64,000 bases of DNA from Arthonia radiata. Lineage: Eukaryota > Ascomycota > Arthoniomycetes > Arthoniales > Arthoniaceae. Where the stretch lies: contig PSQN01000015.1 of the NCBI GenBank assembly GCA_002989075.1, forward strand, positions 1,550,001 through 1,614,000, read 5' to 3'. Positions 1 to 64,000 of the stretch are shown piece after piece. The notes under the pieces were generated by a model that searched no databases, was not told where the DNA came from, and saw only the letters and a list, made by a program, of their open reading frames with translations. Numbering within the stretch: position 1 is the stretch's first letter; each line of letters starts with the position of its first letter. The position numbers and the translations under genes are program-made.

Positions 1-540
1 ATTATATTGTCTATCTTATTAGCTAAAATTCTTTAAAGAGATTTTAGCTTATATATCTAAGTTTAGCAGCCTATATAGAACTTACTAGATATCTGTTCTT
101 TTTAATAAAAGCTAGATAATTTATAACTTATCGTATAAAATAGTAATTCTATTTATTTAAAACTGTTAGTCTCTAAGTTTATTCTGTGTTGTCTTAGACT
201 ATAGGCCAGCTATCTAGAATAAATCGTACAATACTCCTTTTTGTTCTAAGCTTAGGCTACTAGGCCCGACCCTTTAGGTAAAAGGCTTGTTCTATTTTAA
301 ACCGAGACAGCCGGTAGGACCTATCCGATACTCCAGGCTCCTGGGGGTTCCAACTAACCAGCTATTTGGTTAATTTCTAACACTTATATAGTAGCTAGTA
401 TAATAATAAAATTAAGATATAGAGCTACTTATAGTAAATAATTAGATCTAAATAAGGATAATTAGGTTATAGATAAGTATAGATAAAATTTGTAGTAATT
501 ATATCTAATATAGATAAAATAGGGCTAATTTTTAATATAG
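1..540. repeat. AT-rich, TpA-dense block, probable mutated repeat remnant
   Basis: The first 540 bases are far richer in A+T and in TpA steps than the rest of the window and contain no reading frame of note. A less AT-biased island lies around 240-360. Composition changes abruptly near 541. In ascomycetes this pattern is typical of old repeats mutated by repeat-induced point mutation (RIP). No element family, terminal repeat or coding remnant can be recognised, and the block runs off the left edge. Confidence 0.6.
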
Positions 541-1156
541 ACGTACTCGGTCTAACAATATTGCTGCTCTTGTGACTACCGATGGCTGTTGGGTCGCCGG
601 TCTACCCTGCGACCTCACCAACGAACAACGATATGCTGCGAGGAGAGTAACATACTGCATTGAAGAATAGCATAAAGCCTGAACGCGTCACCGCATGTTG
701 CGCTTGAGAAATACAAGAAATCTTCAGCCGCTGAGAAACAGACGCGGAAACTCATTAGCCAATCAGATCCCATCTGATGGCGCCACTCTCACTAGCGCTC
801 TTCTAGCGCGCATCGCTTCTTGGGAGCCACGGAGCCACCACGATTAGCGTCCGATGTTCCTCTCTTCACAAAAGACCTTTAGAAAGTCATATCTATAACT
901 AAATCAATGGGAAATGGTATTCTAGAGATGTCATTCCGAAAAGCGGCTAGCATTAGACGCTTGTACACCGGGGTTACAAAGTGCGTCTTTCCCAACCAAA
1001 TCCTCTCGCTTGCAGTGGCGATTACAATCCCGCGATTAGACCATGAAGTTCAAGGAAGATTGCGGCTAAGGAAGAGCAACTGATGTCATTCAGTCTATGT
1101 GGGCATGGAGTTAGGAAGCCACGGCGCTGTCCTTTGGGACGCGCTCTTGTGCCACG
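541..1156. other. Intergenic stretch, no gene seen
   Basis: No convincing coding sequence on either strand. The stretch includes the duplicated CCAAT-containing block described separately at 676-830. Confidence 0.5.
676..830 (+). repeat. Diverged duplicate block, copy 1 (partner at 5930-6060)
   Basis: This block shares with 5930-6060 an ordered set of matches: a CTGAGA stretch, a CCAAT box in the context ATTRGCCAATSAGATC, and an exact 23-base match at 792-814 (partner 6033-6055). That 23-mer contains two staggered TCTAGCGC-like words. Copy 2 lies just upstream of a phosphotransferase gene; copy 1 has no gene immediately downstream on the + strand. It may be a duplicated promoter fragment or a short dispersed element. 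Confidence 0.55.
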
Positions 1157-1652
1157 CTACTTGACAGTTGTGGTAGCACCTGCTGCACCCCCGCCACCTC
1201 CCTTTCTGTTATTCAGGTCTTTCATCTTCTTGTCATTCTTCTGACGCTTGATGTCCGCCTTGGTCTTACCTGGGAGGCTGTGATAACCTGGGGGCATTGG
1301 GAAGTGAGTGGGGGTCTCCGCGTCATTGATGAAAATAGAGATACCCATGTGGTCGTCGGGATGGAGGCTACGGTGCGGAACGCTGCTGTTGATGCGGTGT
1401 TAGATAAGAGCAGGACAGCCTTTTCATAGCAACGCACGTGATCAGGATCGAGGTTGCTCCGTTGAATTGAGTGCCAACCGCCTCGGCATTGTTACGGTTG
1501 TTGACATATTCTGGGATCCATGCAAGGAGCCTCGCTCGTCTTTGCTCTGCGCCCTTCCTAGTCAAAGTGGTTGGATCTTGGTACCCCACAATACTCGGGT
1601 CGATTATTTGATAGGGCTCCTCCTCGACTGTGTTGGCGATTTCATTCGGCAT
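1157..1652 (-). CDS. Small uncharacterised protein, two exons
   Basis: The proposed minus-strand exons are 1652-1438 and 1385-1157, giving 147 residues. The 52-nt intron starts GTGCGT, has a TCTAAC branch site and ends CAACAG; its phase 2 joins the two frames exactly. The N-terminal half is acidic to neutral (begins MPNEIANTVEEEPY). The C-terminal half is Pro-rich (THFPMPPGYH), then strongly basic (KADIKRQKNDKK), then has a Gly/Ala tail. There is no signal peptide or membrane segment. I recognise no family. The frame stays open upstream of the chosen ATG, so an extra 5' exon is possible. The clean splice join makes a real gene likely. Confidence 0.55.
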
Positions 1653-1758
1653 GATGGCACTGTAGACTGTAGTTCTTTGGGCTGGGATCAACTAATGTAG
1701 TATCGGGGTTTTACACAAGAAGTGCAGGGAAGTTGGTACTTTGGCGAGCTTCTAGCCT

Positions 1759-2168
1759 CTAGAGATTGCAATCTTTTTGACTTGAAAGGAGGAGCAACAT
1801 CCTGACACCTTGGTTCCTAATGCGATGAGCTGTCTTTACGGGAATACATGGCTGCTTGCATATCGCACACCTGCTGACATGCAGCATCCATGAGCAACAG
1901 CAACACGTGTTGTAAACCAGGCTGATGACAGGAGCACCTACCCATCTGACATTGCATTTAGAATTGACTTCAGATCAGTAGTGCGGCTACCGGACATCGC
2001 ATGTGCGTCAGACGCTGGCGCTCCTGCCAGAATCGCACATGTTGTAAGATACGGCCCCCATGGCGACGGTGGCCAGACGAAACGGCAATCTAGACTTTCG
2101 GCGGGGAGTTGAGATTTCACCGCAGGCCTGGGAATATATTGGGCATACGTGTCGCAGGGTGCAGACAT
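1759..2168 (-). CDS. Possible small protein, two exons (weak)
   Basis: An ATG frame at 2168-1942 ends at a GTAGGT donor and can be joined to 1870-1759 after a CAG acceptor, giving about 112 residues with a CAICKQPC cysteine cluster in the second exon. There is no recognisable domain, and the coding character is modest. The join rests only on splice-like signals, so this may be a chance construct. Confidence 0.2.
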
Positions 2169-2859
2169 ACCGTGGAGTGCTGTCTAAGGGTTTAGCTCAA
2201 ACTCGCACTCCACAGTAAGAGCGCATCACGAGTGCGTTTGCAACACGCCGGTATGAAGCTCATAGCCCTCGCACCAACACACTTCTTTTGTGTTGTGAGT
2301 CCAGATGGGCTTGCCAAGACACGGCAGGGCGTGTGGATAATTGCTTTATTGGGCATCCTGTGGCGTCACGTGATAAGCGGGACGATACATTCACCCTCGT
2401 GATCCTGTATTCCATCTCGTAACAAGTTATTCGGTTGGCGTCGGGGGCGAACAGCCATCCGTATGCCAACTTTCAAGGCACGCAAGGGATAGACATTGGA
2501 GGTGGCATGTCGACGGAATTCGCCACGCAACCCTCACTCAAATCGTCCACAGATGTTTCCCATCCTCTCCGCTTACCATTTGGTTTCTCACCCATCCGCG
2601 TTTCAGTCTATTTGCATGCCAGTCGCATCAGTTCGTCTGTGGCGAAGAGCACAAGGGTTACAGAATCAATGTGGTTATCTTCTCAGATGCTGACCTACAC
2701 GTGGCTGCCACTTTGCAAACGAAGTCACTACTGGTGAAGGGCCAGATGCCTGTGCGTCAATAGAAATGTACTTCTGAAGGAGACTCTCCCTTGGTCAGAG
2801 ACGTACCCTCGTTGCTGCAAAACTTACTCAGTCTTTTGCGCGTCACACGTTGACCGCTT
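2169..2859. other. Intergenic, upstream of the SRPK-like kinase
   Basis: Short overlapping frames are present on both strands but none has coding character. The 3' part must contain the promoter of the kinase gene starting at 2860; no distinct control element is recognised. Confidence 0.4.
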
Positions 2860-4396
2860 ATGGCTAAGCATGCTGCTCACGATGCCCTTCACGGCATTCC
2901 CAAATTATATCACTGGTGCATGATACCGGGTGAACGCGTGGAAAGATACTGCAAGCATGGCTTTCATCCGGTCAACGTTGACGGAGAACCTCTGGATCGG
3001 GGGCGCTATAACGTGATCCGCAAACTTGGCTATGGCTCCTTTTCTACCGTTTGGCTCGCAGAGGATCTGCAGTGAGTCCAGCGCGGGTCTTGCACAACCC
3101 CCTGCTTTCCCACGTGACTAATGCACAATGCTCGCTTACAAAAACTGTCCTCCCAGTCGCCGCTGACTTCCTGCATCTAGCGAGTCTCGGCTCGTCGCCA
3201 TTAAGATCGGCGAGCATGAAAGCGCCACTGCCAAACACGAGATCAAAATGCACCATCTAGTTCAGTCTGGCTTTCACAGTCGATGTCACTCGTTCGAGCA
3301 TATTGTCCAGTTAGCGGGGAGTTTTGATCAACATGGCCCAAATGGCAAACATCCAAGTCTTGTCTTGGAGGTCATGGGTCCATCTTGTCAATCCATTCTG
3401 AACGATCCCAAGCCATATGTAGGAGGGTCGCAAAACACTGGACATTGTCCACTGTGGATGGCGAAGAAGATGATCAAGGGGATGATTAATGGCGTTGCTG
3501 ACCTGCAGGCTTGCGGCGTGGTACAGGGAGACTTGCACTCCGGCAATGTACTTGTCACTGTTCGCCAATTGACATTGGACGATGTGCCAGCGCTGAAGCA
3601 AAAGACTCCCAGCGGGCATGACCCGGCTGGTAAACCCAGGCGTCTCGACGGCAAGCCTGCGCAGCCTGGAGCACCTCAATACATGCTTAGACACATGTCT
3701 TTGGCTCCTTGGGCAAATCTTGACCATAACACCATGTCTGTGAAGATAGCGGACCTCGGTGGTGGTACGTGGCTGTCGCACTACGTCGATGAATCACGCA
3801 GCGGCTTACAATGTCATGCAGCGTTTCCAACGTCAGAGAAGCACCCCAAAATCACAACACCCATGAACCTGCAGGCGCCCGAAGTTCTCTTAGGCATGTC
3901 TATAACCGAGAAGATCGATATCTGGAGCATCGGCTGCATGACATACGAGATCCTGACAGGGTAAGTTCCCCACAAGCAGTGTTCGGGTACAGGGAGCTGA
4001 TTCTGAATCATCAGGCGTCCAGTTTTCCCAGTAGATTTCCTCGCGGCCGAAGGTGATGAAGATCTCCTAGACGAGACGCTGATTTGGCACGTGGACAGGC
4101 TAGGCCCACTTCCAGATTCGATCGAGCCGCGATGGCATAATCGAGATGCCTTTTATGACGATGCTTGGAAGAAGATTCCAGACTACGATTCTGATGATTC
4201 TGAGCGCGCTCATGTGCACACGGGCAACGAAGATCATTCTTTGGGGACAAGTTTTCAAATTGACAATATGCATGAGATCGACTCACATGAGGCAAAGCTC
4301 ATTCTGAGTATGCTGAGGAAGTGCCTGCGATTTGAGCCCCGAGACAGACCTACAGCTCAGCAATTGCTGAAAGACCAATGGGTTGAGAGCTTGTAA
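2860..4396 (+). CDS. SRPK-like serine/threonine protein kinase, three exons
   Basis: The exons are 2860-3071, 3181-3960 and 4015-4396 (457 residues); both introns have consensus donors (GTGAGT, GTAAGT) and join in phase. The product resembles the SR-protein kinases (Sky1/SRPK), many of which are expanded in filamentous fungi. Visible motifs are the Gly-rich loop KLGYGSFSTVW (about residues 55-65), VAIK with Lys about 79, a catalytic loop reading VVQGDLHSGNVL with Asp about 188, a metal-binding motif written ADLGGGTW with Asp about 262 (DFG changed to DLG, as in SRPKs), the APE-type motif LQAPEVLL, and DIWSIGC. The catalytic-loop HRD is replaced by QGD and the usual Lys two residues on is His. 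Activity is probable but substrates are unknown, and a link to splicing-factor phosphorylation is only inferred from the family. Confidence 0.9.
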
Positions 4397-5212
4397 GCAT
4401 AGGGCATCAGTTAAAGGAATAGCGGAACACTGAGTGTCCAGGCTTGACGGTAAACCCTGCAGGGCACAAAATTGGGGCCTCTCGTGCAGGGTATGCGCAA
4501 ATTTTCACTGAGCAAGGACAGTGGCACGGTGATTGGACACTCTAGACGCAAGTAGCAAGTGAGCGCTCCCCAACAAGTTAGTCCAAAGCATGCATGGCTT
4601 TCCAATTGAGGCTGCAAGTGACCAGAGAGAAGAGACTTATTCCCGTCTACGAGTGCGGCATGACGATCGATCATTGGACATAGATTTTAATGACATGTTT
4701 GCGGGAAGCACGCTAGGTATGTCATCTCCCACATTATACTGTCATCTGGCCTGAATCATAATTAGAATCATCGTGCGGAGGATCGGACACGAATAACACG
4801 CTGTCTAAATTAAGCCGTGGTCTGACGTCTAATATCTACCATGGGACGTGCTCACATACACGCAAACGATCTCAATATCACGCTTATCTACAGGTTTCAG
4901 GCCACGTTTGCGTCTGGCTCAGCCGCAAAATGACGCAGACCCACATAAGTCTCGCTAAGATGTATCTTGCACTGCGCCTCTTCTACGTGGCCAGTGTCCA
5001 CTGTCCATGGCTTCGTCAGGACAGCGCTGCTTTTCGGCTCTATGCTCACTAAACATGCCATGTGTTTTCATTCCGGTACCTACTAATACCGCTACCCTCA
5101 CCAGTTTGTTCTCTTCCAAAATCTAATCTGCAGTCCAGACCCCAAACATTACCACCGAACGCACCTTTCCACCTCAACAAGAGATCCCCAAGTCCATTCC
5201 ACTGCCAGCATC
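4397..5212. other. Intergenic, no gene seen
   Basis: About 0.8 kb without credible coding sequence. The last 100 bases are pyrimidine-rich, as is common upstream of fungal start codons. Confidence 0.4.
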
Positions 5213-5501
5213 ATGAAATTCATACCCTTCACCGGCAACGACGCCACCACCTCGTCAGCCTCTTCGACCACGTCGGACTCCTCAAGCTCGTCTACAGCTT
5301 CAAAATCATGGTTCAGCTGGCCCACCTTGCCCGCCGTGCTCGGGGGCAAGAGGCGTACGCTCCCTCGTAACGAATCGAAGGAAATCATGAAAGGCAGGCC
5401 CGTCAAATGCACACACCTGCAGAATGGGTAAACTCTGACGCTCACTGCCATATTGACGTATGCTGACAAGAAGTAGCAAGGCGTGTGATGAGCACAACTA
5501 G
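5213..5501 (+). CDS. Small Ser/Thr-rich protein, two exons
   Basis: The proposed exons are 5213-5427 and 5477-5501, giving 79 residues. The 49-nt intron starts GTAAAC, has a GCTGAC branch site and ends AGTAG, and the phase-2 join reads NGKACDEHN before the stop. The protein opens with MKFIPFTGND, followed by a long Ser/Thr/Ala-rich tract, a Trp-Pro segment, and a basic stretch around GGKRRTLPRNESKE. The pyrimidine-rich leader and good ATG context support the start. No family is recognised. The very short second exon is the weak point. Confidence 0.4.
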
Positions 5502-5929
5502 CGCTCGATGGGTCTGTTACACGTCGTGAGATAGAGAATCTCAAAGCGGAGCTCACAAATCCGCGCACCTGGCTGTGCTCGAGCGTCTTTGTACGTAGTG
5601 AGCCTGCATCTTAGCTGTATGACTGGAAGCGCTTGAACATTGCTCGCGAGCTTAGACACGGGAGCGACGCTCGAGGTGAAATGTTCTGCGCTCGTGCTCA
5701 CCTAACACCAACGAGAGACCGTAGGCAGCTGATCATCGCCGTCGCTTTGCTTGAGTAAGCAGGACTATACCATCGCGATGCGCTGGTCGCGAGCCACATA
5801 GCGTAGGCGTAACGTGATCGTCTTGTATCCGTATCGAGAGCGACAGCGCTTTGAAGAAGTTCGAACAAGTATGGCGCGACTCGGTGTCTCTGTAGTACGA
5901 GTAGACAGGATCAGATTGCTGCATGTTGC
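5502..5929. other. Intergenic, no gene seen
   Basis: Only shadow frames are present; no domain or splice-supported gene is visible. Confidence 0.4.
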
Positions 5930-6060
5930 TGTTAAAAAGAATACGTCACATGTTCAGCCCCTGAGAGAGGTGCACCAAGACCCATTGGCCAATGAGATCT
6001 CACTAGTTGGCGTTACCGCCTCCAGCGATCTTCTAGCGCTCTTCTAGCGCGCATCATCCG
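5930..6060 (+). repeat. Diverged duplicate block, copy 2
   Basis: This is the partner of 676-830. It contains the same CCAAT context and the exact 23-base match at 6033-6055, within which CTTCTAGCGC occurs twice in tandem. It ends about 75 bases before the ATG of the phosphotransferase gene, so it probably lies in that gene's promoter. Confidence 0.55.
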
Positions 6061-6133
6061 CGAACGCCACCCTTCACGGTGTTCCGTCGTTCTTTCTTCG
6101 TGATACCTGCACCATAGAGCACGTGAAGTCCCC

Positions 6134-7123
6134 ATGGTGATCATATCCCCTCTGCATCCGTCTTTCGTCTGGCACTCAGTCCCCAGCCTCTCCGCTCAGT
6201 GCACCCGCCTCCATCATACGACCGTACCACCAGCTCTTCGTGGCTTCTTGCCCCGACCTATCCGTTTATTCCTAGGTCGCGTCCATCGTCTGCTCTCGCA
6301 ATTTTCACAGTGGTACTGCCGCAGATATGGCATACAGTTCAGCGGCCAGATCGCCCAGCTTCCCTTCGGTCTCCTATTGAAGCACTCTGATGGCACGCGT
6401 CTGGAAGAAGTTGCGGCGATGCGCATGGCACGCGATGCTGGTCTACCTGTCCCCACGGTCGTGAGTTACGGCGAGCATCCCGACATGCCGCACGCTCCGG
6501 TTTCGATCTTGATGACGCGTATGCCGGGAGAGGAGCTGTGGGAGGGGCTGTGGGATTGGTGGGTACCAGAGGAAAGGGAGAGGTTTGTTGCGCAGCTACG
6601 TGAGTTCCTCGGTGTCATGAGGGCTTGGAAGCGCCCTGAATCAAATCCCAACGCAAATGGCATTCAACCTGAGGTGATCAGCTCTGTTCTCGGCACAGAG
6701 ATCCGGAGTGTGCGAGTACCACGGCATTTTATCGGTCCGTGCAAAGACGAGAATGAGCTCCACGAGATCTTGATGCAGCCGCACGTGACGATGCGCAATG
6801 AAAAAAGCTATGGTCAAATGATGGAGGATGCTGAAACTCTGCGGGACTGCCCACGCCATGAGATGGTGTTCACGCATGGCGACCTTGCGTTCCACAACCT
6901 GCTTGTCTTGCCGGACGGCCGTATTTCCGCAGTCTTGGACTGGGAGTCTGCTGGATGGTATCCATCATACTGGGAATTCACTACCGCGTGGGGGACGTCA
7001 AAAGAGGGCCGTTGGTGGTATGGAATTGTCAAGGAACTTGGTGGTGGTGAGTTCGAGAAGGAGAGGAAAGGAGACTTAGCCAGGAGGATGCTAGGCGGCG
7101 ATGCAGGCACTTTCGGATGGTGA
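6134..7123 (+). CDS. Phosphotransferase of the aminoglycoside phosphotransferase (APH) fold
   Basis: A single exon of 329 residues. The core kinase-like motif THGDLAFHN (catalytic Asp about 250) and the downstream metal-binding DWES (Asp about 268) followed by AGWYP are the two hallmarks of the APH/choline kinase superfamily. The N-lobe region has RLEEVAAMRMAR and PVPTVVSYGE, and PVSILMTRMPG marks the hinge. In fungi such proteins are numerous, and most have unknown small-molecule or protein substrates; drug resistance should not be assumed. The first 50 residues, rich in His, Pro and Leu, do not match the fold well, so a downstream start is possible. The promoter overlaps the duplicated block at 5930-6060. 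Confidence 0.85.
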   Translation: MVIISPLHPSFVWHSVPSLSAQCTRLHHTTVPPALRGFLPRPIRLFLGRVHRLLSQFSQWYCRRYGIQFSGQIAQLPFGLLLKHSDGTRLEEVAAMRMARDAGLPVPTVVSYGEHPDMPHAPVSILMTRMPGEELWEGLWDWWVPEERERFVAQLREFLGVMRAWKRPESNPNANGIQPEVISSVLGTEIRSVRVPRHFIGPCKDENELHEILMQPHVTMRNEKSYGQMMEDAETLRDCPRHEMVFTHGDLAFHNLLVLPDGRISAVLDWESAGWYPSYWEFTTAWGTSKEGRWWYGIVKELGGGEFEKERKGDLARRMLGGDAGTFGW

Positions 7124-7648
7124 GGCTCATCTGGTGATGCCAGTTTTCATATCATCCCAGACCCGCTGGCCAAAACACCACCTTCAGCACGCTCATGTTC
7201 GACAACACACAACATTTGCGCGCTAGAGTCACCACAGCCCAGTCGTTCAATTCCTAAAGGGCCAGAAACAGGCCGAAGAGCAAACGATTGCTACTGAGAT
7301 GCAGAGACGTTGCCATGACTGACGAAATGTATTACATTGGAGACTTGTATCTGAATTGAGGAAGATGCAAGTCACTCTTCGACAAGCCAAGATGACCCAA
7401 CGAATTCCGCCATCAAAATTCAATATGAGCTTTTGGACGTCGCAATACTATGCATCTTGGAATAACTTGCCGACCCAGTACCAGAACCAATCAGCGTCAG
7501 CAGAGCTTCCATGTAGGCTAAACAAATGCCACAACTCTAGGTAACGTCCACCACGCCAGCTCTTTGGCATCGCAACGACCGTTGCACATAGTCAATCGCT
7601 TCCACGCATGCGCTCGACATTGAGCGCATCTATTGTCACATGCCATAT
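7124..7648. other. Intergenic between convergent genes
   Basis: This stretch lies between the 3' ends of the APH-like gene (+) and the gene at 7649-8365 (-). No coding sequence is recognised. Confidence 0.4.
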
Positions 7649-8365
7649 CTAGGGTCTCGACACCCTCGAGTCCACCAGTGGGCGCGGTTGCACGTTGCGG
7701 TCGGTGTCTTCCCAATTACGGCGCCCAAATTCCCACAGTTCATCCTCCAGAGCGTTCCAACTCTGATATCGCAGATATCCACGCTGCCTCAATCGCTCGC
7801 AAGCGCGTGCCAACCAGATCCTGCAAGTCAACTCCGGGATCTGCGATAACATTTGATCTTCCTCGCGGATAATCTGTTGTACGTTGCGTACTTGTTCTGC
7901 AGAAAGCGCTCTTATGCGCATGAGTCCCACTAGTAACATGGATTTGAATACCCCTTTGGTGATTGCGTGGTCGGTCATCCAGTTGCCACGGGCGAGTCCG
8001 GAGTTCGTGATATGCATCTTCCAGCCTCCAGTATCCACGGAATCGTGAAGATAGAAGGCCCAATGGAAAGAGCGTTGAGACGCGTCGCCCACGACACGGT
8101 TGAAGAGCACCACGTAGAGAGAGTTCGGGGTGAGGTCGGCAAGGCTACGGGGCTGAGGGCGGCCGAGCGTTGAACGAGAGGACTGGCTGGTCCGAGAAGA
8201 TGGTTGCGATGGACGGGTTGGCGGCGCTGACGTACGTTGAGAGGTGCTGGCAGAGGCTTGAATCTGGGAGCTGCTCGAGCGAGATGGTGGCGCGCCCCTC
8301 GTGGACGAAGGCCCGCTTGGTCCGGAGGGGCCTGATGTACTCGAAGAAGAGGAGAAGAGACCCAT
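7649..8365 (-). CDS. Uncharacterised fungal protein with a Ser/Pro-rich N-terminus
   Basis: A single exon of 238 residues starting at the ATG that gives MGLFSSSSS; the frame is open further upstream but lacks coding character there. Residues 1-70 are a low-complexity Ser/Pro/Thr/Arg segment, probably disordered. The remainder is a compact domain beginning NSLYVVLFNRV, with FHWAFYLHD, then GWKMHITNSG, then a helical half including RIWLARACERLRQRGYL. A beta-rich HWA-type start followed by helices recalls small uncharacterised fungal domain families (DUF6914-like), but that assignment is from memory. No signal peptide or membrane segment is visible. Confidence 0.65.
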   Translation of the reverse strand: MGLFSSSSSTSGPSGPSGPSSTRGAPPSRSSSSQIQASASTSQRTSAPPTRPSQPSSRTSQSSRSTLGRPQPRSLADLTPNSLYVVLFNRVVGDASQRSFHWAFYLHDSVDTGGWKMHITNSGLARGNWMTDHAITKGVFKSMLLVGLMRIRALSAEQVRNVQQIIREEDQMLSQIPELTCRIWLARACERLRQRGYLRYQSWNALEDELWEFGRRNWEDTDRNVQPRPLVDSRVSRP

Positions 8366-9514
8366 ACTAAGATGGTGACAATGCTGACTACTCTTCTTTA
8401 CGGAATAGATCGAGTGTAGACGAGCCCGCTCGTGTGCACTGGCTATGATAGAATATGACAATGCGCTCCTGTTAATGCTGTAAATACGAAGTAATGGTCT
8501 CATTCTTATACGTGTACATCCTCTTCCGCAGCGACGATGTTTTGGAATATACGCTTACGCATAATGCACGCTCAATGCGCCAGCGCACTCGTTCTTAGAA
8601 TGGCATTACAGCAGCCACTCAGATAGCCGCTACTTCATCAATCGAGACATGAGGCACATACTTCAACAAAGGCTTACTGATCATAAAAGGTGTTGTTTTA
8701 TCTTAGTTCTTAGCAGCGTCAGCGCTACGAGAAAGCAGTGGAGCATGCGATCCATCAATAGGCGCCGGCCATGCGGTCGGCGGTTACTAGGCGACTTGCT
8801 AAGCCGCAGTGTTTCAGCAGTATTGTCAACAATCCGAACCTATGAAAATGTGTGTTTATAGGGGTAATTCAAGGCTACTGAGTACTTTGATCGACCTGAC
8901 AAAAGACGATCGGGTATCGCGAGAGCGATGAACCCCTTGCTCGTGCGGTAAGCTGTAAGAGCCTACTCGCTATACGGAGTAGCATGCTCAATACTATATT
9001 GACTAGCATAAAGGAAGTGTAAGAAGCCGCTCGTCTTGACTAAAAACGTGCGTGAAGTCCCATCTGTGACGTGAAGTAAGAGCTTCCGGTAGGGTACCCA
9101 ATGAATACTGACTCGGAGGTTACGGGCCCAAAACATACACAATGGGTCAGCTCTCGGACGGAGACCGAGGGGTGGGGCCGATGGCTAAAACGGGGTAGCG
9201 CCGGAGCTTGGCACGTCAAAGTCGGTGATGGAATCCCGTCCAGCCCCACACCGGTCAAACTAGCTTCTCCGGTGAGCGTTCCTGAAATCTTGTTGAGCGC
9301 ACGCAGAGGCTGTTCAATTCTTCTTCCCACCAAAGCTTCACTTCTGATTCTCCCTCTGCACGGTCGTTGACCTGATTGACGCATTCTCAACTCGATCCAC
9401 GGGCGTGACTCCTCTCGCTTGTCGCTCAGTACAGCTTTCACGACTTCCGATAAGCTCTTGCGTCCCGACAGCTCCGGACCCAACTTCACGGCTTACAACG
9501 ACCAGCACTCAAAG
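8366..9514. other. Intergenic, includes the pyruvate kinase promoter and leader
   Basis: No gene is supported. The frame of pyruvate kinase is open to 9419 without an ATG. The 200 bases before 9515 are pyrimidine-rich with CT stretches, as in highly expressed fungal glycolytic genes, and probably hold the transcription start and 5' leader. Confidence 0.45.
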
Positions 9515-11246
9515 ATGGCGAGTGCTTTGGATCATCTCGAGAATCGCACTCGCACTGAGTGGCTCAGCCAGCTCAACACCCAATATGTTCCTCCCAAGAA
9601 TCACCGCCGCACCTCCATCATCTGCACCATCGGACCGAAGACCAATTCCGCCGAGAAGATAAACATGCTGCGAAGAGCTGGCCTGAATGTTGTCCGCATG
9701 AACTTTTCACACGGCTCGTACGAGTACCATCAATCAGTCATCGACAATGCTCGCGCCGCTGAGAAGGCTGAGCCAGGCCGCCCGCTAGCCATCGCTCTCG
9801 ATACTAAGGGTCCGGAGATCCGCACGGGGAATACTGTGGATGACAAGGACTTTCCAATCAAAGAAGGAAGCGAGATCAATATCACTACTGATGACAAGTA
9901 TCAGACAGCCTCGGACGACAAGAACATGTGAGGCCTTACCTCGTGCTTGCCCGGGGCCGGAGAAATGCTAATATGGTGAAGGTATGTCGACTACAAGAAC
10001 ATCACAAAGATGATCGAGAAGGGCCGTACGATCTATGTCGATGATGGTGTGCTCTCATTCGAAGTGCTTGAAATCAAGGACGACAAGACGCTCAAGTGCC
10101 GGTGCATGAACAACGGCAAGATCTCGTCTCGTAAGGGCGTCAACCTACCAAAAACTGATGTCGATCTACCCGCGCTCTCTGAGAAGGACCAAAATGATCT
10201 CAGGTTCGGTGTCAAGAACAACGTGGACATGGTTTACGCCTCCTTCATTAGAACAGGTAATGACATCAAGTCGATTCGGAGATGTCTTGGAGAGGACGGC
10301 AAAGACATCCAGATAATTGCCAAGATCGAGAATCAGCAAGGCGTCAACAACTTTGATGATATCTTGAAAGAGACGGACGGTGTGATGGTGGCCCGTGGCG
10401 ACCTAGGCATCGAAATCCCTCCCGCGCAGGTTTTCATTGCTCAGAAGATGATGATCACCAAGTGCAACATGGCTGGCAAGCCTGTTATCTGCGCGACGCA
10501 GATGCTGGAGTCGATGACCTACAACCCACGCCCCACTCGAGCCGAAGTCAGCGACGTTGGCAATGCAGTCTTCGATGGAGCAGATTGTGTCATGCTGTCA
10601 GGAGAGACGGCCAAGGGTGACTACCCCAAGGAGTCCGTGACGATCATGCACGAGACCTGTCTACTGGCTGAGGTAGCCATTCCTTACCTGGCCTTCTTTA
10701 ACGAGATGAGGACACTGGCACCAAGGCCAGTGCCAACGGCAGAAAACTGCGCGATGGCTGCTGTGAGCTCAGCGCTGGAGCAGAACGCAGGCGCCATTCT
10801 TTGCTTGACAACAAGGTTCGCTTCTCGATGCTCTTTCGTCTGATCAAGCTGACATACTCCAGTGGTAACACCGCTCGGCTGATCGCCAAGTATCGACCCG
10901 TGTGTCCCATCATCATGGTGACTAGAAATGCCCGGGCATCACGAGTAGGTTTCTTCTGACTGCCTTGACAGAGACATCGTTGACAGAATTCCAGTACTCT
11001 CACCTCTATCGTGGGGTCTATCCCATCCTATTCAACGAACCAAAACCAGACTTCAAGACGACGCCCTGGCAGGAGGATGTCGACGGACGCTTGAAATACG
11101 GTATCATGAATGCCATCAAGCTTGGTATTTTGAGCAAAGGCGACGTCGTCGTCTGTGTTCAGGGATGGCGTGGCGGGATGGGCCATACCAACACTCTGCG
11201 CATCGTGCCAGCTGAGCCAGACCTTGGTCTGACCGCAGAATCGTGA
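9515..11246 (+). CDS. pkiA: Pyruvate kinase
   Basis: Four exons (9515-9927, 9982-10815, 10863-10944, 10995-11246) give 526 residues, the usual length for fungal pyruvate kinase. The enzyme converts phosphoenolpyruvate and ADP to pyruvate and ATP, the last step of cytosolic glycolysis. Recognised family segments are [59 protein letters not shown] with the catalytic region, [18 protein letters not shown], and the effector-domain end [13 protein letters not shown]. The start [12 protein letters not shown] aligns with known fungal N-termini. Introns are 54, 47 and 50 nt. It is the first of three carbohydrate-related genes on the same strand. Confidence 0.97.
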
Positions 11247-11675
11247 GTCTGCGACGTGAAAAGCATCTCGGCTATTTAATAGCTGCCCCTCCTAGACATG
11301 CGATGACGAAACGGAGCAAGGATCAGGACCAGGGGTTTCAGGCGTGAAAGGCATACATGTATACGAGTCATGAACAAGGGAGCTATCATCCTGTCGCACG
11401 GCCGCCCTCAGGAATAGCAGCGGAAACAAAGTTGACCATACATACGTCGACTATCATAGACCTGTACTTGAGCTTTGAGTGCAAGGCAAGAAGTGTGAGA
11501 TGTGGATTTTGGCATTTCGATTGGCCTTTGTTCGAGGATAGCATCAATCGCTTTGCTACGGCTCTTGCGAGGAAGGAGCCATCGGTCCCCAGACGTGTTC
11601 CATTGGTGGCTTTGCAGCGACATTCACTCGAGTGATTCCTCGCTCTTTCTTTCGATGATCTACTGATCGTCCAGC
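11247..11675. other. Intergenic between pyruvate kinase and the GH36 gene
   Basis: 430 bases without supported coding sequence; they serve as 3' flank of one gene and promoter of the next. Confidence 0.45.
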
Positions 11676-14646
11676 ATGCTTGCCCACGTAGCGTGCAACC
11701 CGCCTTTGGGCCAGCCTTCCGTCGTGCAGGCCGCGGGTGACAGCTGGACCGAAGGAGATGCAGTCGATTGTGAAGTGAACTTTCGCGTAATGCTTCTCAC
11801 CGCTCGGCATGATGATCAACGACCGACAGTGGTGCAAGTGTGGCATGACCTTCTCAGGAGGACTAGCAATGACGACTGGTCACCACTGCCCCTTGAAGAG
11901 CTCACACGAACTGACTCGGAAGAGGCGAGCGCGCTCTTCAGCCTTTCTTTAGCCGATCCCCAACAAGTCCGCTGGTTCACTGGTACTCTACATGGCAGGC
12001 CAGCAGACTTCGAAGGCCGTGCACGAACCTCTGCACGCTTCACACTCCGTTTCAAAGACGTGAGCAACAGTGGGAACGATTCATGGAAGTGGGTGACAGA
12101 TTATGGTAAGGCTGGTGATGGAGTTTTGCTCTACCAACCACCTGGCCTTCACATGCCGACGCGAGACTTGTCGAGCTATCTGGAAGTTCCCAGCAATAAC
12201 CAACTATCAATCGTTCCTCGGCTGAGTGAAACATCTTATACTCTACTTTGGCTAGTCACGGCTTCCGACGTACCGTCCGCTAGCACGTACTCAGGTCGAG
12301 CCAACTTTGGACTTGGTAGAGTATCCAGCTATGAAAGATGGTTCTCCTTGAAACGCCAATCCACAGCATGGCTGGCACCACGTCAGGGCCAGGAGGAGTT
12401 GGCTGATGGGCAAAGTATCCTCTACTCGTTCCTGCGCTGTGATGGGTTACATGTTGTACTACTGGCTGTGAGCGCTATTCAAGCGGATGGCAATGTACAG
12501 TCTGTGCTCTGTCGAGATAGCTCGCGCCAGTCGCTCGACCTGGTAGCTCGCAATGACGAGGAGACACCCGGAAAAGCTCGGGTAGTGGTAAGCGTCGGCA
12601 GGTCTTTCCAATCAGCTTTAGCAGCGGCGATGTACGAGGCACGTAAGTTGGTCAAATCGTTCAATCCACAGATGGAACATCACCGCACGACCGCAACATG
12701 GTATCGAGATTGGCTCGATGGGCTGGGGTTCTGCACGTGGAATAGCATGGGTCTGGAGATCACCGAACGAAGGATTCTCGACACCATGGCACATCTACAC
12801 GATGCCGGAGTCAAGATCTCCAATCTCATCATCGACGACGGCTGGCAAAGTGTGGACAAGGTCGGTCAGAGCAATGCACAGCAAGGCTGGCGTTCCTTCG
12901 AGCCTGAGCCAACGAAGTTCCCGCATGGTCTGGCGCATCTCGTTCGCGGCGTTCGGCAAGCCCACCGTTCACTAAGACACGTAGCTGTGTGGCATGCGCT
13001 GCTCGGCTACTGGGGAGGCATCGCACGTGGAGGTGAGATAGCCAAGCGCTTCGAAACGCGCGACGTCGCTATCAGCGAAAAAGCAAACATCTCCGATGGG
13101 AGAATGCTGGTCGTAGATCAGAAGGATGTAACGAAACTATACGAGGCATTCTACAGTTTCCTGGAGGTAAGGCTTGAGTTCTTCTCGACACTTGCATTAC
13201 GTTTTAAACGCTTTTGATGCACAGAGATTTCGGGGCTAATCGTCCTCGCACAGGATGCGAAGATATCCGCCGTCAAAACTGACGTCCAGTTTGCTCCGGA
13301 CGAGTTCGAGCATGCAAAAGACAGGCGTGAGCTGACTAAGACCTATCAGCGAGCCTGGCAAGATGTGTATCTGCGGCATTTCGCTGGCAGAGGCATCAGC
13401 TGCATGTCGCAAACGCCAGAACTGCTATTTGGTCTGCTCGCGTTCGACTATGGGCCAGAGTTGCCGTTTCGCAACAGCGACGACTACTTTCCAGACGCGG
13501 AGGAAAGTCACCCGTGGCATGTATTCTGCAATGCGCACAATGCTGTCTTTACCAGTTTTCTGAATGTTGTACCCGACTGGGACATGTTTCAGACAGCGCA
13601 TCCATGGGGAGGCTGGCATGCGGCAGCACGTTGTCTCTCAGGGGGGCCTGTTCGGATCACCGATAAGCCCTATCAATACAACATTGACCTGATAAAGAGC
13701 GTTTCGGCGGCGACGCCCAATGGCAATACCGTCGTGCTTCGTCCAAGCGTGGTCGGTCGCTCGCCTTCAGTGTACCTTGAGGACCACCACAGTTCGATCT
13801 GGAAATTAGCCGCTTATCATGGGACTGCGGGTATTGGAGGGTCAAGCCTTTTCGGGGTCTTTAATGGGCAGTCTCATGCCATCATTGAGGCTATCGGCTT
13901 AGCAGATTTTATGGGTCTGGAGAGCGGCGAACAATATGTGCTTCGCAGCTTTCGAAGTGGCAGGTTGACCGAAGCCAAGCACTACAAAGACGTCCTGGGC
14001 TTGGGTCTTGCAGGTCACGACTGGGACATAGTGACAGCCCAACCTGTCTTACATCTCGACGCAGTCATCGGCAAAATCCAGGTTGCATGTTTTGGGCTAC
14101 TGAACCAAATGACCGGCAGTGTCGCGATCTTCTCGCAAAATGCGGATGTGAGGCCTCTTGCTGGTGACCATATCGGTAAGTTTGCGCTTTCTTTGGGATG
14201 AAGTCGGTGCGCCCCGGCTTCTCAACGCTGGCCAAAGGCGGGCTTGGCTTGCTTATATCTGTGCTTGCTCGGTGGGGTGAGACTTGGCTACTGTCACGTT
14301 CAACCCAAGCAAGCACCCATAACCCCTCATGTACACAAGCACACTTCATATACGCTGACAGCAACATTTAGCAAAGCGCATTCATGTTAGGAACCGACTA
14401 AAAGCTTTAGGTACTGTCGGAATCTGGCTGAAAGCGCCGAAACTACCGTCAACGATTGAGGAGGTGCTCGCCATGCTGGAAGGTCAAGCTGTACCACCTC
14501 ACTGTGTGCAAATTGATGAGATTGATCGCAGCGCGCAGCATGAACGATGCATGATCCAGATTGACATGGAACGCGCGTGGGTGGAACTCGGACTGAACGA
14601 CGCCGGCAGCAACGAAGTCACTGTGGAGCTGTTGGTACCCATCTGA
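11676..14646 (+). CDS. GH36 raffinose synthase / seed-imbibition (Sip1)-type glycosidase
   Basis: Three exons (11676-13166, 13254-14175, 14372-14646) encode 895 residues; all joins are in phase. The family (GH36, alpha-galactosidase superfamily) hydrolyses or transfers alpha-galactosyl groups of raffinose-type sugars. Diagnostic motifs are GFCTWNSMG, LIIDDGWQS (about 386-392), ISAVKTDVQF with the likely nucleophile Asp about 507, VVPDWDMFQT, and SGGPVRITDKP with the probable acid/base Asp. No signal peptide is visible, so an intracellular role is likely. Whether it is an alpha-galactosidase or a transferase cannot be told. The next gene downstream is a sugar transporter on the same strand, which suggests uptake followed by cleavage of an oligosaccharide; this link is inference. 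Confidence 0.92.
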
Positions 14647-15831
14647 GGGGCAGCGGTGTACTACTGCACCATGTGCTAAAAGGCGCAAGCTCGGTCAGCA
14701 TTGAATGGGATAAATACGCGATCCAGAGCTGCTTTGGTGGGGACTCGGTCTAGTAGTGGCGTCAGCTTCTCGACTGCATGGAAAGACTGTCGTGAAGTCA
14801 AAATATTCTCGCACCTTATTGAGAGACAGGCCGGACTCGATTGGCTGCATCGCGCGCCGCAGATGGATACGAGGACACTGACAGCATAATCTGACATGGG
14901 CATCACTGGGCAAGATGCATGCAGCAAGGATGCGACGCAAGCATCACGTTGCTGCCATCCTCCAGCCATTGGAATTTGGACCACCCGTTCGCAGGGGTTC
15001 CAGTCACCAGAGGGGAATATATTGTTAAACGCGACCATCCATCTACGGACCCGCGCTCGCTTCGAGATACACTTGTTGAGGCGTCTTGAAGTCAGTCGCA
15101 GTTGCTCGCAAAAAACGACAGCGCGCAAGAGTCAGCGATTGGGGTTCCAGCTTGGCGAGGAGCAAGGGTTGAGGAGAGGCGGTGGAGACGTGTGACAGAC
15201 ATTCCGCCAGATGTGCTTAGCGCCATTTCGACCTCGGACGGATGCGCCCGCCTTCCTGCAAACGGTAAGGTTCCCGTGCTTGATTCAGTGTTAGCGCAAC
15301 CTTAGCGTCAAATCATCCGAACGGTTTCGACGCAAGTTGGCGTCGTCCGCGTTCCAGCCCTAAGCGAGTCGCCCCTCTCCCACCACGCGACACTTCCTCC
15401 ACCATCCAACTGCCGAATCAAAGTAACTCGCTGCAAGAGATGGTCTGATGCCTCATGCGTCGCGGTCCGCCAAGGCTGGAGCGTACGATCATCCTCCCAC
15501 CACAACCGTCGCTTTGGGAATTTGACGAATTACAATCTAGACCCAGCATGCCTGCTAGAGCCATGTTCAATTCCCCAGACCGGCTCTCTGACCAGGCGCA
15601 TTCGGGCATGGTCGTATGCGGCCTGTGTGATGGCACTCAGTCTGTTCCCTGTCCCCTTCATAACCCACCTCGCTGCTCCCCTCCCACGAGCTTTTCGTCC
15701 TGCACAACGTCCCCTCCGCAATACCAAACCGGGGCTTTTGAAGCTGCCTTGCACCCATACCGTATCACCGACCTGCTGCAACCGTTTGCGTCAGCTTCTC
15801 AATACAAGGTCGGCTTCCCTGACAGCGCAAC
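14647..15831. other. Intergenic, 1.2 kb, no gene seen
   Basis: Several overlapping frames occur on both strands but none has a proper start or a recognisable domain. The 3' part is the promoter region of the sugar transporter. Confidence 0.45.
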
Positions 15832-17851
15832 ATGTCTAAAGCAGAGGGTGGGTTTGAGGAGAAGCTCGGGGCGGACCATATCGAGCGAGCCACCTCCAGT
15901 AGCTCTGGGTCAGACTCTGAGAAGAATCCTGTTCACGTCAATCTAAATTCCAACACCAGTGGGAAGTAAGTCACATTGTCGAGCTCATCATCTCCGACTA
16001 TTGTTGTTGCTGACCACACCTAGAATCAAGAATCCCCTCGCGGGCATCTCCAAATCGTTGCTCAGCTCTCAAGTCGCGGACTTCGCCAAACACAATGAGC
16101 TTGTTGAGATCGAACCACTCTTGCAGAAGGGCGCCCTTGTTGCGCAGAACCCTGCGGAATTTGACACTGTCGAGGGTCTGACTGACGACGAGCGTGAAGC
16201 TCTGAAGAATGAGATCGTGCACAAGTGGCGTCAACCAACCGCACTCTACTTCACTGTCATTCTTTGCTCCGTCGCCGCTGCCGTCCAAGGTTGGGATCAG
16301 ACTGGTTCAAACGGTGCTAATCTCTCATGGCCACTCGAATTCGGCGTTCCAGACTCCAAAAACAAGGATGGCACTGAGCCACCGCACTTCATCTACAACC
16401 AATGGATCGTTGGACTCGTCAACGCCGGCCCTTATATCGGATCTGCATTGATCGGCTGCTGGTGCTCGGATCCTCTCAACTTCTATATCGGTCGCCGTGG
16501 CACCATTTTCTTCTCTGCCATCTTCTGTTTCGTGTCCGTCATTGGCGCTGGATTCTGCCAGAACTGGGCGCAACTCTTCATCTGCCGTCTTCTCCTGGGT
16601 ATTGGCATGGGCTCCAAGGCTTCCACGGTCCCCATCTACGCTGCAGAGAATGTCCCGGCCTTGATCCGTGGCGGACTTGTCATGTCTTGGCAAATGTGGA
16701 CAGCCTTCGGTATATTCCTTGGATTCTGCGCCAATCTCGCCATGTATAAAGTCGGAACCATTGCCTGGCGTCTTCAGTTGGGTTCTGCCTTCATCCCCGC
16801 TGTTCCCCTTATCATCGGTATCTATTTCTGCCCGGAGTCGCCCCGCTGGCTGATGAAGAAGGGTCGCTACGCACAGGCATACAAATCCCTCCTCCGCCTC
16901 CGCAACACGCCTCTGCAGGCAGCTCGCGATCTCTACTACGTTCACGCGCAGCTCATTGAGGAATCTTCCATCATCGGCCAGAGCAACTACGTCACACGGT
17001 TTATCGAGCTTTTCACCATCCCGCGTGTGCGCCGTGCGACGCTGGCTTCCTTCGTGGTCATGATCGCGCAGCAGATGTGTGGTATCAACATCATCGCCTT
17101 CTACTCCTCGAGCGTCTTCTCCGAGGCTGGCTACAGCACCTCCAGCGCTCTGTGGGCGTCCTGGGGGTTCGGTCTCGTCAACTTCGTGTTCGCCTTCCCC
17201 GCCATCTGGACCATCGACACCTTCGGCCGCCGGTCTCTCCTCCTCTTCACCTTTCCACAAATGTCCTGGACACTTCTCGCGGCCGGTCTCATGTTCCTCA
17301 TCCCCGAAGACAACAAAGCCCGTATTGGCCTCGTCGCTTTCTTCATCTTCGTCTTCGCCGCTTTCTACTCACCCGGTGAAGGCCCCGTCCCGTTCACCTA
17401 CTCCGCGGAGGTCTTCCCGCTATCCCACCGTGAAGTCGGCATGGCGTGGGCCGTCGCTACCTGCCTCTTCTGGGCCGCCATCCTCGGTATCACATGGCCG
17501 CGCATTTTGCACGCATTCACGCCGACCGGCGCTTTCGGCTTCTACTGTGGTCTTAACATCCTTGCGTTCGTCATGATCTTCCTGTGGGTGCCGGAGACGA
17601 AGCAGCGCACGCTCGAGGAACTTGACTACGTCTTTGCCGTGCCAACGCGCACGCACATGAGCTACCAGCTGAAGGTGACGCTGCCGTTCTGGATCAAGCG
17701 CTACGTGATGCGGAACAAGTCTGCTACCAAGCAGCCGCTATACCATTTCGAGGGCGTGGTGGCGAGTGAACAGGCAAGAGCCGGGAGTGTGGTCGAGGTG
17801 AACAAGGGAAGGAGGGGAAGTGTGAAGGAGAAGTTGAATCTGAACTTGTAG
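15832..17851 (+). CDS. MFS sugar transporter (sugar porter family)
   Basis: Two exons (15832-15965, 16024-17851) encode 653 residues. The first exon gives a hydrophilic Ser/Glu-rich N-terminus starting [11 protein letters not shown]; the 58-nt intron has GTAAGT, GCTGAC and CTAG. Twelve membrane segments follow, with sugar-porter signatures: YIGRRGTIF after TM2, a large central loop opened by [31 protein letters not shown] in TM7, [11 protein letters not shown] after TM8, and [15 protein letters not shown] after TM12. The cytosolic tail is basic. It is a proton-symporter-type plasma-membrane carrier by family; the substrate (hexose, disaccharide or polyol) is unknown. It sits 1.2 kb downstream of the GH36 gene, same strand. 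Confidence 0.95.
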
Positions 17852-18445
17852 GGAGTTTGAGTGAGGTGGGAATCGTGGGGTTTGGTGTGTGAGGCGGTGA
17901 AGAGAAGCGTTTGGATGAAGGCGAGGGCCAACCGCGATGTTCAAGGACTCGTTTGGCGACTCGCTCAGCGTTCGGCGGCACTTGTGTGTAGATGACTTAT
18001 GAGATATCCAATATTACGCCTATTGTCAGACACCCTTGCCTCCTTCAACATCGTGCCTGCTTCTTCAATATCGTTCTTGCCTCCTGAACGCCTCCCTTTC
18101 TTCAACATCATCCTTGCTTTCTCCAACATCATTGGGTTTCTGCTTGATATGGACTTGGTTGAAGATGTCGTAATTATGGTATGATGGCAAGAAGCCTGAC
18201 CGTGTTCTCGGAGCTGCATGTATCAATGTTGACATAAGCGCACATAGGCCAGCAAACCGACGTCTCATTGTCCAAGCGATACAATTCGCTTTGATGCAGG
18301 GATGTCTGGTCCGCTTGTGACTTCCTTTTCAGGCCATCGAGAGTCGCGCCTTCCTCGTGACTCTCGGTGGGATGTCTGCTGAACCACGTGATACAAAAGC
18401 GAAATCACCGACTCTCGATGAGACTCACCGCTTCTACTTCCTATC
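17852..18445. other. Intergenic with a degenerate minisatellite
   Basis: No gene is supported. The middle part is a degenerate tandem repeat listed separately at 18030-18140. Confidence 0.45.
18030..18140 (+). repeat. Degenerate minisatellite, about 21-bp period
   Basis: About five imperfect copies of a unit resembling CCTTGCTTCTTCAACATCAT occur head to tail. The unit length varies slightly, and one copy is interrupted by GAACGCCTCC. The array is non-coding by position. Confidence 0.6.
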
Positions 18446-19450
18446 ATGTCTTCCTCGCACCTTCACAACTTCCCTTTCCCTCAGCGTTGCAATGAGGATG
18501 TAATCATGAAGGCGACCTACTCTGATATCGCAGTCGAGACGCGTAATCATATATGCTTGCTTGCCATCACCACAGCATCGGCGTCTACGCTGTTCTTCGA
18601 CGACAACATCACCAAACGCAAGGTCATCTCTGAACGTAGACGCCTCGTCATTGAATCCCAATCCGATCGTCACCCAAGCGAAGCGTGCAAGACCGCGCTT
18701 TCTCTCGCTCTTCTCAACCACGAGCACCTGAGCATAGTAAGAGAGCTACTCGAAAAAGCTCGCACCTCCGTCGACGGCGAACTGGATGACTTTATCCTCT
18801 TGAACCATAAGGTCAGTACCAGCTCTGGGCTCTTGAACGCTCATATTCTCCGTATACTAAACCATACACAGTCACTCTGGGGCAGCGTCGGCTTTCGCTT
18901 GATGAGGCTCGACAGCGGCCGCGAATTTGCGCTCCGTGCTTACCTGTCAGGCAAATACAAGACGTGCTGGACGGAAAAGCCAGTAATCACACGTAATCGT
19001 CCGGCGACCCAGCTCGCGAATCTATACGAGACGGCCGCAGAGCTCGAAAAGCTCCACCACAATCTACAAGGTTTGATGTTCAGTGAAACGGGCAGGATCG
19101 ACGTCGATAGGACTTCTCGCGGCAACTGCGGCCCGCTGAGGAAGGTGCCGCGGTATACAGCTACTCCGCCCATGGTGTACAAGCGACCATCGGCGAAGAC
19201 GAAGCGGTCGAGGCGTATCTCGGGACCGAGGTGGGTTGAGCGTCTCAACCATGAGAGCCATGGAAAGATGCACCTTCCATTCAGTCTGATGTACTTGATT
19301 CAGCTGCTCTCGACGTCAGTCTCGCAAGCACAGATCAATTCAATATTGAGGTGCTGGTATCATGAGATGCCAGGGCCAGTTGCGGAGTTGCTCAAAGCGT
19401 TGCTGGCGATGAAGGATGATGAGCTTTGGCAAACCCTAGGGTCAACTTGA
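18446..19450 (+). CDS. Uncharacterised protein, mostly helical
   Basis: An uninterrupted frame of 334 residues begins MSSSHLHNFPFP. It contains a probable 60-nt intron at 18812-18871 (GTCAGT, an ACTAAAC branch site, ACACAG). Because 60 is divisible by 3, both forms are readable: 314 residues spliced, 334 retained. The N-terminal half includes ERRRLVIESQSD and ALLNHEHLSIVRELLEKA; the centre has FRLMRLDSGREFALRAYL; a basic segment KRPSAKTKRSRR follows. There is no signal peptide, membrane segment or familiar domain. The real function is unknown. Confidence 0.6.
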   Translation: MSSSHLHNFPFPQRCNEDVIMKATYSDIAVETRNHICLLAITTASASTLFFDDNITKRKVISERRRLVIESQSDRHPSEACKTALSLALLNHEHLSIVRELLEKARTSVDGELDDFILLNHKVSTSSGLLNAHILRILNHTQSLWGSVGFRLMRLDSGREFALRAYLSGKYKTCWTEKPVITRNRPATQLANLYETAAELEKLHHNLQGLMFSETGRIDVDRTSRGNCGPLRKVPRYTATPPMVYKRPSAKTKRSRRISGPRWVERLNHESHGKMHLPFSLMYLIQLLSTSVSQAQINSILRCWYHEMPGPVAELLKALLAMKDDELWQTLGST

Positions 19451-20425
19451 TGGGCCAGGTCTGCATTTCGGAGGCGCAGAGCCAGATATTAGGCGGGCAG
19501 CAAGTAACGGTACGGAGACGCGGCTCTGATGAACAGCAAGGGGATGTCGTTCTCGGTGTGTCTGCACCCAAACGTTCAAGACACAATGATAACGGAAGGT
19601 CATCAGCCTCGCCCACAAATCGTGAACCAGCCACGCCAAGACATTGCCTCCGCATTCAGCTTAGCGCGCAATCTCCTTTCATCGACGTCCAGCCTCGCCC
19701 AGATGTCTTCGTCTTTCTCAATTTCTCTTCTCTGCGACCCCAAAAATCTGGTGATTATCGCGTAGCTACATCAACTTCATACAAATTATGTAAGAGCCCA
19801 AAAATCGTTCAGAAGCCAGCATTGACGCACAGCGCCGTTATGCCCACCAAGGGGCTAGCCCGCTCCACAGCACCCCCACCCACTCAAGAATTGGCAAAGC
19901 AAACGTACTCTTCGTAGCCAATGAACGCTGTAGATTTCAAAAAAGACTTGTGTATGCTCTCATTCGTTGCTGTGCCCATCTTACTGAAAAAAAGCCCCTT
20001 GGAGAAAAATGCAAATATGTTTCTAACATGTCTTGCGTCGGCTGTGTTGTCATTAGCTCACGGTGATGTGGAGTGGATCAGATGACGGAGATGCTTACCC
20101 GGGAATCGAACTGCAGTGGCTTGTCAGGAGCTGATCCAGATATGAACTTGTTGATGTTGTTGACATACCCCGGGGCTCATCGATGGCAACGATGAATTTT
20201 ACCACTACTGGAGTTTTGTTAGACCATGCTCAACGTTGCTGAGGGTGTGATTATTCACGTACAACCACCAACGCTCTATTGTGATTGGCAAGTGAGGTGC
20301 AAATAATATATAGCTTTTACCAAAAAATGGTGGAGCTTTTGGAGGAAGTGGTCGGACTTTTTGGTGCGATACGCTTTCAAAATCCCCCTCTACACAACAC
20401 ACGTCGCTAAACCTTCTACACGACC
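19451..20425. other. Intergenic, no gene seen
   Basis: About 1 kb with only short frames. A T-loop-like word near 20098-20115 on the minus strand lacks the paired arms of a tRNA. Confidence 0.4.
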
Positions 20426-20611
20426 ATGGCCACTCGCAGGCACTGTTTCAAAAGTGAAATACTTCGCTTGATGGCACGAACGCGGTATACAACCTTCAAT
20501 AGCTGCAAAGGCCTACTCAGCCCAACCCACAACCCCAGCTCAAAACCACACGTCTCGTACGACTACTACGAGCACAATGAGCCAGCAGGAAAGCTTCTGA
20601 GGCTTGCATGA
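20426..20611 (+). CDS. Possible small protein (weak)
   Basis: A 61-codon ATG frame with a pyrimidine-rich leader starts MATRRHCFKSEI and ends EPAGKLLRLA. It is basic and has no signal, membrane segment or recognisable motif. There is no second exon or other support beyond the start context. Confidence 0.18.
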   Translation: MATRRHCFKSEILRLMARTRYTTFNSCKGLLSPTHNPSSKPHVSYDYYEHNEPAGKLLRLA

Positions 20612-21897
20612 GGCTGAAGACCAAGCTCTGCTGGCACAAAACCCGAGCCACGATCGACGCCTAATGATCCAAGCATCTCGTCCCCTCGGCTCTCCCAAGC
20701 ATACCACATCCCGATAAGGGTCAGGACGAGGACTACCACGAAGTCGCTTTCATCAGTGCTGGGAACAATGTCATTCCCGCTGGCGTTGTAACAATAGCAC
20801 TCACACGACGGAGGGCACACTTCCCACGGCATTATCTGCATGGACGCTCGATGCTTCTACACCACGTTACAATGTTCAGCCCAGTGCATATCTTCTTCAG
20901 TCTGTACTGTTCTGTCTATCATATCTCCTCCACAGGAATGACACTGACTCCGGCATATCAATGTCTCCAATTGAACCCCGAGATCGCCGCCATATCATCG
21001 CGCTCTGTTGCTACCAGATCCCCCCACTAGTTGCACCGCCTGGCTTGAGGATAACGCCGCACCATCCCGATCCTTGTCTCTAAACAGTCTTTTTCTGGGG
21101 GTCCTACAAAAAGCAAGTGTTTTCGCAAACACGAATTCAATTCTACATCTCTCTACAATCCTTTCAGCAGCCCTTCTGCTAGCATTGCTCTAGACCATTC
21201 AACCCTGCCGCAGTCGTAACTGGTGTGGACGCCACAGAAACACAAGCCTCGAGCATCAATCCATCTCCTCATGTTGCGTCAAACCCCTCGCCAGGTAGCC
21301 AGCACGCTGGCGTTGTCTCATAACGCTTTGTATTGAGACATCATTGAACTAAGAAGGAGCTGTGCTGATGTGTTGTTCGAAGTCATGTCGAACGGCTGCC
21401 CAATGGGATAAGCGCTTGCGGAGGAGGTCTTCTGAGATGGGTCAACTTGGTCAGGTAGGACAGCCCGAGCTTCGTTAGTTCCCTGAGGCTGCCAAGGTGC
21501 GTCATGCCATCAAGTTTTTGAGGAGCAGGATTGGAGGAGAGGGAAGTCTCGACCACCCTCTTTGCGAACCCGATCTGCCTGCGCACGTCAATTCCAATGT
21601 GTCACACGTTGCTGGAGCATGCAATGGAGGCTACGGAGGCCGCTCAAAAGATTGGAAAATCATCACTGTCCAAGAAGCCCTCTGAAATCCCCAGCAGTAC
21701 GCTTCTGAGACCGTCAAATGTCTCATACGGAGCGCTGCCTAGCCAGAGAACAGGCCGTCGCATGGAAGGTTTTTGAAGACGCCGGCGTTTCGATCAACAT
21801 CATCTCATATCAAGTTGTAGGTCGATCCGGCGTGGGTGCTCGACTTTCCTGCCTTCGTTCGTCCTGACGCCTCAGTCCATGCATGGTGCATCACCCT
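20612..21897. other. Intergenic, 1.3 kb, no gene seen
   Basis: Short frames occur on both strands without domain, splice or compositional support. Confidence 0.4.
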
Positions 21898-22358
21898 CTA
21901 GATCACCGTCTGAAGACGCATAAGGGGCTTTGAGCATACGTGACAGGAGTGGACTCGTCGCTTGAGAACTTGACAGCCAGCACGCTCCCTGACTCCATAA
22001 TGGTTCTGAAAACTCGGTTCTGACAGCCTGGCAATATCGGAATCACACAGTAAGCTACATACCATGGCATCTGGCTCGAGCGCCGCCAATTTCTGCAGAC
22101 GCCGCCGTTTCGTTCGACCAAAGTTTTGTCGCATGACAAAACGCCTACGGCGCGATCGCTCGACTGCCTGGACACGGCGGCTGTTTTTTCCTAGCTGAAC
22201 GGACCTGCGCTCTCTTTTCCCTCTACCATACCGTTCGACCTCATCGAGCCAAAACGTATCTCGAAGCCATCTCCTCTTCGGCACGGCACTGCGCTTTCTT
22301 CGCGGGCTCGCTAAACCTTCGTCCACTTCGTTCGCCTCATCTGCAGCCCGAGAAAGCT
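21898..22358 (-). CDS. Arg/Lys-rich uncharacterised frame, probably spliced
   Basis: On the minus strand an open frame from about 22358 to 22060 encodes a very basic segment (ASPRRKRSAVPKRRWLRD, then many Arg pairs, then QKLAALEPDAM). It stops being convincing exactly at a GTATGT donor near 22059. A second exon ending at 21898 is possible after one of several AG sites, and an acceptor-like TGTAG near 22359 suggests an earlier exon. No ATG fits the first exon, so the 5' end is unresolved. The high Arg content suggests a nucleic-acid-binding or nucleolar protein, but this is speculation. Confidence 0.3.
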
Positions 22359-22578
22359 ACATATGCGTCACCAAAGGTGCTCACGCCGACACAGAGCGGA
22401 GGCGCACCAACTGCTTTCAGAAAGATCTCTTGATGGGTATCTCACTTCCGCCTTCAAGACTCATATCTCACGCACCACTGGGTTTGGACAGTCGCAAACA
22501 GCAGAAGGCTAACAAAACCCCAGCTGGATGAAAACTTTCGAGTCGTAAATCTCTAGGTTCAATAATCATCACAGCCCC

Positions 22579-24967
22579 TCACATCCGCCTGATCACTCCC
22601 CTCCCACCCAGCGCCAGTCTTCGCCCACCCCCCACGCCAGAAACCAACGGCTCTCTCGCGCTCTCCGCACCTTCCTCTCTCTCGCCATCCCCATCTCCAC
22701 TCTTCTCACACCCCTCATCCACAAACCCCACCAGCCCATCCGCCCTCTCAAGCCTCCCACGAACCCTCTCATCCTCAGCCCGCATCGGCAACAACGCCTC
22801 AGCCCCCATACTCACGCCGATTCTTGCCACAGCCAACGCGTTCAGCGAGCCCGTCCAGCTCGGGGCGCGGTAGATCGCCCAGAGTATAATAACCAGTCCG
22901 ACTAAAAGTAGAGATATGAGGACACTCATCACTATCTCGCCCACTGCGGTCGTCACAGGCTTCGATATCACGGTGCCAGGGGCGGTGTAGATCGAGCGTG
23001 CGTTGAGGCCTTGGGTGGCGCTAACGGTCTCGGTGATGTGCGTCTTTGCCGCGAAGAACATGGATAGCGTTAGTGCGGTTTCTGCGGCTGTGGTGTCGTT
23101 GAAGGTGTCGCGCATCCAACTATGCAGGAGAGACGATGTTTTGTAGTCGTCGGATTCCGTGCTGGAGGTGTTGTTCTCGGCCGCGGAGTAGAAGTTACCA
23201 CACGCACGGTCCGCGCCGCCGTACGTGAGCCGCTGGAAGGGGATATCGCCCGTTTGGCAGATTTGGCGCCATCCGCTGGAGTCACCAGATTGAGGTTTGT
23301 TGAGGGGGGCTGCGGCCGTGGCGAAGAAAGACTGGTTCCCGAAGAGGGCGATTGTGGACATCATGAGCGGGCCGGAGACTTGAAGCGCGCCGGCGTTGGC
23401 GTCTTTGCCGGTGCCGCTGGAGCCGAACGGGTCGTAGCCTTTGTGCCAGGCGTCTTCGTCGGTGGTCGTGGAGTCACTGGTTCGCAGTCAGTCGAGAACT
23501 CGGATATGCTGCGGTCGGAGCGGTAACTCACTCGAATGCCGTCGGCCGAGCGTAGTCGTTTCGCGGGCCGCGGAAGTCATTCCAGTCGTTATCCATGGAT
23601 TCGGGACTGGGCCATGTATCACTCAGCGGACCGTACGCGTAGCCGTTGCGGTAGTTCCCCAGCTCGTAGTAGCCTCGAGTTGTGTTGGCTTGGCAGTGGA
23701 CGGTCTCGGTCTCTGAGGTGGATACGTAGAGGTCCTCGGATATGTCCTGGCGGTCGCGGCTCAGCGTCCAGGGACTGACGCCATACTCGCCAGGCGCACA
23801 GATTGATATGTTGAGGTACGAACTTGGCGTTATCTGCTCGGTTGTTGTAAATGTCCCGGAATAGGACGCTGTGAAGGGTCGCTTACCAAGGCATGTCTTT
23901 GGAAAAGAACCCACGTCGATTTGGTTGCAACTTATTGAACTATTCATGCGGATGGCATGCTCCCTGAGCACTCCGGTCGTTGTGCCGTTCAGCTGTGAAG
24001 AGACAAAGAAGCGGGCGCCGGGTACACCTATGGAAGGCAAATAGTAGAAAAACGTCTGGTGCGCGACGGGCTGGGTCGGCCCGATCTCGAAATCCACGTC
24101 CTGTCCTGCTTCAGACCACATATGCGGATCGCTGTCGAGCGTGGAGACGGTATTGATACTGTCGGCGAGTTGTCTCACAGCCATGTTCTGAGGCATCTCA
24201 GCGAGGTCGGCAGGCTCGGGGTCGAAACCGGCGGTAATGCCCATTTGCCTTCGATTGCACGCTGTCAGAGACACCGGCTCGTCCAGACAGGTCATCAGCA
24301 GAGTGCTGTTGTAGCTGACCAGCCCTTGCTGCACGGGTTGCTGGATTGATCCTGTTCTGCACGTTAGTTATGTCGTTTGTAGTAGTCTCGAGGGGCGGTT
24401 ATTACCCAAGAGGATTAGCAGCACAGCCCACAGCAAGAACCAGCTCCTGGTGCGACGCCCGGAGTGCCTGAAAGCGGCCTTGAACAGCAACGGCACATCG
24501 CTCCAAGCGCGATCGGCCAGCGCGAAAACTTGCCTGACGCTGAGCTTTTGTGTCGGACCCGTACGCTGAGAGTACACCACCGCTGCCTGAGCCAACAAAG
24601 CACTCAGCAAAGGGACGGTGATGACGCCAGCGATAGCATTGAGGACTCGAATAGCGGATATAGTAGTCGTCACGCGTTCAAGTTGCTCAAGCGTGATATT
24701 GCCGACTTGATTATGATATGACGGGGCGTTGAGCGGACGTCTTGTGAGGACGCATGTCAGAATCCAGGGAATGACCAGCAACGGCACGAAGAGGCCCACG
24801 AGGAGGGCTGGGGTCCTCCGTCGTCTGAGGAGGGATGTTTGCTTTGGAGGTGGCCGGCGACCCTCCAGGAAAGGTATCAAGCTCTGTGGGACTAGGGTTG
24901 GCTTCGGCTGCGTGAAAGGGACAGTGTGGTCGACAGACCTGTCACTCAGGTGTTCATCTGGTGACAT
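22579..24967 (-). CDS. Large membrane protein with a glycosylated extracellular domain
   Basis: Three exons (24967-24406, 24351-23532, 23476-22579) encode 759 residues; introns are 54 and 55 nt and both joins are in phase. The N-terminus is cytosolic and basic. Predicted membrane segments are PALLVGLFVPLLVIPWI, a second around GVITVPLLSALLAQAAVV, a third at SWFLLWAVLLILLG, and a last near the C-terminus (VMSVLISLLLVGLVIILW). Between the third and last lies a loop of roughly 400 residues with many Cys and N-glycosylation sites (NGTT, NSS, NISI, NTT, NNTSS), so it is probably extracellular. The tail is charged and cytosolic. This is a recurring architecture among uncharacterised ascomycete surface proteins. 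Function unknown. Confidence 0.8.
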
Positions 24968-25820
24968 TTCTTTCCAGCGACGACGAGCGCATCTGCGTTT
25001 GCATACTCGTGGCAACGTCTACGCTTTATGAAGAGCACCAACTACGCCAGCGCACGGGCGACAGCGGCCGGCAAGGCATACTCACGATGCTTTGCAGGTA
25101 GGCTGCGGCCCGCGCTAGGCCAATGATGGCACACATATCAAACTCAGCATTGTTCGATAACAGGAAGATCATTTGATGTATCAACTCCCCAGATCGCTAC
25201 TACTTCTACGTATCCTCTCAAGATACTCTTGTAGGTATGCTTTTTCATGGCTTCGATTTGAGAAAAGCCTCTGACTTGTAATAATACTACCGGTGGCACT
25301 ATGAGAGATTCTGGCGTCGTCGATCTCGCTTAATCAGGGCTGAGGCTAATAAGTCTGCTATTCTGGGTGTGAGGTTAGGTTGCCGTCCGGCGAGGACGAG
25401 CTTCTCTGCAGCCGTTCATTTGAACGAGTTCTTTACAATATACTGTCACCCCAAATTTCAAACGGATTGCGCAACATCAGTTGGGTCTTCGAGACAGGCG
25501 TATAGACAACAAGGAGCTAGCGTAGCAGGTATGCTCTGCTGATGTTGAATGGTGCTAACAAGAGCTCGGCAATCGAATCTGGTACGGTCAACAACCACCT
25601 ATTACTTAAAACAGATTGCCAAGCCTCCTAGCTCCCGCACAGTGGCAGTACAGATCAGCGCATGAAGTGTCTGGACACGTACCATAAGTGATCTCTCGCA
25701 TCCGGCTCTTCTTAACAAGTACAAGCACTCGCGGTGCAAGCTCGCCACAGAAGACTCTCTAGCCGTAATTATATTAGCAAACGTTCCCCGCCAACTCCTT
25801 GCGCTCACACCACGTCCACC
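24968..25820. other. Intergenic, no gene seen
   Basis: About 0.85 kb between the membrane-protein gene and the lysozyme gene; no supported coding sequence. Confidence 0.4.
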
Positions 25821-27292
25821 TCAACACCCGCTCGTCGCGCTCGTCGCCGTGTTACAGAGGTCTCTCTCCTTGCGTCTCCTCCCAGTCAACAGACCATCGT
25901 TCGTAATCTTATCTGGCAATGCATCGCACGCACCGCCAAAGTCTCCACTGCTGAAGTAGCTCTTGAATGACCTCTCCAGGCCCCCGCACCCAGAATTATA
26001 CGTGAAGCTCACAAACGCCCCATACTGATTCGCAGTCAACTTCTTCGCGTTCGCCTGCGAGCACACGCAGTCCTCATACCCGACTAGATCCCTCCGAAAT
26101 AAGCCCTCGCCGTATTCCCTCGTCATGGGATCCGGTATCTTCGCACAATCCCCGCGCTGTGTGCAGTCGTGTCCGTAGCCGATAGTCTTGTCCCCGCCGA
26201 TGATGTATGAGTGTTCTCTAAAACCCTCCAGTTCCTTCAAGAGATTGATGGACTTCTCATTGACCGGATGCGGATCGCTGCTCGTCTGAGGCGGAGGAGC
26301 ATCACTACCGCCTGGGTTCTCGCCGATACCTGAGGTTTCCACACAGCACTGAACGTTCAAGTGTCAGCCTAATATTTTCTGAGCAGCGTGGTCATCAGAA
26401 AACCTGAGGGCGTTATGCGCTTTCGTTTCACGACCGCCGGGGATTGGGATCTTGATTGGGCCACAAGACACCACGGAATCCAAACCGTGGACGCTATGAG
26501 CTTACCTGGTTGTCGTCGCCGCCGCCACAGTAGCCAGGGATGCTAGTCGCTTTGCACGAGGAGGTGGATTTGCACGTCCCGTCGCCTCGGGGCGTATGGC
26601 ATGCGTCATTGGTAAGAGCATCACCGATCCCGGAGTTGGCCACGCAGCATTGGATGTCAGCTACGCCGGGACAGAAGCCGGGGATGCTCTTGGCGTTGCA
26701 GGCGGACGTGGACAGACAGTGACCGGCCCCTTGCGGGGTGCTGCATTTATTGTCGCCCATGCCGGAGTTGGGGACGCAGCATTGATTGTCGTTGCCCCCC
26801 GGGCAGTAGCCGGGCACGCTCTTGCCATCGCACACAGAAGTCGAGACGCAATTTCCGCCACCTTGGGGCGTGCTGCATTTATTGTCACCGAGCCCTGAGG
26901 TGGAAATGCAGCACTTTGAACACACACACATTAGCTCATTACCGTTCAGAAACTCGTGCGCTCTAACGACGACTCACCTGTATATCATCGCCCCCAGGGC
27001 AATAATCCGACACCTTCGTCCCACCACAGGACCACGTAGCCCTGCATGTGCCATCGCCCTTCGGCGTACTGCATTTTGGTTCGACGCAGCATTGGATGTC
27101 GTTGCCACCACCGCAATGGTCGGGGACGCTCTTGCCGCCTTTGCTGGAGCAGGCAGATGTGGAGATGCAGGCGCCCGGTCCCTGGGGCGTTTCGCAGGTC
27201 TCGGAGCGTTTGGCGTGGAGCGTGAGACTACCTGTGTGTGCGAATATTGGGGATGCGAGCGCGAGGAGAGAGAAGAGAGAGGGGAGGAACAT
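25821..27292 (-). CDS. Secreted GH24 (T4-type) lysozyme with five cysteine-rich modules
   Basis: Three exons (27292-26978, 26913-26506, 26348-25821) encode 416 residues. A signal peptide (FLPSLFSLLALASPIFA) is followed by a short pro-region ending in Lys-Arg, a likely Kex2 site. Five repeats of about 40 residues follow, each built as C-x-TP-x-G-x-G-x-C-x-ST-x-x-C, then PGYCPGG and D-x-QCC (about residues 33-255). The C-terminal domain (about 274-416) is a GH24 muramidase: LLKELEGF carries the likely catalytic Glu (about 282), then TIGYGHDC, LTANQYGAFVSFTYNSGCG. The enzyme should cut peptidoglycan, and the modules probably bind cell wall or stabilise the protein. Both introns are phase 0 and cut modules at the same point, Q|CC. 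A role in bacterial antagonism or feeding is inferred. Confidence 0.9.
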
Positions 27293-28140
27293 AATGGCAG
27301 CAGGTCTACTTGCTAGTCTTGTAAAGGGAAGGAAGGAATGACTATAAGGGGAAGGAGCGACTGTAGTTTGGTGAATTGGCCGAAACACTAGCTGTAGAGC
27401 AAACTACAGGCATGTCATGTATTATACAGGACGGCTGCGGACCTGCGTTCGCCCCTGTCGCGTGCATAGCATAGAAAGTCACTATTTGCGGCTCATTGAT
27501 AGCTGCCAAGTCTGCAGAAGGACGTCGAGAGGCCGCTTGATCGTTAAGAAGGAATATGTTGGCGCCCGTGCAGGGCCGTAAGATCTTTTTTCGGGATAGA
27601 AGAGGCAATGCTCTGGTCTTTACAACAGCCAGAGCAGACCCGAGTGAGAAGGGAGGCCGTAGGAAAAATATCATAAGCTGACTGCGCTAAGCTGCGTACA
27701 TAACGCGGGGTACAAGGCTACTTGAAGGAGAAGTGCGGGCTGAAGCGATTTCATTCGCTGCACACTGGTAGACGGTAAGCGCGAGCGTAAGATGGAAGGA
27801 CGATACAACGCCAAGCATCACTCGGGGCTTTTTGACAACTAGTATACTTCAAGTTAGCATGGGCTTTCTATAGGATTAGGCACCCCTATGCTTCAGATGA
27901 ATTTGCACCACCCGACACTAGAGCTCGAAGCTCAAAGCTGCAGAAATTCGAACTTCTTTGCGGTATTACTTTGCCAGAAAGTAGGTGCGAGCCCTGGCAG
28001 CAAACCTCGCTTCGATAGAGAGACGGCGCCGCTCCTTGCTACTTCAAGCGCAGAGTTGAGGGCGGACGCCTCAGATCAATGGAGACACCGCCGAGAAGAA
28101 GAATGCGCATCCTCGCACCTACCAGCACGAGGTTTCTCTC
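27293..28140. other. Intergenic, no gene seen
   Basis: About 0.85 kb with shadow frames only. Confidence 0.4.
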
Positions 28141-28771
28141 CTAAGTCCTTCGAACCGCGACTGGCGGCTCTCCTCGCCGCGAAACCGCAACAGCAGTCCC
28201 GCCGTCCCTCGCGATCGCAACCGCAGTCCCCTCGTTCGCATAGGCCGTAGCGTCGCCGCTCGCGTATGCTTCATCGAACTCATAGCCGCTCGACGCCGTA
28301 GTCGGGTCGTCTAGTAGCGAATAGCCGTTCCTTGCCGTGACCACGTCGTCTATTCGATGCTGCTCGCTGCATTAGCTCCGTCATGCCTGGGCGAAGGACA
28401 ACCCTAGCACGCTTCACGACGCAGCGCACAACAGACTCACCGGCATAAGATTGCGAACAGACCCATCCAGCGCGTTTGCGTGTGTATCGGGTTCGATCAT
28501 GCCACAGCGATGACTGGTTCCGCTTGTTAGTATCGGTCTAACGATGTGTTGTTGGCTGCGCCCACGATGTCTGAAACTCCCGCAAAGTATTATGTTTGAC
28601 CGTAAAGATGTCATTATTCAACGTCCGGAACCGCAGGAGCCGAGCGCGCGTCCAGCAGTTCTCGAGGTGGCCCTCGCTGTAGTGGCAGTAGGCGCAGGCG
28701 CCGCAGAGGGGGCAGTGTTCGGTGATTAAGGGATTACTACCCCTGGAGCTTGTAAGAGTGTGGGTGGCCAT
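28141..28771 (-). CDS. Small uncharacterised protein with a Cys/His cluster, three exons
   Basis: The proposed exons are 28771-28566, 28513-28441 and 28359-28141 (about 165 residues). The first intron is 52 nt with an ACTAAC branch site 12 nt from its AG; the second starts GTGAGT, and its acceptor could also be three bases earlier. Exon 1 carries CPLCGACAYCHYSEGHLENC, a cluster that could bind zinc. Exon 3 is acidic then Ala/Val/Thr-rich (GDATAYANEGTAVAIARDG). No family is recognised. It is divergent from the gene at 29191, sharing a 420-bp promoter region. Confidence 0.45.
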
Positions 28772-29190
28772 TGAGACGGTTAGGAACGGGAGTGGGTGGT
28801 CAAAAGGAAGTGGACGTGAAACCGTTTGGACCGATAGTGTAGATTCTCCAGAAATTGAAGTGGAAACACTAGTGGTAAGAAGGGTTGCCGTGAGATGCGC
28901 CGGCTGCGAAGAAAGACCTTTGTACGATGAGGGGGCATGTGCTGGCGGAGGCTGTAGCGCTAACCATCGAGCGAGTGTAGTTGTTCGCCTCGTGCGTCCT
29001 ATAGGTCTGGCAGCTACCGCGAGTCAGCAGAGTGAAGCGAGATCCTTTTTTCGTTCGCTTAAGATCGCAGAAGTTGTCCTCCCGCTTTCTGTGAACCATT
29101 ATTGCTACCCAACTTGGCCATAACGCACGCCCATCACTTCGACGACATACTAGTTCACCAGCATCGCAAACGTACTTGCCAGCGTACATA

Positions 29191-29618
29191 ATGTCCGGTC
29201 TCGAGATCATCGGCCTCGCGCTCGCCGGCGCCTCCGCTGTTTCAGGCGCCATCACGGCTGCGAAGGGGAGTTCGAAGGTACACTCACCCTCTATTCATTA
29301 GCGAACGAACCGCCCTGCTCCGTATTTCTGCGCGGTGCCTATTCATCATTCCACCAGCAATGTTCCAAAGTACACAACTACAGTGGCGCGTCTTATTCCA
29401 CTGGCTCGACCAAGCAGAACCAGTCACCTACCTCAGTCGAGCAACGTGCCGGCACGTATGTGCAGGAGAGGAGGCAAGCGCACGACGAGGCGTGGACGAG
29501 GGACGCCGGCATGGCTTCTGCGAATCCAAGCGGGAACGGTGGGGCTTTTGCGCAGAGTTGGGGTGGAGGTCAGGCGTATGCGAGGTCCTCCACGTCTTGG
29601 GAACGTGTGAGGAAGTAA
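29191..29618 (+). CDS. Small uncharacterised protein, two exons
   Basis: Exons 29191-29277 and 29358-29618 give 115 residues; the 80-nt phase-0 intron runs GTACAC..CACCAG. Exon 1 is a hydrophobic Gly/Ala-rich helix (SGLEIIGLALAGASAVSG) resembling the opening of many fungal proteins that insert in or associate with membranes. Exon 2 is hydrophilic, rich in Ser, Gly, Gln and Arg (EQRAGTYVQERRQAHDEAW; NGGAFAQSWGGGQAYA). The coding signal is strong, but no family is recognised. It converges with the frame at 29674-30033. Confidence 0.7.
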
Positions 29619-29673
29619 TGATGTTGCTTGAGTGGGATGCCTGATTGGTGGCGAAGGTTGAGGATGTTGTTGT

Positions 29674-30033
29674 CTATCGATTGGAATGAGGATCCAGAGC
29701 CTGTGAAAACGATGGCGACGTAGAACGCATGAATACTGCACACAGAATGAACAGGTGTTCACGTACGATAAGGCTCTGAGGGTAGAGGAGCGAGACCTCG
29801 ACGTTGTATGGAGGGTTCGTCAGCTTGAGCAGTGCGGCCTCGAAGACCGTGGTTTTCTCTGCGGTCAGTATGGAAACCAAGCCCTTTTTTAAGGATTTTG
29901 ATATCCAGAGGTCAGCAGACAGACAATGTTGTTTCTGAACCACAGCGATGGTGGAAACGCGTAAAAGTCCAAAGCTCGATATAGCGGACTCGAATGTATT
30001 TAGGGTATCTCTTGAACAGCGTCTTATCACCAT
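29674..30033 (-). CDS. Possible small protein (weak to moderate)
   Basis: A 119-codon ATG frame begins MVIRRCSRDTLNTF. The segment from TTVFEAALLKLTNPPYNVEV to LLYPQSLI has good amino-acid composition. A 66-nt in-frame intron (GTACGT..TTTCACAG) could remove part of the C-terminus. A CTGACCGCAG-like acceptor in the middle suggests that only the second half may be a true exon. No family is recognised. Confidence 0.3.
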   Translation of the reverse strand: MVIRRCSRDTLNTFESAISSFGLLRVSTIAVVQKQHCLSADLWISKSLKKGLVSILTAEKTTVFEAALLKLTNPPYNVEVSLLYPQSLIVREHLFILCAVFMRSTSPSFSQALDPHSNR

Positions 30034-30318
30034 TGTCGAATATCCATCCACTTAGCCGTCTATCTTGTATCCAAGCATATCGTGCGTTGGAATGTACTAC
30101 CTGTCTTGCACAGCACTATGTCGAGCATCGATGCAGAAGACCTCTGGCTTCTGAACTTACGTTGCGGACGCTGGCTGGCTGGCGTGATTATAGATCATTG
30201 ACATCTTGAGTTCTAATGTTTCGCGCACAGGTTCAGCTCAAAATTTCTTTCTTTCTTTCATCGGTGGACTTTCACGAGCTTCCGACACGCTCAGTAATGC
30301 GCTGGACGCGCTCACAGT

Positions 30319-32141
30319 CTATTTTAAACCTTTGACCCTCAAGATACCATGATCACCTCTTCCATCGTCCCTAGGCTTACCGCGCTTCCTCTTCTTACTG
30401 TTCACTTTGGGTGTTCTCTTCCGCCTCGGCGGTTCCCCCAGCTCATCGTTAGATCTAAGGGGGAGACGTCAGCAAAGGCTGCTCTAGAGGTTGTTAAGGT
30501 TTCAAAACAAGGTGCTCTGGGGCAGCGCCAGTGTGCTAGCTACCATGCAATTGTTCTCGGACGACAGAAAGGCATATGTGGACGTCCCGAGACTTACCCC
30601 TTGTCAGCTCCGTTTTGGTCCTCAGCTACGCCGTCAGATTCATCTAAGTCTTCTGAATCTTCAATGCCATTCACTTGTGCGGTTTCGCCCATGTCATCGC
30701 TCGATTCAGGCGTGTCCGCGGCCTCCTCGTCGACATCCATGTCAGCAGGCATATCGATTTCCGAGCTTTCGAATTTGCGCCGCCATATCTTTACGATCGC
30801 GCCTCCGCCTGTGATCATCCTGCCATGTGCGTCGAAAGCAACTGCATTGCATCCGTCCAGTCCTTGGTCGTCATGCGGATAGTCACTCCGGAGGACCCTG
30901 GCTCGTTCATTCGGATCGAACTTCAGGAAATGCACCCTTCCAACAGCCAGCCCCGCAACGATCAACGGTCCCGGCTCGTTGTCATCGGGAGGTCCTACGG
31001 CAAGACATTCGACGCCGAAGTCCTCATATGGAAGACCCGGAACCTTGACGTTCCGGCGAATGTTCGTATGGCCTGCTCGGGATTCCCATTCGCCTCGAGG
31101 CCACGACGAACATCCGCCTGCCGAATCTCCAACAAGTACGACGACTTGCTCTTCTTCTACTTGACTGCGACTGCCTTTCTTACGCCCTGCACCCTGTCCA
31201 TTTCCTTGCGTTTGCTGTGTTTGTTTCGGCAACTGCACGCAAACGGAGCTAAGAAGTTCCAATGGCTCCTTCCCTGCGCCTTGCTCGTCACTGCACGTCA
31301 CGACGCCTTTGAAAGTATCGCAAATGGCGAGCGTCGATCCTGCCGTGGAGATCCAGGAGCGAGAGATCTTCGACGTACTAGCGCCGCTCGGAGGCAAAGC
31401 CGTCAAGCTTGTGATCGGGTCCGTCGCATTAGGCCTCTGCTCCGTTCGATGTGGATAATGTGTCTTCTGCGGCAGCGTTTTTGTGGGAGCGTGTCTCATC
31501 TGTGAAGGCCTTTGCTTGGTAGGTGTCTCTTGAAGCTCATATTCATGCACGCCACCTTCATCGTCGCCCAGTATGAGACACTTCGGGTTCAATGCCAGCA
31601 GTCGACTTGGATGTCTTGGACGCCTGCCGCCCGGTACCAAAGCCTTTCCCACCACCACGCCTGTCTCGGCGTCTGCCGCTTTTACGATACCATCTGTTCC
31701 TGCTGAGAACAAAGTCTTCCCGTCGGTGCTGAAGGTCAGCGCGCGACAGCTTCCTTTGTGTCTTCTTGTCCTCCATACAGTCTCGATCATCGCATGGCCA
31801 TTCGCGGCTGGAGAACTGATCGAGCTGGCAAGACTGCTTCTGCATGGTTTACTTCTTGTCTTAGCTGGCCTTTGCGGCTGGTAGTTGAGTTTCGAACTGA
31901 ACTTGACATGCTGAGAGCGAGGCTTCGACGGGCTCGAGTCTTCGGAATCACCATTTACATTGCCGCTTAGCGTCGGTGCTTGCTCCTCGGGTAGTCTGTA
32001 CGTTTGAACAAAGCCTGAAGCGAACCCTGCAGCGAAGAGCGGCTGTGTGGGGTGTGTTGCAAGAGTTATCAGATCTGCTGAAAGCGGTAGGGTGCATATG
32101 AGATCGAAGTTCGCGGTCGGAACATCGCCAGAGCTGGTCAT
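30319..32141 (-). CDS. jip5: WD-repeat protein Jip5
   Basis: Exons 32141-30598 and 30454-30319 give 559 residues. The protein matches the fungal Jip5 (WDR55-like) family, a nucleolar WD40 protein implicated in ribosome biogenesis. WD-type units are visible: PLSADLITLATHPTQPLFAAG, then GSCRALTFSTDGKTLFSAGTD, then ECLAVGPPDDNEPGP, then CNAVAFDAHGRMITGGGAIVKIW. The propeller is followed by an acidic stretch (DVDEEAADTPESSDD) and a Lys/Arg-rich end from the second exon (PPRRKRTPKVNSKKRKR; HGILRVKGLK), the usual nucleolar-targeting tail. It is head to head with clr2. Confidence 0.9.
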
Positions 32142-32463
32142 CGCTAGAACACAACGGGGAAACGCTAGATGAAGAAGCAGAGCCCCGAACGCCGTCTATG
32201 CAGTCGTCTATACATGCTTATTGAGTTCTGTGAACAAAGAAGAGTTGGTCTTGACCGCGGACATGTGACGATTTGGGAAATGGTGGTGCCTTGAACTTTT
32301 TTGACGAGCTCAAAAATAGACATTGCGGACCCATCATCATATCGCCGTCACCTCGCGTGTTCACCTCCGCATACTTACATTTGCGAAGTCCGCAAATTGA
32401 TGTCTTTCTTTGTAACCCCTCTTTCATCGTCTGCACAACGAATTGCACCAGGTGCTCCTTGCA
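32142..32463. promoter_or_regulatory. Divergent promoter region of jip5 and clr2
   Basis: 322 bases separate the two start codons, so both promoters must overlap or abut here. No specific factor site is recognised. Confidence 0.5.
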
Positions 32464-34620
32464 ATGGCGGTCTTTTTCCCCTTGTACGTTCGACGATCAG
32501 ACGGCAAGCTTCAAGCCCAGATACATGGGACCCCGGAGCAGAATGAGCCAACCAAAGAGCAGCTCAGCCAGACACCCAACGCCCAAGGCATCTGCGATTT
32601 CTACCGACTGTGCAAACCAGACGACCCAAAGGTTCTGGATTGGCGACGCAAGCTGGGAGGCATGCTGTACAAGGAGATTGGAAGCAAAGAGTCCAAAGGT
32701 AAAGACCGGTCATCCACAACAGCAGCCCATCTCGAGTCCACTAACCTCGCGCAAGACAGAAGCTACATCCTCGCCGACCTACCTGAGAACTACCGCCTAT
32801 ACGAGCACGTGAAGTTCAAATCGAGCGGTGAAGCGAAGAAAAACCATGCAGCGGGGGTCAATGACCGTCAAGACGCATACCTATATGGCTATCCCACTGG
32901 GCGCAAGAAGCGATATCGCAGTCCAAATGAATTCTTTCCTCACCTGCTTTGGCTCACGACAGACGAAAAGGGCGATGCAAACAACTGCAGCTGCAAGTTT
33001 TGCACCCCAGAAGAGATGGAGATGGACAAGGAGAAGGAGAAGCAGCCGAGGACAACCGCCGCCACGGAGGCCGTAGAAACCAAAGCGAAGGGTCCGTCTC
33101 TGAGCAGACCCAGCGATGTCCTCAAGCAGCCGCCGAAAGAGCGCAAGCCTCCTGTTCAACAACAGCCGCAGGCGATCGTGTCACAGCTTGGCCGGCCAAT
33201 GGCCACACAACCACTGCCGACACAGCGTGCCAATGGCAAGCAACCACTAGAACCAACAATGCTGCCCCGTCCAAAAACCATAGAGCAGCGTCTCGACACA
33301 CAGCCAGGTAAACACATCTATCGTCCGGGAGAGGTCGTGTGGTACAAGAAGGGCATGGCTTGGGGTCTGGGCGTTATAGCAAAGCGTGACAACGACAACA
33401 AGCTAGCATCTCCTTACCGCATCCAGCCGCTCTCCCATCCATTTCACCAGCCACCCACAATCGACCTCCCGCAAGATCAACTTCGACCCTGGCTTGCCTG
33501 GTCACCACCACCGACTACCTGCAACGGCCTACGTCCGGAAATGCACAACGGCTATCAACAACCAACCTACGACTCAGTCAACTGGGATGCCTACATCCGA
33601 GGTCAATACGGCGCTGGCGACGGTGAAGTTGATGGCTCCATCCTCGCTGCCCGCCAAGCGGAGACGACCTACACCCCCTTCGACCCCACTGGCACTAACC
33701 CCATCCCAAATACGCCGCAACCTCAAGGTCGCGAAACGCATTACAACGGCATATACATTGGCGCCGAGAAGATCTGGGTTGGTGACGCTCTCCGCCTTCG
33801 TTACCACCAGTACATGACTGATCTCATGGTCCTCCACGACATCGCCGAACAACCCATCCTCAACTCCTCCGCCTATAGCCAGAACGCCCAATCTCGTGTG
33901 TATCTAGTAGGCGATACCTACTCCCTCGCTGTCGCTCAACTCGATCCTCAGAACCTTCCCCAGAACGACCTGCACCTCCCCTCGCGCGTCCGCTCTGAAC
34001 TCGAAATGAAGAATCAAATCACAGGAAACCAGATCGACCCCAAGCGCCGCTATACCTCCTACTGGCGCATCACCGCCAAGAATGTACGCCTCGGCATCGA
34101 CGAAATCAAAGGCCGCTGGTACGAGACCTCGCTCCTCTTACCTATTTTAGATCCGCAAGGCTTCGCTCAGCGCCACATCCGAGGCGACATGCCCGACGCC
34201 TGCTGCTACATGAATGGCCAGGGCGACTGCAACAAGCCGCATCCACAGTCGCGTGATAACGTGATTGATCCACGGACGCAGCAGAGCAAGCATCGACCGG
34301 CGGATGTGCGAGTATATCCTAGGGAACAAGCGTTTGGGCAGGCGGTACCCAGGGAGTTCAGAATCCATAAAGGGTTGGATGAGGGCAGGGACGGGACCAG
34401 GCCAGGCAGCAGCAGTGGAGGTGCCGACTGGACGGATATGACCAGTCGACCGAGCACGAGGCCAGGGAGCGCGATGAGTGGGGTGGTCAGTACGCCTGGG
34501 ACCAGCCCGGGGACGACGGATCTGCCTGGTTTTGGTCAGGACTATGCGAGTCAGCAGAGTGAAGCGAAGGGTCTATTCGAAGAACCGCCTGAGGGAGCGG
34601 CTGGATTGGGTAGTCAGTAA
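32464..34620 (+). CDS. clr2: Cryptic loci regulator 2 (Clr2) family protein
   Basis: The ATG at 32464 opens a frame of 718 residues. A 57-nt in-frame intron (32699-32755: GTAAAG, CTAAC branch, GCAAG) probably exists, giving 699 residues. The N-terminal Clr2 domain is recognisable from DAYLYGYPTGRKKRYRSP, FFPHLLWL and the CSCKFC cysteine cluster. A central Gln/Pro-rich linker follows, then EVVWYKKGMAWGLGVI (a small barrel-like segment), then the Clr2 C-terminal domain with IGAEKIWVGDALRLR and RRYTSYWRIT. In fission yeast Clr2 belongs to the SHREC complex, which deacetylates histones and silences heterochromatin; the same nuclear role is likely here. The last 100 residues are low complexity. 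Confidence 0.88.
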   Translation: MAVFFPLYVRRSDGKLQAQIHGTPEQNEPTKEQLSQTPNAQGICDFYRLCKPDDPKVLDWRRKLGGMLYKEIGSKESKGKDRSSTTAAHLESTNLAQDRSYILADLPENYRLYEHVKFKSSGEAKKNHAAGVNDRQDAYLYGYPTGRKKRYRSPNEFFPHLLWLTTDEKGDANNCSCKFCTPEEMEMDKEKEKQPRTTAATEAVETKAKGPSLSRPSDVLKQPPKERKPPVQQQPQAIVSQLGRPMATQPLPTQRANGKQPLEPTMLPRPKTIEQRLDTQPGKHIYRPGEVVWYKKGMAWGLGVIAKRDNDNKLASPYRIQPLSHPFHQPPTIDLPQDQLRPWLAWSPPPTTCNGLRPEMHNGYQQPTYDSVNWDAYIRGQYGAGDGEVDGSILAARQAETTYTPFDPTGTNPIPNTPQPQGRETHYNGIYIGAEKIWVGDALRLRYHQYMTDLMVLHDIAEQPILNSSAYSQNAQSRVYLVGDTYSLAVAQLDPQNLPQNDLHLPSRVRSELEMKNQITGNQIDPKRRYTSYWRITAKNVRLGIDEIKGRWYETSLLLPILDPQGFAQRHIRGDMPDACCYMNGQGDCNKPHPQSRDNVIDPRTQQSKHRPADVRVYPREQAFGQAVPREFRIHKGLDEGRDGTRPGSSSGGADWTDMTSRPSTRPGSAMSGVVSTPGTSPGTTDLPGFGQDYASQQSEAKGLFEEPPEGAAGLGSQ

Positions 34621-34950
34621 GCCGTGTGATGACTTCCACGAGCAAGGAGTCTAAGGACGTGTAAGATTACATGGCATCGTGGCGCGCATTTAGCAATATC
34701 AGCAAGCCGGCTGCACTCATATAGACATGATCATTGATACCCTTAGCAGCATCCAAACGCCTGAATGGAGTCCGCGTACACTACCGTAAATATTGACGAC
34801 GTGGATTGACTCGTGCAAGGAGGTCGTCAGGTACCCAAGCACTCCAACGCCATCATGACTCCTCTCCTCTCCCTTGCCTATCTGGACGATCCACGACCCA
34901 TCCACACATCATCCACCATCCGCGTTTCACCCTCCCATCACCCACCACCC
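34621..34950. other. Intergenic between convergent genes
   Basis: 330 bases between the 3' ends of clr2 (+) and gmf1 (-); nothing recognised. Confidence 0.4.
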
Positions 34951-35749
34951 CTACCCCTCCACCAACCGCCCCTCCAACTCCCCAACTCCCTCCTCATCCT
35001 CACAATCCAGCACCCGTCCCACGCCCGCCTCCCCCCTCAACACCTCCCGCGCCCCCGCATACACCATCCGCTGCTCATTACTGCACGTCGGCGGCATAAA
35101 CGAGATCATCACGTACGGCACGCTGCTCCTTCCGTCTTTCAGTGTGACGGGCATACTCAGCAGAATGAAGCGGGGGCTGTTCTCTGGGAGTGCGTCGGAG
35201 AGATCGGTGAGAGTGGTGAGGATGTCGGAGCAGGGTTCGATTGAGAGGGTGGTTTTGTCGATTGAATCTGGTGTCGTTAGTGCTTTTGACCTGGGGGCGG
35301 GGGTGTGGGTGTGGGTGAGATGACGGGTGGGAGGGTGTAATGGTATGGGAGAGGAGGGAGTGATAAGGGGGAAGGGGAGTGGTGATGTGGGATTATAGGA
35401 AGTTCAGGGAGGAGAACTGAGGGAGAGGAAGATTGAGGGAGAGGAGCATTGAGAGAAGAAGAGACATACAAATCACCGCCTGCATCTCCTTCGCGCGCGA
35501 GCTCCCCAGGCGGAACTTCTTCAGCTGCTCTTTCGTGGTGGGGGAGATGGTGTACATTCTTTGTTCGGAGGCCTACGCTGCATCAGCATATCGTGTTCTA
35601 CAACTTCAAGCCAATCTGACCCTGGCAAGAAGTCTTGAAGCATGTGCGCAGGAGATTTGAATGTTCAGGAGGCTTTTCTGGGGCTACAGAGTGGGTGCCT
35701 GCAGTGTCGAAGGTGGCGGTACTCGTCCAGCAGTGGGGAGACTTACCAT
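34951..35749 (-). CDS. gmf1: Glia maturation factor (ADF-homology actin regulator)
   Basis: Three exons on the minus strand: 35749-35747 (only the ATG), 35572-35470 and 35267-34951, giving 140 residues. GMF (Aim7 in budding yeast) has one ADF-H domain, binds the Arp2/3 complex and promotes debranching of actin networks. Family features are MYTISPTTKEQLKKFRL near the N-terminus, LPENSPRFILLSMPV, DGRSSVPYVMISFMPPTC and QRMVYAGAREVLR. Introns are 174 and 202 nt, long for this window; the second is a pyrimidine-rich tract on the coding strand with repeated CTCCCTCAAT-like words. An ATG-only first exon follows from GTAAGT placed directly after the ATG. Confidence 0.88.
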
Positions 35750-36214
35750 TCTGACGGACACTGTTTGCTTGGGCTATGAATACGAATAAGTTGTAGTTTT
35801 GAAAGGATAGGAACTTGGCACCTGATCGTTGGTTGTAGTCAACAGGCAGTCAGCAGCGTGAAGTGAAGACCCTGGCCAACCACCAACGACCGCGACAGTG
35901 AGGTCTGCATAAAAACGTAGAAGCATAGGGTAAGCGATCGTCAAAATCATGGTGAAGCTCAAACTCGTCTACTTTAACGTCTAGTCTCATCTAGTGTATT
36001 CGTACATGATCCGTGACTTGGATACTGGCCACCAACACCTTGCTAAAACATGCTGCAGAACGCTGGAAAGAACGCCGTCTAAAAAGCTGCTGAACCCGAG
36101 CTCTACCCCATCTTAAGACGCCACTTGTTGTTTGCCCCTTCTGGACTCTCGTCTAAATGATTTCGAACGCCATTACCTCGACCATCACCCTTAGCTCCTG
36201 TTCCATCGTGCTGT
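35750..36214. other. Intergenic, no gene seen
   Basis: 465 bases, promoter side of gmf1 and 3' flank of the channel gene. Confidence 0.4.
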
Positions 36215-39200
36215 TCATTGCGGTCGCTTCTTCACCTGAAACGCATCGTGCTCCTCGACGTCCGCTTCAATTCTTCCTCCCTCCGATCTCTCAAGACCAC
36301 CAGGCGGCTGAGCTCCATTAGCTACAGCTTTACCCTTTTGCACCTTCCGCTCAGCTCGGCGCTTCGCTCGGGCCGCCGCTTGTGCTGAAGTAGAGTCTTC
36401 GCCGCCTGTGCTTGCGTTGCGACTGTTGGCGGTGCCTGTATTTCGCCAGTCACGCACTTCTTTGAGGATGTCTTTGAATCCCTCTTCGAGATTATTCATG
36501 CGCGAAAGCATGATTCTGTTCATGGTGCCGCTCTCTTCCTCCTCATGGTGTCGGCGAGCGGAATCAATGCCCCGCATCATCTGCGTATGGAAGCTGCTCG
36601 ATAGCAGGCCGAGCGCTGGATCCAGATGGCGATTGTCTCCAATATCTGAGGCGAGGTCGAGAGCGACTGCGTCATAAGATGGTGCTCGCCTCGACGGCTC
36701 ATCGCCGCCTGCCAGGCGCATGAATGTGTTGAAGTTGGGTGTCGACTTGTTAGTCGGGCCCTGGCGTGGAGGCATCATCGGACGAGGCCGAGATGGCACA
36801 GGTCGTTTCGGAGCTTGCTGCGGAGCCTGCTTTGCGTCGGACGACGGACTGTAAGATGCTGATGGTATGGTCTTGAGTGCAGTGATTGGTCGGCTGGGTC
36901 GACGCTTGGTCAACTTGGGAGGCGGCCGCTGGCCGGTAGCTTCCGAAGACTGATCCGCGACGGGGTTGAACAAAATGGTCTGTGTCGAAGACTCGCGGTT
37001 GTGGCGCTTCAACTTCGACTGCGTGACTGCCGGCGATGGAGGAGCTTGGATAGGAGAGGAATCAGGCTTACTCCTGCGGATCACCGAGCTGGGGAACGGC
37101 CGATCTTGAAATCTTATCGATGGACTGCGTTGATTCCTTGCTTGGCCCATTCTGTTCTCCTTGTCCGAGCCTTGCTGTAAAGTGCCTTGCTCTTGCTCGT
37201 CATCTAGTGAGTTCAGCTCATCATCAGCCTCGACAGGCTCGTCAATGCTCATTGCTGCTAGCTCACTATCTTGGGGTTTTCGTTGCTGACGCGAGAAAGA
37301 TCTGACATCATCCGGATCAGATGCGACAGATCTTGTAGTCGAACGCATTCTGGCACCAAATGGCTTGGAGGTATTCGATCTGAACAGTCGTGGACGTCGT
37401 CGCTCTTCGAGTTGTTCAAGAACCGACCGTGGTTGCTCGGCAGGAGGGCTGGCTCCACCCTCGTCGCCCACGACATTCATCCATTGATCGACGACACTCT
37501 TCTTCCTCTCCGTGCTAGGACGAGGCTTTCGCGCTGTGGAGCCGCCATCTAAGGCGCGCCTAAAGACTTCTTCCAGAGCTCGGTCTTTCTGATAGGTTGC
37601 TGAAGAAGGCATCCTGATTCGGCTTGCGTTCGAAAAAGGGTCGGGTCCACCAATAAGCGCAAAGGTTGGCATTCGATTGAGTGTTCGTCCCCGCCGCTCT
37701 ACGTGCTCTACTGGCTCAGAGCCCGACCCGGCTAGCCATATCTTTTCATATGTCCAGATCAGGAACAGCACAGGGAAATGTGTCGTTTTGATAGCGGTCC
37801 TGTTCACCAGGACGTACTTGTGAAATGGTATAGCGTAGCGAAGAGGTGCTAAAAGAAAGCCGATGCAGTTTGCTGGTGCAACGTAGCTGAACAGTGCATC
37901 ACTCTTGACCGCAGAAATAGTGTTTACTGCAAAAAGGTACTGGTGCTCCTCGTTGGCATTTTTGACCACAGCCATGAAGGAGTTCGTAAGCACCGAGATG
38001 AGTATGGTCACGACGAGGAAGTGGCACACTATCAAGAAGGTGGCCAGGATCAGCTTGCCCAGGGGGTTAAAATCAGCCCAGACGTCCCAAGCGGCTGGTG
38101 TGAAGCCCATCAGAATCTGGAACAAGGCGTAGACGACACCACGACCGTCAAAGTCGTCCTGACCGAACGCCAATGTGAAAGCGACGAAGAAGCCGCTGCA
38201 GCTGATGATGATGAGAAGAAGCACAGCGGCGAGATCTCGAAACATGAGCCGGAATGCGATGAGAAGCTGAGAGAAGTAGCGGAAGTGATCCAGAATGGAG
38301 AACAGCCGCGGGAAAAGAAGCACTGCGCTACTTGCGAGCACGTCGTATGCCATGTTCGCCATGCGTTCTTTGTACGAAGCGGTGACGATAGCTCCTGAAA
38401 TGCGCAGTACGTAGTAGAGGAAGAAGAGGACGAGGATGCCGAGGTCGAGAGCATTCCACACGCTGGCGATATATAGGCCGAAGCCTTGTTCTGAAAAGCC
38501 GACAAGCTCGTCAAGCATATAGCCTACGCTCCAGAACCAGAAGAGGACCTCAAGAGCAGTCACGTTGAGTGTACGTTCCGATAGTACCGAAATGAACAGG
38601 CCGAGCATGACGCCGTATGAGAGCGTCGATGCAATCTGCCGATACCTCGGCACACGCAGCCGGGAGAGTTTGAACGGAGATGCATCACTCGGATCATACA
38701 GCGTGACTGATCGTCGCACCGTCTCGGAAGGCGCTGGTTGCTTTGGAATGGAGTTGGGTATGATGTTGTTGCGTGAAGCTCTTGATGTGAACATGGCACC
38801 ATAGTGGCGTCCGTGAGTGATGCGTGGTTTGGTGGGATAGCGGTGCAGGCTGTCTGCTGCGGAATGGAACACAATGGCGCCTGCCCAGATGGCCTCCAGC
38901 TGCTGGACCACAAGGGGATGTGATATGAACTTCTTCGCCTCTGCGCGAATGGCAACTTCAAGGGTCGAGGTCCGGCCGGTAGGCCTGTGCTGAAGGGTCT
39001 TGATGTGTTCGTGGTGGCCATCGATTGTGTCTGGGAGTCCACTCAGTGGATTGAAATCGTAGGAAAGAGCGTCGATAAGCTCTCTAGTATTGTACTCTTT
39101 CAGAAGACGGATGGCAAGTAGTTCTGCAAGTAGGCCTCGGGTATTGCAAACCCCAACAATGCCAGGATTGATCTGGCCCTCCTTCTTGAACTGAAGACTG

Positions 39201-39732
39201 TTGGCAAGCAGCGCATAGAGCGTGGCACGATTGAAGTGGGAGGTTCGTATACTGTTTTGAATGGGCTTGACCAAAAATTGGCTGATTTGAGGTGAGCGTA
39301 GCTGCTCCCAGGATAGTGTCGTCTCGCATTTCTGGTCAATCAGGAGGCGGATGTTATGGGTGAGGGTGAATACGGGTAAAGAATCTATTGGATGGCTACG
39401 TTAGCATTGACCGTGGGAAGTATCATGAAAGTATACTGACCCAAGTGTGCTGCGGAGAAGATGGGTAGGAGAGGTTCATCCTCGTCGTCTTGCTCCAGAT
39501 CTTCTCCATCCAGGTCTTCTCCGTCTTCTTCATGGATTACGAAGCCATTGTCTTGACTTGACCTCCTGCGTGCGAAGCGAGGTGCTCTCCCTCCCGCTTC
39601 GGTGTCGGCGTCCTCATCATCTTCATTGGAGTCTGCTGCGTCGAGCAAGGGGCGAGAAGAAGGGTCGGGCGCTGGTCGGCGGAGGAGAGCGGTGCCCTTG
39701 CGGCTGATGCCCCGGGCGAGGGAGGATAGCAT
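36215..39732 (-). CDS. yvc1: Vacuolar TRP-type cation channel Yvc1 (TRPY)
   Basis: Exons 39732-39441 and 39384-36215 encode 1153 residues; the 56-nt intron has GTCAGT, GCTAAC and ATAG. Yvc1 releases calcium from the vacuole in response to osmotic shock and membrane stretch. The N-terminus is acidic (EEDGEDLDGEDLEQDDEDE). The cytosolic linker contains LLAELLAIRLLKEYN. Six membrane segments follow, for example SYGVMLGLFISVLSE, NALDLGILVLFFLYYVL and LLIIISCSGFFVAFTLAF. The pore region DDFDGRGVVYALFQILMGF precedes S6, LATFLIVCHFLVVTILISVL. The cytosolic tail is about 500 residues, Ser/Pro/Arg-rich with an acidic patch and a terminal coiled-coil-like segment; it is much longer than in budding yeast (675 residues in total). 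Confidence 0.92.
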
Positions 39733-40521
39733 TGCTATGAGGAGGAAAGCAGCATGACAGGAGGCCCCGCGGTGGAGCAAAGAAGAAGCTCGACCTGCAG
39801 GATGGTCTTATCGCATGGTGAAAGGGTGGCAGATGTGGGCGCGGTGGGGAAGGCGCGATATGATCTGATATCGAACCGGGGGCGAATGCATGTGACTGGA
39901 GTCGACACAGCTTCGGCGAGTCAGATGAGCTGTCCGTTTGCGACAAAGAAGCCTTTCTTTGACAAGTGTCATAGACAATTGGTGCTCGTTGAATGTACGC
40001 CTACGTACGCCGCAAATGATGTACTACGCCCAGACAACGGAAAGAGTTTCGAGTATTGTTTGGCCCCTCTGCATAGGAGAGAACACGCCGCGTCTGAAGC
40101 TCTTCGTCTCTCACCGCAATTTGACCAGCCCAGGTACCGTGGTCCAAGGCTCCATTGCGTGATTTGTTGACCCACGTGACACAGCTATCAGACAATCAAG
40201 CGCATCATTCACGACTGCATTCCCATCAAAGTCGCGTCTATGCGAATCGATTACGAGTCGAAGTGAAGCGCGTTATTTACTTGACGCATTGAGATCGCCG
40301 GTGACAGTTATGCCGGAACCGACCAGTTACAACCCTAAGCCTTATATCTGGACCCTGAACCGATCGGGTCAGGCCCCGCAAACACCAAAGCCACTCAAAA
40401 TTCCGAGCACGCGCTTCTCTCTTCCTCCTCCTATTCATTTCACTATGTAGGTCCATCTAACAATCTTCCCTTCACCCTTTCGCTGGCCTTTCCCTCTGCG
40501 CTTGAGACTCGCTCTTCGTCA
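39733..40521. promoter_or_regulatory. Divergent promoter region of yvc1 and the carbamoyltransferase
   Basis: About 790 bases lie between the two divergent genes. The last 140 bases before 40522 are CT-rich. An ATG directly followed by TAG lies at 40445-40450; if transcribed it would be a start-stop upstream reading frame, although GTAGGT at the same place could instead be a leader-intron donor. Confidence 0.45.
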
Positions 40522-41682
40522 ATGTCACAGAGTCTCGCGCTTCAGGCCTCACAGGCCCTCAGGTCTTCGAGTTCGAGGTACACCATGGGCGCGTCCGTCT
40601 CTTCGAAAGTCACAAAGCACGCGTCCGTGCCATTCAATCGAGCTATCAGCAATGCTAGCAGACGCTCGTCGCCCGCTGTCGCTGCTGTCCATGCCTTCGA
40701 GGAGCCTCCCGTGTTCTTTCATGAGGCACCTCCTGCGCCCACCCGCGATCTCATCGCCAACTCTCCTTTCAAGAACAAGCACATTGTCTCGATTAATCAA
40801 TTTACGAAGCCCAACGTGGAGCACTTACTCCAGGTCGCGAAGAACATGAAACAAGCTGTAGAGACGCAAGGCATTCTCGACCTTCTGAGCAACAAAGTGC
40901 TCTGCACCATGTTCTACGAGCCCTCCACACGGACTTCAGCTTCCTTCGATGCTTCTATGCAGCGTCTTGGCGGTCGCACGATACCCATCAGCGTCGCTCA
41001 TTCCTCGACTGTCAAGGGCGAAACACTCCAAGACTCTATCCGTACACTGGCCTCCTATGGCGATGCGATCGTCCTCCGACATCCTTCGAATGACTCGGCC
41101 GACATTGCTGCCCGCGCATCGCCTGTACCAATCATCAACGGCGGCAATGGCTCGCGCGAGCATCCTTCACAGGCATTCTTGGACCTCTTCACCATCACTC
41201 AGGAGCTCGGCCGCGTCGAAGGCTCCACCATCACGTTTCTGGGTGACCTGAAATACGGGCGCACCGTCCACTCCTTAAGCAGGCTGCTTGCTCACTACAA
41301 TGTCACGCTCCAGCTCGTCTCTCCGAATGAGCTCAAACTCCCCTCGGCGGTCCGCGACGAGCTCGTCGAGCGCGGTGTCCGGCTCATTGAGTCTGATGAG
41401 CTGACCCCGGAGACCCTTGGCCGTAGCGACGTACTCTACTGCACGAGAGTGCAGCAAGAGCGCTTCGCCGATCCGGCACAGTATGAGCAGCTCAAAGACT
41501 CCTTCATTGTCAATCGCGAGGTGTTGAGACACGCGAAGTCGACATCAATCGTTATGCACCCACTTCCGAGGAAGGCGGAGATCTCTGAGGAGGTCGATAC
41601 GGATCCGCGCGCTGCTTACTTTCGACAAATGAGATATGGTCTATTTACTCGTATGGCGTTGTTGGCTATGGTCCTTGGGTAA
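40522..41682 (+). CDS. Stand-alone aspartate carbamoyltransferase
   Basis: A single exon of 386 residues. The first 60 residues are Ser/Arg/Ala-rich with few acidic residues, compatible with a mitochondrial targeting sequence. The rest is an aspartate (not ornithine) carbamoyltransferase: FYEPSTRTSASFDASMQRLG binds carbamoyl phosphate, SSTVKGETLQD carries the active-site Lys loop, EHPSQAFLDLFT, FLGDLKYGRTVHSL, VMHPLPRKAEIS, then DPRAAYFRQMRYGLF. In most fungi this activity is the C-terminal part of the large Ura2/CAD-type protein that starts pyrimidine synthesis; here it is a free protein resembling that domain. It could back up Ura2 or have moved to another role or compartment. The frame ends at GGGTAAGC, so a short final exon is possible. 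Confidence 0.88.
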   Translation: MSQSLALQASQALRSSSSRYTMGASVSSKVTKHASVPFNRAISNASRRSSPAVAAVHAFEEPPVFFHEAPPAPTRDLIANSPFKNKHIVSINQFTKPNVEHLLQVAKNMKQAVETQGILDLLSNKVLCTMFYEPSTRTSASFDASMQRLGGRTIPISVAHSSTVKGETLQDSIRTLASYGDAIVLRHPSNDSADIAARASPVPIINGGNGSREHPSQAFLDLFTITQELGRVEGSTITFLGDLKYGRTVHSLSRLLAHYNVTLQLVSPNELKLPSAVRDELVERGVRLIESDELTPETLGRSDVLYCTRVQQERFADPAQYEQLKDSFIVNREVLRHAKSTSIVMHPLPRKAEISEEVDTDPRAAYFRQMRYGLFTRMALLAMVLG

Positions 41683-42216
41683 GCATTGGTAAAGATGATC
41701 AATTGATCAAAAGACCGTTGATTGTATGGCAACCCGCATTGGTTCTGCGGGTCACGCGATTGCGAATATGGAGCTTACTATAATATGCATTTGGTGTAGC
41801 ATAAGTGCGTAGCATAAGCATTGCTTGCGTGTTGTGTTCGTTGGTTGGCATTCACTGTAATGTGTTACGTGTGGTGTAATTAAATATGAGCGTATGATAT
41901 GGGTTGTGTACATAGTGTCTTATAGCATAGCGTGGCGTTGGAACAGATCACTTGACTATTATTTTGATAACGGACTATTAGAGCCTATAATTCCCAAGTC
42001 TGGCCTTGACATCCTCGTCGACCTCGGCCAGAAGCAGTCTGTCTCACTGTATATGGCATACTCCTCACGTGCGTGACCGGTTGACAAGACACATGATCTT
42101 TCAACCCAGCCCACCCTAGCCAACGGCATCGTCCGAAGTTTACCCAGCAGCCGAGTCACAAGTTCGCGACCGAGCAGTATTCATCTCGTCCACCTCGACA
42201 CATCTGGCGGGCTGAC
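41683..42216. other. Intergenic, no gene seen
   Basis: 534 bases; the first 250 are AT-rich with repeated GTGT/GCATAAG words, typical of a 3' flank. Confidence 0.4.
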
Positions 42217-42712
42217 ATGTTACCCGCTCATCAGCCGCCACGACCATCTGTAAGTTCATACCCTCCACGATCTAAGTGTTCACCAAATCACATCCAGTCA
42301 ACCAACCACATCCGCCCACATCGCCCACTCCACACACGCTGACCCTTCCTAGCTCTCAGAACCGCCTTTACAGCTCTATCAGAGCCCGCAGTATCAACAG
42401 CAAATACGCCATACTTCCACCTCCTCATCTCCGACAATTTTTCAACGTCCGCGCTCCCAAATCGAAGCCATGCCTCCCTCCGCACCCTTCCAGCACGCAA
42501 GCCCGTTTCCAGCCACAAACCCGCCCTTCTACTCGCCTTTCCACACGCTTCGGTTTGATGCCGCTCGCTCACATCCTGTGTTCTTCTCAGACCGGTGGCA
42601 GAAGGTTGTCGTGAGTGCTGGGCCGCCTGCTTGCGCTATGGACGCGAGCTCGCCCGTCGCTGCTGGGTATGTTTGGGCGAGGAGGAGTAGTGTTGGTGGG
42701 CCGAAGCTGTGA
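42217..42712 (+). CDS. Small uncharacterised protein, two exons
   Basis: Exons 42217-42249 and 42353-42712 give 130 residues. The 103-nt intron is textbook: GTAAGT, a GCTGAC branch site, CCTAG, phase 0. Exon 2 stays open across its whole length in the joined frame, which is strong support. The N-terminal half is Gln/Pro/Ser-rich (LQLYQSPQYQQQIRHTSTSS). The C-terminal half has NPPFYSPFHTLRFDAARSHP and VFFSDRWQKVVVSAGPPAC. The basic, Ser-rich leader could target mitochondria. No family is recognised. Confidence 0.6.
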
Positions 42713-43173
42713 TTGTGCCGTGAAGCGAAGAATTTCGTGGAGATGGGAGGAATGCCATAAGGCACCTTGCCCACTGGCATGAACAACTTGTCATACTCGT
42801 ATTAGGTCTCGAGTCGCGAAACGATGACAAGCAAGCTAAGAACACAGCTCTGCTATCGACATTGCGATAGCTGCGCTTCGTGCATCTATAGTAAGCAATC
42901 ACAACAATACCATCCAATCGCAGACTTGCATGTCGCGAATCAAATGGAATGAGGCTTGACCTTGGTGGGCAAGCAGCGGGGACAACACATTAACCAAGCA
43001 AAAAACCTTTCAGCGAGGCGAGCTTGACAATCAACACCTTACTGCTTGCTCCTCATTCTCCTCACGGCGAACCCCATGGCAGACTACATAAGTTGTCTGC
43101 ACCCGCCAGACGAAGATAAATCTCATACCCAGCGCAGACCATCAGTGCTATCAAAGACAAGCGAAAAGCAACG
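42713..43173. other. Intergenic, no gene seen
   Basis: 460 bases leading to the first P450-like gene; no supported coding sequence. Confidence 0.4.
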
Positions 43174-44652
43174 ATGGATTTCGCCACGGCTCTTTTCGAG
43201 TGGGCTTTGGATCATCCTAAGATAGCTCTGGCGACGATTGCAATGCTCATCGTTGCAACATTGTTCGTGCTCAACCGTAACGATTCAATACCGACCAAGA
43301 AGAAGAATCTGGACTTCGTGAGAGTCAATCGCAACATCATTGAGTGCAAATTTCCGCATCAGCAGGAGCCCAGCATGACACAGGCTTTGGAATTTCGAGC
43401 AATTCCGAACCAGCGTCTCTGTCGTGTGTTTGGCATCGACAATGCATTCACCACAAAGTCACCGGGACGTCGGACAGAGTTAAAGAACCAAGCGAGGAGG
43501 CTCATGAACAACGCCAAATGGCCGGAACTTGCACGTCAGGCTGCAGAGATTCTGCGGCATGCAATTGAGAATCAGGAAATATTTGAGGAGCGCGACGACT
43601 TGTGTCGTTCCGTCCGCCTGGCACCATTTGTTCAAGAGCTTACGTTCAAGGTTGCATTGAAGGTTCTTTTCGACCGCGATTCTAGCAACGTGAGCGGCGT
43701 CGCTGTCTCAACAGAACGCATCAATGAGCTCTGGATGACCTCGAAAAGCGGCCCCCTCAGTGAGCTCCCCGAATTTTCCCGGGAGGTGGAATTACGCGCT
43801 GCGCTGCTGACCGTTTTGCCCGGTTGCGATCTCGATACTCCTGCTCATAACCCGCTCAATCTAATTTTGCCGGCCTACGAGACTATGTGGCGAGTTGTGC
43901 TACTTGGCTTCGTGGATTGCCAGCATCATACATTCGGCTGCAGAGACGCTAGAGCCAACAATGAGATCTTCAATCCGGCACTCGTCGCGCTTGAAGCCTT
44001 TTTGGCTGATCCCAACATGACTGACGAAGGCAAGCCCAATAAAGACGGCGAACACCCGGATCGGACAGGTGACAAGAGCTTCACTGCATTCGACGTCGCC
44101 CGCGAAGCGCTGCGGCTTTATCCGTCGATCAAGAGCATTTACCGGGAATCCCCCCCTCGGCCTGGCATTGCAGGAGTCTTTGATACTGTTTGGTATATGC
44201 TGGGTCTCACCTCAAGACAGGTTCAAGTAGATGTGATGGCGATGCACCGTCTCGAAGACGGTGTGTGGAAAGACAGCTGCGGCAATTCCGACGACACATC
44301 TGTACCTGTTCAGAAATTCTATCCTCGACGCTGGCTTCGTCAAAGCACACCCGAGATTGCGAGAGCATACGTTCCATTCGGACTTGACCGGTTTCGCTGC
44401 CCAGCTCACCTTGACTATGGCAACAGAATGGTCGCGCTTCTCATTGCGACGTTGGCCACAGGTCTACGCGATCACGATATTCAGAGCAGTCACAACGATG
44501 AATTCTTGGTCCGTCCAGAAGCTCTCCCACAAGGCCGGAAGGATCTCGAGCAGTGGGTTGTCTTTCGTCCCCTGTCAGGCTCGCAAGTACTCACCAGCAA
44601 CAGCGAACAGCATAGTCTTCCAATCCAACACGCTGGAGATGGGCAGATCTAG
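43174..44652 (+). CDS. Divergent cytochrome P450-like protein, copy 1
   Basis: A single exon of 492 residues. An N-terminal membrane anchor (KIALATIAMLIVATLFVL) suits an ER protein. P450 landmarks in order are the K-helix EALRLYPS (Glu about 311, Arg about 314), a PERF-like FYPRRW, and the haem-loop region YVPFGLDRFRCPA with Cys about 409. The loop departs from F-x-x-G-x-R-x-C: Gly and Arg at their usual places are Asp and Phe. The I-helix oxygen-activation motif is absent; the corresponding region reads YETMWRVVLLGF. It is clearly a paralogue of the next gene (shared FGIDNAFTT, PxNLILPxYExxWRVxLLGF, CQHH). It may be a P450 with unusual chemistry or one that has lost mono-oxygenase activity. 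No redox partner gene is nearby. Confidence 0.75.
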   Translation: MDFATALFEWALDHPKIALATIAMLIVATLFVLNRNDSIPTKKKNLDFVRVNRNIIECKFPHQQEPSMTQALEFRAIPNQRLCRVFGIDNAFTTKSPGRRTELKNQARRLMNNAKWPELARQAAEILRHAIENQEIFEERDDLCRSVRLAPFVQELTFKVALKVLFDRDSSNVSGVAVSTERINELWMTSKSGPLSELPEFSREVELRAALLTVLPGCDLDTPAHNPLNLILPAYETMWRVVLLGFVDCQHHTFGCRDARANNEIFNPALVALEAFLADPNMTDEGKPNKDGEHPDRTGDKSFTAFDVAREALRLYPSIKSIYRESPPRPGIAGVFDTVWYMLGLTSRQVQVDVMAMHRLEDGVWKDSCGNSDDTSVPVQKFYPRRWLRQSTPEIARAYVPFGLDRFRCPAHLDYGNRMVALLIATLATGLRDHDIQSSHNDEFLVRPEALPQGRKDLEQWVVFRPLSGSQVLTSNSEQHSLPIQHAGDGQI

Positions 44653-45262
44653 GTGAGACGCAACGTTGAAGTGCGGCCTCATTACGCTGTTTCGAAGATG
44701 GTTTCTGCTAACGAACGGCAACATATTACGTACTCCAAGATTGCAGAAGTTATTTACGATTTGCTTTCTATCTTTGTTTCTTATCTTCTCGCAGTGGTAC
44801 TGCTTCGGTGAACTCAACGTTTTTGAAGATCATTTCTTACTTAGATAAAATCATCCATGTTTGAAGTATGCACCACGCCAAACATCTCTTGCATTCCAAC
44901 AAGGTGATGGACGTCGCCATCGTCTGGGCGGAATTCCTACCCACGTTTTGTTCGGTTCACAAGCAAACGCCATTCAAGGCCTCGCTGCACATCAACAACG
45001 TTCTAGATATGGGTCGACGTGCACCTGCGATCGAGCGGCATAGCCGTCGGCTACCTGCATATCCTCATTTCTTTCTGCAGCGTTCGACACAAAGGTAGTT
45101 GCAGGGATCCCACCACGAGCAAACGCCGATGTTTGCTTTGTGTGACTGCGTCATGGCATTGGACGAAGGTTCAAATTGTCGTTCTACTTGTGTTTCCTGT
45201 TCGTTTCTGACTTGAAAAGAGACCTGCAATTCCTCCACACCCAGCTACACAGGCCTGCGGAA
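44653..45262. other. Intergenic between the two P450-like paralogues
   Basis: 610 bases; the frames on both strands lack coding character. Confidence 0.4.
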
Positions 45263-46843
45263 ATGGAACGCATCATCAGCCAGATCAAGACGAGACCGAC
45301 ATCGCATCTTCTCGCGTTTCTTGCGGGGATGCCCGTAGGCTACGGTGCTTCGGCACTGACCGCTCGCCTTTGGCGCTCTTCTGTGTGGACCTCAGCCAGA
45401 CCCTTCACATGCCCACCACTTCTCACGGCAAGGGCTTTGCCATCACACGCCGGCAAACCATATGCGGCTTCCACCACGTCATGTGAGACTGCTAAAGATC
45501 TCTGCCCTGCCGACAACGAGCACTTCGTCTCCGAGATGACCAATCTCATTGCGGGTAAGACAAGTGCAGATCATATACCTGACCTGAAAGCTATTCTGGA
45601 AGCTCGCGCGCTGGCCAATCGTGGCATGCGTCACGTATTTGGCGTCGACAACTCCTTCACCACGACGAATTCGCACCGACGTGCGGACTTTACAAGAAAA
45701 GCGAAAAACACTCTTCGGAACGTCAGTTATGGCTGGATGGAAGCCACTGCCAGAAAGATGCTCCTCCGTGAGATACGCAAACAGCGCAATACCGATGAGT
45801 CCTACCAGGGCGCCATCCAGGTCTCGGTGGCCTCCATAGTACGCCGTGTGAGCTTTTCAGTTGCGTTGGAAGTCATATATCCAGATCTGAATGCAATGAC
45901 GCTGAATGACCGCGATGTCAGCACAGTCACTGATGCCATCAACGACCTTTGGATCCTAATCAAGAGCTCCGACGACATCCACTCGCTACCAAGCTTTCGG
46001 GAGCTGACTGCGCTGCGTCAAGCGCTGCGAGCCATGATACCCAATGCCGACCTCAACAACCCGGTCGAAAATCCCATGAACCTCATCATTCCCTCATACG
46101 AAGCTATCTGGCGGGTCACTCTTCTTGGCTTCTTGAGCTGCCAACACCATGTGTTCGATCCTAGCAGCGAGGCTGCCACCCGCACTGAGGTATTTGAACC
46201 CTCGCTCAGCCACTTGCAAGCTTTTCTGGCCTACCCAACAATGCAAGACGATGTCGCGAAGAGAACTGGGAAAGATGGCAACTATCCGGCGTTCCCCATG
46301 GGCGCGATGAACATCGCAAAGGAGGCACTGCGCCTATACCCGTCGACCAAGAGTATCTACAGACATCTGGAGCTTGAGGAGGGGGCCGGCACCTGCCCCG
46401 TGCGCATTCCAGTCGACCAGCTGCATCGTCTCAAGGACGGGGTATGGGAGGACCAAGACATCCGCGACGGAGACGGCAAGATGGTAGATGTCAAGCGCTT
46501 CTGGCCAAATCGATGGAACCATCCACTCTCCCCATTGGCGAGCAAAGCCTACATCCCATTCGCAACAGGTAACTCTTACTGTCCTGCCAGGGAGGGGTTT
46601 GGTGAGCGCATTGTCGCACTCTTGATCGCCACACTTGCCAAAGGGCTGAAGGATTACAAGATCACCTGCGATGACGACTCGTTAACCCGATCAGAGTTGC
46701 TGCCGTCTGCTCGTGAAGGTCTGGAGCGTTGGAAGGTGGTCGGTCGCCAAGCCGCGAATGATGATGAAACAGACATCAATGCTATTGAGTTTCAGTCTCT
46801 GCTGGGGTATCGTGTTGATACTTCGCGGACGCCTCACGCCTGA
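45263..46843 (+). CDS. Divergent cytochrome P450-like protein, copy 2
   Basis: A single exon of 526 residues from the ATG giving MERIISQIK; upstream in-frame codons have no ATG. The N-terminus is mildly hydrophobic (SHLLAFLAGMPVGYG) but a less clear anchor than in copy 1. K-helix EALRLYPS (Glu about 354, Arg about 357), PERF-like FWPNRW and haem loop YIPFATGNSYCPA (Cys about 440) are present. Here F, G and C of F-x-x-G-x-R-x-C are kept and Arg is Ser. The I-helix motif is again missing, replaced by YEAIWRVTLLGF. The tail is about 40 residues longer than in copy 1. The pair arose by tandem duplication and has diverged greatly. Confidence 0.75.
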   Translation: MERIISQIKTRPTSHLLAFLAGMPVGYGASALTARLWRSSVWTSARPFTCPPLLTARALPSHAGKPYAASTTSCETAKDLCPADNEHFVSEMTNLIAGKTSADHIPDLKAILEARALANRGMRHVFGVDNSFTTTNSHRRADFTRKAKNTLRNVSYGWMEATARKMLLREIRKQRNTDESYQGAIQVSVASIVRRVSFSVALEVIYPDLNAMTLNDRDVSTVTDAINDLWILIKSSDDIHSLPSFRELTALRQALRAMIPNADLNNPVENPMNLIIPSYEAIWRVTLLGFLSCQHHVFDPSSEAATRTEVFEPSLSHLQAFLAYPTMQDDVAKRTGKDGNYPAFPMGAMNIAKEALRLYPSTKSIYRHLELEEGAGTCPVRIPVDQLHRLKDGVWEDQDIRDGDGKMVDVKRFWPNRWNHPLSPLASKAYIPFATGNSYCPAREGFGERIVALLIATLAKGLKDYKITCDDDSLTRSELLPSAREGLERWKVVGRQAANDDETDINAIEFQSLLGYRVDTSRTPHA

Positions 46844-47404
46844 GAACCCAACCTGCTCACTGCTCAGCATCCGGACTGGTAACACCCAGGCAGCTCGCAC
46901 AGGTGCTTCAAGCAATGCGACATGCCCTTGAGCAAGTGAGCCGCGTGGCGGCGAGGGCGGGACGATGCAGACAACATGGAGCGATACCAACGGTGTACGC
47001 TAGGAGAAAGCGACAGATTACGGCCTCGACATTTCCGGTACATCGCGTCACACATTGAAAAGCAAACATCAGGTCATCTGCAACATAGAAGAACACTGAT
47101 ACCAAAAATACAAACTGTAGATGGTGCAAACACGTGTTCTTCCTTTCGCTTTGTCCTTGCGTTGTTAGCTTTCCCTCTTCTCCAGCTGTTGAGTCATTTG
47201 CGTCGCAAACACATACGCCATCATTTGGGCTCACGTATGGGCACGCATCCCCTGCGAAGTATAGATGAACAAGCTCAAGCGCCCCGCACACTTCATCGCA
47301 GCAGGAATAGCAAAGATAAGACTACCAGGGAGCATGAGACATCGTCAACGTGACCGTGATACGCAGGACGCAGCCATCTCCATGAGTTCTACCAAGAGAC
47401 TTAC
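46844..47404. other. Intergenic, start of the duplicated-unit region
   Basis: No gene is supported. Near 47361-47378 the sequence ACGCAGGACGCAGCCATC matches the 3'-flank block found after the other members of the small-gene array. Confidence 0.4.
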
Positions 47405-47815
47405 TCAGCTCCCTCTGCTCTTTCCAGGCAGCCCCAAACTTTCAAGCATATCAGAGATCTCCGAGCGCACGTCACGGCTCTTCAAGTCCAAATGACCGTC
47501 CCACGCCTTTTCATTCCTGTCGTAGTGCTCTTTCGGCTCATAAAACGTCACGTGATAGCCGTCCCTGCCGTCTCCACGTTAGCACAGCTTCCTCGCCCGT
47601 TGCACTGTTGGGTATGTCACCGACTGGTTATGCTCAACCAACGCCACTCCGGCAGTAAGATTCTGCGCCTTCTTCGTATCTGTCACCCCGGTGGCGACTT
47701 TAGACCCCCAACCCATGTCCAGCTTGGCGAGCATCTCGTATGCGACTCCCTTGACAAGCAGGAGTTCGCCGTCGGGCCATTTGACTGATACGGTGCCGGT
47801 CTGACGTAATGACAT
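47405..47815 (-). CDS. Array family protein A (W-x-x-G-E-L small protein), two exons
   Basis: Exons 47815-47625 and 47564-47405 give 116 residues. The 60-nt intron has a GTGCTAAC branch site and GGCAG acceptor; the only donor that keeps frame is GTCGGT (phase 2). The family core is SVKWPDGELLLV, then a variable helix ending in ALVEHN, then after the intron DGYHVTFYEPKEHYD, WDGHLDLK, and a Gly/Ser-rich end. There is no signal peptide. Members B and C and a decayed copy F lie in tandem on the same strand with common flanks. The pattern of short strands plus one helix suggests a small beta-rich domain. Function unknown. Confidence 0.6.
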
Positions 47816-48349
47816 GATGGATGCTGTAGTGGGATAGATGCTGTAAGAGCACAGATAGTTAGTGAAGCGTTGAGGACAGAGGCTGTAAGAAATATGCGAG
47901 TTTTGGGTTTACGATAAACGCGGTGTTATGCGGTCTTCAATGCTAAAAGAATTTATAGAGCATTACGTACGTGTTCAACAGATGGCCACAGTATGTTAGA
48001 GCACGCATATTGGGAGCATCTTGCGAGCGCGTTCAGCTCATTGCAAATTTTCGCGTTTCGAGGCTATTCTACGACGAGGTCTCACTGTGAAACTTCCCAA
48101 ATAGGTGGGGACACCTTCGTCGATACGATACGCTTCTCTCTACACAAGACGCAACGGTTCCCTTGACGTTGACTGGGACATCAACTCACTACGCTTTCTC
48201 CTTGCCAGGCACCCCTAAGCCTCCGTAGGTAACGACATCCACCGCTTACAAGATGTGTCGCATATCAGCGGACATCCCCACACCTTTTTTCTTCTCCTCT
48301 AAAGGTACTCCTCGGAATCGGAGAACCTTAAACAGAAACCTCCCTTCCT
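47816..48349. other. Promoter side of unit A and spacer
   Basis: No gene is seen; the shared promoter-side blocks of the array lie at 47971-48150. Confidence 0.5.
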
Positions 48350-48615
48350 ACCGTCTTTGCGATAGCATAACTTTTTCGTCCATTAAGTTATAAGAGATAC
48401 TATACTCCGTCTTCCAATCTACTAGCGCGAAGCGAGCAGTGACTTTCCCTTCCTTTTTCTTGACCGTCACCGTTTCGGCGAGTTGGGGACTCCTGCGCGT
48501 GTGCGCGTCGCTAAACGAGCAGCTCGCCGTCGTCCCAGTCGATGTCCACGTAGCCGAGTCCGCTTGTATTGGGCTTGTATTCAGACTTGGGTGTGATGTC
48601 AGATTTGGGCTCAGG
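48350..48615 (-). pseudogene. Decayed array copy F
   Basis: On the minus strand the family start is visible as GYVDIDWDDGELLV, then the match continues one frame over with SDAHTRRSPQLAETVTVKKK, FALVDWKTEYSISYNL. This parallels members A to C (GELL, then Tyr/His helix, then ALV-x-W/H). A single-base frame change inside the gene and no proper start codon indicate a pseudogene. It lies between A and B in the same orientation, with family promoter-side blocks immediately upstream. Confidence 0.6.
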
Positions 48616-48870
48616 CTGGCTACAACTTTCGACCTTTCTACTTTCGTCTTTCGTGTACGACGAGGCTTCGCTGTGAGACTTTTTGGAAGGGCAAGGGCGT
48701 CTTCGTCGATACGACCCCTTTGCCTTTATGCGACATTAAGGTAACATTGAATGGCAGTCCATTTAGGCGATCGCTTTAGTGTATATTACCAAGACAGAGC
48801 ACGCTTATTGTATAGTGTCTATACTTGGGATCTAGTAGTAATTACACATAAGACGCAGCCATCGTTATGT

Positions 48871-49216
48871 TCACAACATTATTGGCTTAGCCCACAGCGC
48901 ATCCTCAAGTATCTTCTTCTTCTGCGCGTTATGTTCGTCCATCGGATCAAAAACTGTCACGACGCACCTCAAGCCGCCGTCAAAGCTACCGTCCATGCGT
49001 CAGCAAAACTCCAGCACTAACGGCGTCTGCAGAAATAACGAACGGCTGCAGGTTCACACGCGCGACGCGACCGTAAACTTGGTAATCCTTTTGCTTTTGC
49101 GTCACCGCATGTGCGACTCTGGCACGTCTTTTCTCTGTGAAGAGGGCAAGGCGCGCGTATACGGTCCACGTGACAAACAGTTTGCCATCGGCCCATGGCA
49201 ATTCTATAGGCGCCAT
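48871..49216 (-). CDS. Array family protein B, two exons
   Basis: Exons 49216-49044 and 48985-48871 give 95 residues. The 58-nt intron runs GTTCGT..GGTAG with a GCTGAC branch site and sits in phase 2 at the same place as in gene A. The protein reads IELPWADGKLFVTW, then a basic helix (TEKRRARVAHAV), then RVARVNLQ, then after the intron RCVVTVFDPMDEHNAQKKK. The W-x-x-G-[EK]-L core and the intron position place it in the same family as A and C. The 3' block CACATAAGACGCAGCC overlaps its stop codon region. Confidence 0.55.
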
Positions 49217-49721
49217 GATAGATGAGGGAAGTTCATGTTGTGAGAGCAGAGATAGCTGTATACTTGGCAAATTAAGAAGGAGAGTAAAGAGAATGTAGGG
49301 GGTTTTATTGGAAGTAAAGACGAGGCTGCGCGGTCCTTGGAATCATAACGTGTGTGGATTATTGCCAACGTGTTCAACAGGTATCAGCAACTGCATAGAT
49401 CACATTGGCTAGAAGCATCTTACAAGCATGTACAGCTGGCTACAACTCTCGGCCTTTCTAAATTGGTGCACGACGCGGTTTCACTATAAAACTTGTGAGC
49501 GGGTGAGTAGATCTTGGTATAAGATAACGCATCTACCTACGACCGCAAACTCCCTTCCGATGGCAATCTATTGTACGATCATTTCTAAGCACATCTCCAG
49601 GATACAGCACGCTTAATCTGTATCGTGTATATTGGGATATAGTAGCAACAACACATAAGACGCAGCCATCGTATTGTCTACAGATAACTGCCCTTCGAAG
49701 ACACTTTCAAGTCCTCAGAAG

Positions 49722-50087
49722 TCACGAAGTCCGCTTTTCAGGAGCAGGGTCCACGTCCAGCGGTCCATCGTACTCCACTTCTCCGCGCTTGTACTCCCAT
49801 CTCGTCTTATAGAGTTTCACTGAGAACTTCAAAACGCTCTTGCGGTCGCTAACGTACGACTTGTGATCCACCACCGCGACGCGAGTAGAGATGCCGGAAT
49901 CCTTCTCGAATGCCTGTGTCTTGGCCGTCACCGCATTCGCGATTTTGGTACTGTTGGCTTTAAGATGCAGTTCACACGACCTGTATGTGTCTGACTTGGC
50001 GAGCAGCTCGCCACCAGCCCATGTCACTTTCTGCGGCCCCTTGCGAGGATGAGGAAGAAATATGAAATCCTGAGGAATCTGTACCAT
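49722..50087 (-). CDS. Array family protein C, single exon
   Basis: An uninterrupted frame of 121 residues starts MVQIPQDFIFLPH. Family core: QKVTWAGGELLAKSDTY, IANAVTAKTQAF, TRVAVVDHK, then SVLKFSVKLYKTRWEYKRG and YDGPLDVDP, which aligns with WDGHLDLK of A. The intron found in A and B is absent; a few extra residues (SYVSDRKS) occupy that position. This is the clearest member for building an alignment. There is no signal peptide, and the function is unknown. Confidence 0.65.
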   Translation of the reverse strand: MVQIPQDFIFLPHPRKGPQKVTWAGGELLAKSDTYRSCELHLKANSTKIANAVTAKTQAFEKDSGISTRVAVVDHKSYVSDRKSVLKFSVKLYKTRWEYKRGEVEYDGPLDVDPAPEKRTS

Positions 50088-50440
50088 CTTGTGAAAGTAC
50101 GAATAGCTGGAGATCAAACAGTAAGGGATCGGGTCTGAAGAGTTTATGAGTCTGAAAGGTTTTGGATAAGGTGAGATGAGGCGCTTTCCGATGTTTAAAA
50201 AGCTTGTGAAACACTGTCAACGTGTTCAACAGATGTCATGCGATCAGGCTACAGAACCTGCAGCCTCCTGCAAGCGTACATAGCTGGCTGCAAGCATGGG
50301 GACTGAGAGGCTCTTGTATGAGAGGGTCTCACTGCGAAACCCCTAGCTGGTGCGGAGACCCTTCGGTTGAGACGACGTACGATAGCAAGGTAGATTGAGA
50401 TGGCGAGCCAGCCAGGCGATCGCTTTCATGCAAATCTCTA

Positions 50441-50985
50441 GGGTGAAGAGCGTTGTGCATGTCGCGATGCAGTACTGGACACAGTACGAAGCCATACGCG
50501 TAGAACTTAGGCACTTGGCGAGGTAGCTCAGGGCAGTGGACACTCCAGTAGGGTCTGCTTACTTCCGGATCTACGCATCCAAACCAAATTGCAAAATGGC
50601 TGGGGTCGGTATCAAAAAGAGGCGTGGTCAAAGCGCATTTAGGCTTCGGAAATCCTAATTGACGGGATTCCAGGCATCGGAGTCTTGGTGGATTCGCGCA
50701 GGTTGCAGTTGGGAACGGGGCGGAAGACAGTCTGTGTACCGCGCGGATCAATAGCCACAGTGTTACTCGGTAGTTTGCAGTTTGCTCAGCGAAATCGTTG
50801 AATGAAGAGGTCTAAGGGTCGTCCAGATAAACGTACTGGCATAAAACGGTGGAAGTAAACGATCGTGTGAGTAGTAAACAACTCTTGTACTTTCGGAAAT
50901 AGCAGTATCCCACTCTTAGGGGTTACTGCCCCTATCTTTTTGCGCTATAACCTCTTGAGCGTAGTGTTCCGGCCCCTACGGTCAG
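50441..50985. other. Intergenic after the array
   Basis: Frames on the minus strand lack coding character. The stretch separates the array from the SAT4-type gene. Confidence 0.4.
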
Positions 50986-52326
50986 CTAAATAATCTCACT
51001 GCGGTCGCACCTTTCCACATCCTTCAACTCAACATACAAATCCGTTCGCTTACCCACCTCTTGATGACCCGTAATATCCATACCGTGACCCTGTACAGCC
51101 GCCGCCGCCGCCGAAGAGGCCGAGGCAAACCCCGGCATAGTTGCTTTGCGCACGCGACTCCGCCTGTCATTCGAGTAAAGCTCTCGATCTAATGCGTAGC
51201 GCGCACCACGCGCCATTCGCCGAAAACTTCGATGCGTTTGGTAGTGTGTGTAGAGCTGCCGCAGCGCTGGCAAGCAGGCACAGATGATGGCGCCATACAT
51301 CTCAGCAGCGACCCAGTACGATAGCACCGGGAGGTTCCACTGAGGATCGTTAGAGGAGAATTTCGTGCACACGGCTCGTCCGATGCTGGAGCTGGCGGTG
51401 ATGATGCCACAGCCTAGGATGGCGAACAGGCTGCTCTTGGTGCGGCGGTCGATCTGGATGTGCTGGATTGCGAAGATGGGGATTAGGGCGCATTCGAAGT
51501 CGATCACGCAGTTGAAGCCTAGAAGGATGGGGCTTCGTTAGTCCGCCATCCAAAGAAGCCGACCGCTCGGCTCATCAAAGAAGCAGACGGAGTGGGGATC
51601 AGGAGAGCGTACCTGCAAGGATCTGATTAACGACATCGAGCGTATGCCGGTTGAGACACCATCCCGGAGTTTGGGGATAGAAGTATTTGCGCATGGGAAT
51701 GCACATGATCCAGTAGGTGATACAGGTGCCGAACCTGTTTCCATGAAGGTCGTTATTATTACAGCAACTGACACGGTGGAACTTGATGGGATATAGGACA
51801 TACATGACAGCGAAGTTCAGGACCATACCTGCGTAAAGCAGCCTTGTCCACTTGCGGATGCTTCCGAGAATGCGCAGGAGAAAAACAATAATAGACGCTC
51901 GCGTAAAAGCGAGACTGGGCGGGTTGAACGTGTTGACAGCGATGTTGGTTTTTTGAATGATGATAAGTTGAGCCGGAGTGAGGAGCACATGATGATGACC
52001 GAAGTGTCCTTCGTATATTTCAATCATGTGGGTTATCAGGTACCCTACTCCAAAGATCTTCCCTTGGCGTTCAGCAAATACATTACTGCGAAGACGTCTT
52101 GGACATCAACCAGCAGACTCACCATGCCCACAAATATCAGGCTATCGTCCCATCCAGCGGCTGATTTGATCCAGACACGCGTGTACAGGCGCAAGAACAC
52201 GCAGATGCATGCGATCGATGTTATCGTAATGTCAAAGATCGGTACCCCCGGAATGGCACGACTAACGTCTTTCATTCCCAGCGGAGCAACGCCGATGGTC
52301 TGTGGAGGATCTCGTTCGTACAGCAT
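50986..52326 (-). CDS. SAT4/PTH11-type seven-helix membrane protein (rhodopsin-like fungal domain)
   Basis: Four exons (52326-52123, 52057-51804, 51734-51613, 51518-50986) encode 370 residues; introns are 65, 69, 94 nt and all joins are in phase. The first segment (FDITITSIACICVFLRLYTRV) followed by AGWDDSLIFVGM is the classic start of the fungal rhodopsin/SAT4 domain. Further landmarks are FGVGYLITH, LAFTRASIIVFLLRILGS, CITYWIMCIPM, PGWCLNRHTLDVVNQILAG, DFECALIPIFAIQHIQIDRR and KSSLFAILGCGIITASSSIGR. The tail is cytosolic. The 69-nt intron is divisible by three, so retention would also be readable. Relatives act as surface receptors (Pth11-like) or are uncharacterised; the ligand is unknown. 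Confidence 0.85.
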
Positions 52327-53083
52327 GTTGGTTAACTAGGATCCTGCTTCCTGATAGACTGGTTTGTGAAGCAGACACTCGCAGAGGATAACATTGCCGG
52401 GAGATCCGCGGGCTTAAATGCATGACCGTAGAGTAGCACCACAAAGCGGCTGAAGCTTTGGATGCCTGCTGAGCAATATATAGATGAGGATATGTACCTT
52501 GCACGCGGGGAACGTTGTACAGTATCGGGATGTCTACCTGCCTCTGATGTCTGACCCGGGTCCCTAACTCTCACGACAGCGCCAGCTTTGGCTTTTCAGC
52601 AAAAACGCGTCGCATACGCCTATAGATGTTTGCAAATGATACGCGAAGCTTAGCATTCTTCTATGGTCGATACCTACGACATACTCCAACACAAAGTGCT
52701 GAGATGTACAATGCGAAACTGACCTATGGGAGTTGCGTCATTTTCAGGGGTCTCTGGGGTAGAGCTCAGTTCCAATTGATCCATCGTTTTGTCCCACGCG
52801 TAAGCATCAGCACGGTAAAATCATGGGACGCAAGAGGACCAATTATGTTTTGGAGTTGCGAGGGTCGCATAGCAAGGCAGGTAGCACAGAGCATTCGGAC
52901 CTTCCGTGCTCTAGGCCCCTGGCCACACGTGGCCAGGCACGCTCCTGCACTGCTCCGCCGCTTCTTATAACATCCATTTATTCTGCAATCGCGTAAAACC
53001 TGTCAAGTTGACCGGTCAAGTTAATGCGCCGCCGTGCATACTAACGAGTGGTCTTCTATGTGCCGTCCAGGCCTCCGAGCTCG
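52327..53083. other. Divergent promoter region
   Basis: About 0.75 kb between the SAT4-type gene (-) and the lipase-like gene (+); no coding sequence is supported. Confidence 0.45.
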
Positions 53084-54672
53084 ATGCTCGCCTACGCAAG
53101 TATCTTGTTCATCTTCTCCTTGTGTCACATACCAGCCTCAGCGGCGCCGCCGGCTGCTCAAGTACAAGCGTCCAATTACCAGGCCCCAGTTGGCTCACCA
53201 TGGTCGATACAAGCGTCCGATGTCATAGCAGACGCCGGTGTTGACCCCACCATCGGCCGCGTGGCTCAGATAGCCATCGAGTTCGAGCGTTCAAATTGGG
53301 CCACAGGATCTGTGAAGACGGACCCTGTCTACAGACTGCCCGTCAATGCGTCCGGAGCCAGCCCTGGCTCTTTACTTTCGGTCGAGCAGGTCACTAACAC
53401 AACTCTGTACACCGTCGCGCCTGACATCGCCATCTCGCGCTTCACATATCAAACAGAGACTTTCAACGGCACAGCCATACCTGCTTCTGGATTCGTGGCA
53501 TGGCCATGGCAACCGCAAAGATTTCCGAATGTCCGTGGTGTCCCCGTCGTCGCATGGGCGCACGGCACGTCTGGTCTCAATGCGGAGTGTGCTCCTTCGC
53601 ATATCCAAAACCTGTGGTATCAATTTTCGGCGCCATTCACGCTCGCGCTTCAGGGATACGCTGTGATTGGCGCTGATTATGCAGGACTCGGGATCAACGA
53701 AACCGTTGATGGCGACCCGATTGTGCATCAGTGGGAAGCTAGCCCAGCTGGGGCGAATGATATATTTTACGCCGTGGAGGCTGCTCGAAGAGCGTGGCCT
53801 TCTGAGCTCAGCGAGCAGTTTGTCGTGATGGGCCATTCGCAGGGCGGCGGCGTTGCTTGGTTCGTTGATGTTGTCTTCGCCTGGCATACCAAGCTGACAG
53901 ACTACATAACAGGGCTGCAGCGCAGCGTCAAGCACAGAAGCCCGTACCGGGCTACCTCGGCACAGTCGCCGCAAGCCCTATCACTGACCTCATGTACTAC
54001 GCGACTTCTAGCCCTTCGAAAGCGGGACCGTGGCTGTCAATGGTAGTGCGGACCATTGCCTCGATCTTTCCGGAATTCCAGCCCTCAGACTGGCTCACGC
54101 CGGAAGGATTGAGAGCGTTGAAGTTGTACACGGACCTCAGCGGGTGCCAGTCGATGCGCCAAACGCTGCTGTCGGATCCGAACATCACATACGTCAAACC
54201 GGACTGGAACCAGTCGTGGGTCTTTGGCACTTTCAATGATCTTGTGGCAAATGGAGGGCGACCGTTTGCGGGTCCAATGCTGGTGTTGCAAGGAGACAGT
54301 GACCCTTCTGTAATTTATGATGTGACGACGGCTGCCGTTAACGCTACTTGTGATGCCGTTGAAGGGGCAGATCTACAGTACGTTGTGCTCGAAGGCGTGA
54401 CACATGTGCCAGGTAAGTAACCAGCCTCGCTCTCTGTGGCGTTCTCCGTGGACTATAATCGTCGATGGTCATAGTTGCTGATGATTGCAACTGTAGCACT
54501 ATTCGCAGGCCAACGAACATACCTCAGCTGGATAGCGGATCGTTTCAGGGGCCGAGAAACGACCTGCAGATGCCAGACAGAGCATCTTGCACCTTTCAAA
54601 GAAGTCAGCACCTACCAGAAAGATGTCAACTACTTTCTCGAGCGGCCGCAGTACTCATATCTGACCGCATAA
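53084..54672 (+). CDS. Secreted lipase-like alpha/beta hydrolase
   Basis: Three exons (53084-53859, 53913-54412, 54497-54672) encode 483 residues. The signal peptide is LAYASILFIFSLCHIPASA. Motifs fit the fungal/bacterial secretory lipase group: VVAWAHGTSGLNAECAPS (oxyanion region), YAVIGADYAGLG, nucleophile elbow VVMGHSQGGG (Ser about 252), LVLQGDSDPSVIYD (likely catalytic Asp) and GVTHVP at the end of exon 2 (likely catalytic His). Several N-glycosylation sites (NAS, NTT, NGT, NET, NIT, NAT) agree with secretion. The enzyme probably acts on lipid esters; substrate range is not readable. It is divergent from the SAT4-type gene. Confidence 0.88.
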
Positions 54673-54977
54673 TATGATTTCTATGCTCATAGGAGATAAG
54701 ACCAAAGGTTTCAATACTAAAGATCCTATGCCACTGGCATCACTACTATTACTTGAGCGATTTAAGATCTCCTAGCAGTGCGTGGCGGTGCTTGATTATT
54801 GCCAGAGCTCAAATGATTGGACTATTGCTCTTGCAGCCTCTTTCTGGCTCACCGCGATAGCCACCGACTACCAATGGCGCGCTCCCGCAAGTTATCAGTC
54901 GTGCAAGAGGCGGTTTCCCAATTTTCGTGACGCTGCTACAGCTGTCATCGCGGTTGATGAGCTCGTTTTTGGTCTTC
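54673..54977. other. Intergenic between convergent genes
   Basis: 305 bases, nothing recognised. Confidence 0.4.
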
Positions 54978-55874
54978 TCAAGAGACTTGCTGTGTATGCA
55001 GCTTGTCGTCATTCTCCATCTCGACAGTCACCTGTGCGGCTACGATGAATCCCATATACTGGGTACCAAGGTCAGAATCGAAAAGTCACAGCGGTTGCAA
55101 TCAGAGCACTCACGTAGTCTAGAAGATCCGCTTCCGTCAGAAATCTGAGGACATAAATACGTGAGACTGTCAACCTGCACGAGCGCCAGCTGCCGCTCCT
55201 GAAACTTGCTTCTCCGGCTCCAGATTCTGCGCGTGCCGAATGCATACTCGCTTCTAGCTGGAACTCCGCTTCTGTATCCGGGGATCTCCAGCTCGGACCT
55301 CTGGACTGTCGAAAGTATATGTCGACACGATCACGCATGCATTCAACGACAGTGGTACGTTCGTCATGCTGAGCGCCGCGAGAGGCCGAGAATTCCATCT
55401 TTAGCTTTTCCGCAGTACTGACGGGCGTGAGGTCCCACCCGCTGCCGGTCAATCTCTCACCCCCTTCCGTAGCCGTCTCCCTGATCTCGCCCTCCTTGCC
55501 TGAGCTGCGTCTCATTACGCAATGCGAATAGTTGCCCAAAAGGACGGTCACTGGCAAGAAGGATTCGATATCTATATTCTGAATCAGTAATCACTCTGAA
55601 GTTAAAATTAAATGCTGTTCCGTCATCGCGCAAGCCTCGCGTGGCGCGGATTGAGGAAATCAGGTCAATTCTCATACATACGTAAAGCCGTTCCTTTGTA
55701 CTCATCGCCCGTGTCCTCTTTCTCGACTACCTGCAACAGACGCTCGCCTTGAGAGCCACCAGGTCCCTCACGGAACACTTCGATCACTCCGGGTGAGCTC
55801 GGATAGGGCGTGACGATAAGGTAGTGTTTGTCGGTATCTGCTGATTTTATTGCTTGCGCTGAAGTTGCCGCCAT
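54978..55874 (-). CDS. Orphan protein, three exons
   Basis: Exons 55874-55682, 55571-55114 and 55058-54978 give 243 residues. The introns run GTATGT..ATATAG (110 nt) and GTGAGT..CCCAG (55 nt, TTCTGAC branch site); phases agree, and the third exon only reads sensibly in the joined frame. Visible segments are KHYLIVTPYPSSPGVIEVF, a linker rich in Gly/Glu/Arg, FRQSRGPSWRSPD, RIYVLRFLTEADLLDY and the end VTVEMENDDKLHTQ. No signal peptide, membrane helix or known domain is visible. It lies within the accessory zone next to the small-protein family; a relation to that family is not evident. Confidence 0.5.
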
Positions 55875-56576
55875 TGTGACCGTAAATCGATCTTTTTTTT
55901 CCTTGCAATGGGATACTAATCGATCAAGGTTTCGGTCAAGTTATTCCTTCTGATACTCAGCATAGAAAGGAAACCACTAGGGATATGCGCAGGCTTTAAG
56001 TAATGCTCTATCGCTCATGTCTATCGCTCATGTCAAGCCAGTAATGCCTCGCAGAAGCGAGCTCTCCTGCAATCGCTCAGCTTCTGTCCACCTGCATCCC
56101 TCTTCGCCCACGTCGCACGCAATCGCGGTTCTTGTCGGTCGCGGCAAGAACAGGTTCCGCAAGCATAAGACTGTTCGGCACAAGCTAGGCCTTGCAACAA
56201 TGGATGATCGCCGCTTGAGGCCGCCAGACCCCGGTCTCCGTAATACGTATATTCAGACGTCAGTATTTGGAGAGCATTCTGCTGCTGAAATCAATTACTC
56301 AGTCAGGATGACTGCACCATACATTCACACAACTATTCCGATCTTGGCAGTCTTGTAAACCCCACTTGTGTCGAGAAACAAGAAGCGAAAAAAGCGTTTC
56401 CTGCCGACGCAGCGCACCTAGCCACTCAAGCGATGATGCAGCGTCGTTGTGCCATCCCAAAAATGCCTTCCAGCTTTCAGATCCGCTTCCGTCTTATAGA
56501 AGCCGACAAAGTAGACCCAATGCCTGGGCTGGATATCAGTATGACAACGTGACCCTATCTCACGCAAGCTCACGCC
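55875..56576. other. Intergenic, no gene seen
   Basis: A 113-codon + frame at 56017 is present but lacks domain or splice support. Confidence 0.35.
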
Positions 56577-56907
56577 TTACAGCGTCTTCACATCAAACCA
56601 CTCATGCTTGAGCAGCGCGAACTTTGCGCCGGCAGTAGCTTCGCTATTCAATTCATACAGTTCTTCTACGCCTTCGCGGGCCGGATCCCGCCATCTGGTA
56701 CCGTGTGCGGCCTCGAGTATTCCGTGGGTGTCAGCAGGTATATTGATGAAGAAGCCGAATTCGACGGATTCGAGGCGTTCGTTCTCGAGACGGGGCATGG
56801 TGTTTGCGCTGTCGAGGGTTTTCTTTCACGGCGGGTAACTGAGTGATGCCGCTGAGATCCACCATGAAGCATGTGTTTGCTGCAATCGTGATGACCGGGG
56901 TAAGGCG
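56577..56907 (-). pseudogene. Probable broken gene or unresolved exon
   Basis: Coding-like sequence on the minus strand runs first as PVITIAANTCFMVDLSGITQ (about 56900-56830) and then, one frame over, as MPRLENERLESVEFGFFINI, ILEAAHGTRWRDPAREGV and KFALLKHEWFDVKTL before a stop at 56577. No GT..AG pair connects the two frames, so a small frame change is the simplest reading. An ATG at 56798 gives a 73-residue intact part. No family is recognised. Confidence 0.35.
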
Positions 56908-57183
56908 TCAGTCTTGTAGTGGCTAAGCCGAAGTGTGCCCTGTCTCTGAGTGAGGTTGTTGGATCAGCATGAAATTTATTAAGCCACCTCACCTTATCGT
57001 CGCGAAATGGGTTCTCCTTGGCTGTGTACGTCTAGGAATGGCGAAAGATGCGACGTATCTTTCCAGCATGCGTGGTCGCGTATTACAAGTTCATGATTTC
57101 GACTTATCTTCACAACCAACAACAGAGATGCGATAAGTGGTGAAATGAGGGGAACGGTCATTTCACTAAAGCACGAAGCCTCA

Positions 57184-57555
57184 CTAGATCTGCTGATCGC
57201 CAATATCAAGGTCTTCTTTCATAATGAACTTGCCAGCTCGCATGTCGGTCTCATCCTTATAAAACCTGACCTGATACTTGAGAGTCCTAGATGCCGCCTG
57301 TCAGCCAAAAACCGCTGGCTGGCCATGCAAACAGTTCATTGTGTTTGGACAGACATGATGAGACGATACCTACAATGTTTCAGAAACCTTTGCGAGACTG
57401 GCACGCTCGAGCTCGGTATCGTGTTGCTTGTGAAAGCTCTCAACGCTCCCTTTGGTCAGACTTTGCCATCCGCTCTTGTGCTTACTTCTCAGCACCGCGC
57501 AGGCGACTTCGGTGACCTCAATGTGGCCGAAACTCGTCTGAATTTTCGGACTCAT
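57184..57555 (-). CDS. Possible distant array-family member E, two exons
   Basis: Exons 57555-57374 and 57286-57184 give 94 residues, with an 87-nt phase-2 intron (GTAGGT, GGCTGAC, TCTAG) as in genes A and B. After the intron the sequence KYQVRFYKDETDMRAGK then LDIGDQQ resembles YHVTFYEPKEHYD then LDLKSRD of gene A. The first exon (SFGHIEVTEVACAV) lacks the W-x-x-G core, so the relationship rests on the second exon and intron phase. Confidence 0.4.
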
Positions 57556-58196
57556 CGCGTGCGGTTTCGGATGTCAAGGAGAGTCAAATGATATAGCACG
57601 GGTCTTTCGAGAGGTTCGGTTCGATCTTCGACGGGCTAAATTGGCCTCCCAAATGGCAATTGCTGTTAACAGTCGACGTTCACGCTCAGAGTGTATATGC
57701 CCTTTCTTTCTGGTTTTTGCGGCGACACATCGTTCGGGAAAGTTTGGGAACCCATAGGTGCAGAAGCCAGATTGCGCAGTTCGAGCTGAGTTTCAGAGGA
57801 CTGATAGAGGTCAATACTGCGACGCAATGCCACTCCGAAACGAGGTGAGGATACACTCGGCCCCTAGCTGCAAGATATAGCTGAGGGCCATTTTGCGTTG
57901 ATCATAGCCTGCACTAATGGCATTCACTTATAGGTCGACAAAGAGTTGCGACCACTGGTCTAGCAAAAAAAGGGCAACAACCCTTTTATGTGCTCCCATT
58001 GCCCTATGTCATCTCACAGTGTCTTCTGTTTGCAAGACATTGTCGGTGTAGCCTCACACAGCCCACGGGGTCAATCTAGCTTGCCCCTACTTTGCTACCA
58101 GAAATTAGCAAAACACAAGACGCGCCCCGCTAATAGATCTTGTTCGCTCGCGTAGAACCCAATTAAGTACTTGAACGGGTGCCTAGAGGATGATTA
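57556..58196. other. Intergenic, no gene seen
   Basis: 640 bases with no supported coding sequence. Confidence 0.35.
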
Positions 58197-58495
58197 TTAG
58201 TATTTTACGCCAGAAGACCAGTCGCACGCTGGCGCAACGGCATGGAGAAAAGGACGATCGGTATCATACACGTTGAATTGGGAGACTCTGGCACACTCAG
58301 TACCCATTGACTTGGGTATATTTTGTCGACAGTACTCTTCCGCGACTCTGCACAATTGTTCCTCCCAAGAGGGATGAAACCCGAGCTTCATATGGGCAGC
58401 AAGAGTGACAAAGATTTTGCCTTCAGTCGTGGGTTCATTGGGTCCAAGACTGAAAGTCCATGGGATGGAGTGTTCATGTTCAGTTGGCGTTTCGG
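58197..58495 (-). pseudogene. Possible distant array-family member H, 5' end missing
   Basis: A minus-strand frame beginning after an acceptor-like CTTAAC..GACAG reads TEHEHSIPWTFSLGPNEP, then TEGKIFVTLAAHMKL, CRVAEEYCRQNIP, ARVSQFNVYDTDRPF. The part EGKIFVT..RVA..ARV resembles DGKLFVT..RVA..ARV of gene B. No start codon or first exon fits upstream, so the copy is probably broken or its 5' exon is unrecognised. Confidence 0.35.
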
Positions 58496-59345
58496 CTGTC
58501 GTGGGTTAAGAGCACGATATCAAGGATCTATGGCCTCAACAACACAAAATAGAGATAGTGAAAAGTTAAGAATCGGCGGCAGTCAGCAATCTCTGGAATA
58601 CAGTAAATAGGTCAAGTGGTGGTTGCATGCCTAAGCCATCAGCTGACCGATAGCGTTATCTAAATACTCCGAGAGAACAGATACAGTCTGTTCTCGGGAA
58701 ATTAGAACGACACATAATCTTCAGCGTGCAAGGAAATGCTCGCTGCTGAACGTTTCGACATGAGACCGAAGCGTCTGCTTGTTTAGGGTGGTCGCGCGAC
58801 GAGACGAAAGGATCAAGTGTATCACAGCTAGGGTTGTTGGGTAGACATTCTTGAGAACCCATGCTGATAACGTACGAAAGGAGCGCATATTGGTAGAAAC
58901 ATACTTCGGCTCGAGCGCATATCATCACTCATTCTCACAAGCATGATCGTTGCAATGAAATGACCGCCAGGCGTGAAAACGGACAGTAGCTATCATGATA
59001 CGGACGCGTGGAGAGACGTCATAAACGACGCGTCATAGAACACGTGGGTGCCGACTTGCGGTGACGTTTCCATTGTCTCAGGAGGGGGTGATAAAGTATC
59101 AAACACGGCGCGCACGAGAAGATGACAACAAAACGCAAGCAGGACTTCCGCTAAACCTTTCCGGGCAAGCGTCTATCTAGATTTGGCAACAGAACCCCCT
59201 ACGCATCTGCATTCTGACGCTATTGAGAAATGAGGATACTGCAGACATGTTCCTTTCTTAGTGGTAAAAACAAAGAAGATCTTTCGTTCATCTACACGAC
59301 GAATGATAGGATCCGTGAGTCTTGATGTCCTCGTCCTGAGATACT
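58496..59345. other. Gene-poor stretch
   Basis: A Cys-containing minus-strand frame at 58656-58925 has no support as a gene. Nothing else is visible. Confidence 0.35.
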
Positions 59346-59829
59346 TCACTCGATATTGCCGCGACATAGCAGAGGCGAGAGACAGCCAGGAAGGCTCGAG
59401 ATAGTTTGCGAAGTCCTTGGGAACGTCGTGCTACTCCGTTTCAGCGATACAGTATCAGCAAAGAGCTGGACTACATCGATGAATGATTGGTAGAAGCGCG
59501 AGCTCTGGAGCAGATATACGCTGGAGACAGATAGCTTAAGACTCGCATCTTCCAATCTCACGCGCGACTCGGGCATGGGCTTCACTGGCTGTAAGAAGCC
59601 GCTGATACTCAGCGGGGGGCTTTTCTACCCATGATCTGACCTTTCTGCGTACATAGCAAACCTTTTCGGAGCATACGTATCGGCGAGATCGTCTTGGAGG
59701 TGTGGCAACCCAGGTATTGTGAAGGCTTCGCAATCCAGATATGGTGCTGGTGTAGGGTGGCCAGTAGTACGTCTCAGGGGTGTTCGTAGGAGGTGTAAAA
59801 GACCGGCAGCCACGCTCAATTGGGGTCAA
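59346..59829 (-). CDS. Possible spliced gene of unknown function (weak)
   Basis: Two frames on the minus strand can be joined through a 52-nt phase-0 intron (GTCAGA..CTTACAG, about 59635-59584): upstream TPPTNTPETYYWPPYTSTIS, downstream PESRVRLEDASLKLSVSSVY, SFIDVVQLFADTVSL. No ATG fits the upstream part, so the 5' end is unknown or lost. Confidence 0.25.
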
Positions 59830-61012
59830 TTGCGTGAGTGGGCACCAACGTACAGACCACTGCTCAATGTTGTAATTCTTGGCGCAGCGTCCTTCCTCTG
59901 CCTGTGTAGTCTCACGTGCGCGGGAAACGTATCGCTATCGCAAACCCCACCTGATTGTGTCCTTCAAGTTCCAGAGCTGGCAATGAGTGAGGCGGATCAG
60001 TTTTGAGCCTTCGCCTTTTGCTTGGAGTACGGACCAGACTTAACGGACACCTTCGTAATAATTCGGATACGGAAAAGATTGCGGCAGCAACAGTTTCGCG
60101 TTCTGGCCTGTGTGCCACGCTTGAGACTGCGTAGAACCCGAAGTCGACCTATGCGTGCAATGTCCCGATCGGCCTAGTCCGCTTCCGGAACCAGATCCTC
60201 CGACCCGCCGCAACATTTTCCATTGTGAGAGTCGGCCAGAGATGGCCAAAATCTCCGTTGTAGTCCGAACATGGAAACTCGTCACTGAGACTTTAGGCGA
60301 GGTCTACGTGAGAAACGTTATTCCTAGGGTTCCTTATCCTGCGCTTATAAACATTCTCTATAGCCCCTTTCTCTGGAAAGGCAAGTACAATTTCTAGATA
60401 CGTAAGTTGAGCATGGACCTGGGAGGGTAACGTAGCGACAGACGGGTTTGGCGGGCGGTGGGTGGGAGGTCCAGGTGACTGCAAGAGCTGTGGTGTATGG
60501 TGTCGTCTTTTGGGCCCGTCTAGGTGAGCTTTCTAGGCCTCCTATCGACTCCTCTACGTGACGCAACACCTGTCGTCTCTCGCTTATCCTAGTGCAATCA
60601 GCGTTCCGCATAAGGCAAATGAAGGCAAGGATGGCTCCTGCGTTGGTTGGTTTGAGGTAGATCTGCGAACGCCTTGCCTTGATTGAGCACGGGCTCATTG
60701 CTGGATTGGGTAATATACAAGTCAAATGGGGCCGCCTTGATTCAAGACCCTTGAGGTAAGGCACGTTTGAAGATCGATTTGTACCTTGCCTTGCCTTGAG
60801 CCTTGCCTTGAGCCTTGCCTTGAAGTGCCTTGCCTTATGCAGAACCATGAGTGCAATGGGTGGAGAATCGACTACGTTGCATCTTCTACCCCTTTATATC
60901 AGACCCAGTCACACTTTGGGCTGCATGCCTGTGATCAGTTCAAACCGCCCGCCTGCACTTCGCGCAACACCATACCTTCCACACTGCTGCAGCACCCACA
61001 ACGCTCAAGGAC
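59830..61012. other. Gene-poor stretch with CCTTG-rich repeats
   Basis: No gene is supported. From about 60670 to 60840 the motif CCTTG recurs often; its densest part is the minisatellite at 60784-60836. Confidence 0.4.
60784..60836 (+). repeat. Minisatellite, 12-bp unit
   Basis: At least three head-to-tail copies of CCTTGCCTTGAG are followed by two degenerate copies. Similar words occur singly at 60672 and 60735. The array is upstream of the small gene at 61013. Confidence 0.75.
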
Positions 61013-61237
61013 ATGCCTACCAGCAACGTTGCAGATCAGGACGCATCGCGAACCGCTATCTCAAAGGCGCTGCACCGCTTCCTCCCCGACATAAAGCACC
61101 ACAAGCACTTCTGGGATAGATGGATGGAAACCAAAGGATCAGTCGTGAAGGAGATCCACGATCCAGATGAGTCCAAGCGCAATGAGAACGCCGAGAAATG
61201 GGTGAAGAGCAACGCCCTCCCTGAACACAACCTTTGA
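61013..61237 (+). CDS. Small charged protein
   Basis: A 74-codon ATG frame begins MPTSNVADQDASRTAI and continues with ALHRFLPDIKHHKHFWDRW, then an acidic/basic stretch (EIHDPDESKRNENAEKW). Composition and the CT/CA-rich leader (including CTGCTGCAGC, CACAACGCTC) favour a real gene. It is probably helical and soluble; no family is recognised. Confidence 0.45.
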   Translation: MPTSNVADQDASRTAISKALHRFLPDIKHHKHFWDRWMETKGSVVKEIHDPDESKRNENAEKWVKSNALPEHNL

Positions 61238-61288
61238 TCAAATCTCCTGTATTCATATGGAAGTAGTATTGTTCATCAATGCACGTCC

Positions 61289-61585
61289 CTATGCCCACCG
61301 AACTCTCTTGGGCGTCTTAGGCTGTTTGTCATGCTGTTTCTTGCTCACCACCTGCGTGTCCAAAGGAGGTAGCGCAAAGTCCTGCGCGCTGTCGTCCTGC
61401 GCGCTGTCAGAGATGCTGCATTGAGTATGCGGTAGAACGTGTGTCAGAACAGCATGAAAGCCTGTGGCCTTGGTGAGGGTAGTGAAGTAGCAGACGTCAT
61501 CAACAATGGCTCGCTCATTGCGTCGTGCCCTCTCCTTTCTCGCTTGCCAGGGCAATTGGGCTGAATGTGTACCTGACCCTTTCAT
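61289..61585 (-). CDS. Small basic protein, convergent with the previous gene
   Basis: A 98-codon ATG frame. The centre reads AIVDDVCYFTTLTKATGFHA and the C-terminus QHDKQPKTPKRVRWA, a basic ending seen in many small fungal nuclear proteins. The N-terminus is preceded by an alternative ATG in another frame. A GTACAC soon after the start leaves open a spliced 5' end. Function unknown. Confidence 0.35.
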   Translation of the reverse strand: MKGSGTHSAQLPWQARKERARRNERAIVDDVCYFTTLTKATGFHAVLTHVLPHTQCSISDSAQDDSAQDFALPPLDTQVVSKKQHDKQPKTPKRVRWA

Positions 61586-61788
61586 TGTGCAAACGAACGA
61601 GCGCTCATTGATCAGCCCGGGGCACGGCGGGTTTCAACCCCGGTACTATGCGTGATCGAAGACGTGGGATTGATCGAGGTTGTGACTGTCGCAATCTACT
61701 TCTTATCGCCCTTTGTCACAACCACATTTCGCGCATGCATCCTCTTGCAGTCCTTCTCCTGGAAGCTCCAGACCTGCCTGCCTTTCTC

Positions 61789-62461
61789 ATGCCTTCCGTC
61801 CTAGCCATTTCCCCTACCAATCAATCACATTGCCTTGGCCAGAATCCTCACTCCATCACCGGCGAGGACCCTCAATATGGCTGGTCCGAGTTCATCACCA
61901 TCCAAAACCTCACCGGCGACTTCCTCCTAAACACCTGAATAAGAAGCCCTCACATAATTTGGAGCCCATCCTTACTCTCGTAAGCCTGTCCTCCTTTCCC
62001 ACCCTTCTACACTAAGTTTCAGAACATACACACATTCCTTTCTGCTGCCTCAAAGCCACCGTCCAGCAGCCAGCGCGCTGGGTTTGTCTCAATCGACTTT
62101 GGTTGGAACCGGAACAAACTTCCGAAGGGGCTGTACTGATGTCTTGCTTCCAGGAAGTAACAATCAATACAGCAAGGCATCGGCTGGATGACCCGCAAAG
62201 CCATCGGCCTCGCCACCATCACCCTCCACATCAAAGCGATATAAGGCTAACGACGGCGTCGTCCGCATCGTCATTAAGAGTCGACAAACCGCTACTGGCG
62301 GCGCCAAGGGCATCGAGACTGGCCACCTCGACAACGAGGAGGGCGAGCACGACGACTTCGTCTTCGGCAAGGGGTGCGGTGCGCAGCAAGAGCCAGTCCG
62401 TCAACATCGCGGACACGTCGAGGACCCGCATATGAAGAGTAAATGGCTGCCTAAATATTGA
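61789..62461 (+). pseudogene. Frameshifted relative of a fungal lipocalin-like protein family
   Basis: Three coding-like pieces lie in order. First is WSEFITIQNLTGDFLLN, then NKKPSHNLEPILTL up to a GTAAGC donor at 61980. After an acceptor at 62172 comes QGIGWMTRKAIGLATITLHI, then KANDGVVRIVIKSRQTATGG, HLDNEEGEHDDFVFGKG and the end EDPHMKSKWLPKY. The motif order (short N-terminal strand, LQGIGW-x-x-RKA, ATGG, LDN-x-x-x-EH-D-x-x-FG, KSKWLP) recalls a small fungal family sometimes annotated lipocalin-like; the name is from memory. The pieces lie in different frames, with about two single-base frame changes, so this copy is probably a pseudogene unless the assembly has errors. Confidence 0.5.
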
Positions 62462-63842
62462 AAAAGATGATAGCTAGGAAAGCTTGGCGGTATCCGCCAC
62501 CCCATTTATATGCGAATGAATATAAGAGCAAGGTAGGCTGCACATTTCCCCTTCATCGATTCAACCTTTGATTTTCAACACTGAGACGGTGAACAGTGAG
62601 GCGATCTATCCCTCTAGACACCGAAAGTGGCTCACAGGCTCGTACACGCGCGGTGGTACGTGCAGTCCGCGGATTGACCCCCAAATTTTTTTGCACGTCG
62701 TCAATTCTAACCTAAGATGGCCACCACCAAAGAGGGTAATCATCCTGTATACACAGCTTCCAATTGGCCACATCCTTACGGGTGCAGTTTCTGATTCGCT
62801 GGATTTTGAGGGGTATTGGTAGCGATAATCTCAGCCTCCTTTATGATGTACCCAATCAGAAGCTATACGGAGTACAGAGAGGATTGCCCTATTGATGGTG
62901 GCCACCTTAGATTTCACGGGACATGTGCGTGCCAAGACCGGCATCTGTATCAATGATCCTGGCATGCCAAGCTTTCGGGACAGAGCGGAAAATAGTGCAG
63001 GTTGGCTGGTACTGAGGCTTGGCAAGGGACTGCTTCGCTTGATCACTACCGCAAGCTGCGCTTTTCCGCATGTGTACTCAGATTCCGAGCCATTAGCGCG
63101 ACGGCGCTGGCATCCAACGCCTATCAAAAGACTTTAACGGAGCTGGGCGTGAGTTAAGCTTTCTGGTAGGGTGTAGAATGTATGTATCGAGGTAGAGAGA
63201 GTTGTCGGCATCCTGGCGTGGGTTATTGGTAAGAGGGTTTCTGGGAGTAGAGACTCATTCGGTCGCGATGAGACTACTCGGTAAACTGTGGTTAAGGCTA
63301 GGACGCATCCATCAAGGGTTCAAGTCGGCTTCGACTCCCTAAGCACCCCGCGCGAGAGATAAAAGTCCTCGACTCCACACATATTTGGAGCTTCATGAAC
63401 CCAGCTTTACAGTCCATGTGGTTATCAGAACTATCTTACACACCAAGACCTCGCCAGATATGGTATGGAGAGCATGCGGGGTTTCCAACCCGAAGCACAT
63501 TTGCAATCGCCATCGCGACTACTGCAGACATGCCCGCCGCACGGCATGATGACCCCGCGTTTGAGCAAGTAAACGTTACGGCCGTCCAGGTAAACATCAC
63601 TCGATGCGGGGTGCGGTCTCTGTCGTTGACTTCAGTGAGACTTGCACAGTCAACACGATTCGGTCCTTATATTGGAAGAAGACCAATCAATAACATCAAG
63701 ATGACAGCATCAGAGCCCTTGAGTTCGGTGACTTAAAGCCCCCGTAACCCCCATCTCTTTCACTGCATATTGCACTCATCTCGCACAATTTCCAGCCACA
63801 CATCTCGCATACTCTTCCAAACAACTCTCCACCATCTGCACC
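62462..63842. other. Gene-poor stretch, 1.4 kb
   Basis: No gene is supported. An imperfect hairpin (AGTCG..CGACT) lies near 63316-63329. The last 100 bases are CT/CA-rich, as expected upstream of the gene starting at 63843. Confidence 0.4.
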
Positions 63843-64000
63843 ATGGGCGTCGTATTGTCCTGGCTCGCCGGTATCGTGCTCTTTTTTATTGGATGGCGCG
63901 ACCTTGCCGGCAGGAACGCTCTCAACTTCGTTCCCGTCACCGGCGAAGCCTCTCAACAGGCTGCTCTCCGCTGGATCCCGGACCTCGTCGACACGAAGCC
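63843..64000 (+). CDS. Membrane-anchored protein, truncated by the window edge
   Basis: The ATG at 63843 opens a frame that is still open at the right edge (52 codons plus 2 nt). It begins with a hydrophobic segment (VVLSWLAGIVLFFIGW), likely a signal anchor, then DLAGRNALNFVPVTGEASQQ. The CT-rich leader and start context are good. The family cannot be told from this part. Confidence 0.55.
   Translation, partial: MGVVLSWLAGIVLFFIGWRDLAGRNALNFVPVTGEASQQAALRWIPDLVDTK

What the first reader, a model, noticed from the sequence alone, without database searches (positions are those of the whole stretch)
47361..50440. Tandem array of an unrecognised small-protein family (A, F, B, C)
Seen: three minus-strand genes and one decayed copy share a core W-x-x-G-[EK]-L-[LF], a central helix ending in (A/R)V-x-x-V, and a last strand pair (F-Y-E/D, WDGHLD or YDGPLD). 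A and B have a phase-2 intron at the same position; C lacks it. Their flanks are also duplicated. I know no family with this signature. Tandem, fast-diverging, short, intron-variable genes in an accessory region suggest adaptive or conflict-driven evolution.
Basis: partly seen in the sequence, partly recalled or inferred. Interest (0 to 1): 0.75.

Follow-up and report, generated by a model that had tools for sequence, protein, structure and literature searches.

The report
Tandem family of small fungal proteins
A fungal chromosome carries about six related but very divergent genes and one dead copy for a small protein of about 100 residues that matched no family in the libraries searched; it looks like a local gene family under weak purifying selection, without a sign so far of an evolutionary arms race.

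Summary
A, B, C and the decayed copy F are homologous, lie in tandem on the minus strand with duplicated flanks, and A and B share a phase-2 intron that C lacks. The family is larger than reported: three likely members (H, G, I) lie 6-8 kb away on the same strand (56.4-58.5 kb), each with a phase-2 intron at the corresponding place. All five modelled introns have an RCTRAY branch site 9-11 nt before the acceptor. A profile comparison links the two groups (hhalign 22.2; best of 150 column shuffles 15.6), though several single-exon tests between groups fail. Pfam, NCBIfam, PHROGs, PADLOC and PDB sequences give no credible match. C is modelled fairly well (pLDDT 78, pTM 0.69) as bb-a-a-bb-a-b without a convincing fold match. 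H, weakly modelled, is b-a-b-b-a-b; its weak nearest folds are IsdG/ABM-type dimeric barrels. Average omega of A/B/C is about 0.5, below all 120 neutral simulations, so the adaptive or conflict reading has no support here. Best reading: a new, possibly lineage-restricted family of small intracellular alpha+beta proteins evolving by tandem duplication and decay. Molecular function is inferred only. No fungal genome collection was available, so distribution is untested.

The parts
47405..47815 (-). Gene A: 116-aa protein, two exons (47815-47625 and 47564-47408), stop 47407-47405
   Evidence: similarity to B and C
47565..47624 (-). Phase-2 intron of A, 60 nt, GTCGGT...GCTAAC, 11 nt, AG
48200..48640 (-). 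F: decayed copy; matched pieces 48514-48555 (WDDGELL core) and 48417-48485; in-frame stop after the core, a frame change, no ATG in the 85 nt before the core, close to 200 nt of upstream sequence missing; the most RIP-like composition inside the array
   Evidence: exon-1 HMMs also list it
48871..49216 (-). Gene B: 95-aa protein, two exons (49216-49044 and 48985-48874)
48986..49043 (-). Phase-2 intron of B, 58 nt, GTTCGT...GCTGAC, 11 nt, AG
49722..50087 (-). Gene C: 121-aa protein, intronless
   Evidence: model
56418..56798 (-). Gene H (new): 107-aa protein, exons 56798-56581 and 56523-56421, phase-2 intron 56580-56524 (57 nt, ACTGAT 9 nt before AG); chosen among 6 enumerated joins
57184..57555 (-). 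Gene G (new): 94-aa protein, exons 57555-57374 and 57286-57187, phase-2 intron 57373-57287 (87 nt, GCTGAC 11 nt before AG); chosen among 17 enumerated joins
58095..58475 (-). Gene or remnant I (new): exon 2 58182-58098, phase-2 intron 58269-58183 (87 nt, ACTAAT 11 nt before AG; chosen among 5 enumerated joins); no in-frame ATG upstream of the core within the open frame and no last WDGxLxL strand, so possibly decaying
47969..47981 (-). CTGTTGAACACGT upstream of A
   Evidence: identical in A, B and C; longest identical run of the three upstream regions, reached in 1 of 10000 column shuffles
49368..49380 (-). CTGTTGAACACGT upstream of B
50220..50232 (-). CTGTTGAACACGT upstream of C
48079..48093 (.). 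Palindrome-like GTTTCACAGTGAGAC upstream of A; versions at 48665-48679 (F, 3 mismatches), 49478-49492 (B, 2), 50326-50340 (C, 1)
   Evidence: 10 matches with up to 3 mismatches, 8 of them these four sites counted on both strands; 0 of 100 shuffles reach 10
48825..48875 (-). 51-nt repeat downstream of B, 84% identical to 49632-49682 downstream of C

Best explanation
A, B, C, G, H and I (F dead) are one unrecognised family of small (about 95-120 aa) intracellular alpha+beta proteins in a filamentous fungus, growing and shrinking by tandem duplication. SHOWN by computation: homology within each group and, more weakly, between the two groups; a shared phase-2 intron between the two strands of the long hairpin, absent in C; whole-codon indels and sub-neutral omega in A/B/C, so these are or were until recently translated under weak purifying selection; a co-duplicated upstream region with a fully conserved 13-nt element in A, B and C. 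INFERRED: each protein is a compact beta-alpha-beta-beta-alpha-beta core (with an extra N-terminal strand in C), perhaps dimeric. Because only a turn glycine and a buried alanine are invariant and no polar residue is, it probably works by binding (a partner protein or a small hydrophobic ligand) rather than by one conserved catalytic chemistry, the copies differing in binding surface and A, B and C being expressed together through the conserved upstream element. Rapid divergence then reflects duplication with relaxed constraint rather than an arms race.
For: Pairwise scores: A-B, A-C, B-C, G-H, G-I, H-I 0 of 1000 shuffles each, B-I 1 of 1000. An exon-2 HMM from A, B and C alone ranks H (E 0.051) and G (E 0.31) directly behind the three training ORFs among 2384 six-frame ORFs. 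Leave-one-out exon-2 HMMs put A, C, G, H and I (5 of 6) directly behind the five training ORFs, E 3.8e-6 to 0.032. hhalign ABC versus GHI: 84 collinear columns, P 0.0034, though HH-suite's database-style probability is only 9.5%; score 22.2 against 150 column shuffles, mean 9.8, maximum 15.6. The 5 modelled introns are phase 2 with RCTRAY 9-11 nt before AG; 305 of 8346 AG sites in the window have RCTRAY within 3-25 nt. Exon-1 indels are 15 and 3 nt (A against B) and 12 nt (C) (where C was cut at 50042). Omega ABC 0.47, 2dlnL 5.8; 0 of 120 neutral simulations had as low an omega and 1 of 120 as large a likelihood ratio. GC3 0.60-0.67 in A, B, C, G, H against 0.68 in three reference ORFs. Of columns with at most one gap, only G26 and A71 (C numbering) are invariant and 13 others are hydrophobic in every member present. 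C model pLDDT 78.3, pTM 0.69; H model made without A, B or C gives the order b-a-b-b-a-b.
Against: No expression data and no homologue outside this window. Of nine cross-group pairs only B-I is strong; the other eight are reached by 18 to 937 of 1000 shuffles. The GHI exon-2 HMM does not find A (rank 26), C (187) or B (438); the ABC exon-2 HMM does not find I (rank 326); the ABC exon-1 HMM does not find I (rank 49), G (89) or H (1250); the GHI exon-1 HMM ranks C 12 (E 4.8), B 127, A 280; leave-one-out exon-1 HMMs miss G (rank 24) and H (rank 828), and the leave-one-out exon-2 HMM misses B (rank 197). Splice models of G, H and I were picked among 17, 6 and 5 possible joins, partly by their branch sites, which inflates the branch-site count. 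GC3 of I is 0.54. The H model is weak (pLDDT 58.6, pTM 0.50) and includes 19 residues of intron. C and H are not shown to share a fold. The 'binding, not catalysis' step rests only on the lack of invariant polar residues in one MAFFT alignment. GHI synonymous sites are saturated.
Confidence: 0.6

Rival explanations
1. The family is a much diverged branch of the dimeric alpha+beta barrel proteins (ABM / EthD / Dabb / NIPSNAP class), perhaps an accessory enzyme or cyclase-like factor of a metabolic pathway together with the two neighbouring P450-like genes.
For: H model secondary structure is b-a-b-b-a-b; its eight best PDB matches are IsdG, IsdI or a putative antibiotic biosynthesis monooxygenase; of the 50 rows listed (558 matches in all) 12 are such proteins by title, two more are S. 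aureus PG130 (1sqe, recalled as IsdI), and 3 are NIPSNAP-like. Two paralogous P450-like genes (40% identical) lie beside the array.
Against: All matches are weak (E 0.14 or worse, target-normalised TM at most 0.44 among these) on a model with pLDDT 58.6. The better model, C, does not point there: best E 0.39, with only three ferredoxin-like rows (two CutA1, one PII) that I recognised in the 50 listed of 422. No Pfam match at E up to 10 for G, H, I or A, and none of this class for B or C.
Confidence: 0.2
2. One reading: adaptive or conflict-driven evolution (for example incompatibility, anti-parasite or drive genes) explains the divergence.
For: Tandem, short, very divergent, one dead copy, variable ends; omega about 0.5 is high for a constrained protein and differences are nearly even over codon positions, e.g. 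B-C 0.48, 0.48, 0.47.
Against: Omega is below neutrality, 0 of 120 neutral simulations as low; no match to known families was found, including the PADLOC defence models, which are of prokaryotes.
Confidence: 0.12
3. Repeat-induced point mutation (RIP), not selection on the proteins, produced much of the divergence and killed F.
For: Composite RIP index of 12 half-kilobase bins inside the array averages -0.07 against -0.62 (sd 0.38) in 241 bins elsewhere; 6 of the window's 19 RIP-like bins (of 255) start and end within the array, and those over F are its highest, 0.40 and 0.48. The thresholds are recalled, not from a call.
Against: Transition/transversion ratios between copies are only 0.74-1.06 and kappa 1.63, without the transition excess RIP leaves, although saturation could hide it. 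Reading frames of A, B and C stay open with whole-codon indels. Similar or higher RIP-like values also occur outside the array (1-750, 50501-51250). The H/G/I cluster is not RIP-like (0.67, 1.26).
Confidence: 0.15
4. All copies are pseudogenes or chance ORFs without protein products.
For: F is clearly dead; I lacks a start and its last strand; no expression evidence.
Against: Sub-neutral omega, five consistent introns, codon-sized indels, GC3 close to that of known genes in five of six.
Confidence: 0.07

Closest known systems
Orphan and species-specific paralogous gene families of filamentous ascomycetes, e.g. those counted in Zymoseptoria (PMC4502367; only passages found by term search were read)
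   Same: Genes without assigned function, some in paralogous sets; the passages report 1798 orphan genes in Z. tritici, 95.5% without attributed function, and 15 families of duplicated species-specific genes.
   Different: Those passages stress small secreted proteins enriched among orphans; these proteins show no evident signal peptide, and whether they are restricted to one lineage is untested here.
Dimeric alpha+beta barrel proteins (IsdG/IsdI, ABM)
   Same: b-a-b-b-a-b order in the weak H model; weak Foldseek matches at ranks 1-8.
   Different: No sequence match, no invariant polar residue across the family, and the better C model does not match them.

Membership tests
ABM / EthD-type dimeric alpha+beta barrel | Pfam profile match | tested here: not met
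   No Pfam match for A, G, H, I at E up to 10; B only unrelated matches at E 0.13 and 0.15; C none
ABM / EthD-type dimeric alpha+beta barrel | Ferredoxin-like b-a-b-b-a-b fold | tested here: inconclusive
   H model has the order, but pLDDT 58.6 and TM at most 0.44 to such proteins; C model bb-a-a-bb-a-b without such a match
ABM / EthD-type dimeric alpha+beta barrel | Dimer | not testable with these tools
   No complex prediction was available
Secreted fungal effector (small secreted protein) | N-terminal signal peptide | tested here: inconclusive
   No predictor on hand. By eye the N-termini of A, B, C, G and H lack a typical signal core; the most hydrophobic 11-residue stretch starting in the first 25 residues averages only 1.13-1.75 on the Kyte-Doolittle scale
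Secreted fungal effector (small secreted protein) | Cysteine-rich chain | tested here: not met
   0 or 1 cysteine in each of A, B, C, G and H
One gene family A, B, C with G, H, I | Significant similarity plus shared gene structure | tested here: met
   hhalign score above 150 of 150 shuffles; 5 of 6 members modelled with a phase-2 intron at the corresponding place. Several single-exon profile tests between the groups fail
Lineage-restricted (orphan) family | No homologue outside a narrow lineage | tested here: inconclusive
   C and the H exon-2 ORF not found in viral contigs, C not found in prokaryote contigs; no credible match in the profile libraries; fungal proteomes not available

The most novel reading that the evidence does not exclude
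An undescribed fungal protein family with its own small alpha+beta arrangement (hairpin, two helices, long hairpin with the intron at its turn, short helix, edge strand), whose members in one genome have fallen to about 12-32% identity to C while keeping the fold, and A, B and C a common promoter element: a compact binding scaffold being diversified in tandem.
Probability: 0.35. Interest if true: 0.45.

Novelty: new member of a known kind. Interest (0 to 1): 0.3.

Why it matters
If true, it adds an unnamed protein family, without a match in a Pfam copy whose newest models date from 2025, with a testable fold and a usable signature: G of the first turn, an A in the strand after the helix ([RG]-V-A-x-V in A, B and C), phase-2 intron, and in G, H and I the exon-2 motif F-Y-x-x-E-x-D-[LM]-x-A-G-[RK]. 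It is a convenient case for asking how small intracellular families diverge after tandem duplication in fungi without an evident arms race. The kind of thing (divergent paralogues of unknown function in a fungus) is common, so the interest is moderate.

Tried and rejected
Known-family searches gave nothing credible: Pfam (best stray match E 0.058, to a piece of B), NCBIfam, PADLOC, PHROGs (best E 0.033, one of 11 fragments), PDB sequences with one protein and with profiles (10, 27, 72; best E 0.61), viral contigs with C and with the H exon-2 ORF (50, 51), prokaryote contigs with C only, Rfam over 42-64 kb. Foldseek of C against BFVD gave best E 0.055 and query-normalised TM at most 0.36 in the 50 rows listed of 854; judged chance. 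Paper searches for similar small tandem fungal families or EthD expansions were seen as listings with abstract beginnings only (79 listed none); PMC4502367 was read in passages. These searches do not show that the family is absent from print. RIP as the main driver was considered and held weak.

A possible relative at 55.0-55.9 kb (stretch RIYVLRFLTEADLLDY) was considered and dropped: that ORF does not appear in the part of the exon-2 HMM listing that was printed.

A first counting script stopped with an error after its dN/dS table. Codon-model runs in iqtree2 did not print a usable omega, so omega comes from my own codon likelihood script (43, 61); two fits of the same data gave 0.47 and 0.50. 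In one search the simulated branch length was 1.0; pilot runs at 0.9 and 1.1 gave p-distances of 0.39 and 0.47, so the simulations may be slightly less divergent than the real copies. Three alignments made for the second structure job came out badly and were not used for it; two earlier ones for the first job were superseded (22, 23).
Full report
Setting. The window is from a filamentous fungus, an inference from gene content and introns (fungal rhodopsin domain, Clr2, YVC1-like channel); no genome is held for it. The array lies on the minus strand between two P450-like genes (43-47 kb) and a fungal-rhodopsin gene (51-52 kb).

The observation. Reading the minus strand gives C (121 aa, intronless), B (95 aa) and A (116 aa), with F as a dead copy between B and A. 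Pairwise local scores for A, B and C exceed all of 2000 shuffles each. Their core is W-x-[DG]-G-[EK]-L, followed by a helix and the strand [RG]-V-A-x-V. Exon-1 indels are 15 and 3 nt between A and B and 12 nt in C. The flanks are copied too: upstream identity is 0.50-0.56 against a shuffled mean of 0.42 and maximum of 0.49; downstream, B-C is 0.74 over 107 nt and A-C 0.60, while A-B (0.49) is within the shuffled range. A 13-nt element, CTGTTGAACACGT, is identical upstream of A, B and C; such a run arises in 1 of 10000 column shuffles. A palindrome-like GTTTCACAGTGARAC lies further upstream in all four copies, with 0 to 3 mismatches.

The family is larger. Weak tblastn hits of A and C at 56.5 and 57.3 kb (E 1.5-5.1) led to three more genes on the same strand: H, G and I. 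They resemble each other strongly (0 of 1000 shuffles for each of three pairs) and I resembles B (1 of 1000); the other eight cross-group pairs are weak, 18 to 937 of 1000. As a test, an exon-2 profile of A, B and C alone was run on 2384 six-frame ORFs: H (E 0.051) and G (E 0.31) came directly after the three training ORFs, while I was not found (rank 326). Leave-one-out exon-2 profiles recovered five of six members directly behind the training ORFs, not B. Leave-one-out exon-1 profiles recovered A and B likewise, and C (E 0.47) and I (E 0.74) directly behind F, but not G or H; the GHI exon-2 profile did not recover A, B or C. The whole-length profile comparison of the two groups aligns 84 columns end to end (P 0.0034; HH-suite probability 9.5%) and beats 150 of 150 column shuffles. 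Five of six members are modelled with a phase-2 intron between the strands of the long hairpin, each with an RCTRAY branch site 9-11 nt before the acceptor; 305 of 8346 AG sites in the window have such a motif within 3-25 nt. The joins of G, H and I were picked among 17, 6 and 5 possibilities, so this count is not wholly independent. I take homology of all six as likely, with the link between the groups less secure than the links inside them. I lacks an in-frame ATG and the last strand and may be decaying.

Selection. Counting gives dN/dS 0.51-0.72 for the A, B, C pairs; likelihood gives omega 0.47 (2dlnL 5.8 against omega 1) or 0.50 in the refit, and 0 of 120 neutral simulations, realigned through protein, had as low an omega, 1 of 120 as large a likelihood ratio. 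G/H/I give 0.18, but synonymous sites are saturated. On average the proteins are under weak purifying selection. This speaks against adaptive evolution as the default reading but does not test single sites or strains. The array has RIP-like dinucleotide skew, strongest over F, without a transition excess between copies; RIP may have helped to kill F.

Structure and function. AlphaFold2 of C with fragments of the five others gives pLDDT 78.3, pTM 0.69 and the order bb-a-a-bb-a-b. No PDB or viral fold matches it convincingly (best E 0.39 and 0.055). H, predicted with G and I only and with its 19-residue intron read through, is weak (58.6 / 0.50) but has the order b-a-b-b-a-b, apart from a helix in the intron stretch, consistent with C less C's extra first strand; its nearest folds are IsdG, IsdI and ABM proteins at E 0.14 and worse. 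Across all six only a turn glycine (C26) and a buried alanine (C71) are invariant, and 13 further columns are hydrophobic throughout. I therefore favour a small binding scaffold, possibly dimeric, over an enzyme with one fixed active site; this step is inference. No signal peptide is evident in A, B, C, G or H, without a predictor.

Verdict. The finding is a real, unassigned family, probably larger than reported, of a common kind: divergent tandem paralogues of unknown function in a fungus. The adaptive or conflict interpretation has no support in what could be measured. How far the family reaches in fungi could not be tested.

Noticed in passing
43120-44652 and 45146-46843 (+): Two adjacent paralogous genes (40% identical) with no Pfam match at E up to 1; motifs recalled from P450s (EALRLYPS; PFGLDRFRCPA) and a weak PDB profile hit to vitamin D3 24-hydroxylase (E 0.25) suggest very divergent cytochrome P450s.
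   Followed up: partly
25821-26973 (-): Phage-type lysozyme domain (PF00959, E 2.3e-18) next to an ORF of repeated cysteine-containing segments, by eye about 43 residues each.
   Followed up: no
40339-41682 (+): A stand-alone aspartate/ornithine carbamoyltransferase ORF with 146 residues of open frame before the first domain match; true start not determined.
   Followed up: no
60588-60860: GCCTTGCCTTGA-type short repeats by a 31-nt inverted repeat, 81% complementary; neighbouring bins at 60001-60750 are RIP-like.
   Followed up: no
1-750: Strongest RIP-like dinucleotide skew of the window (composite index 1.15 and 0.64); perhaps the edge of a transposon.
   Followed up: no
54990-55874 (-): Uncharacterised gene (MAATSAQAIKSAD...) without Pfam match at E up to 1, between the two clusters; its stretch RIYVLRFLTEADLLDY resembles the family's FYKTEADLKAG motif by eye but is not in the printed exon-2 HMM listing.
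   Followed up: partly
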